45,685 bases of DNA, taken from positions 1,250 to 46,934 of the forward strand of contig PMTY01000050.1 in NCBI GenBank assembly GCA_003167155.1. Reading direction: 5' to 3'. Position 1 is the stretch's first letter. Every line of letters starts with the position of its first letter. Below are positions 1-45,685 of the stretch, piece by piece. The translations under genes were made by a program, and so were the position numbers. This stretch comes from Candidatus Cybelea tumulisoli (GTDB lineage: Bacteria > Vulcanimicrobiota > Vulcanimicrobiia > Vulcanimicrobiales > Vulcanimicrobiaceae). The notes beneath the pieces were generated by a model that saw only the letters and a program-made list of their open reading frames with translations, had not been told where the DNA came from and ran no database searches.

Positions 1-108
1 AGCACGCCGTGGACGCAAAGCTACATCCCGGCGAATGCCAACAGTGCCGCAATCGGCGGAGGCGCTCCGCCAATCAACCTCTACTTCAACGCCGCGCTGA
101 AGATCTAA
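1..108 (+). CDS. C-terminal end of a protein cut by the window edge
   Basis: An open frame runs from base 1 to a TAA at 106-108 and encodes the last 35 residues of a protein. The residues are small and polar (Ser, Asn, Ala, Gly, Pro) and end in YFNAALKI. I do not recognise a family. The neighbouring genes are mostly secreted proteins, so this may be one too, but nothing in the fragment proves it. A GC-rich hairpin follows about 40 bases later, consistent with the end of a transcription unit. Confidence 0.45.
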   Translation, partial: STPWTQSYIPANANSAAIGGGAPPINLYFNAALKI

Positions 109-148
109 AGGAACGTATCTACGCGCACGAACATGGGCAATAAGGAGC

Positions 149-177
149 GCGGGACGTCCCAATCGGGGAGGTCCCGC
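149..177. terminator. GC-rich hairpin between convergent genes
   Basis: GCGGGAC at 149-155 is complementary to GTCCCGC at 171-177, with a 15-base loop. It lies between a forward gene ending at 108 and a reverse gene ending at 197, where a bidirectional terminator is expected. There is no T-tract on either side, so it is not a classic intrinsic terminator. Confidence 0.4.
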
Positions 178-196
178 CCCCTCCATTGTGTCGGGA

Positions 197-1555
197 CTAC
201 GGTCCGACGAGGCGCAATATCTCCGTGAAACGTGGCCGATGGGCAATTTGGGCGAACCAGGGAAGGCTCTTCAGAAACAGCAACGTCGGTTCGCGTTCCT
301 TAAACGCGCGCTCGAGATGAGCCAGCGCCTCGTCGAGACGACCGATTGCGACGGCCACGACAGCGAGATTCCACGACACGACGTAGTCGGTGGCCGCCGC
401 GCCTTGCAAACTCGTGTAGACCTGTTCGGCGCGAGCCCGCTCTCCGCAGTCCGCATAGGCTCTACCTAGAAGCGGTAAACGAAAGCATAAATCCTCCGAG
501 CGCTCCGGCGGCAGCATAAGGAGGTCCGCGAGGGCCTTTTCCGGTTGTCCGTCGAGAAGAAATGCCTGGGCGCGATAACGCCTTGCGATGCGGTAGCCCT
601 CATCGCAATCCAGAAGCCTCGACATGCACGCAATTCCTGGACGGTACTTACCCATGTGGATCAATACAAGCCCGACTAACAGCTGACGCGATAGCGAAGA
701 GGGCTCCATCATCAAAGCACGCTGTGCCTCGGAAAACGCCTCATCGTATTCGCCTGCGCAGATTCGATAGTATACGGCATTATTCCATACGATCGATGAC
801 CCTGGATTAAGGCGCAGAGCTGTGTCCAGTTCCGACTTAGCGGCTCTCCAGTTCCAGTCAGCGAACATCAACAGTCCGGAAAGCACCGCGTGCGCCATCG
901 CAGACAACGGAGCGATGGCCAGCGCTTGCCTGATCGCGTCTTTGGCGTTGCTAAATGCGTTTGCCGCGGGAACGTACCAATATTCGGCGAGAAGCGCGTA
1001 CGCTCTCGCGATGCCGATCAGAGCCGGTACGTAGGATGGATTGCTGCGAAGCGCCGACTCAAAGGCGTCAATGGCCCGCTTGAGGTCCGGGGCGGTTCTT
1101 CGCTCAAGCAGATAACTTCCCTGACAGTAGTCCCGAAACGGTTCCAGTTCGCTGTTTGGCATAGCGTCTCGCGCCGCTTCATGGCGTTCAAGGGCCTGCG
1201 GTTCCACCGTCACGGGCACCGTTAGTTGATACCCCTTCCCGCTCACGGTCATGATGAGGGCCCGGTCGCGGGCGTGTTCGCCTAGTATCTGGCGCAGCAA
1301 GTAAACATGTTGCGCGATATTCCCGTCGGCGACGGCCGCGCTGGGCCAGACCCGCAAAGCGATCGTTTCCCTCAGCACAAGGCTGCCGTTTGCCTCGACG
1401 AGCATCAAGAGGACCTGAAAGACCCGTTCAGGCACCGGTATGACCTGCGACTGCCGAAAGAGAAGCCGGCGCACCGGGTCAAGGCGCAACTCACCAAAAA
1501 GATATGCCCCTACTTTACTTGCCGGCGCCTCCGGATCGGAGATTCTCAAGAACAC
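197..1555 (-). CDS. winged-helix (OmpR/CadC-type) DNA-binding protein with TPR-like domain, paralogue A
   Basis: A 452-residue putative transcription regulator. Residues about 15-115 look like the OmpR/PhoB-type C-terminal winged helix (Trans_reg_C): an AYLFGELRLDP-like first strand, the PERVFQVLLMLVEANG helix, and SGKGYQL in the wing. The remaining 330 residues are alpha-helical with TPR-like repeats (ALIGIARAYALLAEY, AMAHAVLSGLLMFADW). No membrane segment is visible, unlike CadC, so it is probably cytoplasmic and senses through protein contact or a ligand. It is a clear paralogue of the genes at 4505 and 29675. It is divergent from the lipoprotein gene at 1782, its likeliest target by position. 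Effector and operator are unknown. Confidence 0.8.
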   Translation of the reverse strand: MFLRISDPEAPASKVGAYLFGELRLDPVRRLLFRQSQVIPVPERVFQVLLMLVEANGSLVLRETIALRVWPSAAVADGNIAQHVYLLRQILGEHARDRALIMTVSGKGYQLTVPVTVEPQALERHEAARDAMPNSELEPFRDYCQGSYLLERRTAPDLKRAIDAFESALRSNPSYVPALIGIARAYALLAEYWYVPAANAFSNAKDAIRQALAIAPLSAMAHAVLSGLLMFADWNWRAAKSELDTALRLNPGSSIVWNNAVYYRICAGEYDEAFSEAQRALMMEPSSLSRQLLVGLVLIHMGKYRPGIACMSRLLDCDEGYRIARRYRAQAFLLDGQPEKALADLLMLPPERSEDLCFRLPLLGRAYADCGERARAEQVYTSLQGAAATDYVVSWNLAVVAVAIGRLDEALAHLERAFKEREPTLLFLKSLPWFAQIAHRPRFTEILRLVGP

Positions 1556-1652
1556 AGCGCAACGGTATCATGTAAGTTCATCAAAGTCATAAACAAATCT
1601 AAAACGACGGGCTTTCGGCTGCGTTTCACGTCGATTCGAGCATGTTTGCGGA

Positions 1653-1681
1653 TTGAAAAGGATTTTATATTATTTTATAAT
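1653..1681 (+). promoter_or_regulatory. sigma70-type promoter for the 1782 lipoprotein/kelch unit
   Basis: TTGAAA at 1653-1658 and TATAAT at 1676-1681 are separated by exactly 17 bases, inside an AT-rich island that stands out from the GC-rich surroundings. The predicted transcript starts near 1688 and has a leader of about 95 bases before the GTG at 1782. It lies in the gap between the divergent regulator (start 1555) and the lipoprotein gene. Confidence 0.6.
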
Positions 1682-1781
1682 TCAGCGGAATGCGAATTCG
1701 CAGGTGGTTTGCGCCGGCACGCGGAGAATACTATGACGCAAGTCAGCCATCACATCGCGCTGCAGAAGGAAGAGAATTCAA

Positions 1782-2819
1782 GTGAGATTCGCAACGCCGG
1801 CGGCCGCGATCTTCATCGCTGGCGGATTCCTTGCTAGTTGCACCAGCGGCACGTCACAATCTCAAGCAGTTCCGTCACGACTCACGGGTCTGCCGTCAAG
1901 CATGATGCCACCGCTGGGGGTTCGACCCGATCGTCACCGGTCGTGGGTTTCGCCGGACGCGGCAAATGCGGCGCAGTTGCTCTTCGAGTCCGACCTCGGC
2001 ACCGATGACGTGTACATCTTTGCGTTGCCGGACATGACGCTGAAAGGAACGCTCACCGGGTTCAAGGAGCCTTTAGGCGAGTGCTCGGACAACCACGGCA
2101 ACGTCTGGATAGCGAACAGCTTGAAGAACGAGATGCTCGAGTACTCACGAAGCGGGGCCTTGCTTAACAAAATCGCGCGTGCAAACCTGAATCCGTGGGC
2201 ATGTGCCGTCAATCCGGTCAACGGTGACATAGCGATCACGCAGGAGAATCGCCCCCACTTCCAACCGGGCCAAGTCCTGGTCTATTCAAACCCGTCTTCG
2301 GCCCCGATGATTTTGCACAACCCCGCCCAAGTTTTCTATTTTTATGCCGCCTACGACCCTCGCGGCCATCTTTGGATCGACGGCACGGATGCGCTGGGCC
2401 ATTCCATACTTTCGAGGTGCGATGCGGCGAGTTGCACGACGATCGGCCTGAGCGGCGGCAGCATCATCGCCGCCGGAACGATCGCCTGGGATAAGGATAA
2501 CGGCACGTGGGTCGTGTTCGACCAGTATTGCCGCGACGCGCCAAGCTTTTGCAGTTACCCGGTCTCGGCGCTGGGTGTTGTCGGGACGCCTACAACGTAC
2601 CTGAGCTACACTGGGGGAGCACTCTGCGACCTAATCCAGGTGGCGATGGTGTCAACCGGCAAGCGGCCGATCGTCGTCGGAGGTGACAACGAGTACCCGT
2701 GCGGTTCCTACAAGACCAGCTCGGTGAATCGTTGGACGTACCCCGCAGGCGGCAACCCGCTGAACTCCAACCTAGGCAGCGTTTTTTATCCCTGGGGCGC
2801 TGCGGTCAGTGTTAAGTAA
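1782..2819 (+). CDS. secreted beta-propeller-like lipoprotein
   Basis: A 345-residue protein beginning with a lipoprotein signal peptide: hydrophobic AAAIFIAGGFLASC with the lipobox Cys near residue 20. The start is GTG at 1782, supported by the purine-rich AGAAGGAAGAG at 1764-1774. The mature part contains propeller-like strands (LFESDLGTDDVYIFALP, GECSDNHGNVWIANS, CAVNPVNGDIAIT), the same layout as the lipoproteins at 42076 and 44344 (GECVD.G..F.T, C.VDPTTGNLAVT). It probably folds as a six- or seven-bladed propeller on the outer surface or in the periplasm; no enzyme motif is visible. Only 27 bases separate it from the kelch gene at 2847, so the two are probably co-transcribed. Confidence 0.75.
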   Translation: MRFATPAAAIFIAGGFLASCTSGTSQSQAVPSRLTGLPSSMMPPLGVRPDRHRSWVSPDAANAAQLLFESDLGTDDVYIFALPDMTLKGTLTGFKEPLGECSDNHGNVWIANSLKNEMLEYSRSGALLNKIARANLNPWACAVNPVNGDIAITQENRPHFQPGQVLVYSNPSSAPMILHNPAQVFYFYAAYDPRGHLWIDGTDALGHSILSRCDAASCTTIGLSGGSIIAAGTIAWDKDNGTWVVFDQYCRDAPSFCSYPVSALGVVGTPTTYLSYTGGALCDLIQVAMVSTGKRPIVVGGDNEYPCGSYKTSSVNRWTYPAGGNPLNSNLGSVFYPWGAAVSVK

Positions 2820-2846
2820 CGTACGCTTGTACTTCAGGAGGTTCCG

Positions 2847-4433
2847 ATGCTTCGATTGAGCATGAAGTTGGCGCTTGTTGTATCGTTTGCAATGCTAGCC
2901 GGCGGGCCCGCCGGATGTTCGGCGAACCGGTCGATGATGCCGGGAACCGAACCTCAAGATTCCCACGCAAGTCAGGCGGGGGCGATGACCCCACTGGCGG
3001 CTCAGCCGCCGGTCGTGATGCAAATGGCATGGTTAATGACCGATGGCTCCGTCCTTACGCAGAGCGAGTTCGCGCCGCAAGACTTCTATCGTTACACTCC
3101 CGATAGCAAAGGCGACTATTCGAACGGCACGTGGAAGAAGACTGGTTCGCTTCCGCCCGGCTACGCGCCGACGGACTTCGCCTCCGATCTGCTCGCCGAC
3201 GGGCGCCTAGTAATCAGTGGCGGCGAGTACAACGTGGGCGGTAAATACGGTCTCCAACTCGTGAATCTAGGCGCAGTTTACGATCCGGTGAAAGCGACCT
3301 GGACATCGGTTGGCCATCCGGAAGGGTGGCGTTGGATCGGCGATTCCCCTTCGAGTGTGCTGGCCGATGGCCGCCTTTTGCTCGGCGACAAACTCATGCG
3401 CCAGGACGCATACTTGAACCCGCGGACATTGCTCTGGACTCGCGTGAGCCATGCCGGCAAAGCGGATTATAATGCCGAGGAGGGCTGGACGCTCCTGGCC
3501 GACGGCACGGTCCTGACGCTTGACGTCAGAAAAGCTCCCAACTCCGAGATCTATAATCCGGCGACGAGTCGTTGGAAAAGCGCCGGCTCGACGATCGTCG
3601 ACCTTCATTCGCCGTCTCCGGATAAGAGCTGCGTCCCGTATGGTCCTAAACCAAAGGATTGCTATGTAGCGCCGGGTGAAATCGGCCCCGCGTTGCTGCG
3701 CCCGGACGGCACGGTTTTTTGCACTGGTTCCTTCACGGGGCCGCAGGGCACGGGAGCCGGTCATACGGCGATTTATTACTCGACGGGAAGCAATGCCGGC
3801 AAATGGGTCGCTGGGCCCGACTTTCCCAATGGAGACAACGCGGCCGATCAGTTTTCCGTACTCGAGCCGAGCGGTAACGTCTTGGTTTTCGGCATCAGCG
3901 GCGCGCTGTACGAGTGGAATGGCAAGACGTTCAGACAAGTTCAGGGCGCGTCGGGAGTAGGGCCGCCGATTTTACTGCCGACCGGACAGGTCATGATGAC
4001 GGCCGCTTCGATCGTTGTTCTTTACACTCCCAAGGGATCGCCAAGATCGAGCTGGGCCCCGGTCATTAAGAGCTACCCGAAAGACCTCACGCCAGGAAAA
4101 ACCTATAAGATCACCGGGACGCAGTTCAACGGTCTAAGTCAGGCGATGTCGTACGGCGACGAAGACCAAAATCCGACGAACTATCCGTTGGTGCGGATTA
4201 CGAACAAGGCCAGCGGGCGCGTGTACTATCTCAGAACGCACGATAATAGTACGATGGGCGTTGCCACCGGGTCGAAACGAGTTTGGACGCACTTCGACGT
4301 TCCCCTTGGCATCGCTTCGGGTACCGACAGGCTCGAGGTCGTCGCAAATGGCATAGCGTCGAAGCCCGTCAACGCCACCGTTGCCGGAAGTCGCCTTCGC
4401 GATCGGTCAGCTGCGCAAGTGCGGTCCAACTAG
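2847..4433 (+). CDS. kelch / galactose-oxidase-like lipoprotein 1
   Basis: A 528-residue lipoprotein. The signal peptide ends in GGPAGC near residue 24. The start is fixed by a perfect AGGAGG at 2836-2841, five bases before the ATG. The middle carries kelch-type blades (LLADGRLVISGGEYN, VYDPVKATWTSVGHP, SEIYNPATSRWKSAGS). The last 110 or so residues match the C-terminal domain of galactose/glyoxal-oxidase relatives, with YKITGTQFNGLSQAMSYGD and RTHDNSTMGVATG. The Tyr-His metal-ligand pair of true copper-radical oxidases is not obvious, so oxidase activity is not supported. It is a close paralogue of 7852-9435. A carbohydrate- or surface-binding role is inference. Confidence 0.82.
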   Translation: MLRLSMKLALVVSFAMLAGGPAGCSANRSMMPGTEPQDSHASQAGAMTPLAAQPPVVMQMAWLMTDGSVLTQSEFAPQDFYRYTPDSKGDYSNGTWKKTGSLPPGYAPTDFASDLLADGRLVISGGEYNVGGKYGLQLVNLGAVYDPVKATWTSVGHPEGWRWIGDSPSSVLADGRLLLGDKLMRQDAYLNPRTLLWTRVSHAGKADYNAEEGWTLLADGTVLTLDVRKAPNSEIYNPATSRWKSAGSTIVDLHSPSPDKSCVPYGPKPKDCYVAPGEIGPALLRPDGTVFCTGSFTGPQGTGAGHTAIYYSTGSNAGKWVAGPDFPNGDNAADQFSVLEPSGNVLVFGISGALYEWNGKTFRQVQGASGVGPPILLPTGQVMMTAASIVVLYTPKGSPRSSWAPVIKSYPKDLTPGKTYKITGTQFNGLSQAMSYGDEDQNPTNYPLVRITNKASGRVYYLRTHDNSTMGVATGSKRVWTHFDVPLGIASGTDRLEVVANGIASKPVNATVAGSRLRDRSAAQVRSN

Positions 4434-4504
4434 CTCCTACGGCTCCGAGAAGTGCCCAAGGTAAGCAGGCGGCGACCCGCGGTTTCGGCTAAGTCCCAAC
4501 TGAA

Positions 4505-5854
4505 ATGATTGAAGACGCGTCTCGAAATGTGGCGGCATATGCTTTTGGGCCATTTCGACTTGATACGCACAGACGTTTGCTTTTGTGGGACAGCCGGGTA
4601 CGGAGTATGCCCGAGAAGCTCTTCCGCATTCTCGTTTTGCTGTTACAGGCTAATGGCAGGCTCGTTGACAAGGACATGCTGCTTTCACGCGTTTGGTCCG
4701 AAGAGAACGCGAACGACGCAAATCTCGTCCAGCACATAGCTCTCTTGCGTAAGTTCCTCCGCCAGGGCGATTCGAGCCGCCCCTATATCCTAAGCGTCTA
4801 CGGAAAAGGATATCAGTTCACCGAACCTATTTCCGTGATACTTCCGTCACAAATGGACATTCTGGCTGAGAGTGCCGCAAGCTTTGGCCGCGTTTTGCTT
4901 AACAATCGATTTGAGAGCTTCAACTTGTACTGCAAGGCAAGTCATTTCCTTGAGAAGCGTACGGCCGTCGAGATTCAAAAAGCAATCGCGCTTTTTCGCG
5001 CTTCGCTCGACCAAGACCCAAATTATGCTCCGGCTTGGTTCGGACTCTCTCGAGCCCACGCCCTGTTGGGCGGATACGCGTACGTAAAACCCTCGCAGGC
5101 CTTTCCCTTGGCGCGGGCAGCCGCAGAGAAAGGGCTTGGCCTCGATGCGAACTCTGCGGTTGGGCACGCTTTGCTCTCCGAGATTCTCGTCTTTGGGGAA
5201 TGGGATTTTTTGGCTGCCAAAGCGAGTCTCGAAACGGCACTGGCCCTTAACCCTCAGTCGCTCTTGGTGCGGCACAACATTGCCTGGCTTCACCTCTGCT
5301 CTGGCGCTTTCGATCGCGCAATTCTGGAGGCGGAACACGGTTTGTTGCTGGATCCCGCCTCAACGGCTTTCCTGCTCATCTTGGCCAGAGCCCTGATGTT
5401 TCACGGTGACGTTGCCCAAGCGATTTCCTGCTGCTCCAATGTTATTGAGAGCGAGCCGGACCACTTCTGGGCCCGAGTTCTGCGTGCGATCGGCTTTATT
5501 CTTGTGCGGGCGCCGGGGCTGGCAATCGACGATCTCTTGTGCCTGCCTCGGGTCGGGCCTGAAATGCCGCTGCTGATACGTGCTTATGTTGATGCCGGCG
5601 AGTCAACATTAGCGACCCATGTTCTCAATGACATGGAAGTTTTATCGAAGTCACAGTACGTCTCGCACTGGGATTTCGCGATTATCTCCGCGGCGCTCAA
5701 CCGCTCCGATGAAGCGCTCGAACAGCTTCGCGGGGCAATGGAGGCGAGAGAACCGTTGATGTTGCTTCTGCCCGGTCTATCGAATCTCTTCGATTCTATA
5801 AATACCGAGCCCCGGTTTCAAAGACTCCTCGATCAGCTTCCCGGCAGAGAATAG
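4505..5854 (+). CDS. winged-helix/TPR regulator, paralogue B
   Basis: A 449-residue paralogue of the proteins at 197 and 29675. The N-terminal winged helix spans about residues 8-110 (AYAFGPFRLDTHRRLLLWD, PEKLFRILVLLLQANGRLV, SVYGKGYQF). The remainder is helical with TPR-like repeats (APAWFGLSRAHALLGGY, AVGHALLSEILVFGEWD). No transmembrane helix is seen. The ATG at 4505 has no strong Shine-Dalgarno sequence. It lies 71 bases after kelch gene 1 on the same strand and may be co-expressed with it. It converges on the next gene with a gap of only 7 bases. Confidence 0.8.
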   Translation: MIEDASRNVAAYAFGPFRLDTHRRLLLWDSRVRSMPEKLFRILVLLLQANGRLVDKDMLLSRVWSEENANDANLVQHIALLRKFLRQGDSSRPYILSVYGKGYQFTEPISVILPSQMDILAESAASFGRVLLNNRFESFNLYCKASHFLEKRTAVEIQKAIALFRASLDQDPNYAPAWFGLSRAHALLGGYAYVKPSQAFPLARAAAEKGLGLDANSAVGHALLSEILVFGEWDFLAAKASLETALALNPQSLLVRHNIAWLHLCSGAFDRAILEAEHGLLLDPASTAFLLILARALMFHGDVAQAISCCSNVIESEPDHFWARVLRAIGFILVRAPGLAIDDLLCLPRVGPEMPLLIRAYVDAGESTLATHVLNDMEVLSKSQYVSHWDFAIISAALNRSDEALEQLRGAMEAREPLMLLLPGLSNLFDSINTEPRFQRLLDQLPGRE

Positions 5855-5861
5855 GGCGCAT

Positions 5862-7688
5862 TCAGCCTACCATAAATTTCCTAGGACGATCGTCCGCCTG
5901 AGTCGCGGACGGAACTCTCCGCAAAGCGGCATCGAGTCGATACTCGACTCTCGCGCGATCGCCCGCGCTGACTAGCGCTTGGCACACCGTGTGAAGAATA
6001 TCGGACGCGTTGTCCAAGAAGTATACGAGTTGCTGCGAAAAGACGGCTGCATCCATACTAAGCACGTCGATCGCTTTTTCAAGGTCTTCGCCGGTACGGC
6101 GTCCCCAAAGTACCGATTCAATAAGCTCTTTTAGAAATCTGCAGACCGCTGGCCGCTCTGAGAGTTCTGGACGAAGCTGCGGTATGGCGTTTGCCAGACC
6201 CTCGTAAATAATGTCGACTAACGGTTCGGCCGCGCTTGAAAAGAGCTTTGCGATACCGCCCGTCTCTAGCGCGAAGAGGTCGCAGGCTACCGAATGGTCC
6301 CGCGTCTTGAGCAGATACGAGAGCGCGCGGAGATACCAAGTTCGCTTTTTCTCGGTTAGGTCGCCGAAACTGGCGCCAAGCGTAGCCGCGGCACGCGCCG
6401 CAAGTCCGTTGTACTCACGCTTTGCTGCCAGCTCGAAGGCGGCGCTTGCGCATGCTCGAGAGCTGCGGCCGTCGCCGCCGGCTAAGAGATGGCGTGCCGC
6501 TTCGATGTCGATGGCAAGCCGATCGAATGACGATTCGGTGAGGGTTCCGATGTTTCTCGGGCGCTCCCAAGGTTCGGCGAGGCGTAACCGAGCACGTGCG
6601 ACGATCGTCTGGCATCGATAGGCATTGAAATGGCGGTCATTCAATACGAGATACGCACCGCTGGCCAATCGCTCCGCGGCGGCGTCGTCAGCCCGCTGAA
6701 GTGCAACTTCGCCTCTCAGGGCACTGCCGTGGGCCAAATCAGCCACTGCGAAATTCCGAATGCAGCGGCGTCCGGCCGCGTCGAGAAGAACGGAGGCCTC
6801 CTCGAGCCGGCCGGCGCAAATGTTGGCCTCGGCTTGAGCAAGCAACGCCCGCACCGACCATGAAGATCGGTCGTTGCTGAGGCGCTGAAGACTCCGGGCG
6901 ATGCGGTGGATTTGCCAAGCATCGCCACCATGGCGCGCACGCAGAAATGAAAGCCATTCGAGTTCAAACCGAATTTCGGAAATGTCGGAAGAACCTCGCG
7001 CCACCTGTGCGATCAGTGGCCAGAGTTGCCCCGCAGGCTCAGGGTCCTTCCCGGTGATTTCCTTTGACTGTGCGCGCAATATTGCCACCAGCGGGGTAGA
7101 AAGTTGTCGGTCGGCGGAGTCCGCTCCACTTATGTCGGCGCCCGCTTCGAGCCGTTCGCGGAGCGCGAGCATAGTCGCGTTTGCTGCAGATTGCCGGCCG
7201 CCCAGCTTCAGTAAATTCGAAGCGGTCGCAGGCTCGATGTTCGACAGCAGCTCGGCGATTGTCTCGAGTGGGTCACTCGGTGCGCTTTCATTTTCATCAG
7301 CAAAAGACGAGACCGTACCGATGACTCTTTGGACGTGCGTAGCAAGAATTGCGACCGCCTCAGCGCGCCGTCGCTGCCAGTGGCGTTTTGAAACTCGCAG
7401 CGAATCGCCGTTCGTGCTTCGGGCCGGACCTTGTTCCAACGAAGCAAGGAGCATGTTGCGCATCTGCGTCTCCTTGAAGCCTTCCTGAAAGGCGTTCTCG
7501 ATTACGCGGCGCAACGCGGACTGAGCGTTTTGGCTATCGGTGGCCTCGCAAAGCGCTTGAGCCAGCGGGTTTGCGGCAAGGAGAAAAGCGTTGTTTGCGC
7601 ATCGCAGCAGCCGCCTTACTTCTGCTTCTAGGCGCGGTCGTAACTGCTCGCCGGACGCATCGAACGCCGGGAATACCGACATGGCCAT
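5862..7688 (-). CDS. putative HTH plus helical-repeat regulator, 608 residues
   Basis: A large soluble, almost wholly alpha-helical protein. Residues about 50-130 include SLRVSKRHWQRRRAEAVAIL, which resembles the recognition-helix region of sigma-region-4-like HTH domains (SR..xR.R..A). The later part reads as degenerate TPR-like repeats rich in Ala, Leu and Arg (SVRALLAQAEANICAGRLEE, AEANICAGRLEEASVLLDAA). No signal peptide or membrane segment is visible. It is divergent from kelch lipoprotein 2, so a regulatory role over it, parallel to the winged-helix/TPR genes around kelch 1, is a positional inference. I cannot name a family with confidence. Confidence 0.65.
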   Translation of the reverse strand: MAMSVFPAFDASGEQLRPRLEAEVRRLLRCANNAFLLAANPLAQALCEATDSQNAQSALRRVIENAFQEGFKETQMRNMLLASLEQGPARSTNGDSLRVSKRHWQRRRAEAVAILATHVQRVIGTVSSFADENESAPSDPLETIAELLSNIEPATASNLLKLGGRQSAANATMLALRERLEAGADISGADSADRQLSTPLVAILRAQSKEITGKDPEPAGQLWPLIAQVARGSSDISEIRFELEWLSFLRARHGGDAWQIHRIARSLQRLSNDRSSWSVRALLAQAEANICAGRLEEASVLLDAAGRRCIRNFAVADLAHGSALRGEVALQRADDAAAERLASGAYLVLNDRHFNAYRCQTIVARARLRLAEPWERPRNIGTLTESSFDRLAIDIEAARHLLAGGDGRSSRACASAAFELAAKREYNGLAARAAATLGASFGDLTEKKRTWYLRALSYLLKTRDHSVACDLFALETGGIAKLFSSAAEPLVDIIYEGLANAIPQLRPELSERPAVCRFLKELIESVLWGRRTGEDLEKAIDVLSMDAAVFSQQLVYFLDNASDILHTVCQALVSAGDRARVEYRLDAALRRVPSATQADDRPRKFMVG

Positions 7689-7851
7689 AGGAACAAGTAT
7701 AAAGCCAATCGCCGAACGCCGTCATCAATAACTTATCAATCTTCCTTACGCACGCACTGGCCAAGCTAAACGTTTTTCGGATAATCAAAAATAATAAAAC
7801 GACAGGGCAAACATTCAATCCCATCAAAATCGTTTGCAAGGAGACACCGTC

Positions 7852-9435
7852 ATGATTCGCAGCGCAAAGGATTGCGCGTTTCGTATCAGCGCATACTTGA
7901 CTCTCATTGCGACCGCTGCCGCGATCGTCGGTGCCGCGGGATGCTCGAGCGACCGGCCGCTTCTGCCCGGTGGCGGCACAGAAACAACGAGTACGCCGAG
8001 ATACGCACTGCGGTTTTCACTCGTTAAGAATCAACCCCCAACTGCGATGGAGATAGCATTCTTGATGACCGACGGATCCGTCGTCGCAGAGAGCTATGAC
8101 ACGAGAAGGAGATGGTATCGCTACGCGCCGGACCGCCACGGCGACTATTCGGACGGGACCTGGACGCGCATCGCCTCACTTCGGCTTGGCTACGGCCCTT
8201 ATGCCTATGCCTCCCAGGTGCTAGCCGATGGGCGCCTCGTCATCATCGGTGGCGAGTATAACGACGAAGGTCGCAGCAAATACCCGCTTCAGCTCACGAA
8301 CCGCGCAGCGGTGTACGATCCCGTCGCAAATCACTGGACCCGGCTTGACCATCCGCACGGCTGGGGTTGGATCGGCGATTCGCCGTCCAGCCTGTTGCCC
8401 GACGGCCGCATGTTGATCGGCCAGAAACTCACGGAGCGCGACGCTGCCTTAGACCCGGCTATTCTCAAATGGACGTCGGTAAGCGACGCCGGTAAAGCCG
8501 ACTACAATGCCGAGGAAGGCTGGACGCTGCTGCCCGACGGCACGATCTTAACTGCCGACGTCAAAGATGCCACGAACTCCGAGATCTACAACCCCGCAAC
8601 CGGCAGGTGGAAGAGCGCCGGATCCACGATCGTCCAGTTGGCTTCCATCGGTGGAGAGCAGTGTCTTCGATACGGACCGAAGGAAAAGGACTGCTACGAG
8701 CCGGCGGGTGAGATTGGGCCCGCAATTCTGCAGCCCGATGGAACCGTCTTCTACACTGGCGCCGGCACCGGAGTTAGCGATTATGGAACCGGGCACACCG
8801 CGTTCTATCACACGCGCGGGCGGCTCGCGGGCAAATGGACCGTTGGTCCCGATTTTCCTACTGGCCTCAATGCCTCCGATACGTACGCGATCCTTGAGCC
8901 GAGCGGCAACGTTTTGGTCCTCGCGCGAGGCACGCTTTTAGAGTTTGACGGGAGGCACTTTAAAAGTGTAGGTCAAGCCGCCGGTCCGCCTATCCTGTTG
9001 CCGACTGGCCAAGTGCTCATGCTCGGAGCCAGCGTCGTTCTCTATACGCCGTTGGGGTCGCCGCAAGCCGCCTGGGCTCCGCTCATCAAGGCGTGCCCGA
9101 GCACCATCCGGCTCGGCATGACGTATAAGATCACAGGAACGCAGTTCAACGGTCTCTCGCAGGCGATGTCGTTCGGCGACGAGTTCCAAAACTCGACGAA
9201 CTATCCATTAGTGCGAATCACGAACCTCGCGAGCGGCCACGTGTATTACGCGCGGACGCACGATCATAGCACGATGGGCGTCGCCACCGGTTCAAAACTG
9301 GTTTGGACGTACTTCGACGTCCCCAAAGCGATCGACACGGGCAAGAGTACGCTGGTAGTCATCGCAAACGGAATAGCATCGAAACCCATCACGATCTCGG
9401 TTTCCGGAAACCCGTCCTCCGCAAAAGCCGCTTAA
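7852..9435 (+). CDS. kelch / galactose-oxidase-like lipoprotein 2
   Basis: A 527-residue paralogue of 2847-4433, colinear along almost its whole length (WGWIGDSPSSLLPDGRM, ADYNAEEGWTLLPDGT, NSEIYNPATGRWKSAGS, TGTQFNGLSQAMSFGDE). I chose the ATG at 7852, not an in-frame TTG at 7834, because AAGGAG at 7838-7843 lies eight bases before the ATG and overlaps the region downstream of the TTG. The lipobox ends at AAGCS near residue 30. The C-terminal galactose-oxidase-like domain is intact (RTHDHSTMGVATG). The LysE-type gene follows after 7 bases, so the two may share a transcript. Confidence 0.82.
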   Translation: MIRSAKDCAFRISAYLTLIATAAAIVGAAGCSSDRPLLPGGGTETTSTPRYALRFSLVKNQPPTAMEIAFLMTDGSVVAESYDTRRRWYRYAPDRHGDYSDGTWTRIASLRLGYGPYAYASQVLADGRLVIIGGEYNDEGRSKYPLQLTNRAAVYDPVANHWTRLDHPHGWGWIGDSPSSLLPDGRMLIGQKLTERDAALDPAILKWTSVSDAGKADYNAEEGWTLLPDGTILTADVKDATNSEIYNPATGRWKSAGSTIVQLASIGGEQCLRYGPKEKDCYEPAGEIGPAILQPDGTVFYTGAGTGVSDYGTGHTAFYHTRGRLAGKWTVGPDFPTGLNASDTYAILEPSGNVLVLARGTLLEFDGRHFKSVGQAAGPPILLPTGQVLMLGASVVLYTPLGSPQAAWAPLIKACPSTIRLGMTYKITGTQFNGLSQAMSFGDEFQNSTNYPLVRITNLASGHVYYARTHDHSTMGVATGSKLVWTYFDVPKAIDTGKSTLVVIANGIASKPITISVSGNPSSAKAA

Positions 9436-9442
9436 CTGCATC

Positions 9443-10078
9443 TTGCTTGATTCACATCAACTAACCGTTTTCGTTCCGGCCGCGATAATCATGGCGTTCT
9501 TACCGGGTCAGGACACGTTGTTTGTCTTGGCGCAGAGCGCAAAGGGCGGCACGCGGCGTGGCCTCGTCGCAACGGCCGGCACTCTTGCGGGGCTATTCCT
9601 CGTGCATCTGCCGGCAGCGGCGTTCGGATTTTCGGCACTCTTGCTGAAATCCGCCGTGCTGTTCTCCGGGCTAAAGTACGCCGGAGCGGCGTACTTGCTG
9701 TACTTAGGGATTCAGTCGTTTCGGAAGCAGCCGCCGGGCGCGTCAGACTCGCCTAGGCCGCAGCGGCTCGGCTCCCCATTTGTTCAAGGCTTCGTGACGA
9801 ACGTCCTCAATCCGAAAATTGCGATCTTCATCCTGGCTTTCTTTCCACAATTCATCGGGCCCGCGCGCGGCTTCGTTGCGCTGCAGGTATTCCAACTCGG
9901 CACGATCTGGGGATTTGCCGGGCTTGTCGCGTTGACGCTGGCGGCAAACGTGGGAGGCGGATTAGGGCGACTTCGCCGGCGCAGCGCGTTGGCCACGCGG
10001 ATCGACCAGTGCGTCACGGGCACGCTGTTTGTCGGCCTTGGTTTACGCGTGGCGCTCACCAACGAATACGTTCGTTAG
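9443..10078 (+). CDS. LysE/RhtB family amino-acid exporter
   Basis: A 211-residue inner-membrane protein with about six hydrophobic segments. The family start is recognisable: a short HQLTVFVPAAIIMAFLPGQD followed by TLFVLAQSAKGGTRRG, the first helix and loop of the LysE/RhtB family. FVTNVLNPKIAIFILAFFPQF is the usual central motif. The start is TTG at 9443, required to keep the complete first helix. It likely exports an amino acid or related small metabolite by proton exchange; the substrate cannot be told. It follows kelch gene 2 closely. Confidence 0.85.
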   Translation: MLDSHQLTVFVPAAIIMAFLPGQDTLFVLAQSAKGGTRRGLVATAGTLAGLFLVHLPAAAFGFSALLLKSAVLFSGLKYAGAAYLLYLGIQSFRKQPPGASDSPRPQRLGSPFVQGFVTNVLNPKIAIFILAFFPQFIGPARGFVALQVFQLGTIWGFAGLVALTLAANVGGGLGRLRRRSALATRIDQCVTGTLFVGLGLRVALTNEYVR

Positions 10079-10091
10079 TGCGCGCCGGCTC

Positions 10092-10154
10092 TTGACGAAG
10101 TAACCTCCGCGGGCATACTATAGCCTCAAAGAATATAGTTGTGAGGAATATAGT
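10092..10154 (+). promoter_or_regulatory. PadR-type operator and promoter before the PadR-ADOP1 operon
   Basis: TTGACG at 10092-10097 could serve as a -35 element with TACTAT at 10116-10121 (18-base spacing). The inverted repeat ACTATA (10117-10122) / TATAGT (10134-10139) has an 11-base spacer and overlaps the -10. GAATATAGT at 10131-10139 is repeated directly at 10146-10154, abutting the GTG start. This fits autorepression by the PadR protein encoded just downstream. Confidence 0.55.
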
Positions 10155-10475
10155 GTGAAACTGAGCACGGCAGCGTTTTTCGTCCTTGTTGCTTTGGCTC
10201 AAGGCAAGCGGCACGGATATGCAATCATCAAGGACGTCGAGGCCCTTACGGGTGGCGAGGTCGTTTTGCTGCCCGGAACCCTCTACCGTCTAATCAACCA
10301 GCTTTTCGTCGACAAGTGGATCGTCGAGGTGCCCGGTGGGGCGAACGACGATCCGCGCCGCCGCTACTATCGCCTGTCCGCGAACGGGCGCAAAGCGCTG
10401 TCGTCGGAGGTTGCGCGATTAGAAGATATGGTGAAGGTCGCTCGCAAGGGCCGGCTCCTCGTGGGCGGCGCGTAG
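10155..10475 (+). CDS. PadR family transcriptional regulator 1
   Basis: A 106-residue PadR-type winged helix. Typical features are AAFFVLVALAQGKRHGYAI, the LLPGTLYRLINQL recognition helix and the wing with DPRRRYYRLSANGRKAL. It is of the short class without the C-terminal dimerisation extension. The start is GTG at 10155 directly after operator repeats. The stop at 10475 is 4 bases before the ADOP permease ATG, so the two form an operon. PadR proteins with this partner usually repress their own promoter and respond to toxic or envelope signals; the inducer here is unknown. Confidence 0.88.
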   Translation: MKLSTAAFFVLVALAQGKRHGYAIIKDVEALTGGEVVLLPGTLYRLINQLFVDKWIVEVPGGANDDPRRRYYRLSANGRKALSSEVARLEDMVKVARKGRLLVGGA

Positions 10476-10479
10476 TCCC

Positions 10480-13107
10480 ATGGCGGCAAGCGTTGTCTTC
10501 TATCGTCTCCTCCTGCGAATGTGCCCCCGTGAGTTTCGGGATAACTACGGCGATCAGGCGATTGAAACGTTTGCCGAGATCTCGCGACAGCGTGCCGACC
10601 GGCGAGGCCGTCTGGCAGCGTGGTCGTTCCGCGCTTCCGCATACGTCGATATCCTGGTGACGGCGCTGCGAGAGCATGCCGCCGCCATTGGAAGCGACGT
10701 CACCTACGCGTTGCGCTTGATGGCAAAGTCCTGGGTCTCCTCGGCGGTCGTCGTCGTCACCCTCGCGATCGCCATCGGAGTCGGGGCTACCGTATTCAGC
10801 GCGATCGAGGCCGTATTGCTGACGCCGCTGCCCTACGACGATCCGGCGCAACTGGTCTTTATTTTCGACCGGCCGCTCGACCAACCCGCGGCGCACGGTT
10901 CCGAGACTAGCCTTCCAAACTCGCTCGACTGGCCGCAACTCGCGCAATCCTTCAGCGCAATCGGTTCCTACGCCAACTGGACCCCTACGCGTACCGGCGC
11001 CGCGGTTCCGCAGGCGCTTCCGGGCCAGGTTGTGACGGGCGATTTCTTCCGGGTGCTCGGTGTTCGTCCGCGCTTGGGCCGGACCTTATCGGAAGGCGAC
11101 GCCAGGCCCGGCGCACCGTATACGATCGTCATTTCGGAATCCTATTGGCGCCAGGCATTCGGCGGCGCGAGCGACGTCATCGGAAAGACCGTCTTGCTCA
11201 ACGACCTCTCCTATCGCATCGTCGGCGTGCTGCCAGGCGAGTTCGTGATGCCGCGTGCTGCGTCGTTGAACGGGCATACGAGTGACGTCTATCGCGCACT
11301 TCCAAACAACGCTTCGGAGCGCGACGCGCACTACCTCATCACGATCGCTCGTCTGCGCCCGGGTTTCTCGGCGCAGGCCGCGCAGGGCGATATGGACCGG
11401 GTGGCGGGGCTGCTGCGCGCGCGTTTTCCCGTCGCCAACGCCAATCTCGCCGAGCATGTCGTTCCGATGAGCGTCCAGCTTTTCGGGGCTGCTCGCCTGA
11501 TGCTCTCGATTGCGCTCGCCGCGGTCGTGGGAATCGTCCTCATCGCCTGCCTGAACGTCTCAAATATTTTACTCGGCCGCATCGCCGAACGCGAGCGCGA
11601 GTTGGCGGTTCGCCTCGCCGTCGGCGCCTCGCGCCGCCGCTTGATCGGGCAGCTTTTCGTTGAAAGCGCGGTTTTGGCCGTCGCCGGCGGAACGTTGGGG
11701 CTGGTTCTCTGCGGATTGCTCGTGCGAGTTCTTCCGGCGCTCCGCTTCGATCTTCCTCGAATCGAGTTGGTGCACGTGACTCCGGTCGTGCTCCTTTTCA
11801 CGCTGGGGCTAACCTTCGCTTGTGCGATCGGTATTGGCACGCTTCCGGCGCTCACGTTAACGCGCGCGCGAATCTCGGGCGCGCTCGACGACGCCGGACG
11901 GAGCGGCAGTGGCACGCGTGGCAAGTTTACGCGCTCTACAGTCGTCGTTCTCGAGCTTGCACTGGCGCTCGCCTTGGTTACCGGATCCGGACTCTTGGTT
12001 CGCAGCTTCGTTGCGCTTTCTGCCATCGACATCGGCTTCAAGTACGACGGCGTCGTCGCGAGCAACGAAATTATGCTCCCGGCGCGTCGCTATCCAACGG
12101 TCGCGTCGCAGCTCGCATTCGCCCACGCGCTGGATCGGTCGCTCGCAGGTCAGCCCGATCTGCAATCGCCAGGACTGATGGTCTCCACGCCGCTTTCAAA
12201 CGAGAACTACAACGCCGAAGGGTTTCGAATCCAAGGGCGCCCGAGCACCGCCGGAGCCAACCGAACCGTCGAGTACAATGCGGTAACGCCCGGAGCCCTG
12301 CAGTCGCTTCGCCTGCATCTCCTGCGCGGTCGCCTTATCAACGCCGGCGACACCGAGCATTCGTCGCCGGTCGCGGTCGTGACGAAGGCCTTCGCTCGAG
12401 AAAGTTTTCCTTCCGGTAGCCCGATTGGCCAACGCATCGTCATTGCTTACGGCGCAAATCCTCCCTGGGGGCGGACGATCGTCGGAGTGGTCGACGACTT
12501 CAAAATGGAATCGTTGACCGAGGCTCCGATGGCGCAAGTCATCGTGCCGCTCTATCAGGACATGATGCCGACGTTTCAGGTCGTCGGACGAACGCGCGTT
12601 TCGAATGAACGATTGGCTTCCGAGATTTCCCTGGCGGTGCGCTCGATCGATCGCGAACTCCCCGCGCGCCACGTCGATGCGTACGCGGCATTTGTCTCCG
12701 GCCAGCGCTCGAGCGCGTCGACGGCGGCCATTCTGCTTGGGTTCATTGCTCTGCTCGGGTTGCTGCTCGCGAGCCTAGGAACGTACGGCGTGGTTGCCTA
12801 TAGCGTGGGCCAACGCGCGCGGGAATTTGGGATTCGGCGAGCGCTGGGCGCCAATGCCTGGGCGATCGCTTCCAGCGTTCTGGTCGGAGTCATGGCGCTG
12901 TGCGGCGCGGGAATTCTGCTCGGCCTTGCTCTTTCCGCGGCGGGAGCCAGGGCAATCTCGGCTTTGCTGTACCACGTCTCGCCCTTCGATCCGCTGACGT
13001 TTTTCGCGGTCGCTCTGACCTTATCGGCCACCGCACTCGGCGCTGCCGCCGCGCCGGCGCTGCGCGCGACCAGGGTCGATCCGGTGGCGATCCTACGACA
13101 CGACTAA
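10480..13107 (+). CDS. ADOP-type ABC permease 1 (MacB/FtsX fold, duplicated)
   Basis: An 875-residue inner-membrane protein of the acidobacterial duplicated orphan permease type. Residues 1-80 form the soluble prefix domain (LLRMCPREFRDNYGDQAIE). A first membrane helix lies at about 88-110, followed by a MacB-like periplasmic domain, three helices of a first FtsX unit, a second helix-plus-periplasmic-domain half and a final FtsX unit. About eight membrane segments are visible. It ends in ATRVDPVAILRHD, the usual family ending. Such proteins are encoded without an ATPase and presumably borrow one; the ATPase at 17804 is the nearest. It converges on the second ADOP gene with 14 bases between stops. 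Confidence 0.88.
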   Translation: MAASVVFYRLLLRMCPREFRDNYGDQAIETFAEISRQRADRRGRLAAWSFRASAYVDILVTALREHAAAIGSDVTYALRLMAKSWVSSAVVVVTLAIAIGVGATVFSAIEAVLLTPLPYDDPAQLVFIFDRPLDQPAAHGSETSLPNSLDWPQLAQSFSAIGSYANWTPTRTGAAVPQALPGQVVTGDFFRVLGVRPRLGRTLSEGDARPGAPYTIVISESYWRQAFGGASDVIGKTVLLNDLSYRIVGVLPGEFVMPRAASLNGHTSDVYRALPNNASERDAHYLITIARLRPGFSAQAAQGDMDRVAGLLRARFPVANANLAEHVVPMSVQLFGAARLMLSIALAAVVGIVLIACLNVSNILLGRIAERERELAVRLAVGASRRRLIGQLFVESAVLAVAGGTLGLVLCGLLVRVLPALRFDLPRIELVHVTPVVLLFTLGLTFACAIGIGTLPALTLTRARISGALDDAGRSGSGTRGKFTRSTVVVLELALALALVTGSGLLVRSFVALSAIDIGFKYDGVVASNEIMLPARRYPTVASQLAFAHALDRSLAGQPDLQSPGLMVSTPLSNENYNAEGFRIQGRPSTAGANRTVEYNAVTPGALQSLRLHLLRGRLINAGDTEHSSPVAVVTKAFARESFPSGSPIGQRIVIAYGANPPWGRTIVGVVDDFKMESLTEAPMAQVIVPLYQDMMPTFQVVGRTRVSNERLASEISLAVRSIDRELPARHVDAYAAFVSGQRSSASTAAILLGFIALLGLLLASLGTYGVVAYSVGQRAREFGIRRALGANAWAIASSVLVGVMALCGAGILLGLALSAAGARAISALLYHVSPFDPLTFFAVALTLSATALGAAAAPALRATRVDPVAILRHD

Positions 13108-13121
13108 GAGGGGATAGAGGT

Positions 13122-15704
13122 TCACTCGTAGCGCAGCGTAAGCGCGGGATCGACGCGGGTTGCACGAAGGGCCGGCAGTAACGCGGCGAGGCTCGCACAG
13201 CCAAGCAGCAGCGAAATCACGGCCGAAAACGTCAGCGGGTCCAGCGGCGAGACGCCGTCGAGCTGCGATGCAATCGCGCGGGCGGCTACGACCGCGATCG
13301 TCGTACCAAACGCGACGCCCAAGCAACTCACCACCAATGCCCGGCGCAATACGTCACCAAGGACGTCGCTGCGGCGCGCTCCCAGCGCTCGCCGAACCCC
13401 AAACTCGCGATACCGCTGCGTCACGCTGAATGAAACGACGCCAAAGACACCCGAAATTGCGAGCAGAAGGGCTACGGCGGCGAGCGCGCCGAGCAGCACG
13501 ACCGACGAGCGTGGGGTCGCCGCGGCGATGTCAATCAGGTTTTTGATCGTGTACGTCTTCGGGGCGACCAGGAGCGGATCGGTCCTCGCAACGGCTCGAT
13601 CCAGCGATCGATCCAGCTCGGCCGGCGTAAGCCTGTCGCTGAGCACGACCGCGTTGAGAACGTTCGGCGCGAGTTGTGCGATCGGAAGATAGTACATCGC
13701 GGGGGCCGGTCGGCTCAGCCGTTGCTGTTCGTTCCCGACGACTCCCACGATCGTCGCAGTTGTCGGCGCGGCTCCCTCCCATCCCGCGACGCGCAATCGA
13801 GTGCCGATCGGTTCGCGATCGCTGAGATATCGTTTCACAAACGCTTGGTTCACGATCGCGACGGGTTGCGCCGTGTCGTTGTCGTTTGGCGAAAAGGTTC
13901 GGCCGCGCAGTGTCGGCAACCCCAGGATGCTGAAATAGCCGGGGGTCACCGCATTGAGGTGCGCGTCGGGCTGGTTCCCAACGGGGTACGTCTTTCCGAC
14001 GATGCCCACCGTAAAGGTCACGATGACTTCCGACAGCGGATACGACACCGAAAGCGCCGCATCGCGGACGCCTGGAATGGCCCGCACCTGCCCCAGCAGC
14101 GAGCGTGCGAACGTCAGGCGAGCCGGCAGTTGGTTGTAGCGCGTACTCGGCAAACCAATCGTTTGGCTAACCAGGACGCCGGTCGTACGGATGCCGAGAT
14201 TCGGGTGCGTGAGCGTGTAGAAGCTGCGCACCGTCAAACCCGATAGAACCACCAGCACCAACGTAACCGCAAGTTCGATGACGACGAGCGTCGAGCGCGC
14301 GAGCGCGCCTGCCGAGCGGTCTCCACCGCGTCCAGCGGCATCGACCGTTCCCGCCAAACGCTCGCGGCGGAGCGCAACGACCGGCCACATCCCCGACAAC
14401 AGCGTCACGACCACGACGCTCAGCACCGCGTAAAGAAGCGTCCATCCGTCAATTTTGGCTGAGTCGATTCGGGGCAATCCCCGCAGGAGCGTCGACGCCA
14501 GGAATTGAAGGCCGGCGTACGCTAGCGCCACGCCGATGGCGCCGCTGGCGAGTGCGAGGACACCGGTCTCGGCAAGCAGCTGCGATCGCAGCCGTCGCGC
14601 CGACGCACCGAGCGACGCGCGCAGCGCAAACTCCTGATCGCGCGTCGACGCATCGGCGAGCAGCAGGCTTGCAACGTTCGCGCAGGTGATCAGCAAAACG
14701 GCGATGACCGCGGCGAAGACGGTCCACAACACCGGCGTGACGTTTGCGAAGAAGGCCGCGTTGGTCGATTGGACCTCGAATGCAATTCCGGCGTCGGTCC
14801 GTGGATAGCGCGTCGTCAGACGGCTCGATGCCAGCGCGAGATCCGCCGCCGCCGCTTTCATCGTTGCGCCCGGCGCGAGCAGAGCGATCGCCCCAAGATA
14901 GCGCGCCCCGCGCTGTTTGGCGGGGACTGAATTGGGGAGCGGCGACCAGAAGTCGTCGCGATCGAGCGATCCGTTGTCGGCGGCCGGCACGCGGACGTCA
15001 GGGGCGACGCCGACGATCTGGATCGGCACGCCGTCGAACCTGATGTTCGTGCCGATAACGTGTGGATCGGCGCCCAACTGCGTTCGCCATAGGCGCTCGG
15101 AAATGACGACTCGCCGTATGCCCGGTGCTCCGTCGGGACCGGCAAAAAAGCGTCCGAGCACCGGATGCAAGCCGAGAACCGCGAAATAATTCCACGTTAT
15201 ATCCATGCCGTCGATCTCGCGCGGCCGTCCGCTTCCGGTCAGTATGGCGGAATCTTGTGCCTCGGCTGCGATCGCCTCGAACGCAGGCGTGTTCGCCCGC
15301 AAGTCGCTTACGTCTGGAATGGAAAGAGCGCTCCCGGCAACGCCACGTTTGTCGTCGGCGATCACGATCGCGAGGCGGCCGGCGTTCGGGTAGGGCAGCG
15401 GTTTGAGCAAAACCGCGTCGAGCACGCTAAAAACCGCGACGTTGGCACCAATTCCAAGCGCGAAGGATGCCACGACGACGCCGACCAAAAGCGGCCGCTT
15501 CCGTAAGCGTCGAAGCCCAAAACCGACGTCGCGAATCAGGCTTTCCGCGCGCATGCGCAACCCCGTAAAGACGATGTCGCTTGCAATCCGCCACGGTTCG
15601 GGCCGCTCGTCTTCGAGATCGGCAAGAATTTGTTCGCGAAACTCCTCGCGAAAGTCGGTGGGATAGGCGAAGAGCGTCAATGTGACGAGCCGGCGCCAGC
15701 TCAT
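13122..15704 (-). CDS. ADOP-type ABC permease 2 (MacB/FtsX fold, duplicated)
   Basis: An 860-residue paralogue of the permease at 10480, with the same order of parts: prefix domain (LFAYPTDFREEFREQILADL), first helix (VGVVVASFALGIGANVAVFS), MacB-like periplasmic domain, FtsX unit, repeated half, and ending ATRVDPALTLRYE. The frame is open further upstream to 15860, but I start at the ATG at 15702-15704. It overlaps the TGA of the PadR gene as ATGA, and the prefix domain begins there; the extension is PadR sequence in another frame. The overlap implies translational coupling. The proteins are clearly diverged, so this is an old duplication with inversion. Confidence 0.87.
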   Translation of the reverse strand: MSWRRLVTLTLFAYPTDFREEFREQILADLEDERPEPWRIASDIVFTGLRMRAESLIRDVGFGLRRLRKRPLLVGVVVASFALGIGANVAVFSVLDAVLLKPLPYPNAGRLAIVIADDKRGVAGSALSIPDVSDLRANTPAFEAIAAEAQDSAILTGSGRPREIDGMDITWNYFAVLGLHPVLGRFFAGPDGAPGIRRVVISERLWRTQLGADPHVIGTNIRFDGVPIQIVGVAPDVRVPAADNGSLDRDDFWSPLPNSVPAKQRGARYLGAIALLAPGATMKAAAADLALASSRLTTRYPRTDAGIAFEVQSTNAAFFANVTPVLWTVFAAVIAVLLITCANVASLLLADASTRDQEFALRASLGASARRLRSQLLAETGVLALASGAIGVALAYAGLQFLASTLLRGLPRIDSAKIDGWTLLYAVLSVVVVTLLSGMWPVVALRRERLAGTVDAAGRGGDRSAGALARSTLVVIELAVTLVLVVLSGLTVRSFYTLTHPNLGIRTTGVLVSQTIGLPSTRYNQLPARLTFARSLLGQVRAIPGVRDAALSVSYPLSEVIVTFTVGIVGKTYPVGNQPDAHLNAVTPGYFSILGLPTLRGRTFSPNDNDTAQPVAIVNQAFVKRYLSDREPIGTRLRVAGWEGAAPTTATIVGVVGNEQQRLSRPAPAMYYLPIAQLAPNVLNAVVLSDRLTPAELDRSLDRAVARTDPLLVAPKTYTIKNLIDIAAATPRSSVVLLGALAAVALLLAISGVFGVVSFSVTQRYREFGVRRALGARRSDVLGDVLRRALVVSCLGVAFGTTIAVVAARAIASQLDGVSPLDPLTFSAVISLLLGCASLAALLPALRATRVDPALTLRYE

Positions 15705-16045
15705 GTGGCGAGGGCCGGAAGAAGCGCGAAGTCGTGCGCCATGCGCACGAGATCGTCCAACCGCTGCGCCTCCGCTTGGGCGATGCGCCTCCCCCGTGCG
15801 GAAAGCCGGTAGCGGCGGCGGCGCGTATCTTCGCCGTCCTCGGGAAGCTCGAGAATCCACCCGTCGGCGAGCATCTGTCGAACGATCGGATAAAGCGTAC
15901 CCGCCGTCAACCGGACGGCGCCGCCGGTCAAGCTCGCGACCGTCTTGGCGATCGCGTATCCATGGGCTTCCTCCTTAGCCAGTGATAGGAGCACGTAAAA
16001 AGATCGGGGGCTCAAGGGAAGCACGTCGCTGTAATCGTTCGCCAC
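15701..16045 (-). CDS. PadR family transcriptional regulator 2
   Basis: A 114-residue PadR winged helix: RSFYVLLSLAKEEAHGYAI, LTAGTLYPIVRQMLADGWI, wing EDTRRRRYRLSARGRRI. The frame is open to an ATG at 16078, but that codon lies only a few bases from a near-consensus -10 (16081-16086) and upstream of the expected transcript start near 16074. I therefore prefer the GTG at 16045, preceded by GAGG at 16051-16054. Its TGA overlaps the ATG of ADOP permease 2. The regulator probably represses its own promoter through the inverted repeat at 16065-16089. Confidence 0.85.
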   Translation of the reverse strand: MANDYSDVLPLSPRSFYVLLSLAKEEAHGYAIAKTVASLTGGAVRLTAGTLYPIVRQMLADGWILELPEDGEDTRRRRYRLSARGRRIAQAEAQRLDDLVRMAHDFALLPALAT

Positions 16046-16064
16046 CGTCACCTCAATCGAAAAC

Positions 16065-16163
16065 GGATATATTGACATTCACTATATCCATATTCGTTCG
16101 TACTGTCAAAGGCCGCGCCTTGACAGCGCAACCTCCCGGATATATCATGCATAGGATATATCC
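16065..16163. promoter_or_regulatory. divergent promoter pair with four PadR-like half-sites or palindromes
   Basis: Reverse promoter: TTGACA (complement of 16104-16109), 17 bases, TATAGT (complement of 16081-16086). Forward promoter: TTGACA at 16120-16125, 17 bases, TATCAT at 16143-16148. The reverse -10 overlaps the right arm of an inverted repeat GGATATA (16065-16071) / TATATCC (16083-16089) with an 11-base spacer. The forward -10 overlaps GGATATATC at 16138-16146, which recurs 16 bases on as the perfect palindrome GGATATATCC at 16154-16163. Both operons therefore look repressible by the same or related PadR proteins. Confidence 0.72.
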
Positions 16164-16186
16164 AGTTCGGTTATAAGGAGGATGGA

Positions 16187-16540
16187 ATGCTGCATCGCCG
16201 GCAGGATCCCAAGCCGTTGCTGCCTTTGGGGGCCAGCGCGTTCCACATTCTGCTCGCGCTCGCCGGCGGCGAGCGCCACGGCTATAGTATCGGCAAGGCC
16301 GTCGAAGCAACGACCGGCGGTGAGATCAACCTGGGTCCCGGAACGCTCTATCGGCAGCTCAAGCAAATGTCGACCGACGGTTGGATCGTCGAAATCGACC
16401 GCAAGGACGACGACGCAATGCGCCGCCGGTACTATCGGCTCACGCCCTGGGGCCGCAAGATCGCGCAAGCGGAAGCCGCGCGCTTGGCCCACTTGGTCGA
16501 AGTCGCGCGTTCCCGCCGGCTGCTCCCGGCATTAGCGTAG
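16187..16540 (+). CDS. PadR family transcriptional regulator 3
   Basis: A 117-residue PadR winged helix: SAFHILLALAGGERHGYSI, INLGPGTLYRQLKQMSTDGW, wing DAMRRRYYRLTPWGRKI. The ATG at 16187 is supported by AAGGAGG at 16175-16181. It opens the forward efflux operon; the fusion-protein gene starts 4 bases after its stop. It is more similar to PadR 1 than to PadR 2 in the GERHGYSI / GKRHGYAI and TGGE region, though recognition helices are alike in all three, which fits the shared GGATATA-type operators. Confidence 0.88.
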   Translation: MLHRRQDPKPLLPLGASAFHILLALAGGERHGYSIGKAVEATTGGEINLGPGTLYRQLKQMSTDGWIVEIDRKDDDAMRRRYYRLTPWGRKIAQAEAARLAHLVEVARSRRLLPALA

Positions 16541-16544
16541 GCGC

Positions 16545-17795
16545 GTGGACGTCATCCGCCAACGCCCACGCCGCGTGGCGCGGTGGTCGTACGCCGCCAT
16601 CGCCGTTCTGGTCGTGCTCGCGGCGATTGCGTGGGGATTGCGCGGAATCGATTCGCACCCCGGCGTTACGGTCGACAAGTCATCACTCGTCACCGACGTC
16701 GCCCGGCAAGGCGCGCTGGTGCGCTCCATCGGCGCGCAAGGAACGTTCACGCCCGACCGTGTTCGCGTCGTGAGCGCCACCCAGAGCGGGGTCGTCAATC
16801 AGCTCTTCGTCAAGCCCGGCAGCACCGTTACCCCCGGCACGATCGTCGCCCAAATGCAGAACCCGGCCTTGGACGCCTCAGCGAGCGACGCGCAAGCGCA
16901 GCTCGCCGTCGCCCAGGCCGACCTCGCCAGCGCGCAGCAACAGGCGCAAGCCGAGCAGCTTACCCAGCAAACGGTTCTCGACGACGCGCAAGCGCAGATG
17001 GAGCAGAGCGCGCTCCAGGCGCAATCGCTCGAAGCACTGCACGATCGCGGCCTGGTTGCCGACGTGCAGTATCGACAAGCGATGATCGCCTCGAAAAAGG
17101 ATCGCAACGATGTGCGCATTCAAGGCGCGCAACTGCGCGCGGCCTCCGCCGACGCGCGAGCGAAGGTCTCCGCCGCCGAGGCGCGCGTGGAGCAGGCCGA
17201 GGCGCAACTTCGCGCCGATCGGGCCGAGGTCGACGCGCTTACGGTCCGTTCCGCGACGACCGGCGTGATCCAAAGCATCGAGGTCGATCCTGGCACGAGT
17301 GTCGCGCAGAACGCCGTCATCGCGCACATCGCTGACGCAACTTCGCTCAAAGCCGTGCTGCAAGTCGCCGAGGGAGACGTTCACTCGGTCAACGTCGGCA
17401 TGCGCGCCGGCATCGACACGGGAAACGGCGTCTTTGAAGGCCGCGTCTCTCGGGTCGCGCCGGCGGCCGAGAACGGGACCGTCGCGACGGACGTCACCTT
17501 TGCGCGTCCGCTTCCGCGCGGGGCTCGGGCCGATACCAACGTCGACGGCACGATCTTCGTTTCGTCGGTTCCCAACGCGGTCTCGATTGCGCGGCCGGCC
17601 GGCGCGACCGACGACAGCACGATCGAGCTTTTCAAGATAACCGACGGCGGCACGACCGCCCAGCGCGTGCGGGTACGCCTGGGACGGGGCTCGACCGACC
17701 GCGTGCAAGTGCTCTCCGGGCTGAGCCGCGGCGATACCGCGATCGTTTCGGATATGTCGAACTACATTGACCAAACCACGCTGAGCTTACGATAG
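16545..17795 (+). CDS. periplasmic membrane-fusion protein of a MacA/HlyD-type efflux pump
   Basis: A 416-residue protein with one N-terminal membrane helix (about residues 14-33) after a basic start. It has a split lipoyl domain (ATQSGVVNQLFVKPGSTVTP), a long Ala/Gln-rich coiled-coil hairpin (about 110-230), the second lipoyl half (RSATTGVIQSIEVDPGTSV) and beta-barrel domains at the C-terminus. It would link an inner-membrane transporter to the TolC-like protein encoded two genes on. The start is GTG at 16545, 4 bases after the PadR stop. The next gene begins 8 bases after its stop, so this is a tight operon. Confidence 0.87.
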   Translation: MDVIRQRPRRVARWSYAAIAVLVVLAAIAWGLRGIDSHPGVTVDKSSLVTDVARQGALVRSIGAQGTFTPDRVRVVSATQSGVVNQLFVKPGSTVTPGTIVAQMQNPALDASASDAQAQLAVAQADLASAQQQAQAEQLTQQTVLDDAQAQMEQSALQAQSLEALHDRGLVADVQYRQAMIASKKDRNDVRIQGAQLRAASADARAKVSAAEARVEQAEAQLRADRAEVDALTVRSATTGVIQSIEVDPGTSVAQNAVIAHIADATSLKAVLQVAEGDVHSVNVGMRAGIDTGNGVFEGRVSRVAPAAENGTVATDVTFARPLPRGARADTNVDGTIFVSSVPNAVSIARPAGATDDSTIELFKITDGGTTAQRVRVRLGRGSTDRVQVLSGLSRGDTAIVSDMSNYIDQTTLSLR

Positions 17796-17803
17796 GAACC
17801 GCC

Positions 17804-18493
<690 letters not shown>

Positions 18494-18511
18494 AAGCCGA
18501 GCCAAGCGCTC

Positions 18512-19768
18512 GTGGCATTCCTCATCGCGGCGGTGCAGATGGTGACGCTCGCGCAAGCCATCGCCATCGCGGCGGCGCGATCTCCCACCCTGCAGATCGC
18601 CGCCGACACGTATCGATTGACGCGCGCCAACGTCGATCTCAGCAAGACGCCGTACCAGCCAAACGTCGTGGGCACGCTCAGTGCGATTCACGGATCGAGC
18701 AACGCGGCGGCTCAAGCGCCCAGCGAAGACCTTGCGCGCGTCGGCGTTACCCAACTCGTCTATGACGGCGGCCACGTTTTGGCTCAAATTCGCGCGGCGC
18801 GAGCTTCCGAAGCGGCTGGTGCGGGAACGCTCGCGCGGTCGGCGCAGCAGCTGTCGTATACGGTCGGGCAGACGTACTACAATGCGCTCGAGGCGCGCGC
18901 GGCCGTTCGGCTCGCCTCGCGAATCGTCGCGCAGGACCGCGCGCAGGAGGACCTCATTCGCGCGCAGATCGACGCCGGCATCGCCTCGCACGTCGATCTG
19001 GCGACGGCGCAGATTCCAACGGCTCAAGCGTTGGTACAGGTCGCCCGGGCGCAAGGCCAAAATATCGCCGCGGTGGCTGCGTTCGATAACGCGATGGGCC
19101 TGCACGCGGACGCGGGCGTCGAGCCGGTCGACGACGCCACGGGTGAAGCCGGCCGAACGCTCATCCCGGGCGAGCCTGTGGAATACGACGCTGCCCTCGC
19201 GCAAGCTTTGGCACACCGTCCCGACTATCAGAGCGCGCAGCATGCCGTGGTTGCCGCCGGCGACGCGCTGCGTGCGGCGCGAACGCTGGCAGCGCCCCAA
19301 GTCAGCCTCGTTGCAAATGCCGGCGTCGTAGAGTTCCCGGGCAACCAGCTCGGAACACCGGCCAACAACTACGTGAGCGCTTCGATGACGCTGCCGCTCT
19401 ACGATCAGGGCGTCAAGAACGCGCAGACCGAGTCGGCGGCGATCCAAGTCGACTTGGAAACGGCGACGCTCACGCAGACCGAGCTGGGTATCGAGCTCGA
19501 CGTTCGTCAGGCGTTCGGCATTCTCGGCGGTGCGCATGAGGCCGTGGTCCAAGCCCAAGCCGAACTAAAAACCGCGCAAGAAGTCCTGACCGACACGCAA
19601 GTGCAGTACCGCGCCGGAATCACGAATCTCGCACTCCTGCTCAACGCACAGAGCGGGCTCACTCAAGCCGAAACGGATCGCCTCAGCGCCGTTTTTGCGC
19701 TACGTCAGGCAGAGCAGTCGTATCTCTACGCTCTCGGCGACGTAGCCCTCCCGACACCGCCGCCGTAA
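18512..19768 (+). CDS. TolC-like outer-membrane efflux protein
   Basis: A 418-residue outer-membrane factor with the duplicated helical-hairpin structure of TolC (OEP family): MVTLAQAIAIAAARSPTLQI opens the first half, and EYDAALAQALAHRPDYQSAQ opens the second. The only possible start after the ATPase stop (TAA, same frame, 18 bases earlier) is GTG at 18512, which leaves only nine residues before the mature region. A complete signal peptide is thus missing. Either the hydrophobic MAFLIAAVQ stretch and the first helix serve for export, or a 5-prime part has been lost. It completes a PadR/fusion-protein/ATPase/TolC operon. Confidence 0.84.
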   Translation: MAFLIAAVQMVTLAQAIAIAAARSPTLQIAADTYRLTRANVDLSKTPYQPNVVGTLSAIHGSSNAAAQAPSEDLARVGVTQLVYDGGHVLAQIRAARASEAAGAGTLARSAQQLSYTVGQTYYNALEARAAVRLASRIVAQDRAQEDLIRAQIDAGIASHVDLATAQIPTAQALVQVARAQGQNIAAVAAFDNAMGLHADAGVEPVDDATGEAGRTLIPGEPVEYDAALAQALAHRPDYQSAQHAVVAAGDALRAARTLAAPQVSLVANAGVVEFPGNQLGTPANNYVSASMTLPLYDQGVKNAQTESAAIQVDLETATLTQTELGIELDVRQAFGILGGAHEAVVQAQAELKTAQEVLTDTQVQYRAGITNLALLLNAQSGLTQAETDRLSAVFALRQAEQSYLYALGDVALPTPPP

Positions 19769-19777
19769 AGACTCCGA

Positions 19778-20725
19778 TCACTGCGCTAAGGCAACCGGCG
19801 GACTAAATCGATCCGATGATCTGAAGTACTTGCTCGGCCACGCAATGATCCGCTTGTCGGCGTAGTCGTAGACGATGTTGAAGCGCTTAAGGACGCCTGT
19901 GCCGACGCTCCCGCCCTGGTCAGCACTTGTGAACACTCCACCAGTCTGCCGTGAGGCTCGCGTTACGATACCGCGTAAGTGTTTGCCAAGTACATCGAGA
20001 GAAGGAATCGTGAAAACGTCTCCATGGATTGGACCGCCGATGCCATAGCCCGTAACGATGTTCGTGCGTGAGGGGTGACGGCCATAGAAGCCGTGAGTCC
20101 TGGCAAATGGACCGAACAGCGTCAAGGAAGATCGGTCCCCTGTATCTACAATGATTCGCGTCGAAATACCATCGATGCTACCGGCAATCGTTGGGATGGT
20201 GCCCGTAAAGGCCGTGCTTGTAGCAAAAGGCGGCGTACGGGGCGGCATCGCGGCGAAGGAAATCGTGCCCGCATCGACATTAACAAATGTCGAAAACCGT
20301 TTGAAAATAGGATAACCGATTACCCCATCCAGTCGTGGGAAGCCGAGCTTCGTTCGTATTTCCGAAAGGTCAACTACGCTTGCGCTGAAATCGCTCAGGC
20401 CTATGGATCCGATCGATAGCCTGGTGATTGTCGTGCGGCCCGTCCGGACCTGCCCGTTTCCAGCACCCGTCATGGTTCCATTAGCCACAACCGCCACGCC
20501 GATCTGTCTTGCCGTCTCAGGTGTAATTGTAATGTCTGGGGCGCCCGTGTCGACGATCATATAAAATGGCCCGCGTCCGTCGAGCCTGCAGCGCACCACC
20601 ATGCGGTTATCGACGTAGGAGTAGAGAACCGTAGCGGTACTGCTGGGCGAACTGGCGGTCGCCGCTGTCTGCATGACGCTGATGAAGGCTGCCGTGATGA
20701 AGGCTGCCGCCGACGCCCTTTCCAT
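19778..20725 (-). CDS. secreted retropepsin-like aspartyl protease
   Basis: A 315-residue protein with a probable signal peptide (AAAFITAAFISVMQTAATAS). It carries two aspartyl-protease motifs: DTG at 59-61 (YMIVDTGAPDITI) and DTG at 194-196 (IIVDTGDRSSLTL), each about 130 residues apart, as in single-chain bacterial aspartyl proteases with two retropepsin-like lobes. The two lobes sit in one chain, so it need not dimerise. It is probably periplasmic or secreted; the substrate is unknown. It converges on the TolC-like gene (9 bases) and is divergent from the S41 peptidase operon across a palindromic operator. Confidence 0.82.
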   Translation of the reverse strand: MERASAAAFITAAFISVMQTAATASSPSSTATVLYSYVDNRMVVRCRLDGRGPFYMIVDTGAPDITITPETARQIGVAVVANGTMTGAGNGQVRTGRTTITRLSIGSIGLSDFSASVVDLSEIRTKLGFPRLDGVIGYPIFKRFSTFVNVDAGTISFAAMPPRTPPFATSTAFTGTIPTIAGSIDGISTRIIVDTGDRSSLTLFGPFARTHGFYGRHPSRTNIVTGYGIGGPIHGDVFTIPSLDVLGKHLRGIVTRASRQTGGVFTSADQGGSVGTGVLKRFNIVYDYADKRIIAWPSKYFRSSDRFSPPVALAQ

Positions 20726-20766
20726 CGCGAGCGGCTAAGCAGGAACGTTTGTACGGGGCGGGAACA

Positions 20767-20806
20767 TAGTACGTCATACGTACTACATCGCGTTGCGTAC
20801 TGTCAA
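20767..20806. promoter_or_regulatory. palindromic operator and reverse promoter between the two protease genes
   Basis: TAGTACGT at 20767-20774 and ACGTACTA at 20778-20785 form a perfect inverted repeat with a 3-base centre. On the reverse strand TTGACA (complement of 20801-20806) is followed after 18 bases by TACGTA within the palindrome. The run CGTACTGTCAA at 20796-20806 is identical to 16099-16109, the -35 region of the PadR 2 promoter. A PadR-type repressor, possibly that encoded at 22145, could control one or both proteases here. Confidence 0.5.
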
Positions 20807-20843
20807 GAGGACGCGATGCCCCTTTCCGTCACATTGGGTAAGA

Positions 20844-22160
20844 ATGAGGTTCTTTCGTCAAGAAGCTGGCAAACTGGTCGCCGTGCTGCTGCTTGCAATC
20901 GCCCTCGTCGGCGCGGGCAGGGCGCCTCAGCCTTCTCTCGGCGCCGATGCGCTGGCGTTGGTCGGTGAGGTTTTCGGGTTGTTGACGCAGACGTTCTATC
21001 GTCCCATTGCTGGCAATCGAATCCGAGCGGGCGCCGATGCGGCCATCCTAGCCTACGCACGACGGCGGGGCGCGCGCAACCCGACCCTCTCTCCACACAC
21101 CGCTGCCGGCGCAGCGAACATCATCGCAGATGTTGAGGAGGCCGCCGGCACGTATCATCTCGATCCGCTTGAAACGGCGTACGCGGCGCTGCACGGCATG
21201 GCGCTGAGCGCCCACGACCGTTGGACGGAGTTCTTTACGCCCAAGGAGTTCGCGTCATTCGACGCGCCTTTGGATCCCAAATCCATTTATGGCATCGGAA
21301 TACTTGTCGATAGCGATGCAACGACGAAGTTTGCGCGAGCGACGTACGTGATACCCAAAGGCCCGGCGGATGCGGCCGGAATCGTCGAAGGGGACCTGGT
21401 TACGGAGGTTTCCGGGACGTCGACGCGCGGGCTATCGCAGGAAGCGATAACGCAACTGTTGCGAGGCAGCGATAAAAGCGTCGTGCACCTCGTGGTCCGG
21501 CGCGGAGGGGCGGACCGGCAGGTATCGGTGACTCGGGCAAGCGTGCACGCGCCGACCGTGATCGTCAGAATGCTGCCTGGAAGCGTCGGCTATATCTTCG
21601 TCGCGGTGTTTGCCCAGCCCACAGCGGAGGAGTTCGCCGCTGCGCTGGAGCGCTTGCAGTCGCAGCAGGCTCGGGCAATTGTCATCGACCTTCGGGACGA
21701 TGGCGGCGGCTACGTGTCGGCAGCAGTATCGATCGCTTCGCATTTCTTCGATACGGGCGCCGTGGTGACGAGCTTGGCGCGCACGGGTCCGGCAGTTACT
21801 CAAGATTCTGACGATGAGTTGCCGCAGGTGACGCTTCCCGTCGCGGTGCTCGTAAATGGATATACGGCCTCGGCGTCGGAGATACTCGCCAGCGCTCTGC
21901 AAGACAATCACGTGGCGACGCTCTTCGGGACGCGGACATTCGGGAAAGGGGTGGAGCAGACGGTTTCGAGGTTTCCTAACGGTGCGGCGATCAAGATTAC
22001 CAGTGCGCGCTATCTTACACCGGCCAATCATGACTTAAACGGTAAAGGCATCGATCCCGACGTTTTCGTGAGTTTAAACGACCACGCCGTCATCGGTGAC
22101 CCTCGAAGGGATTCGCAGTTGGGCGCGGCTCTTGACTACGTAACGTGGCACCGAAAGTAG
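20844..22160 (+). CDS. S41 family C-terminal processing peptidase with PDZ domain
   Basis: A 438-residue exported serine protease. The ATG at 20844 starts a clean signal peptide (KLVAVLLLAIALVGAGRAP); the frame is open from a TTG at 20793, but that extension is not hydrophobic. The PDZ domain lies at about 145-235 (IPKGPADAAGIVEGDLVTEV). The catalytic site is visible as NGYTASASEILASAL with Ser343, Asp354 and Lys368 (TFGKGVE); the spacings of 11 and 25 equal those of Ser430, Asp441 and Lys455 in E. coli Tsp. It cleaves C-termini of envelope proteins. The PadR gene overlaps its end by 16 bases. Confidence 0.88.
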   Translation: MRFFRQEAGKLVAVLLLAIALVGAGRAPQPSLGADALALVGEVFGLLTQTFYRPIAGNRIRAGADAAILAYARRRGARNPTLSPHTAAGAANIIADVEEAAGTYHLDPLETAYAALHGMALSAHDRWTEFFTPKEFASFDAPLDPKSIYGIGILVDSDATTKFARATYVIPKGPADAAGIVEGDLVTEVSGTSTRGLSQEAITQLLRGSDKSVVHLVVRRGGADRQVSVTRASVHAPTVIVRMLPGSVGYIFVAVFAQPTAEEFAAALERLQSQQARAIVIDLRDDGGGYVSAAVSIASHFFDTGAVVTSLARTGPAVTQDSDDELPQVTLPVAVLVNGYTASASEILASALQDNHVATLFGTRTFGKGVEQTVSRFPNGAAIKITSARYLTPANHDLNGKGIDPDVFVSLNDHAVIGDPRRDSQLGAALDYVTWHRK

Positions 22161-22480
22161 GCGGGCCTACGAGGATCGGCACTCTGGGCCGATTTTCGGA
22201 TCCGGCGATGTTGGTCTTGGCCTCGCTGAGTGCGGGAACGAAACACGGGTACGCGATCATCCTGGACGTTGTGCAGCATTCGGGCGAGCGCCTCGGTCCG
22301 GGTACCCTGTACGGAGCGCTCTCCCGGCTGGAGGAAATGGGACTCATCGCTCCGCTGGCGGTCAAGGAGCGAGGCCGGCGACCATATCGCATTACCGAGG
22401 CCGGCCGCAAGGCGCTCAAAGAGAGGCTCAGCGAGTTCGCTCGTTATCAGAGCATCCTCGCACGGTTGAGTACGCGATGA
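22145..22480 (+). CDS. PadR family transcriptional regulator 4
   Basis: A 111-residue PadR winged helix: MLVLASLSAGTKHGYAIIL, LGPGTLYGALSRLEEMGLI, wing KERGRRPYRITEAGRKAL. The GTG at 22145 lies within the end of the S41 gene. The TGA overlaps the next gene as ATGA, so S41 peptidase, regulator and small membrane protein form a coupled operon. Regulation of the palindromic operator at 20767-20785 by this protein is an inference from operon structure. Confidence 0.84.
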   Translation: MAPKVGGPTRIGTLGRFSDPAMLVLASLSAGTKHGYAIILDVVQHSGERLGPGTLYGALSRLEEMGLIAPLAVKERGRRPYRITEAGRKALKERLSEFARYQSILARLSTR

Positions 22481-22818
22481 GCCCGCCGCTAGCTCGTCTC
22501 CTCGTGCGACTGCACGCACCCGCCTGGCGTCGGCGTTACGGCGAAGAGTTCGAAGCGCTTCTAATCGATACTCCGTTTACGGTAGCTAACTTCTTAAACG
22601 CCGGCGAAAGCGCCGCGGATTCTCGAAGGCTGACGATGATAATCCCCTTCGTGGCGCTAGCGTCGCTCGTCGCCGCGGCGTTCGTGATTATCCCCGCTCG
22701 TCACCCGGCCTTGCCGAATTCAATCCAATTGGCCGCGACCAAGGACCCCGCATACGCGCCGCCGCTAGACCGTTCAATACGGCTACACGTTCGGCGTCTG
22801 GTGCGCATTAATCTGTGA
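22477..22818 (+). CDS. small membrane protein resembling an isolated ADOP prefix domain
   Basis: A 113-residue protein. The first 35 residues (LLVRLHAPAWRRRYGEEFEA) resemble the soluble prefix of the ADOP permeases in this window (LLLRMCPREFRDNYGDQAIE). One membrane helix follows at about residues 52-72 (MIIPFVALASLVAAAFVIIP) and then a short tail. It starts inside the PadR stop codon (ATGA). PadR plus an isolated prefix/membrane protein may be a shrunken ADOP operon or a transmembrane sensor for PadR. Its last 36 bases overlap the end of the reverse gene 22783-24447. Confidence 0.65.
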   Translation: MSPPLARLLVRLHAPAWRRRYGEEFEALLIDTPFTVANFLNAGESAADSRRLTMIIPFVALASLVAAAFVIIPARHPALPNSIQLAATKDPAYAPPLDRSIRLHVRRLVRINL

Positions 22819-24447
22819 CAAGCGAGAACCCGCAACCGAATCGCGAGGGAATAACTTGAGTACGCGGTTGTAGCACCGCTTCGCTGTTTCCAGGTCGCTC
22901 GTCGGGACATAGGAATCGCAAAGGGCATCCATTGCGCGCGCTGAGTGAGGATTACGTTCTAAGCTCCACTCCAACAGATGTTGAGCGAGCACATATTTCC
23001 TCTTATCGATCAATTGACTGGCCACGTCCTCGATCGTAAATTGATTTTGAGTGTATTTGTGTAAGGGGTCGCTCACATATGAATTGTATGCTTCGGTCAC
23101 CGTCGCGAGATCTGCAGTGCGCAAGGATTGGGCTAACGCATCCTCGATTGGGACGAAGTTCGCCGATTGTATTGCCTCCATCGCCGGATCGACGTTTGCC
23201 GCGTATTCGGACGACGTAAGCTCTGAAGCCAGATCGGGCCCGGTCCACTGGCGGTCGTCGCGTGGGTCGATGTCCTCCCACTGTAGGCTCGCGACGTGCA
23301 GCTCGATGTGACTGTTCGGCAAGACGAACGGCCACGGATCGCCATACTCGTTGGGCCGCTCTCCTGTCGGTTCCCCGACAAAAATGGCATGCGTGTCCCT
23401 TTGAAGCCGATTGACGAGATTCTCGGCGGCCGACTGCGTACCCCGTCCAACGATCACAAAGAGCCGGCCGGGCGAATTCAGCCGATCGCGCTTTATCAAA
23501 TTTTGCGTTACGACCGGCAACAAGAGATTATCGCCACCCCCATTTAAGCGAAGATCGAGAACGAACTTCTGGACCGGCAAAGCATCGGCCGCAGCGAACA
23601 CTCCCGTGAAGAAGTCGCTGAAGGATTCACCCTGGTCATTTAGGATGAAATTGCACTGAACGTAAAGCGTGTGCGACTCGGGTAGCCACTGGTACCAGTA
23701 GAACTTGTCAAGATGGCTAAGATAAAGCGGCTGTTCGGTCGTTGGCCGAGAGTCCACCCAGTCGGAGCCTTGGGGAGGCCCTGGTTTGTATCCCACGCTA
23801 AACGGATGCGGTATCATGCCAAGCGTGACCCGAGTTTGGATCCCGCTCGGGGCTTGCACGGTCAGCGTTGCGTGGCGCTCGTCATCCGAGAGGCCTAAAG
23901 CACGGAAGATCTCGCCCTTGAAATAGAATTGAAGTTGAGAGCGGAACGTCCATTCATTCGTCGCCATGACGACGGTGTGAAGGCGCCGCAGAACTTCGGC
24001 GATAGGCACGGCTCCGACGCTGACGATCTTGTCACCCACGAGCGTTTTGTATGCCGGGTCCGCAGCCTGGATAAAAACACCATCCGCATACTCATAGACC
24101 TTGATCGGAAGCGCATGAAAGCTGATGGGTGGCACCGTTCCGAGACCAAATCCAGTATGCGCGTCGCCGATGAGCGCGGCTATGCTTGCAAGACCTAAGA
24201 TCGCCCCGTCACGATCTAATTGTGGCATTTGAGCGCGCAGCGCTGCCACGCGACGTTTGAACTCCGCCTGCGAAATGCTATGAAAAGCGTTCACGTGGTA
24301 ACTCGTCAAGCTACTGGCGAGATAGTCCAAGTCTTTCTGCCACGCTGCGGCTTGCGCCCTCGACAAGTGTGCCGCTTGAGCGCCGGTCATAGGTGCCGGA
24401 AAGAGTAGCGAGAGCACGGCCAAGGTTCCGAGGATTCGCGACCACAT
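22783..24447 (-). CDS. secreted S41-type peptidase with C-terminal TPR-like tail
   Basis: A 554-residue protein with signal peptide (LGTLAVLSLLFPAPMTGAQA). Residues 30-110 are a helical N-terminal domain (SLTSYHVNAFHSISQAEFKR) as in S41 relatives. The S41 core includes FVLDLRLNGGGDNLLL (296-310), FVIVGRGTQSAAENL (330-343; Ser339 is the likely nucleophile) and FVGEPTGERPNEYGDP. No PDZ motif is obvious. The last 100 residues are helical and TPR-like (LAQHLLEWSLERNPHSARAM). It is probably a periplasmic peptidase or a binding derivative. It is divergent in type from the canonical Tsp-like peptidase at 20844, and is followed upstream by the tandem hydrolase gene 18 bases away. Confidence 0.8.
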   Translation of the reverse strand: MWSRILGTLAVLSLLFPAPMTGAQAAHLSRAQAAAWQKDLDYLASSLTSYHVNAFHSISQAEFKRRVAALRAQMPQLDRDGAILGLASIAALIGDAHTGFGLGTVPPISFHALPIKVYEYADGVFIQAADPAYKTLVGDKIVSVGAVPIAEVLRRLHTVVMATNEWTFRSQLQFYFKGEIFRALGLSDDERHATLTVQAPSGIQTRVTLGMIPHPFSVGYKPGPPQGSDWVDSRPTTEQPLYLSHLDKFYWYQWLPESHTLYVQCNFILNDQGESFSDFFTGVFAAADALPVQKFVLDLRLNGGGDNLLLPVVTQNLIKRDRLNSPGRLFVIVGRGTQSAAENLVNRLQRDTHAIFVGEPTGERPNEYGDPWPFVLPNSHIELHVASLQWEDIDPRDDRQWTGPDLASELTSSEYAANVDPAMEAIQSANFVPIEDALAQSLRTADLATVTEAYNSYVSDPLHKYTQNQFTIEDVASQLIDKRKYVLAQHLLEWSLERNPHSARAMDALCDSYVPTSDLETAKRCYNRVLKLFPRDSVAGSRLSQINAHQTPNV

Positions 24448-24465
24448 ACGACCTCCTAATGTCGC

Positions 24466-26760
24466 TCAAGCTGCAGGTAGACACGCCTCTTTAGAGCATA
24501 GCCACTCGATAATCCCGTCGCTAAACTTGCGATCGTACGTTCCCATTGGGTTCCTCGTCGCTCGATCAAAACTGGACTGTTGACTTGCGGAGACTACGAG
24601 ATAGTGATCCATATCTGAAATCGTCAGGAGCGTGGCGAGCCCCGGTTTCGCCCGATTGACGATATTGACAATTGTGCGGTGGTCGGATTCGTCGGTAATG
24701 AAATCGCTTCGTCCGTAAATCGCAAGCACCGGCACTTGAACCCGGCTCCAAGGTGCAGCGATGTTCAGGTCGGCAACCTCCTGTATGTACCTTGCCGAAA
24801 CGGGATAGACGTCCAGATACTGCTTGCAATCGGACCGCCGTGCAAGGATAGCCTCGTACGACATCTTATCGATCTCGAGCCAATGAGTGCATATCTCCTT
24901 TACTTTCATATCAGCATCCACCTGGGCCGGCGTTTCCCCCGCCAGAGCAAGCTGACGACGCTCGTTGATCAATTCGTACTGGAACCAATCGATTCCGACG
25001 GTATCGGCCACGATCACCCCGGCGACGGAGTTCGATAGTGCAAGGCGAGGAGCCATGACGCCCCCGATGCTGTGACCGAGAACGTAAACGTGGGACGGGT
25101 TGACCAGCGGGCTTCTCAAGAGCCACTTGAGCGCGACATCATAGCTGTGCAGTTCAGCCTTGAAGTCCACGTTGCTGCACGGGGGCCCTTGGCTATCGCG
25201 TATCCCGCTTTTTTCAAGTCGCAACGTGACAAAGCCTCGCCGGCTGACGTCTCGGGCGACGTTTCGATAGGCGTCGTTGGGATTGGCAGTATCAATCGGA
25301 TAGCAGCCGATTCCACCGATCAGCAGAAGTGCAGGGAGGGGCCCTGTCTGTCCGTTCGGTACGTCGAGCAGTATTCGTCGTAACGTGCCGTCCACCGATA
25401 CCGCCAAGTAGAGGGTCTTTACTCGCGCATCGGTTTCCATCGGCGTTGCCAGCAGCGTTACTGGAATCGTTAGCTGCTTTGCTCCTCTGCCAATTACGAG
25501 GCTAACGACGGTGCCTGCGGCGCGGTGCAGGCGGCTGATAACGTCTTGTGCGCCCGTAACCGGAGCGCCGTCGATGCGTAGCAGCGCATCGTCGGGCCGA
25601 AGATCGGCTTGCGCTGCACTCGACGCTGGAAGCACGGCCGCAATCACGACGCGTCCGTTCTGTATCGCGAGCGACGCCCCTAAGGAGCCCGACCGAGGTA
25701 GTGCGGCGGCGACTGATACAACGTGCGCTCGAAGCCAGGTATCCATCCGGTCGAGAAAACCGGGCGTCGCGTCCCAGACGCCGCTCTGCATCATTGCCCG
25801 TTCGGAACACTCGTGGCACTCCCGCTCCGTCGCGACTCGTTGGAGCCCGTGGCCCGCGTCGGGGAAGAGGGCGAACGACGCCTGTCTATTCCCGCCGGCG
25901 CTATAAGCGACTAGCAAGTTCGCGAGGCTCTCTGCAGCGGGCACGACGCTATCCTTTGCGCCAAAGATGATGAGGACTGGGACGCGCACGTTTCGCGCTA
26001 CCGCCAACGGATCGTAGGTGGCGGCTTCCCGCATGAACGAGCGCAGACCAGGATCCAGCGAATCTAGATCGGCGACTGTTTGCGGCAACGCTTCCTCTTT
26101 GTACCACCGGTCGTCCTTGACGATATCCATTGCCGCCTGGGCTGCCTCACGCCCCAACCCCGTGCCGTAGTAAGCCCAAAGCACTCTGCGAAAATTGGTC
26201 ATTCGCTCCGCATCCGCCGGCGAATAGTTTTTTGCGAGCATCTCGTTTGCGCGTAAATAAATCGCCTGTTCGGCGATTGAAACCCCTGGGCCCGAAACGC
26301 TGATAACGAAAGCCACGTCGGGCGACATCGATGCAGCGAGCGGTCCGACGTAGCCGCCCTGACTGATGCCCCACAGGCCGACGCGCTTCGGGTCGATGTC
26401 ATCGCGTGCTCGTAGCGCCTGCACGGCAGCAACCGCATCCGCAGCCAGCGTTTCGAGCGGCGTGTTCTCGTCGTACGTTCCACCAGATTCGCCCGAGCCG
26501 CGTTTGTCATAGGCGAGCACGTCAATGCCAAGCCTCAAAAACCGGCTTTCCAACGTGTGGAAGACCACGCCATCCCGTGTAGTCTTCCCCGAGCCGGCGA
26601 GAAGTACGATCGCTGGATGCCGGCCCTCACCCGCAGCGCGATACAAGGTCCCTTTCAGCGTTATTCCGCCGTTCTGAAACGAAAGCGCGACCGAGTCTTC
26701 CGCCACGGCCGGCGACGCTATAGAAACGAGAAGCACGAAGCAGAGCGCACCGATTCGCAT
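24466..26760 (-). CDS. exported tandem hydrolase: alpha/beta hydrolase - PDZ - alpha/beta hydrolase
   Basis: A 764-residue protein. Start ATG at 26760 with a clean signal peptide (MRIGALCFVLLVSIASPAVA); the frame is open further upstream but is not coding-like. Domain 1 (about 25-345): dienelactone-hydrolase-like, nucleophile elbow GISQGG (Ser133), acid GAKDSV (Asp270), His304 in DAGHG. Residues about 358-440: PDZ-like (AAVLPASSAAQADLRPDDAL, LRIDGAPVTGAQDVISRL). Domain 2 (about 445-764): a second hydrolase with oxyanion region IGGIGCYP, GHSIGG (Ser564), Asp686 (YGRSDF) and His719 (DMDHYL). Both triads look complete. It probably acts on ester or peptide bonds in the periplasm. Cysteines at the end of domain 1 (ECHECSE) are unexplained. 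A double hydrolase around a PDZ is not an arrangement I recognise. Confidence 0.85.
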   Translation of the reverse strand: MRIGALCFVLLVSIASPAVAEDSVALSFQNGGITLKGTLYRAAGEGRHPAIVLLAGSGKTTRDGVVFHTLESRFLRLGIDVLAYDKRGSGESGGTYDENTPLETLAADAVAAVQALRARDDIDPKRVGLWGISQGGYVGPLAASMSPDVAFVISVSGPGVSIAEQAIYLRANEMLAKNYSPADAERMTNFRRVLWAYYGTGLGREAAQAAMDIVKDDRWYKEEALPQTVADLDSLDPGLRSFMREAATYDPLAVARNVRVPVLIIFGAKDSVVPAAESLANLLVAYSAGGNRQASFALFPDAGHGLQRVATERECHECSERAMMQSGVWDATPGFLDRMDTWLRAHVVSVAAALPRSGSLGASLAIQNGRVVIAAVLPASSAAQADLRPDDALLRIDGAPVTGAQDVISRLHRAAGTVVSLVIGRGAKQLTIPVTLLATPMETDARVKTLYLAVSVDGTLRRILLDVPNGQTGPLPALLLIGGIGCYPIDTANPNDAYRNVARDVSRRGFVTLRLEKSGIRDSQGPPCSNVDFKAELHSYDVALKWLLRSPLVNPSHVYVLGHSIGGVMAPRLALSNSVAGVIVADTVGIDWFQYELINERRQLALAGETPAQVDADMKVKEICTHWLEIDKMSYEAILARRSDCKQYLDVYPVSARYIQEVADLNIAAPWSRVQVPVLAIYGRSDFITDESDHRTIVNIVNRAKPGLATLLTISDMDHYLVVSASQQSSFDRATRNPMGTYDRKFSDGIIEWLCSKEACLPAA

Positions 26761-26768
26761 GGCCGTCC

Positions 26769-26951
26769 TCAAATCCTCACTTGCGCGTTGAGGTAGAGAT
26801 AGATCGTATAGGTGTCTGGCGCGAGGGAGAGGATCACGAAATGCCCCCCGGCATCCGTCGTCGCCGCTCCACCCAGCACGGAGCCTCCCAGACTGAAAAA
26901 TGCTCCTACTGCTAATGCGGCGATGAAGCCCCGACGGGTTTGCCTTTTCAT
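26769..26951 (-). CDS. tiny exported protein with CarboxypepD_reg-like sequence (possibly a remnant)
   Basis: A 60-residue open frame with a twin-arginine-like start (KRQTRRGFIAALAVGAFFSL) followed by GGAATTDAGGHFVILSLAPD and TYTIYLYL. This resembles the end of a carboxypeptidase regulatory-like domain (ATTDAxGxFxxxxLxPGxYxI), but the domain is normally about 80 residues long, so the front part is missing. It ends 8 bases before the tandem hydrolase gene and may be translated upstream of it. It could also be a decayed gene. Confidence 0.4.
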   Translation of the reverse strand: MKRQTRRGFIAALAVGAFFSLGGSVLGGAATTDAGGHFVILSLAPDTYTIYLYLNAQVRI

Positions 26952-27027
26952 CGCTACCTCTCCAAGGCTCGCATCGCCGAACGTTCACGCAATCGGTTCC
27001 ACCGCCTTCTACATTTTCAGTTCGCGT

Positions 27028-27045
27028 AAACATTTTACAATGTTT
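27028..27045. promoter_or_regulatory. palindrome between divergent genes
   Basis: AAACATT at 27028-27034 and AATGTTT at 27039-27045 form a perfect inverted repeat around TTAC. It lies between the reverse unit starting at 26951 and the forward beta-lactamase-fold gene at 27111, in an AT-rich stretch. TTTACA at 27034-27039 could be a -35 for a weak forward promoter (TATCTC at 27057-27062). The regulator is unknown. Confidence 0.42.
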
Positions 27046-27110
27046 TATATTTGGCATATCTCCCGTTACCATCCAAGGTTGTTCTTGGAATCAAGACGAA
27101 ATTTGACCCA

Positions 27111-28312
27111 ATGACTAGACTCGGACTCCGCGGGATCGCATTCTGTACGGCGCTTGCAGCCTGCGCTGCGGCATGCAGCCAGGGCGATGGAGTCGGCACG
27201 TCAGTTCTCCCGGCAAACACGCAAGAAGCGGTTAAGGGTGCGCTCTACGACGGCGTAGCGATCGACGGCATCGGCAAAGATCGCAAGCTCGACCGCCTCG
27301 TCAGCGCCTTCATGGTAGCGAACGATGTCCCGAATGCGCAGCTCGCGGTGTCGCGAGCGGGAAAGACCACACTGTCGCACGCATACACACTGCGCGCCAT
27401 CGCAAAATCCGCCACAACGCGATCGACGATCATCCGCTTGGCGAGCCTTTCCAAGGCGTGGACTAGCGCTGCGCTTTACAATCTGCTCTCGAGTAAGAAG
27501 CTCGAACCGCAGTGGAAAGCCTTTCGATATCTTGGGATTACCAAACCGCTGCCGCTCGGCGCCCACGTCGATCGTCGGGTGTACGACATCACGATCGAGG
27601 ACCTGATTCAACACGAATCCGGATGGGACGACACGGTCTCGCACTGGGATCCAACCTTTAGAATGCGTCAGATCGCGCTGGCTCTCGGCCTGAAGCACCC
27701 GATCGACCAAGATCAGGAGGTACGCTATCAGCTCCACGAGCCGCTGCAGGAGAAGCCCGGCACGCTTTACGCGTACTGCAACTTTTGCTATACGGTTCTC
27801 GGGATGATCGTGGCAAAGGCATCGGGTATGAGCTATCAGAGTTACCTTTCGACGGTTCTCGGCCCGATGCTCGGGGTGAACAACGTTTTGATTTCGCCGA
27901 CTCTCGGCGCCCGTCTTCCAAACGAAGTAGCGAAGTACTACAATCCGTTTCACGGGCGTTCGGCTTTTTACATTACGTCGACGAGAAGGTATCCCTGGCC
28001 GTACTCGGGCGATAGCATGCTCGACGAGGTCGTCGCGGGCGCCGGCGGATTGGCAACAAATGCCGACTCGATGCTGGCCCTTATGAAGCATTACATCATC
28101 TGGGCGTGGGCACTCCGCCTCCTAGCGGCGACCAAGCGATGAGAGAGGGCGAAATGCCCGGCGCAAATACGTTTGCAGCGCAGCTCTCCAACGGCGTCAA
28201 CTACGCATTCTTAGTCAATACCAATTCGTACGCTTATGGCGGCGATCCCTACGCCTTCACGAATTTGCAAAATCAGATCGAGGCTAGACTTCAGGGTGAG
28301 GCCGGCGATTAG
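27111..28312 (+). pseudogene. beta-lactamase-fold serine hydrolase with a frameshift near its end
   Basis: The ATG at 27111 begins an exported protein (FCTALAACAAACS). The motifs of class C-type serine hydrolases are present: SLSK at 112-115 (Ser112/Lys115) and YCN at 222-224. The frame ends at 28142 (343 residues) by running out of the homologous sequence around 28104. From 28106 a second frame continues GTPPPSGDQAMREGEMPGA and NGVNYAFLVNTN to a TAG at 28312, the C-terminal strand and helix expected of the family (DGVNxAxLFN). Joining the frames needs one extra base. It is a real frameshift mutation or a sequence error; an intact enzyme would be about 400 residues. The second beta-lactamase-fold gene starts within its last 17 bases. 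Confidence 0.68.
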
Positions 28313-29663
28313 GCACGGCGTCATTTTTGTCGCCTTATATGTGTTTTGCACCTCGATTTGCGACGCTACGCCGGCCTCAGAAGCTATAGAAAGTTATCTG
28401 AAGCCATTTGTTGCCACCAACAATTTCTCGGGGTCGGTGCTCGTTACCAAAAACGGCAGGGCAATCTTTGAAAGCAGTTATGGTTATGCCGATCGTGAAG
28501 GACACGTCCGAAATAGCGCCGATACCCGATTCCACATTGCCTCGATGTCGATGTTGTTCACTGCATTCGCGGCTATGCGCCTAGTGGAACGTAACGAGTT
28601 GGCGCTCGATGAACCAGTGGCAGATATTGTGCCCGATCTTCCAAATGGCGACCGCATAACGGTGCGGGAGTTACTCGAACAAACCTCGGGACTTCCCGAT
28701 GCCAACGATCTGCCGAACTACGACGCGCTGCTTCGCGCCCATCAAACGCCGGATTCGCTTGTTCGGCAGATTCGCGGGCTCAAGCCGGTCGCCGACCCAG
28801 GCGGCAAAAACACGCACGAAGAGCATTCTGCCTACAACCTATTGGCTTTGATCATAGAGCGTAAGACCGGGCTACCTTTCGCGCAGGCTATGCAGAAGTT
28901 GGTCTTCGAACCTACGGGAATGCAAAACAGCGGTGCCGACGACGATAGCGCCATAGGCGGCTGGGTAGCCCTCGGATACAACCTATTCGGGGAGTTTGGG
29001 CTGAAGCGAGCTGACGCGATTCACTGGTCTGCAAAAACGGGAAATGGATCTGACTATTCGACGGTCGGAGATATAAGCAAGTGGTTCAGCGAATTCCTTG
29101 ATGACAAACTGTTAAGCGCAGAATCACGTGCAGCCATCTTGGCCACCGATAAGACCGACGTTGGGTTTGGGTGGGATGAAAAGGGATTCGATCGGCGGTT
29201 TAACCAGACGTTGTATCTATCTAGCGGGCGTTCACCGGGGTTCTCCTCCGTGATGCTGTATCTTCCCAACGAGGGCGTGACGGTCATCGTTCTCACAAAT
29301 GTCGAGCACGCGCTGAACGTGCTCATTGGCGAGAACATCGCGTCCATTGTCGTGGGGAAGCCCTACAAACCCTTCGCGGATCGCCTGGTTCCGTTAACGG
29401 TGGATCAGCGTCAACAGTTGGTTGGACACTTTAAGTTTGGTCCGGACTTCTACCGGCCCAACGCAACGCTTGCGATCGCAAACACCGCGCAGGGCCTCGT
29501 GTTGGACTGGCCAGGAGGACCCGAAGCGCCGCTATTGTCGATCGGCAACGGCAATTTCATCGATCGCTATTATTGGATCCGAGCGACGGTCGTCCAAGAC
29601 GGGGCGAGCTTGCCCGTCAAGCTAACGTATGGAAAGTTCCAAGGGAATTCGGTACCGCTCTGA
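28296..29663 (+). CDS. beta-lactamase-fold protein lacking catalytic residues (likely pseudoenzyme)
   Basis: A 455-residue exported protein of the beta-lactamase/penicillin-binding esterase fold. I chose the GTG at 28296, in front of a hydrophobic stretch (HGVIFVALYVFCTSICDATP); the frame is open to 28236. The fold is well kept: FSGSVLVTKNGRAIFESSYG, FHIASMSMLFTA, LLEQTSGLPD, GRSPGFSSVMLYLPNEGVT. The SxxK motif reads SMSM (83-86): the catalytic Lys is Met, codon ATG at 28551-28553. The YxN motif position reads HSA (177-179) and the later HxG position reads SSG. Three motifs are lost, yet the frame is intact and the protein has an extra C-terminal domain, suggesting retained non-catalytic function, perhaps binding. 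Confidence 0.75.
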   Translation: MRPAIRHGVIFVALYVFCTSICDATPASEAIESYLKPFVATNNFSGSVLVTKNGRAIFESSYGYADREGHVRNSADTRFHIASMSMLFTAFAAMRLVERNELALDEPVADIVPDLPNGDRITVRELLEQTSGLPDANDLPNYDALLRAHQTPDSLVRQIRGLKPVADPGGKNTHEEHSAYNLLALIIERKTGLPFAQAMQKLVFEPTGMQNSGADDDSAIGGWVALGYNLFGEFGLKRADAIHWSAKTGNGSDYSTVGDISKWFSEFLDDKLLSAESRAAILATDKTDVGFGWDEKGFDRRFNQTLYLSSGRSPGFSSVMLYLPNEGVTVIVLTNVEHALNVLIGENIASIVVGKPYKPFADRLVPLTVDQRQQLVGHFKFGPDFYRPNATLAIANTAQGLVLDWPGGPEAPLLSIGNGNFIDRYYWIRATVVQDGASLPVKLTYGKFQGNSVPL

Positions 29664-29674
29664 ACCAACATGAA

Positions 29675-30976
29675 CTACGGCGCCTGGCCGTAAAGCTCGG
29701 CGGCGTCGAGGTGCAGCTCCGCAACCAGCGGATCGACGGCGAGGTGAGTATACCAGCATTCGCGGTTGTCGCGGCACTGGCGAATGTATGCCAGCGCCTC
29801 CGGGTAGCGCTTGCGACCCAACTCGGCGAGCGCAAAAATGGTCGCAGGGATGAATTGCGACTCCTCGAGCCGCACAAGACGTTCGAGGTCGCGCTCGGCA
29901 GTCTGCGTATCGCCGACTCTAAAGCGCGCATAGAGTGCGTATCCTTCTGAAAAATAGCGCGCGTTCATTTGACGGTCGACCAGTGGGTCAAAGGTCGAAT
30001 GGCGAACCGAATCAAAGATTCGCAGCGCGTCTTCCTCTTTTCCGGCTTTGACTAAGCCGAGCGCGAAAAATGTCCGCGCGAACCAATAGTCGGGCCAGCG
30101 ACGGCAAACGCTTTCCAGCTCGGCATTGCCGGCATCATAGTCGCCGGAGAAGAGTGTCGCGATCCCTCGGCACGTCGCAATGATGTTTTGGCTCGAAACT
30201 CTAGCCGGCAAAGCGTCGATGAATGCCACCGACTCGGCGAAGCGCGCCGACAACAAGAGAATCCACGGGTACATGAACGCAGCGATGCGATTGTTAGAGT
30301 CGATCTTTAAGGCGCGCTCCGCGCGCTCGAGCGCGCCCGCAAAGTCCCAAGAATAATCGAGCCGCACCTTGCAGAGCGCGTTAATCGCGTCCATGCAATC
30401 GGGATCGACTGATAATGATGCCTCGGCCTGCCTTCGTGCCGTCTCGAGCAGTTCGCGGGGGCGATCGTATTGGAAATCGGCCATCAGCACTCGGGTCATT
30501 GCGGCGCCTCCGAGTGCGGCAGCGTTGGAATCGTCCATCGCTAATGCGCGATCGTAGAGATGAAGGGACGCCATCATCCCGGCCGGGCTGCCGGCGCTCT
30601 GGAATTCGGCGGCCGCCGCGCAGTATTGCTCGACCACGCCGGTCATGTACGAGGGCGGACGTTCGCTAACTTCGCCCAGGAAGCGATACCCTCGCCCATA
30701 GTCCGTGGCGATGTAGCGCTCCTTGACGCTGTCTTCGAGAGCGTGGCGCAACATGAGAACGTGCTGCCGCAATGTCTGTTCGGTCGCGTCCTCATTGTCG
30801 CCCCAGAGTCCGGACATAATCTCCTGGACGCTCAGCGTGACTCCGGGCTTCGAAACCAGCAGCAGAAGAAGGCGCAACGCTTTGCCGGTAAGGTGAATGG
30901 CTCTACCTCGCCGGGAGAGCCGCCCCTGCGATGCGTCCAGGGCAAACGGCCCGAAGTAAAAGATCCTGCGCTCCAC
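29675..30976 (-). CDS. winged-helix/TPR regulator, paralogue C
   Basis: A 433-residue relative of the regulators at 197 and 4505, more diverged. The winged helix covers about residues 4-100: FYFGPFALDASQGRLSRRG, TGKALRLLLLLVSKPGVTLS, DYGRGYRFLG. The helical part carries TPR-like units (AAALGGAAMTRVLMADFQYD, WFARTFFALGLVKAGKEEDA). There is no membrane helix. It converges on the beta-lactamase-fold gene with an 11-base gap and lies downstream of the small exported gene at 31023 on the same strand. Its target is unknown. Confidence 0.8.
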   Translation of the reverse strand: MERRIFYFGPFALDASQGRLSRRGRAIHLTGKALRLLLLLVSKPGVTLSVQEIMSGLWGDNEDATEQTLRQHVLMLRHALEDSVKERYIATDYGRGYRFLGEVSERPPSYMTGVVEQYCAAAAEFQSAGSPAGMMASLHLYDRALAMDDSNAAALGGAAMTRVLMADFQYDRPRELLETARRQAEASLSVDPDCMDAINALCKVRLDYSWDFAGALERAERALKIDSNNRIAAFMYPWILLLSARFAESVAFIDALPARVSSQNIIATCRGIATLFSGDYDAGNAELESVCRRWPDYWFARTFFALGLVKAGKEEDALRIFDSVRHSTFDPLVDRQMNARYFSEGYALYARFRVGDTQTAERDLERLVRLEESQFIPATIFALAELGRKRYPEALAYIRQCRDNRECWYTHLAVDPLVAELHLDAAELYGQAP

Positions 30977-31022
30977 TCCTACCGCCCGCTGTTACCCTAG
31001 GGCCTCGACGTTAGGTCGGGCT

Positions 31023-31220
31023 TCATCGATCGGCCACTCGCCATTGATCTCGTGCAAGACACATGATGCCGTTGAGGTCCTTGTGTCGAGATGCAGTAGT
31101 GAATTGCTGGTACAGCGCATTGACCTGTGCGTTGTCGTCGGAGGCCGCCCTCGCATGCAGGCCAAAGGCTACGGACGACGCAATGATGACGGCAAAAAGA
31201 GCGACAATGGTTCTTCTCAT
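31023..31220 (-). CDS. short exported protein, probably a truncated SnoaL/DUF4440-like gene
   Basis: A 65-residue frame from ATG at 31220: signal peptide (TIVALFAVIIASSVAFGLHA) followed by NALYQQFTTASRHKDLNGIM. The latter matches the first helix of SnoaL-like NTF2-fold proteins (LYxxFxxAxxxKDxxxIM), which are usually 130 or more residues. The frame stops just after CLARDQWRVADR, so the beta-sheet half is absent. It may be a remnant ending 46 bases before the regulator gene. Confidence 0.4.
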   Translation of the reverse strand: MRRTIVALFAVIIASSVAFGLHARAASDDNAQVNALYQQFTTASRHKDLNGIMCLARDQWRVADR

Positions 31221-31517
31221 AAATCAACCTCGAAGCAGTAGGATGCTCCGCACGTTCGGTCCCTCAGACCGCTGACCTTGCACGTTCGCGGTTGCCTGTC
31301 AAGGCGGCCCGTTGCCATCGTCGGCAGCCGGACGCCCCGGGCCCGAAGCAGAGGCGTTTGCCTACGACCTCGCCAGTGGGCCGGCAATCTTGTCTGCATC
31401 GCCGAGGGCGCGACGCCGCTGCCCTTCGACTTGAAGTGTGCTATGGATCTTCCGCGTTCGTCAACGGGCGCCATATTAGCCAAACTTGAGGTCTGCGTGA
31501 TAGAATGCAGTGAAGCC
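31221..31517. other. 297-base stretch with no supported gene
   Basis: The open frames here are antisense shadows of one another, have no homology I recognise and no ribosome-binding site. I see no convincing promoter, hairpin or repeat. It should hold the promoters of the divergent genes at 31220 and 31518. Confidence 0.4.
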
Positions 31518-32057
31518 ATGCCGTTGCACGAGATCGTGTTGCCGGAGACGAAACCGGAGACCGAGTGGGTTCGCGGGCGGGCGCTCCAAAAGGTGAGCCC
31601 GCAGCGAACGCATTCGCTTCTGCAGGGCGAACTTACGGCGCAGCTGCGGCGATGGGCTCAAGCGCGGGGTGAAGTTGGCCCGGAGTGGCGCTTCCGGCTT
31701 GCGCCGCCGGGGGAAATACGCCGGCCGCTCGTTCCCGACGTCGCGTACATCTCGAACGAACGCCTCCGTCCGCTAAGCGACGCCGAAATCGAGATGCCAC
31801 CCGTCGCGCCCGACGTTGCGGTCGAAGTTCTCTCGCCCGGCGATCGCCGCGTTGACGTCGACGATAAGATCGCGACGTACCTCCGCGCCGGCAGTCTACT
31901 CGTGATGGTCGTCGATCCGTTCGAACGTATCGTCGAGATGCACGACGCATCGCATGAAGCCCGGCTCGGCGAGGACGCGCTGATCGAGCACGCGGCGTTA
32001 CCGGGCTTTAGGTATCCAGTGCGCGATCTGTTCGCAGTCCTGCAGCGTACGCGTTGA
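31518..32057 (+). CDS. Uma2 family (DUF820) restriction-like endonuclease
   Basis: A 179-residue protein of the Uma2/DUF820 family with the PD-(D/E)xK nuclease fold: Pro73-Asp74 (LVPDVAYISNERL), Glu103 (VAVEVLSPGDRR), Lys117 (DDKIATYLRAGS) and VVDPFERIVEMH after it. I chose the ATG at 31518, where the family sequence begins; the frame is open to 31278 without family-like sequence. Uma2 genes are scattered in cyanobacteria and other phyla, and the biological role is unresolved, perhaps mobile or defence-linked. Confidence 0.85.
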   Translation: MPLHEIVLPETKPETEWVRGRALQKVSPQRTHSLLQGELTAQLRRWAQARGEVGPEWRFRLAPPGEIRRPLVPDVAYISNERLRPLSDAEIEMPPVAPDVAVEVLSPGDRRVDVDDKIATYLRAGSLLVMVVDPFERIVEMHDASHEARLGEDALIEHAALPGFRYPVRDLFAVLQRTR

Positions 32058-32102
32058 CCAAGAGAACGCACGAGCGGCGCTGACAGCGTTAAGGCTTTTC
32101 AT

Positions 32103-32654
32103 CTATCGCAACATCGCGAGCGCGCCGGCGGTCGTTGTCACTTCGCCAATGCGCGGGAAGATCGCACGGACTGCATGTCGGTGCCCCTCGGCACTCATGT
32201 CGGACATTGCATCTTCAACCAGCACGACGTGGAAACCGCGATCGTAGGCTTCGCGCGCCGTGGCTTCTACGCCGGCGGTGGTCGCAACGCCCGTCAGGAA
32301 GACCTGGGTAACGCCGGCGCGGCGCAGTATGCGCTCGAGTCCCGTGCCGTAGAAGGCGCCGATCTGGTACTTGGTCACCGTATAGTCGCTCGGCTGACGA
32401 TCCAGTTCTGGAACCAGCTCGGCCCAGTCCGGCGGCGGGTTGAAATTGATGCTGGCCTCCACGCGCCCCGGCGCGCGCCCTTCCACGTTAACCAACACGA
32501 CGGGAAGATCGCGTTTTCGGAAGGCGTTCGCGAGTTCCGCGGAGCGCTTTACAACATCGGCCGTGGAGTGTGGTCCGCACGGAATGCCGACGATGCCTTT
32601 CTGCAGGTCGATGACGACCAGCGCAGCGATAGGGTCGAGTTGGGTAAGCGGCAC
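32103..32654 (-). CDS. isochorismatase-like hydrolase without the catalytic cysteine
   Basis: A 183-residue cysteine-hydrolase-fold protein: Asp16 (VVIDLQKG), Lys95 (TVTKYQIGAF) and the cis-peptide region TGVATTAGVEATAREAYDRG. In cysteine hydrolases the residue at the position of Gly128 is Cys (xxCVExTxR). Gly here is also seen in YecD-like members, so this is probably a non-classical or non-catalytic relative, not a broken gene. The start is GTG at 32654 with GAGGAG upstream. It is the last gene of the reverse operon, 13 bases after the exporter. Confidence 0.8.
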   Translation of the reverse strand: MPLTQLDPIAALVVIDLQKGIVGIPCGPHSTADVVKRSAELANAFRKRDLPVVLVNVEGRAPGRVEASINFNPPPDWAELVPELDRQPSDYTVTKYQIGAFYGTGLERILRRAGVTQVFLTGVATTAGVEATAREAYDRGFHVVLVEDAMSDMSAEGHRHAVRAIFPRIGEVTTTAGALAMLR

Positions 32655-32667
32655 GAATCTCTCCTCG

Positions 32668-34053
32668 TTAAACGCGACCGCGCGGAAGTGTGCGGTCGAA
32701 GATCGTAAAGATGAACAGCAGCGCGCTCAGCGCGCCCATAACAATGGTGAGTGTGAGAAAACCTCCCGCGCTCGCGCTTTGCCCGTATACGAGTCCTAAG
32801 ATGCTTGCGGCGATAATGGCACCGAGATAAAAGGCGGTGCGCTGAAGGCCGGCGGCCGCACCGATCTCGCTGGCGGGGGCTTGAATATAGACCGCGGCTT
32901 GCGTGCTGACGGAAAACATGCCTTGCGGGAATCCGAAGAGCATCGCGGCAGCCGCAATTACCCACGCAGCTGCGCCGAAGCTGACCAAGCCGAGCGCCGC
33001 GCAGCCGACGACCATGAGGCCGATGCTGAGGATGAACGGCATCCGAATGCCCTTCGTGCGTCCACCCAGGAACGATGAAGCGCCGGCAGCGATCGACATC
33101 GGCAGCATGATCGCACCCGCAGCCGAACTCGAGAAGCCCGCGCCGTTTTCAAGCCATTGCGAGAATCCGTAGAGCATGGAGTAAATGATCGTGGCGAGGA
33201 CGCATGCGCGGAGGTAAGTAACGACGAGCGGTGTGTTGCGCGCGAGCATGCGAACGTCGAAGAAGGCCTCCGAGCGACGGCTCGAGTACGCGACGAGCGC
33301 CGTACCGAGCGCCACCGTGATCGCGAGAACCCACCACAGTGGATGCGCCAGACGCATGAGGAAACTCATGAGCCCAAAGAGGGTGGCCGCAAAGAGGACG
33401 AGTCCGATCGCATCGAGGCCTTTGGCAACCGCCGCAAGACTTAAGCGTTGCGACAGATCCTTCGGCGTCCACATGACCACGAGGATCGCCGTCAGCAGCG
33501 AGAGCGGGAGATTGATGGTGAAGATCGAGTGCCACCCGAAAGTGCCTGTGAGGATGCCGCCGAGCAGCGGGCCGACCGCCATCGTGCCGATCGCCGCAAG
33601 GGAAAGAAAACTCATCGCCGCGCGAGGCGGCGGAACCCCGAGACGATCGGCCTGCACGCGGAAGATGCGCATAGCCGCCGGGTACGCGCCGGAAGTCCCG
33701 ACGCCCAGAACGACGCGTGCCACCACCAAAGCGCCAAGCGATGTGGAAAACCAGCCGACGACCCCCGACAGCGCGACGAGCGACAGCGCGCACAAGAGAA
33801 CGCGGCGCGGCCCAAAGAGGTCTGCGAGGCGCCCCAAAGTCGGTTGCGCGATCGAGCTTGCGAGGTAGAGCGCCGCAATCAGCCACCCAGTTTCGGCCGT
33901 AGTCGTGTGCAGACTGCGCGCTATCGGTACGAGAGCGGTCGCAATCATCGTCGAGTTGATCGGATTGAGACACGACGCGAGCGCAAGCGGAGCAACGAAA
34001 GTGAAGCCGAACGCGTTCCTGCGCTGCCCTGCGATGGTGGCAGCTGCCGTCAT
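32668..34053 (-). CDS. MFS drug/metabolite exporter (DHA family)
   Basis: A 461-residue membrane protein with at least 12 hydrophobic segments. MFS motifs include GWLIAALYLASSIAQPTLGR followed by LADLFGPRRVLL (motif A), VVARVVLGVGTSGAYPAAMR (motif B/C region) and the repeated second half. Probably a proton-driven efflux pump of the DHA type for a toxic organic compound. Its ATG overlaps the MarR stop (ATGA), which is typical of a MarR regulator repressing its own pump. Confidence 0.85.
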   Translation of the reverse strand: MTAAATIAGQRRNAFGFTFVAPLALASCLNPINSTMIATALVPIARSLHTTTAETGWLIAALYLASSIAQPTLGRLADLFGPRRVLLCALSLVALSGVVGWFSTSLGALVVARVVLGVGTSGAYPAAMRIFRVQADRLGVPPPRAAMSFLSLAAIGTMAVGPLLGGILTGTFGWHSIFTINLPLSLLTAILVVMWTPKDLSQRLSLAAVAKGLDAIGLVLFAATLFGLMSFLMRLAHPLWWVLAITVALGTALVAYSSRRSEAFFDVRMLARNTPLVVTYLRACVLATIIYSMLYGFSQWLENGAGFSSSAAGAIMLPMSIAAGASSFLGGRTKGIRMPFILSIGLMVVGCAALGLVSFGAAAWVIAAAAMLFGFPQGMFSVSTQAAVYIQAPASEIGAAAGLQRTAFYLGAIIAASILGLVYGQSASAGGFLTLTIVMGALSALLFIFTIFDRTLPRGRV

Positions 34054-34421
34054 GAGTTCGCTAAGCGCTTCATCGTCTCAACGGCCCCAAACAGCGCGCG
34101 TAATTCGGAAGGCGTTAGTTGTGCGACCGCGCTCGAAAGCCACTGGCGCTTAAGCCGCGAGCGCGCGCTGCGCACCGCGACTCCGGACTTCGTCAACGCA
34201 AAGAGGATTTGCCGGCCGTCGCTCGGATGCGTCTGCCGTTCGACCAGACGCTGTTCTTCCAGTGCGGCGAGCGTCGCACTCATCGATTGCGGCTTCACGC
34301 TCTCCGATCGCGCAAGGTCCGCGGTCGTCATCGCGCCGTGCTTTCCTAATTGGCTGAGAACCACGGTCTGCGACCAAGTTAGGTTGTCGCCGCTCGACTC
34401 CACGCGCAAGCGGCGGAGCAA
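34050..34421 (-). CDS. MarR family transcriptional regulator with unclear start
   Basis: A 123-residue MarR winged helix from TTG at 34421: LTWSQTVVLSQLGKHGAMTT, VKPQSMSATLAALEEQRLVE, PSDGRQILFALTKSG. The conserved N-terminal helix actually begins before the start: the frame is open to 34514 and encodes AAVEELLQATGQ directly before LLRRLRVES, but has no ATG, GTG, TTG or CTG there. The annotated TTG therefore truncates the first helix. The gene overlaps the MFS ATG. It likely regulates the operon in response to an aromatic ligand. Confidence 0.76.
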   Translation of the reverse strand: MLRRLRVESSGDNLTWSQTVVLSQLGKHGAMTTADLARSESVKPQSMSATLAALEEQRLVERQTHPSDGRQILFALTKSGVAVRSARSRLKRQWLSSAVAQLTPSELRALFGAVETMKRLANS

Positions 34422-34503
34422 CTGCCCCGTAGCTTGTAAGAGTTCTTCGACTGCGGCCTCGGCGGATTCTCGCTGATTCCCGAGGCTATCCCGATGGCCG
34501 CCT

Positions 34504-34866
34504 TTACTCTGGCCCTACGAGCGCGTCGCATTTTGCGGCGAAGATAAAGTCGCTCTCGGTTAATCCGCCGATCTTGTGCGTCCAGATTTCAACCCCGAGA
34601 CGACCCCAGGAAATATGGAGATCGGGATGATGCTGCTGCTCCTCGGCCATCTCGCCGACGAGCACGGCTGCACGCAGCGCCTGCGCAAAATCGCGAAAAC
34701 GATAGGAGCGGCTGAGAATCTGAACGGTCCCGCGTTTGGAATCGGGTCGCTCCACGACGCGCCACTCGGCGGCCACTTGCCCGAGCAGCGGCGCGATTTG
34801 GTCGGAGGTCAACGGCGGGACACCGCCACGGCACGGCACGCAAGCGCGCGCAGCCAGATCGCTCAT
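34504..34866 (-). CDS. pterin-4a-carbinolamine dehydratase
   Basis: A 120-residue PCD/DCoH protein. It catalyses dehydration of 4a-hydroxytetrahydrobiopterin to the quinonoid dihydropterin in pterin recycling. Motifs: N-terminal CVPCRGGVPPLTSDQI, then MAEEQQHHPDLHISWG with the His79-His80 pair, and His97 in WTHKIGGLTESDFIFAAKCD, all as in the family. Its ATG overlaps the hydrolase stop (ATGA). No aromatic amino-acid hydroxylase gene is nearby, so its partner is elsewhere or absent. Confidence 0.9.
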   Translation of the reverse strand: MSDLAARACVPCRGGVPPLTSDQIAPLLGQVAAEWRVVERPDSKRGTVQILSRSYRFRDFAQALRAAVLVGEMAEEQQHHPDLHISWGRLGVEIWTHKIGGLTESDFIFAAKCDALVGPE

Positions 34867-35636
34867 CGCATGTCACCGATCAGCGTAGCGATCTCGCCCG
34901 GGCGCTCCAAAATAGCGTAATGCCCGCAATCGGGCAGCTCAACAAAGCGAGAATTGGGAAGCAGCGCGGCGACCTTACGTTGGTACATCTCCGGGTTATC
35001 GCGTTCCGGCGCGATGACGATTGCCGGCGCGGAAATCGTTCGCGTCGCTTCTGCGAAATCCGCATTGGCCCAAGATTCGAAACTCTCCAGCGCCGCATCC
35101 CGCGGTGTCTTGCCGGCCGCGTCGCAGAGTTGCTGGAGAATGGCCACGTCGGTCTCTCCCCCGAACATTGCCGACAGCCACCTGCGCGCAGCCTTCGGGT
35201 CGCCGGCCGTTGCACGTAAGTAGTCCGCGCCTTTGGGTGAGAATCCCGCGCCGCCCGCGGGAACCGGTGCGATGAGAATCAACCCGCTGACCAGCTCCGG
35301 CGCATCAACGGCCAGACGCAACGCGACCGTCGCGCCCATCGAATGGCCCACGACGACGACCGGGCCGATACCAAGTGCGCCGACGAGCTCCCGAACGTCG
35401 GCCGCAAAGCGCTCCAAGTTGTACGGTCCGCGCGCGCCATTAGACGCGCCGCCTCCACGCAAATCCACGGCCACGCTTCGCTTGCCCGGACCAAGCTCGG
35501 CGATGACGTCGTTCCACACCGTGTGATCGGCCTGCCAACCGTGAAAGAACAAGAGCCGAGCATTGCCCGACCCTTGTTCGACGTAACCGATCTCGGCGCC
35601 GTCACTCGCCCGAAACCGTCCTTCGACTGCGCTCAG
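34863..35636 (-). CDS. alpha/beta hydrolase with repeat-derived N-terminus
   Basis: About 257 residues. Core: LLFFHGWQADHTVWNDVI (oxyanion region), VVVGHSMGATVALRLAV (nucleophile Ser), an acid region APAIVIAPERDNPEMY, and His in DCGHYAILERPGEI. An esterase or haloperoxidase-like acyl hydrolase is likely. The start is uncertain: the family-like sequence begins at ASDGAEIGYVEQGSG, and no ATG or GTG precedes it closely. The stretch before it encodes VILSAVEGRF and comes from an interspersed 26-base repeat. I place the start at a CTG at 35634-35636. It overlaps the pterin dehydratase gene by ATGA. Confidence 0.75.
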   Translation of the reverse strand: MSAVEGRFRASDGAEIGYVEQGSGNARLLFFHGWQADHTVWNDVIAELGPGKRSVAVDLRGGGASNGARGPYNLERFAADVRELVGALGIGPVVVVGHSMGATVALRLAVDAPELVSGLILIAPVPAGGAGFSPKGADYLRATAGDPKAARRWLSAMFGGETDVAILQQLCDAAGKTPRDAALESFESWANADFAEATRTISAPAIVIAPERDNPEMYQRKVAALLPNSRFVELPDCGHYAILERPGEIATLIGDMR

Positions 35637-35643
35637 GATGACA
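35617..35643. repeat. widespread short interspersed repeat unit (CCTTCGAC...GGATGAC)
   Basis: CCTTCGACTGCGCTCAGG at 35620-35637 followed by ATGAC. I recall this short partly palindromic sequence as common in many environmental bacterial genomes, where it recurs at gene ends. It lies between the DUF5069 stop and the hydrolase start and appears to supply the first codons of the hydrolase. Only this one copy is seen in the window. Confidence 0.45.
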
Positions 35644-35647
35644 CGCG

Positions 35648-36094
35648 CTAGTTTAGGCTGGTGGGCGTTGGGACGGGACGGCCTTCGTCGAGGTCGAGAA
35701 GGTCGAACCAAGTGACGATGTCCTTCCGACCCGGCGCGACTTGCTCTCGGAGATTTTCGAAGTATTGCGCGGAGGGCGACCCCGGCTCGGAATGCCAGTG
35801 CAGACGCTCGGCGTTGTACTTCTCGATCTCTTCGCGGCTCTTCTTGGAGAGAAACGCGGACTGCACCCAAGCGGCGATCGCATCGTCGGTCCCGAGTTCC
35901 TTGACCTTTCGCGCGAACTCCTCACCGTTTGTGCCGAGAAATTCGAAGACTGGTTTATCGTGAGGACAGTCGTAGTCGTACTCTCCAAGCTGCCCTTCGT
36001 TGTACGCTTTCGCTTTATCGATGACGCGCTTGAGCGACAGGAGCCCGACAAGCTTGTCCTTGGGGCTCCGCGGTTTTTCGATCGTCAGATTCAT
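35648..36094 (-). CDS. DUF5069 family protein
   Basis: A 148-residue soluble protein whose sequence fits DUF5069: KPRSPKDKLVGLLSLKRVID, then YDYDCPHDKPVFEFLG and AWVQSAFLSKKSREEI, with a helical C-terminus containing Trp and His. Function is unknown. It is the first gene of the reverse operon that continues through the hydrolase to the isochorismatase-like gene. Start ATG at 36094. Confidence 0.8.
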   Translation of the reverse strand: MNLTIEKPRSPKDKLVGLLSLKRVIDKAKAYNEGQLGEYDYDCPHDKPVFEFLGTNGEEFARKVKELGTDDAIAAWVQSAFLSKKSREEIEKYNAERLHWHSEPGSPSAQYFENLREQVAPGRKDIVTWFDLLDLDEGRPVPTPTSLN

Positions 36095-36173
36095 TGGTTT
36101 TCCCCCTCAAATGTGGTGTACCGCTCTAATGCGCCGGAGCGCCGCGAGGTTGCACTTGGGGGGCGGGCGGTCG

Positions 36174-36872
36174 TCAGCTTTTCTTGGAGTTCGAATCCTT
36201 CATCAGCTTCAGCTCGATCGAGTCGTTGCTATAGACGCTCCTCATTGGAATGTGCGTCCGAATGTCGCGGACGATCGCGGGAACCTTTGCAGCCGGGTCG
36301 TAGACGATGCTCTGCTTCGAGGTTGCCTTAAGACTGCGTCCACTCTGTTGATTGAGCGTCCCTGCGGCCGTAATCAGAATCAGTGGGGCCGCGTTGGCGA
36401 CCGGGCCTTTCCCCTGCAGGGCGAAATCGCAGTTCCACGTGGAAGGCTGGCCTGCGAACCCTGCTGCCCCCGCCACAATTGCCGCGCTCACGTGATAGTT
36501 GCGCTCCCAGCTCGATTTCCCGCCCGGCGACAACCCTTTGAAAAAGTTGCGCGCCAGCAGCGGAAACAGCGTGAGCTGCATCGACGATAGCGCGTAGGGA
36601 GCCTGCGAGCACTTGACGTTGCCGTTCGGGTAGACTTCGCACGTGTTCGTCGCCCTTGGGCGTACCGTGTTCCACCAGAAATCGGTTCCACTCACCATCA
36701 CGCCGCCGTCTGCGACCGGCCCGGAAATGTCGACGGTCAAGGTTCCGGTCCCCTGTCCCGCGCTCGCGGCCTTGGTATTGTAGCCAAATTGGTATACCAG
36801 GTGGCGAACCGACGCGGGAGCTTGTCCACTAAGTCCAACGAGTGCCGCTAAGAGCAACCCAATAGTTTTCAA
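36174..36872 (-). CDS. secreted protein of unknown function
   Basis: A 232-residue exported protein (signal MKTIGLLLAALVGLSGQAPA). The mature part is beta-rich: HLVYQFGYNTKAASAGQGTG, GTLTVDISGPVADGGVMVSG, and later NYHVSAAIVAGAAGFAG and GTLNQQSGRSLKATSKQSIV. Two cysteines (TCEVYPNGNVKC) could form a disulfide. I do not recognise the family. It precedes the run of surface lipoproteins on the same strand but is separated from the GloVer gene by 76 bases. Confidence 0.6.
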   Translation of the reverse strand: MKTIGLLLAALVGLSGQAPASVRHLVYQFGYNTKAASAGQGTGTLTVDISGPVADGGVMVSGTDFWWNTVRPRATNTCEVYPNGNVKCSQAPYALSSMQLTLFPLLARNFFKGLSPGGKSSWERNYHVSAAIVAGAAGFAGQPSTWNCDFALQGKGPVANAAPLILITAAGTLNQQSGRSLKATSKQSIVYDPAAKVPAIVRDIRTHIPMRSVYSNDSIELKLMKDSNSKKS

Positions 36873-36948
36873 GTTTCTGCACCTCCAATGCGAAGCTGAC
36901 TATTCGGCGGCGGAACTTGCCTCAACTGCCGCGCACCGGAATAGTGAG

Positions 36949-38298
36949 TCAAAATCCCGACAACGAGTAAGCGGTGCCGCATCCGTTAGAGCAGGATCCC
37001 GAACCACCGTTGTGCGTCGTGCCGTATAGGATGCCGTTCAAGTAAAGGAGAGTCCCCGTCGGTGTCGCGCCGTCGGTGCCGTCCTTGAAGCTGTGGAGCA
37101 TCTTTTCTTTGCCGGACGTGGTGACGCCGAAGGCCGCGCCGCAACCGGTGATACCGGCGGAAGTCGTGCACTTACTGCTCGCGCCGCCGTCTTCCGTGGT
37201 ACCGTAAAGCACGCCGTTCACGTCGGTCAAATTCCCGAACGGGCTCGCGCCGTCTTTTGGGGCGCCCTGGAAGCTGTAAATGGCTTTGAACGCGCCGGAT
37301 GTTTTCAGGCTGAAGACGGTCCCGCATCCGCCGCCATTACATCCCACAGCGCTGCCGCCCGACCCGGCCATGCCGTACAGCGTGCCGCTCACGTCGATCA
37401 AGCCCCCGGACGGGAACGCTCCGTCCGATGCGCCCGTAAAGCTGTACAGCACCTTCTCCGTCCCGGATGTGCTCAGGCTGAAGAGTGTTCCGCATCCGAC
37501 AGCGCTGCTATTGCCGCAGGATGAACCTCCACCACCTAATTGCGTCGTGCCATAAATCTTGCCGTTGCTGTAAAGCAGACTCCCCGTAAGCAATTCGCCG
37601 TCCTGGCCCCCTGTGAAGTTATGAAGCACGGTTTCTTTTCCGGATGGGGTCACGCTAAAGACGGTTCCACAGCCGCTCCCGCTGGTGCCGCAACTGCCGG
37701 TGCCGCCATAGATCGTCGTACCGTAGAACTTGCCATCGGCCTGCACGTAGATCAGTCCGCCGTAGGGGTAGATGCCGTCATATCCGCCGCTGACAACGGC
37801 GCCAAAACTATGCAGCACGGTTTCTTTACCCGCGGTTGTGACCTTGAAGAACGTGCCATAGCCGTATTGGCCGCCAACTTGCGTCGTGCCGTAGAAAACG
37901 CCACTTCTTTCGACTAGGCCGCCCTTCGCGTACTGGCCGTCCGGTTTGCCTTTGAAACTATAGATCAGACTTTCGGCACCCGACGTACTCATTGCAAAGA
38001 CGGTCCCGCAGCCGTCGCCGCTTCCGCACCCCGAGCCGCCGCCTTGCTCGGTATCGCCGTACAACGTGCCGTTTACGGCGATCAGGGCCTCGTTCGTCGG
38101 GTGCTCGGCGTCCGAGCCGCCCGCGAAGCTGTAGAGCACGTTCTCCGTCACGCCGTGCGAAGCGTACGGGCCCGACGCTGACCGCGAAAGCGCAGCCAAC
38201 CCCGTCGTCGGCGAAGATAGAACGCTATTGGCTCCGCACGCGGCCAAAATCGCGCCGCTAAGAAGCGCGGCGATGAGCGTGCTCGCTGAAGTGCGCAT
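36949..38298 (-). CDS. GloVer-repeat beta-propeller lipoprotein
   Basis: A 449-residue lipoprotein. Start ATG at 38298 (signal STLIAALLSGAILAACG; AGGAGG lies 12 bases upstream); the frame is open to 38409. The mature part consists of seven tandem units of about 50-60 residues: VLYSFxGxxDGxxPxxxL, then GxLYGTTxxGG, then GCGTVFxxxxSGxExVL. This is the GloVer repeat type; seven copies would close as a seven-bladed propeller. Most units carry a Cys pair (SCGxxxGCGT), likely disulfides. It would sit on the cell surface or in the periplasm; ligand unknown. Confidence 0.86.
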   Translation of the reverse strand: MRTSASTLIAALLSGAILAACGANSVLSSPTTGLAALSRSASGPYASHGVTENVLYSFAGGSDAEHPTNEALIAVNGTLYGDTEQGGGSGCGSGDGCGTVFAMSTSGAESLIYSFKGKPDGQYAKGGLVERSGVFYGTTQVGGQYGYGTFFKVTTAGKETVLHSFGAVVSGGYDGIYPYGGLIYVQADGKFYGTTIYGGTGSCGTSGSGCGTVFSVTPSGKETVLHNFTGGQDGELLTGSLLYSNGKIYGTTQLGGGGSSCGNSSAVGCGTLFSLSTSGTEKVLYSFTGASDGAFPSGGLIDVSGTLYGMAGSGGSAVGCNGGGCGTVFSLKTSGAFKAIYSFQGAPKDGASPFGNLTDVNGVLYGTTEDGGASSKCTTSAGITGCGAAFGVTTSGKEKMLHSFKDGTDGATPTGTLLYLNGILYGTTHNGGSGSCSNGCGTAYSLSGF

Positions 38299-38554
38299 GG
38301 GTTCTTTCAACCTCCTGTGTCTTGGAGTTGCCTGCCAAGTGAAAAACGCGGTGAGCCGCAAAGCGCCTACCTTCAGGCGATAATGCGCCTTCCTGCTTGC
38401 TTTTGTCAACCGCGATACAAGCGACGAACGTCGATCGCCATGGAATCAATATTGCCGACGACAATACGCACGAAATCGGGCTGGCGTAACGCACCCGCGG
38501 CCGCCTTCACGCTGCCCTTGGATACGCCACGTGGAGCCTAGGACGACGGCATCA

Positions 38555-38900
38555 CTACAAAGGCGGCGGAATGCATTTGCCCGACGCGACACGACAGATG
38601 ACGATCGGAGCGGGCTGCGTGAGGCCCGCAAACGGTGAGCCTTTCAGCGGCTTCAGCGCGCCCGTGCTCTCGATCGCGTACCCCGAAATGTTGTTGGATC
38701 CGACGTTTGGCACGTAGGCGAACTTCGCCGCAGGATCGACCGCGACATACTCGGGTCCGGTACCCGCAGCGAACGGCGAGCCTTTCACGGCCTTCAGCGC
38801 ACCGGTGGTTGCGTTGATCGCATAAGCGGAAACGTTACTCGAAGCATCGTCGACGACGTAGGCGTACTTTCCGTTGGGATCGACGACGAAAGCGGGCCGT
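38555..38900 (-). pseudogene. C-terminal fragment of a lactonase-type beta-propeller
   Basis: The reverse strand encodes VVDPNGKYAYVVDDASSNVS, TTGALKAVKGSPFAAGTGPE and KFAYVPNVGSNNISGYAIES, the repeats of YVTN/lactonase-type seven-bladed propellers (VDPxGKFAYVxNxxSNNVSxY). Only about two blades remain and no signal peptide or start precedes them. The homology ends where the foldback repeat begins (38887-38900), so the 5-prime part was lost at that junction. The apparent start further up (39001) lies in repeat sequence. Confidence 0.7.
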
Positions 38901-39284
38901 GTTGCTATGCGGGCTTTGCAGCATTGCGGGCGTTGCAGCGTGGATCGGCAATGCGGCTGCACTGGCGTGGCCGCATAGCCAGCCCGGCGGCATCGCGGCA
39001 TAGCCGCGGCTTCGATCGCATCGCTACTCAGAACCAGGAGGCATAGCCAGCTGGGGGGCTCGTTTTGCTATGCTGTGGCTCCTATCCCGGTACCGTTACG
39101 GTGGGAAAGGAGCCAGAGCCGCTGAAACGACGCCCCCCTCCCCGGCCGAGCTGCAAGGCGATCGAAGCCGGGGCTATGCTGCCGCGCTAGCTACGCTGCT
39201 AAGCTGGGCGCAGCCGCAATGCCGATCCACGCTGCAATGCCCGCAATGCCGCAAAGCCCGCTTAACAAACACGGCCCGCTTTCG
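38887..39284. repeat. 398-base foldback repeat (near-symmetric inverted arms)
   Basis: Two arms of about 150 bases are imperfect inverted copies. Matching pieces include CGAAAGCGGGCCGT (38887-38900) with its complement at 39271-39284, GCAGCGTGGATCGGC (38935-38949) with its complement at 39221-39235, GCGGGCTTTGC repeated in both arms, and GGCTTCGATCGC near 39007 with its complement near 39150. The centre holds a smaller hairpin: GGCTCC (39077-39082) / GGAGCC (39109-39114) and ACCGT / ACGGT. Single-stranded DNA or RNA would fold into one very long structured hairpin. No transposase is encoded. Confidence 0.72.
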
Positions 39285-39294
39285 CGAAGCCGTG
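39270..39294 (-). terminator. rho-independent-like terminator after the NHL gene, at the repeat edge
   Basis: On the reverse strand, CACGGC and GCCGTG (complements of 39289-39294 and 39270-39275) form a stem whose loop contains TTCGCGAA, followed by TTTGTTAA. It lies about 25 bases after the stop codon of the NHL gene at 39319 and at the outer end of the foldback arm. Confidence 0.5.
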
Positions 39295-39318
39295 CCGAGG
39301 GCAGAGGCGCGGGGGAGC

Positions 39319-40314
39319 TTACGGCAATAGCGGTGGGTAATAAGCCACTCCGTGAGGGTCGAAGAGCCCTTTGGTAATCTCCCTAGATGGCTTCAAGGAA
39401 TGCGGTGGAAACTCAAGGACCGTCATCTCATCTGAATATTGGCCCTCATTCGCGACGTAAAGCCAACCGTTCTTTCCAACCACGACCCCGTCCGGGTAAG
39501 AGAGCTTGTCCGTTATGGTTCGGTACGGCTTACTCTGTCCGGCTCGATACTCCTCGACATTGCTGCCTGGTACATGGTCAGTCGTCACATAGAGCGTATC
39601 GTGCGCGTCAACGGCGATGCCTACTGGCCAAGTTATGCCGTCGGTGATCGTCCTTGACGGTGACTTGCTACCTGGAGCATACACCTGGATGTTGTAAGTT
39701 TTGTATGGCTGGAGATTCGCGACGTAAAGGTTGCCCGCATGATCAATGGCAATGCCCTCGGGGAATGTCAACCCCTTCGTGATCGTCGCATGGGGTTCCG
39801 TCGATCCTTTTAAGTACTCTGCGACGTCATCGAGACCGGCGTTTGTCACCCAGAGATTACCCGACGCGTCGATTGCGCAATATGCTGGGTAGTTGATGCC
39901 TTTGGTGATCAATCGCAACGGTTTGGTTTGACCAAGAGCGTATTCCGAAACCCATCCCGTGCCGCTGTCCGGGTAGTTAGTAACGTAAAGAGTACCATCG
40001 CCATCGATGCAAGCGCCCGAAGAGTTATCGATGTCCTGGCTTATCGTAGCGATCGGCTTGGGGTTATCCGCATTCGCATCGTAAATGGTCAGTGGCGCGC
40101 TAGTCAGGCCGAGGTTAGCCACGTAGATCAGCGGGCCGGACGCTTTGTATGTCAGCATGGCGGACGGCGGCTTCACGATTCCGCTAACTTGGGAGCTTTT
40201 CGGCACGAGGTTCGGCGCGCCAATCGGCGGCTGCGATCCACCGCACCCTGCAAGCAGCGCAGCAATAAAGATGTAACCTGATGCAGATAACTCGAAGCGA
40301 GAAAGAGCTTTCAT
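39319..40314 (-). CDS. NHL-repeat beta-propeller lipoprotein
   Basis: A 331-residue lipoprotein. Start ATG at 40314, which overlaps the stop of the upstream gene (TGA 40311-40313) as ATGA; the frame is open to 40335. The signal peptide ends ALLAGCGGSQPPIGAPN. The mature part has six or so NHL-like repeats: ACIDGDGTLYVTN, CAIDASGNLWVTNAG, IAIDHAGNLYVANL, IAVDAHDTLYVTT, VVVGKNGWLYVANEG, each followed by ITKGxxxP. No enzyme motif is visible. It is translationally coupled to the glycine-rich lipoprotein and followed by a terminator and the foldback repeat. Confidence 0.82.
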   Translation of the reverse strand: MKALSRFELSASGYIFIAALLAGCGGSQPPIGAPNLVPKSSQVSGIVKPPSAMLTYKASGPLIYVANLGLTSAPLTIYDANADNPKPIATISQDIDNSSGACIDGDGTLYVTNYPDSGTGWVSEYALGQTKPLRLITKGINYPAYCAIDASGNLWVTNAGLDDVAEYLKGSTEPHATITKGLTFPEGIAIDHAGNLYVANLQPYKTYNIQVYAPGSKSPSRTITDGITWPVGIAVDAHDTLYVTTDHVPGSNVEEYRAGQSKPYRTITDKLSYPDGVVVGKNGWLYVANEGQYSDEMTVLEFPPHSLKPSREITKGLFDPHGVAYYPPLLP

Positions 40315-41282
40315 TTTTCTAACTGCGACTGCCATGAAATAATGATTTCACCATTTCCGGCGGGCGCCGCGCCTCGGCGGTTTTCCAGTACTTTCGCGCT
40401 CGGCTCGATGTAGTCTGAGCCGCCACCGCCACCGCCACCGCCAGTACCATAAGGATAGTATTCTGAGTCGTAGACGAGAGCGCCGCTACCGCCGCCGCCG
40501 CCGCCGTAGTAGCCACCGCCGGCGCCACCACCGGCGCCACCGTGTTTGCAAGACGAGTAAGATGGTGGGCAAGCCCCTCCCTCGCCGCCTCGACCAAGCT
40601 CCCCATTTTCGCCAGGAGATCCAGAGCCGTACGAACCTTCCCCTGGCTTCCCGCCGTTACCGCCGCCGCTTTGCGTGCCTCCGGCTCCTCCGGTACCGGC
40701 GGCGCCGGAGGAGCTGCCGCCATCCCAACCGCTTTGCCCGGTTCCGCCGATGCTGCCGCCGCCTTTGGCCCCTGCCCCATAGCTGTAACTGCTGTTGTTG
40801 TCGAGTGAACCTTGGCCTCCACCACCACCGGCAACCAATATGCGATCCGAGAGTCTGTGGCCGCCCTGGCGCACGTCCGACGCACCGCCGCCACCGTAGC
40901 TCTGGCGGCAGCACGGACGGCCGCCGCCGACCGCGCCGCCGTTGTAACCGCCAGCCGATTGGGAGCCCGATCCGCCGACGAAGACCGCGAGCCGCTCTCC
41001 GGCAGTCACCGGAATTTCCGCGTGGATGCGCCCACCGTGACCGCCCTCGCCGCCACCGCTAGCGCCGTCTGCCGTGACGGTGATCGTCGTCACATTTTCG
41101 GGCACGACGAAGGTCTGCGGTGCGCCGGTGAACTGAAACCTTTGTGATTGCGTCGTATGAGATCGCGCTTCGAACATAGCGCCCGATGCGCCGACCGGCG
41201 GCTGCGATGCGCCGCACGCCGCCAGCATTACCGGGGCTACGAAGCTGCATAGCGTAGCGCGGCCAAAACCTAAGTTCTTCAT
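40311..41282 (-). CDS. glycine-rich lipoprotein with ALK/LTK-type glycine-rich domain
   Basis: A 323-residue lipoprotein (signal SFVAPVMLAACGASQPP). Residues about 50-100 form a jelly-roll-like start (FQFTGAPQTFVVPENVTTI, TVTADGASGGGEGGHGGRI) as in the glycine-rich domain of ALK/LTK receptors and bacterial relatives. After it comes a long glycine-rich region with GGGG, GGAGGG and SYGSGSPGE repeats, then EIIISWQ at the end. The polyglycine stretches likely form polyglycine-II-type helices. Its first 38 codons are near-identical to those of the lipoprotein at 44344. A ligand or surface-adhesion role is inference. Confidence 0.78.
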   Translation of the reverse strand: MKNLGFGRATLCSFVAPVMLAACGASQPPVGASGAMFEARSHTTQSQRFQFTGAPQTFVVPENVTTITVTADGASGGGEGGHGGRIHAEIPVTAGERLAVFVGGSGSQSAGGYNGGAVGGGRPCCRQSYGGGGASDVRQGGHRLSDRILVAGGGGGQGSLDNNSSYSYGAGAKGGGSIGGTGQSGWDGGSSSGAAGTGGAGGTQSGGGNGGKPGEGSYGSGSPGENGELGRGGEGGACPPSYSSCKHGGAGGGAGGGYYGGGGGGSGALVYDSEYYPYGTGGGGGGGGSDYIEPSAKVLENRRGAAPAGNGEIIISWQSQLEK

Positions 41283-42075
41283 GTTGCCTTGCTCCTCAAT
41301 CCGCCAACGGATCAGCGGCTAGGGACGTTCGGCGCCAGGCCGCAGTTCCATCGCAACAGCTGCCAGGGCCAAAGTCGCCTTGGGCCACGGCTGCGCCGAT
41401 CGCAACCGGAGCCGTGCTTCGCCCTAGAGTAGTGCATGCCGAGTGAACTTCCCGGGTGCGCGACCCGAGCCGCCGAATTGCCTGTTTGGCACCGGGCGAT
41501 GTAAGATGCTCCCCGGGGCTTCGTTTCAAGGTTCTCGGAGAATACACTATTGTTTAAACGCTGCGCATTCACCGCGCGCTTTCTCTCCACAATTTCGCCA
41601 GCTTTGCAACAATTGCGCCCGCAAAATGAGCGGTGACGAATTCTCTCAGCTTGAGACTCCCGAGGATGCGCCACTCGCGCCAAGCGGTGAGGAACTGGCT
41701 GTGCAGCGTAGGCCACTCATTGGCCGCACGCTCGAATTAAAAAAGATTAGCGCTGCAAATGTGCTGTTCCAAATACAAGCGGCTGGCGCAAGGCTCGTAA
41801 CGCTATCCAATGCCGTTTGTGTGGAACAAGCAGCCCGCTGCGAACCTTCGACCCGCGCGAGGCACTCGAACCCATGGCCTCGGCAATCACGCGCACCGGC
41901 AGGCCCTGCAGCCTCGGCAGAATGTCGCGCCGGAAGTCCACGCGATCCAGCGAAGGGCGACAGCACATGTACTAAACGCGTATGGGCCAAAACCTCGGAC
42001 CGTCATTCAATGCCTCCATGAACCTGAACGCTTCGCCGCCGAGTGCGGTTCGGCGCGGCCCACCGAGCTACGTCG
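41283..42075. other. 793-base gap without an intact gene
   Basis: Open frames here on both strands (for example 41443-42021 forward) have no recognisable protein sequence. On the reverse strand at 41747-41968 there is a fragment resembling a helix-turn-helix, annotated separately. GTTGCCTTGCTCCTC at 41283-41297 is the complement of a conserved leader of the glycine-rich gene. Confidence 0.5.
41747..41968 (-). pseudogene. fragment of an HTH protein (VPHKRHW-type)
   Basis: A 73-residue frame with DILPRLQGLPVRVIAEAMGS and VRSGLLVPHKRHWIALRAL. The layout (P..x.VP...A...G.S......R.G..VPH.RHW.AL) is that of a small C-terminal helix-turn-helix that I recall attached to mobile-element or defence-associated proteins. 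Nothing upstream is coding-like, so this is probably a remnant. The identification is tentative. Confidence 0.35.
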
Positions 42076-43089
42076 CTAGCGACGTGCAAGGCTAACGACG
42101 GAACCGACCGGGTCTGTAAGGCCCTTAAGGACCTTCGTCGCAGCGCCCCCAGCGGGATATTTCCAAATCATGGCATTCCCTGTCCCTGCATTTGGCCCGG
42201 CGACTTTGTTCCCTTGAATCCAGAATTGCAGGACGTATGAAGCACCGCCCAGCGGAGTCGAGCCGATTTCCGTTCCGCGGGTTCCACTTATATTGAAGCG
42301 ATAGATTACATTCTCGTCGGTATCTCCGACAGCTATGTTTGTGCCGTACCATTGGACTCCGCCGGGATAGTTGATCGTTTGGTTCAGTGTGATGTCGGTA
42401 AAGCCGCTGCTGCCAACCTGAAGCTCCGCGAAGGCGAAGCCGTCGAACGGATTATAGTCACGTGCACCGTCAACGAATAGGTTACCAACGTTATCGTAGC
42501 CGCAGAAGAAAAAATATCCAATGTACGTATCCGTGTAATATCCGAGAAAACGCCCCGCCTTGTTGTAGATTGCGAGGTTGCCGCCGGTTCCGTTGATGCC
42601 CTCAAGGTTGGTCACCGCCAGATTTCCTGTCGTCGGGTCAACTGAGCAGCCGCTGGCGTCGTATCCTGAGTCCTTAATCTTCGCGATCGGCTTCGTACCG
42701 CCATGGCGGTATTCAAAAATATACGATGCTGTGGACCTTCCCAGGGTCGTTATGAAGACGTTACCTGTCTTATCGACGCACTCACCCTGCGGGTACGCAA
42801 GGCCCGTTAGTGTGCCGACAAGTTGGCCGCGCGGCCACGAGTACACATACACCTCATTCGCCCCCTCGTCGGAAATGTACAGTAAGTTCTTCGTCGCGGC
42901 ATCGGCCGCTATCCACGAGGCGCCGAGGCCGGGGTGCGCGTTGTTCACGGATAGTGGACTACGCGCAGAGGCACCGCCAACGGCTGGCGTCTTCGGTTGG
43001 AGTTGCAAGGCTCCGCTGCAACCTGCGAGCATGGCGAGTTTTGCTGCGATAGCGAGAGCGCGACGCAGATCCCTGGGTGTGATCGTCAT
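42076..43089 (-). CDS. NHL-like beta-propeller lipoprotein
   Basis: A 337-residue lipoprotein with signal LAIAAKLAMLAGCSGALQL. Propeller strands are clear: LLYISDEGANEVYVYSWPRG, QGECVDKTGNVFITT, GCSVDPTTGNLAVTN, GYDNVGNLFVDGAR and YPGGVQWYGTNIAVGDTD. It is similar in sequence and arrangement to the lipoprotein at 44344 and to that at 1782. Its start codon directly follows the TAA of the upstream gene (TAAATG), so the two are co-transcribed and probably translationally coupled. Confidence 0.8.
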   Translation of the reverse strand: MTITPRDLRRALAIAAKLAMLAGCSGALQLQPKTPAVGGASARSPLSVNNAHPGLGASWIAADAATKNLLYISDEGANEVYVYSWPRGQLVGTLTGLAYPQGECVDKTGNVFITTLGRSTASYIFEYRHGGTKPIAKIKDSGYDASGCSVDPTTGNLAVTNLEGINGTGGNLAIYNKAGRFLGYYTDTYIGYFFFCGYDNVGNLFVDGARDYNPFDGFAFAELQVGSSGFTDITLNQTINYPGGVQWYGTNIAVGDTDENVIYRFNISGTRGTEIGSTPLGGASYVLQFWIQGNKVAGPNAGTGNAMIWKYPAGGAATKVLKGLTDPVGSVVSLARR

Positions 43090-44151
43090 TTAATGTTTTG
43101 TCGGCGCGGACTGGATTGCGATGCCGATCGGGCCTTCGCTTGCGTCGATTCCATTCGTGTAACTGTAAACGTACGTTCCTTTTGGGTACGTGTAGACATC
43201 GACCGCCCCGTACTGGTAATCCAGGCAGTAGATTTGCTTCTGGCTCATACCCAGCGCGCACGATCCAGCCAGCCCTTTAAGTGATATGGTCGAGGATGCC
43301 GGAGCGTTGTACGGAGGGGCGTAGATATCAATCGTGTCGGCTGTCTGATCGATTAGCAGCAGGTTATCTTTCTTGTCGAGCAAGACGCCCCCAGGCAAGT
43401 CGGCGCCGATCTGCGTATCTTTCAACACCGTACCGGGCATCTTCTCGTTGTGAAATTCAATCACCTGACCACCGCTCGTCCATTTGTTCGTGTTTGACCA
43501 AAATAAGTTGTGGCGCGAGTCAACGGCAACGGCGAACCCTTCATCGACCGTTGGATCGGAGAGTTCGCCCTGCGCGGCCGGTGGGCGGTGGACGTCGTAG
43601 ATTACGACTGTAGCGGGTACTCCTATACCGTCAGTGGAGTTGGCAAGATACAGCCGCTTTCCGTCAACCGCCGGGTCAAGCTGTCCGTTATTACCGTATG
43701 GATCGTTGAAGCTGGGTCCGCTCGACCCGCACATCGATCCTCCGGTTTCCGCTGTCTTGAAAGTCGCGACCCCGCCACTGTTGAGGAACTCCTCGGCGAC
43801 ATATAGCGTCCCTGTCTGGTCAAGAGTCATCCCTGCTGCCTGTTTGACCGGGCCGACTTGGCAAATGGGTCCCTCGTTCTTTCGGTTGTTCGTGCGGAAT
43901 ACATCGATCGTCGTTGCCAGGAACTGGCTTACGTCCGTGACGCCGTCTGACGTACCCGTATAGCCTTTAAGGTTCATCCACGCTGGGCGCACCGCGGGGC
44001 TGACGCGCTTGTTGAGCAGTGGCAGGGGTCGCTTTAGGGCGCGGGCGACCGCAGTCGGCGGCGCATCAGGCGCGCTAGGTGAGGGAGAAAGACTGCAGTC
44101 TGCTAACATCGCGGCAGCTATGCAAAAAGCCAACGCGAAGCGGCTAGTCAT
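43090..44151 (-). CDS. beta-propeller-like lipoprotein
   Basis: A 353-residue lipoprotein (signal ALAFCIAAAMLADCSLSPS, lipobox Cys near residue 19). The mature part contains propeller-type strands: MTLDQTGTLYVAEEFL, AVDGKRLYLANSTDGIGVP, FAVAVDSRHNLFWSNTNKWT, GVLLDKKDNLLLIDQTADTI. Cysteine pairs (PICQVG, GSMCGS) may be disulfides. It is the first gene of a two-gene unit with 42076-43089. AAAGGAGCAAGGCAG (complement of 44165-44179) lies about 14 bases before the start and also precedes the glycine-rich gene. Confidence 0.78.
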   Translation of the reverse strand: MTSRFALAFCIAAAMLADCSLSPSPSAPDAPPTAVARALKRPLPLLNKRVSPAVRPAWMNLKGYTGTSDGVTDVSQFLATTIDVFRTNNRKNEGPICQVGPVKQAAGMTLDQTGTLYVAEEFLNSGGVATFKTAETGGSMCGSSGPSFNDPYGNNGQLDPAVDGKRLYLANSTDGIGVPATVVIYDVHRPPAAQGELSDPTVDEGFAVAVDSRHNLFWSNTNKWTSGGQVIEFHNEKMPGTVLKDTQIGADLPGGVLLDKKDNLLLIDQTADTIDIYAPPYNAPASSTISLKGLAGSCALGMSQKQIYCLDYQYGAVDVYTYPKGTYVYSYTNGIDASEGPIGIAIQSAPTKH

Positions 44152-44343
44152 CGGAACTCTTCACCTGCCTTGCTCCTTTGCGATCGACTTCAGATCAGCG
44201 GCATTCTCCGGCTGAGCGCGCCGTCCCGCTCGGATCATGTAGAGCGCGCGCCGCGACAAGCCACTTGACCGGCCTACTATTCTGGCTGCCGCGATGGAAC
44301 TGAGGCGCGCCGTAGAACGTCCTTACCCTCAAGGAGCAGGAAG

Positions 44344-45318
44344 ATGAAGAACTTAGGTTTTGGCGCCGTTACGCTAAACAGCTGCGTGGCTGCTGCAACG
44401 CTCACAGGCTGCGGCGGATCGCAGCCGCCGATCAGCGCACCGCGCGCGATGCCGCAAACCGCCGCGATCGCAACGCACGGCGATCGCGGTAAGTCGTGGA
44501 TGCTGCCGGAGGCCAAAACGGATGACCTTCTCTATGTCGGCGGTAACAACGACGAGCTTACGGTGTATTCGTATCCGAGGGGCAAGCTCGTCGGGGTTGT
44601 TAAAAATCCCGACTTCTACCTACTTTCAGGCGAGTGCGTGGACGCATCGGGCGACATATTCGTCACCAGTTTAGGCAACGAGAAGATTTTTGAGTACGAG
44701 CACGGCGGGAAGAAGGCAATCGCGACGCTTCAGGCGGCAACCAACGATCCAGCTGGCTGTGCGGTTGACCCTACGACCGGTAATCTCGCCGTGACGACGC
44801 TCGCCTTTGGTTCCAGCGGTAACGTCGCGGTCTGCCCGAATGCTCAAGGTACGCCGAGCACGTATACCGACCCTAACATTTATTACTACTATTTTTGCGC
44901 CTACGATACCCGAGGCAACCTCTTCGTCGATGGTCAAAGCTACGGCAGCAGCTTTGAGATTGCCGAGCTCCCCAAGGGCAGCAGTACCTTCACAAGCATT
45001 ACGGTCAACCAAAGCCTAAACTGGCCCGGCGGACTTCAATGGGACGGCAAGTATCTCGTTGTCGGAGACCAAGATGCGGCAGACGTCTATGAATTCGCGA
45101 TCTCAGGCTCCTCTGGGACGCTCGAAGGCACTACTCCAATCAACGGCGCAGACGACGTGCATCAGTTCTGGATTCATGGTCATGCAATCGTGGGCGGCGA
45201 CCACAGCGATAGCGAGGTCCAATTCTGGCCTTACCCCCTCGGTGGAAACTCTACGAAAACGATAACCAAAGATGTTGGCGGCCCGGACGGCTTGTCAATC
45301 AGTCCCGCAAAAAAGTGA
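44344..45318 (+). CDS. NHL-like beta-propeller lipoprotein with shared leader
   Basis: A 324-residue lipoprotein; signal NSCVAAATLTGCGGSQPP. It begins MKNLGFG like the glycine-rich lipoprotein at 41282, and the first 30 or so codons are nearly the same in DNA, yet the mature part is a propeller like 42076 (LLYVGGNNDELTVYSYPRGK, GECVDASGDIFVTS, GCAVDPTTGNLAVTT, NWPGGLQWDGKYLVVGDQD). So an export cassette is joined to a different body. AAGGAGCAGG at 44331-44340 supplies the ribosome-binding site. A terminator hairpin and a foldback repeat follow right after the stop. Confidence 0.82.
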   Translation: MKNLGFGAVTLNSCVAAATLTGCGGSQPPISAPRAMPQTAAIATHGDRGKSWMLPEAKTDDLLYVGGNNDELTVYSYPRGKLVGVVKNPDFYLLSGECVDASGDIFVTSLGNEKIFEYEHGGKKAIATLQAATNDPAGCAVDPTTGNLAVTTLAFGSSGNVAVCPNAQGTPSTYTDPNIYYYYFCAYDTRGNLFVDGQSYGSSFEIAELPKGSSTFTSITVNQSLNWPGGLQWDGKYLVVGDQDAADVYEFAISGSSGTLEGTTPINGADDVHQFWIHGHAIVGGDHSDSEVQFWPYPLGGNSTKTITKDVGGPDGLSISPAKK

Positions 45319-45346
45319 AGAGTACCCCCGCGCCTCTGCCCCTCTG

Positions 45347-45380
45347 CACGGCTTCGCGAAAGTGGGCCGTGTTTTGTTTT
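45347..45380 (+). terminator. intrinsic terminator after the 44344 gene, within the repeat
   Basis: CACGGC at 45347-45352 pairs with GCCGTG at 45366-45371 around a loop containing TTCGCGAA, followed by TTTTGTTTTG at 45372-45381. It starts 28 bases after the stop codon. The same hairpin, mirrored, follows the NHL gene at 39270-39294. Confidence 0.6.
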
Positions 45381-45433
45381 GCGGGCTTTGCAGCAATGCC
45401 CGCCATTGCCGCAAGGCCCGCTAAGCAAACACG
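45369..45433. repeat. second copy of the foldback repeat (short arms)
   Basis: CGTG (45369-45372) pairs with CACG (45430-45433). The arms contain GCGGGCTTTGCAGCAATG and, in mirrored form, CATTGCCGCAAGGCCCGC, around a 5-base centre. The left arm is the same sequence as the outer arms of the 398-base foldback at 38887-39284 (GCGGGCTTTGC followed by GCATTG). This looks like a minimal member of the same family. Confidence 0.62.
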
Positions 45434-45526
45434 ACGCGGCGAGGTCCATACCTTTGCCACCGACCGCCGCACGATCGACAGCTACGTCCGTGCCGGTGCC
45501 GTGCATTCTGTCGGGCAGCGCGACGG

Positions 45527-45685
45527 CTCGATCTGGCCGCGGACATCGAGTACCTTGCCACGTTCCCGCAAGCGGCGACGGCCAGCGATCTCGGCTTGAC
45601 CGAACGCGGATGGCGCAAGATAATCAAGATACGGCCCAACTCGAAGGCGACGACGGTGGAGCGCATTCGGGAGGTCGCGGCGCAG
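45527..45685 (+). CDS. partial frame with helix-turn-helix-like sequence at the window edge
   Basis: An open frame to the window end encodes LDLAADIEYLATFPQAATAS, then DLGLTERGWRKIIKIRPNSK and TVERIREVAAQ, which reads like a short DNA-binding helix-turn-helix. Upstream the frame loses coding character; a different frame (45449-45526) carries FATDRRTIDSYVRAGAV. The gene could be frameshifted or joined to the foldback repeat. The call is weak because the end is cut off. Confidence 0.3.

Follow-up and report, generated by a model that had tools for sequence, protein, structure and literature searches.

Casposons, transposons that employ an enzyme related to the CRISPR protein Cas1, have been proposed as the ancestors of CRISPR adaptation. 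A CRISPR array is itself a product of Cas1, in which a copy of the target stands between successive insertions beside the leader, and the miniature or non-autonomous derivatives of casposons are short and gene-free. Published casposons have terminal inverted repeats (TIRs) of 25-602 nt and target-site duplications (TSDs) with a median of 15 nt, and insert where a conserved gene ends (3' side), leaving that gene unharmed (PMC4046053). The TIR of the M. mazei casposon begins with GGGATATAGG, and tips start with GGGATA (PMC10359463). The casposases of A. boonei and M. mazei generate TSDs of 14-15 nt and 14 nt, respectively, and both enzymes read an upstream leader, which in A. boonei lies 9-15 bp before the insertion site. 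Most of the first-described casposons occur as a single copy per genome (PMC9939771), and the Methanosarcina tandems are full casposons or an engineered mini-casposon (PMC9939771, PMC10359463). Casposons, their targeting of gene 3' ends and tandems separated by a TSD are already known (PMC4046053, PMC9939771, PMC10359463). A search of the literature open without subscription found no paper linking casposons with secA or with Eremiobacter, which does not prove that none exists.

Here we describe a long foldback at 38887-39284 of the window, the stretch of 45,685 nt that was analysed, which lies on contig G000:C148 of a 3.7-Mb draft genome from a little-studied soil bacterium. Judging from the sequence, we consider it probable (about 0.9) that this foldback is the TIR-TSD-TIR junction of two neighbouring casposon-type units. 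The unit in the window and its surroundings comprise the following features.

38555..38886, minus strand: gene of propeller type (by eye), 3' fragment only, cut short at the truncated TIR
38887..39088, plus strand: TIR, right end of the left-hand neighbour unit; its tip ..GGCTCCTATCCC ends at 39088, and its gene-side end is absent
39089..39102, no strand: 14-nt centre GGTACCGTTACGGT, read as a TSD common to the two units
39103..39315, minus strand: TIR, left end of the right-hand unit; its tip GGGAAAGGAGCC starts at 39103, and its inner end lies 3 nt past the stop of the gene at 39319
39270..39315, minus strand: conserved inner edge of the TIR, a C-rich stretch and the hairpin CACGGC-TTCGCGAAAGCG-GGCCGTG, terminator-like (putative function)
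39319..40335, minus strand: cargo gene, NHL-propeller lipoprotein, reading outward to the TIR
40311..41282, minus strand: cargo gene, glycine-rich secreted protein (by eye), without a Pfam match
42076..43089, minus strand: cargo gene, lipoprotein-like (by eye only)
43090..44151, minus strand: cargo gene, secreted protein (by eye only)
44344..45318, plus strand: cargo gene, lipoprotein in the paralogue cluster of 39319-40335, without a Pfam match of its own, reading outward to the right TIR
45327..45433, plus strand: right end of the unit, the inner part of a TIR followed directly by an inverted TIR piece, without tips and without a TSD

The foldback is genuine. Folded as DNA, 38887-39300 reaches -175.4 kcal/mol, far below the 100 shuffles (mean -101.9, sd 4.5; z -16.4), none of which folded as well. 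The earlier note had placed GCAGCGTGGATCGGC at 38935 and its complement at 39221, and both coordinates are correct. The arms are inverted copies, as had been proposed, and each is about 200 nt long (38887-39088 and 39103-39315) rather than the 150 nt first estimated. Repeat searches gave a main arm pair of 59 nt with 92% complementarity (38902-38960 and 39210-39268) and an additional pair at 83% (38995-39029 and 39148-39182). The arm tips are separated by 14 nt (39089-39102), so that GGTACCGTTACGGT is flanked by the tips GGGATAGGAGCC (39077-39088, minus strand) and GGGAAAGGAGCC (39103-39114). On the left, several homologous alignments to the gene fragment at 38555-38886 end within a few bases of 38886, and others end earlier.

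The unit from 39103 to about 45433 holds five genes on both strands, and the gene at 44344-45318 stops 8 nt before the inner edge of the further TIR. TIR tips and a 14-nt target copy are present on its left (39077-39114). The right-hand tip is missing, and the TSD mate is unreadable because the right end is truncated. A search with PF01867 found no Cas1 on contig G000:C148. Lacking its own Cas1 and PolB, the unit is not an autonomous casposon; it is a non-autonomous cargo unit beside a truncated left neighbour. A large paralogue family of lipoproteins, seen at 36949-45318 of the window and at many other loci, combines a near-constant N-terminus (..GCGGSQPPIGAPGAMPQ) with variable bodies; this is the commonest cargo that we saw. 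At its right edge (45587-45685), where the contig also stops, the window is 97% similar to G000:C77:7342-7440, so that this edge is probably a repeat that broke the assembly.

A second, short-armed copy at 45369 is also genuine, as 45365-45435 folds with a z of -5.7 and none of 200 shuffles did as well. A 35-nt piece (39267-39301) recurs there in inverted orientation at 45340-45374 with 94% identity, and the region matches positions 2-107 of the TIR profile on the plus strand and then positions 102-47 on the minus strand. It is best read as the other end of the window unit, a TIR-TIR palindrome minus its centre. Long palindromes are prone to lose their centre, and we infer that the centre of this second junction was lost by deletion. 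Truncation and centre loss explain the difference in arm length that had been attributed to a family with variable arms.

Further copies, whose absence would have counted against the proposal of the earlier note, are present in the same genome and in others. All of the data are metagenome assemblies or draft genomes. The foldback query gave 12 matches in its own genome (both strands and the query itself counted) and matched 8 of the 41 genomes searched, its own among them; the strongest matches elsewhere were in G010, G003 and G015, which belong to the same genus. Many genes are followed on their 3' side by the arm's inner edge, CCCCGCGCCTCTGCCCCTCTGCACGGCTTCGCG. At up to one mismatch this motif was found in 6 of the 18 genomes of the genus, and 11 of the 18 gave a match to a longer query from the arm. 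Scanning the collection for the inner motif returned 10 stretches, eight in Candidatus Eremiobacterota MAGs (palsa) and two in deltaproteobacterial MAGs, and the motif was absent from the viral contigs searched. An arm pattern allowing 3 mismatches had 19 hits in the window's genome compared to 9 in a backward control, so many of these are chance hits. We also considered the inner motif as a stand-alone terminator or a DNA-uptake repeat; there were only 18 copies in the genome (up to 2 mismatches) against 4 in the control, and the motif turned out to mark where the TIR ends on its inner side.

An iterated profile located 77 copies of the inner motif over 83 stretches, and 39 of these begin within 30 nt past a stop codon on the same strand, compared to 4.6% of 15,400 random intergenic points. 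The median distance from stop to motif is 10 nt among the 45 copies within 60 nt. Using gene calls from a simple hexamer model, we found 48 copies with a called gene ending just upstream; 29 of these genes fall in the propeller-lipoprotein cluster, and the others are varied. At L121 (G015:C40), a group II intron reverse transcriptase/maturase (609-1937, minus strand; TIGR04416, over cut-off) lies directly behind the TIR inner hairpin, positioned as if the hairpin were its terminator-type target.

Two related arm types, A and B, were distinguished with in-house profiles seeded with two copies; each profile also hits the other type. One junction (G003:C20) has an A-type arm opposite a B-type arm, as assigned by the better profile score. 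The TIR of at least one other unit (G003:C18) differs from both, so further TIR types exist. Each foldback arm is read as one TIR, about 200-300 nt long, of a casposon-type unit.

These observations bear on the possibility that the foldback is a structured RNA or a two-way terminator in a 3' untranslated region, kept for its pairing. The proximity of half of the inner motifs to stop codons, the hairpin recognised by eye and the group II intron directly behind one copy would fit such a role. Counter to this, the window has no match in Rfam (0 in a scan of its whole length), the arms of the mixed-type junction pair only partly, and the GGG tips at the arm ends bracket target DNA. A primary identity as RNA or as a REP-like repeat, both raised earlier, is likewise unsupported by the G003:C20 junction, which forms only a partial single hairpin and yet keeps its tips and a 15-nt gap. 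We consider the explanation as a structured RNA or terminator very improbable. Termination may still be an additional role of the inner C-rich hairpin, which would end the transcription of cargo genes.

The junction reading draws on the tips and on what lies between them. Where an arm extends as far as its tip, it terminates in ..CCTATCCC or a near variant; tips were read with a regular expression naming those already seen. Past the tips comes a short stretch, beyond which there is nearly always either an inverted arm or sequence of one of two sorts. Thirteen junctions have a tip on each strand, and the gap between the tips is 14 nt in four and 15 nt in nine, counted from the positions of tip pairs without a gap limit, although the profiles (seeded from copies bearing the centre) slightly overrun the tip. 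In total, 29 of 47 tips lie in 16 junctions. The remaining 18 adjoin the secA tail (12), a second motif (4), another sequence (1) or a contig end (1). An ungapped scan for 40-nt arms found only two junctions, presumably owing to divergence between neighbouring TIRs.

Some profile hits lack a tip, its place being taken in some cases by an insertion sequence. At four places (L126 3901, L132 3424, L136 4899 and L217 3145) the TIR tip is followed at CTCCTT or CCCCTT by GTATGATGC.., and at L126 this flank runs into an IS110-type transposase frame (under cut-off; the contig stops within the frame). Given L126 and the flank common to the three other copies, we asked whether IS110 might move the units, and took it for a passenger. 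An IS110 transposase also lies near a TIR piece at L129 (2561-3643, minus strand), and an IS21 pair lies beside a TIR junction at L220 (671-2481, minus strand; transposase over cut-off, helper by eye).

If the arms are terminal repeats, a unit lying between two outward-facing tips should be bounded by a TSD of 14-15 nt. We listed every pair of outward-facing tips on one contig within 40 kb. All six pairs have TSD identities of 14/14, 15/15 or 14/15, the sixth (14/15) being two G014:C9 units summed. A scan independent of the TIR models, for a 14-15-nt repeat with a GGG tip and an inverted CCC tip, found five units, three already known plus G003:C18 and the 16,374-bp unit of G003:C20, and none in a reversed control. 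This gives seven single-contig units, with a perfect TSD in six and 14/15 in one.

G003:C20, 14287-21855: TSD 15/15; 7,569 bp, with Cas1 and no whole polymerase seen
G014:C9, 62967-70584: TSD 15/15
G014:C9, 70600-80783: TSD 14/15; 10.2 kb
G010:C74, 562-7349: TSD 14/14; 6,788 bp, with Cas1 and no whole polymerase seen
G003:C39, 3178-7533: TSD 14/14
G003:C18, 17377-32302: TSD 14/14; 14,926 bp, with Cas1 and polymerase
G003:C20, 21871-38244: TSD 15/15; 16,374 bp, with Cas1 and polymerase, abutting secA

Cas1 lies inside four of these units and is absent from three. The two G003:C20 units adjoin, with one TSD copy common to both, and the second borders secA at its far end. As in the window unit, the outermost genes, by the gene calls used here, read outward at both ends in five of the seven; the 16.4-kb unit departs from this at its right end, and the 10.2-kb G014 unit at both of its ends. 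Inverted-repeat searches on two casposon loci failed to single out the TIRs, and the pair at L303 was recognised via its TSD. A clean empty site was not found when the G003:C23 copy was compared with the relatives examined, in which the upstream context differs and the flanks are rearranged.

The bounded units speak against two other explanations. The first is that the 398-nt block is a miniature element, inserted whole behind genes by a transposase acting in trans. Multiple copies behind stop codons are what such an element would produce. However, the conserved tips and the repeated target are central rather than at the outer edges, the outer ends are cut at varying points, and matching TSDs flank the units between two such blocks, which makes this explanation very unlikely. 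The earlier idea of non-autonomous mobile DNA was right in spirit, but the foldback is a junction of two units rather than a single element. The second is an integron-like array, with recombination sites behind each gene served by a tyrosine integrase. Arguing for it, the sites follow the stops of varied genes, and at L153 (palsa_1529) a frame resembling by eye the C-terminus of a tyrosine integrase lies beyond a truncated TIR, downstream of the motif. Counter to this, the window unit has genes on both strands, units of several genes are enclosed by TSDs of 14-15 nt, and four of the seven bounded units contain Cas1. We give an integron-like array with attC sites hardly any credence, and return to casposon-type units and the targets that they adjoin.

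The first kind of target is the 3' end of secA, running backward relative to the tip. secA was found in 15 of the 18 genus genomes, and 12 of its 3' ends, one per genome, were identified with the SecA C-terminal motif as a guide; in one of them the contig stops 2 nt further along, leaving 11 readable. At nine of the 11 a tip-like GGG starts 1 nt past the stop (distances read by eye, without a control), which fits insertion directly behind a conserved gene that is left whole. TIR profile hits coincide with the tip in five of the nine (G005, G008, G009, G011 and G015), and a sixth tip, in G003, bounds a TSD unit. The tips in G001, G007 and G014 are read from their letters alone, that of G014 being of a different type. 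The two secA copies without a directly following tip are G000:C74, the window genome's own, and G006:C126. A further tip type, GGGATAGATACCGTATTYCGCGTC, was seen at or near the 3' side of secA at L318 (G014:C5) and L325 (G006:C126). Short look-alikes of the secA tail also lie by TIR tips in G000 (C102, C12, C159 and C74), G010:C264 and G015 (C40 and C96), apparently apart from a whole secA, with a secA nearby in C74; these are possible portable target sites.

The second kind of target is marked by the motif GARGTRATGCGYCRYCCG, located 9 nt ahead of the stretch in all four cases read. Extended by the three bases that follow it, and with 2 mismatches allowed, the motif occurs at 23 places in 13 of the 18 genomes, compared to one in a backward control; this count is of motif sites, whatever lies beside them. 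By eye, the window centre resembles this second target type, as 10 of the 14 letters of GGTACCGTTACGGT agree with the target adjoining the G010:C172 tip. The motif GARGTRATGCGYCRYCCG itself is absent from the window at up to 2 mismatches. GGTACCGTTACGGT has one exact occurrence and six at up to 3 mismatches, against a total of 3.0 (sd 1.6) in shuffles.

Cas1 is common in the genus, with 19 hits to PF01867 over cut-off in 8 of the 18 genomes; the genome of the window accounts for seven of these hits. Nine of the 19 lie less than 8 kb from a TIR hit (type A or B, E below 1e-5) and two more within 11 kb; the other eight have no TIR hit in the stretch examined, and five of these are on contigs under 9 kb. 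None of the 19 stretches contains CRISPR-like repeats. Taking H-D-E and glutamate-helix patterns to be marks of the Cas1 active site, we found that H-D-E fits 7 of the 19 frames and the glutamate helix 14, and neither fits two. The Cas1 proteins of L303, L299 and L300, the three queried, all have 6opm as their best match among solved chains (E 5e-15, 5e-14 and 2e-18), and 6OPM is named twice, by a count of the term, in a paper on casposase structure (PMC6977970). These matches suggest that the Cas1 of the genus is of the casposase kind.

The 16.4-kb unit by secA, in a relative of the window's organism, encodes Cas1 (PF01867, 6.5e-38) together with a polymerase of 1134 aa that matches a PHROG DNA polymerase family (E 1.1e-8) and has polymerase-B motifs. 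It further holds reading frames that are HTH-like and HNH-like by eye; the HTH gene is probable, and the HNH-like frame had no match in Pfam or PHROGs. The G003:C18 unit (L303) has a like gene set with a weaker polymerase match (PHROG 0.003). A family-B DNA polymerase is thus in the same unit in two of the seven TSD-bounded units, weakly so in G003:C18. Cas1 loci outside the bounded units also have polymerases matching PHROGs (L307 1.8e-7, L308 1.4e-9 and L310 2.4e-5), and in Pfam the polymerases stay below cut-off. Two cargo genes in the complete casposon at L303 (5240-8295, minus strand) have the look of an ATPase/defence pair (by eye only).

Such arrays could form through the activity of a casposase. 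Cas1 would join the tips of a unit (GGGATAGG.. and ..CCTATCCC) to the target, of which 14-15 nt would become duplicated. A further unit entering beside a resident one would bring two long inverted ends head-on across one target copy, resulting in a giant hairpin. In the genus, the 15-nt target corresponds to the end of secA, or to a site like the secA tail, and the second target type, 9 nt behind GARGTRATGCGYCRYCCG, yields 14 nt. The window probably contains part of such an array, with its five-gene unit next to the truncated left unit and, once the second end had lost its centre, the short-armed sister. The likely recombinase is a Cas1 casposase coded in other units of the same and related genomes, by which we infer that cargo-only units are moved in trans.

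The arrays resemble CRISPR arrays in that insertions made one after another beside a leader are kept apart by a copy of the target, whereas the inserts here are kilobase gene units with TIRs. Like miniature casposon derivatives, some units have casposon ends without Cas1; unlike these, they are gene-bearing units of 4-10 kb. The Methanosarcina tandems (PMC9939771, PMC10359463) likewise have only a TSD between units and similar tips. In contrast to them, one 15-nt TSD at secA is common here to a full casposon and to a shorter unit with Cas1, and ends of the same type also bound units that carry genes but lack Cas1. Casposons as described in PMC4046053 agree with the units here in the core gene set of Cas1, PolB and HTH (with HNH by eye), in TIR and TSD sizes, which fall within the published ranges, and in 3'-end insertion. 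They differ in their target, which there is aEF-2 or a tRNA and here secA or the second motif. Compared to that account, the TIRs here are 200-300 nt, the host is Candidatus Eremiobacterota, and three of the seven bounded units carry other genes without Cas1.

Looking across the analysis, several species of one bacterial genus have many casposon-type ends, and secA is apparently a new conserved casposon target. Arrays combine a full casposon with a shorter unit across one TSD, and units with the same ends carry other genes without Cas1. The junctions account for a class of giant palindromes, which may break metagenome assemblies. The genus offers a natural system for studying possible mobilisation in trans, leader-directed array growth and cassette turnover by Cas1. 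Tentatively, and at somewhat less than even odds, we suggest that in this genus a casposase drives a platform of gene cassettes. Units with cargo alone, in which secreted propeller lipoproteins abound, would gather beside full casposons at leader-plus-target sites (secA and the second motif), parted by target copies of 14-15 nt. The architecture would be that of a CRISPR array with kilobase cassettes replacing spacers, and may give a living picture of the proposed step between casposons and CRISPR arrays.
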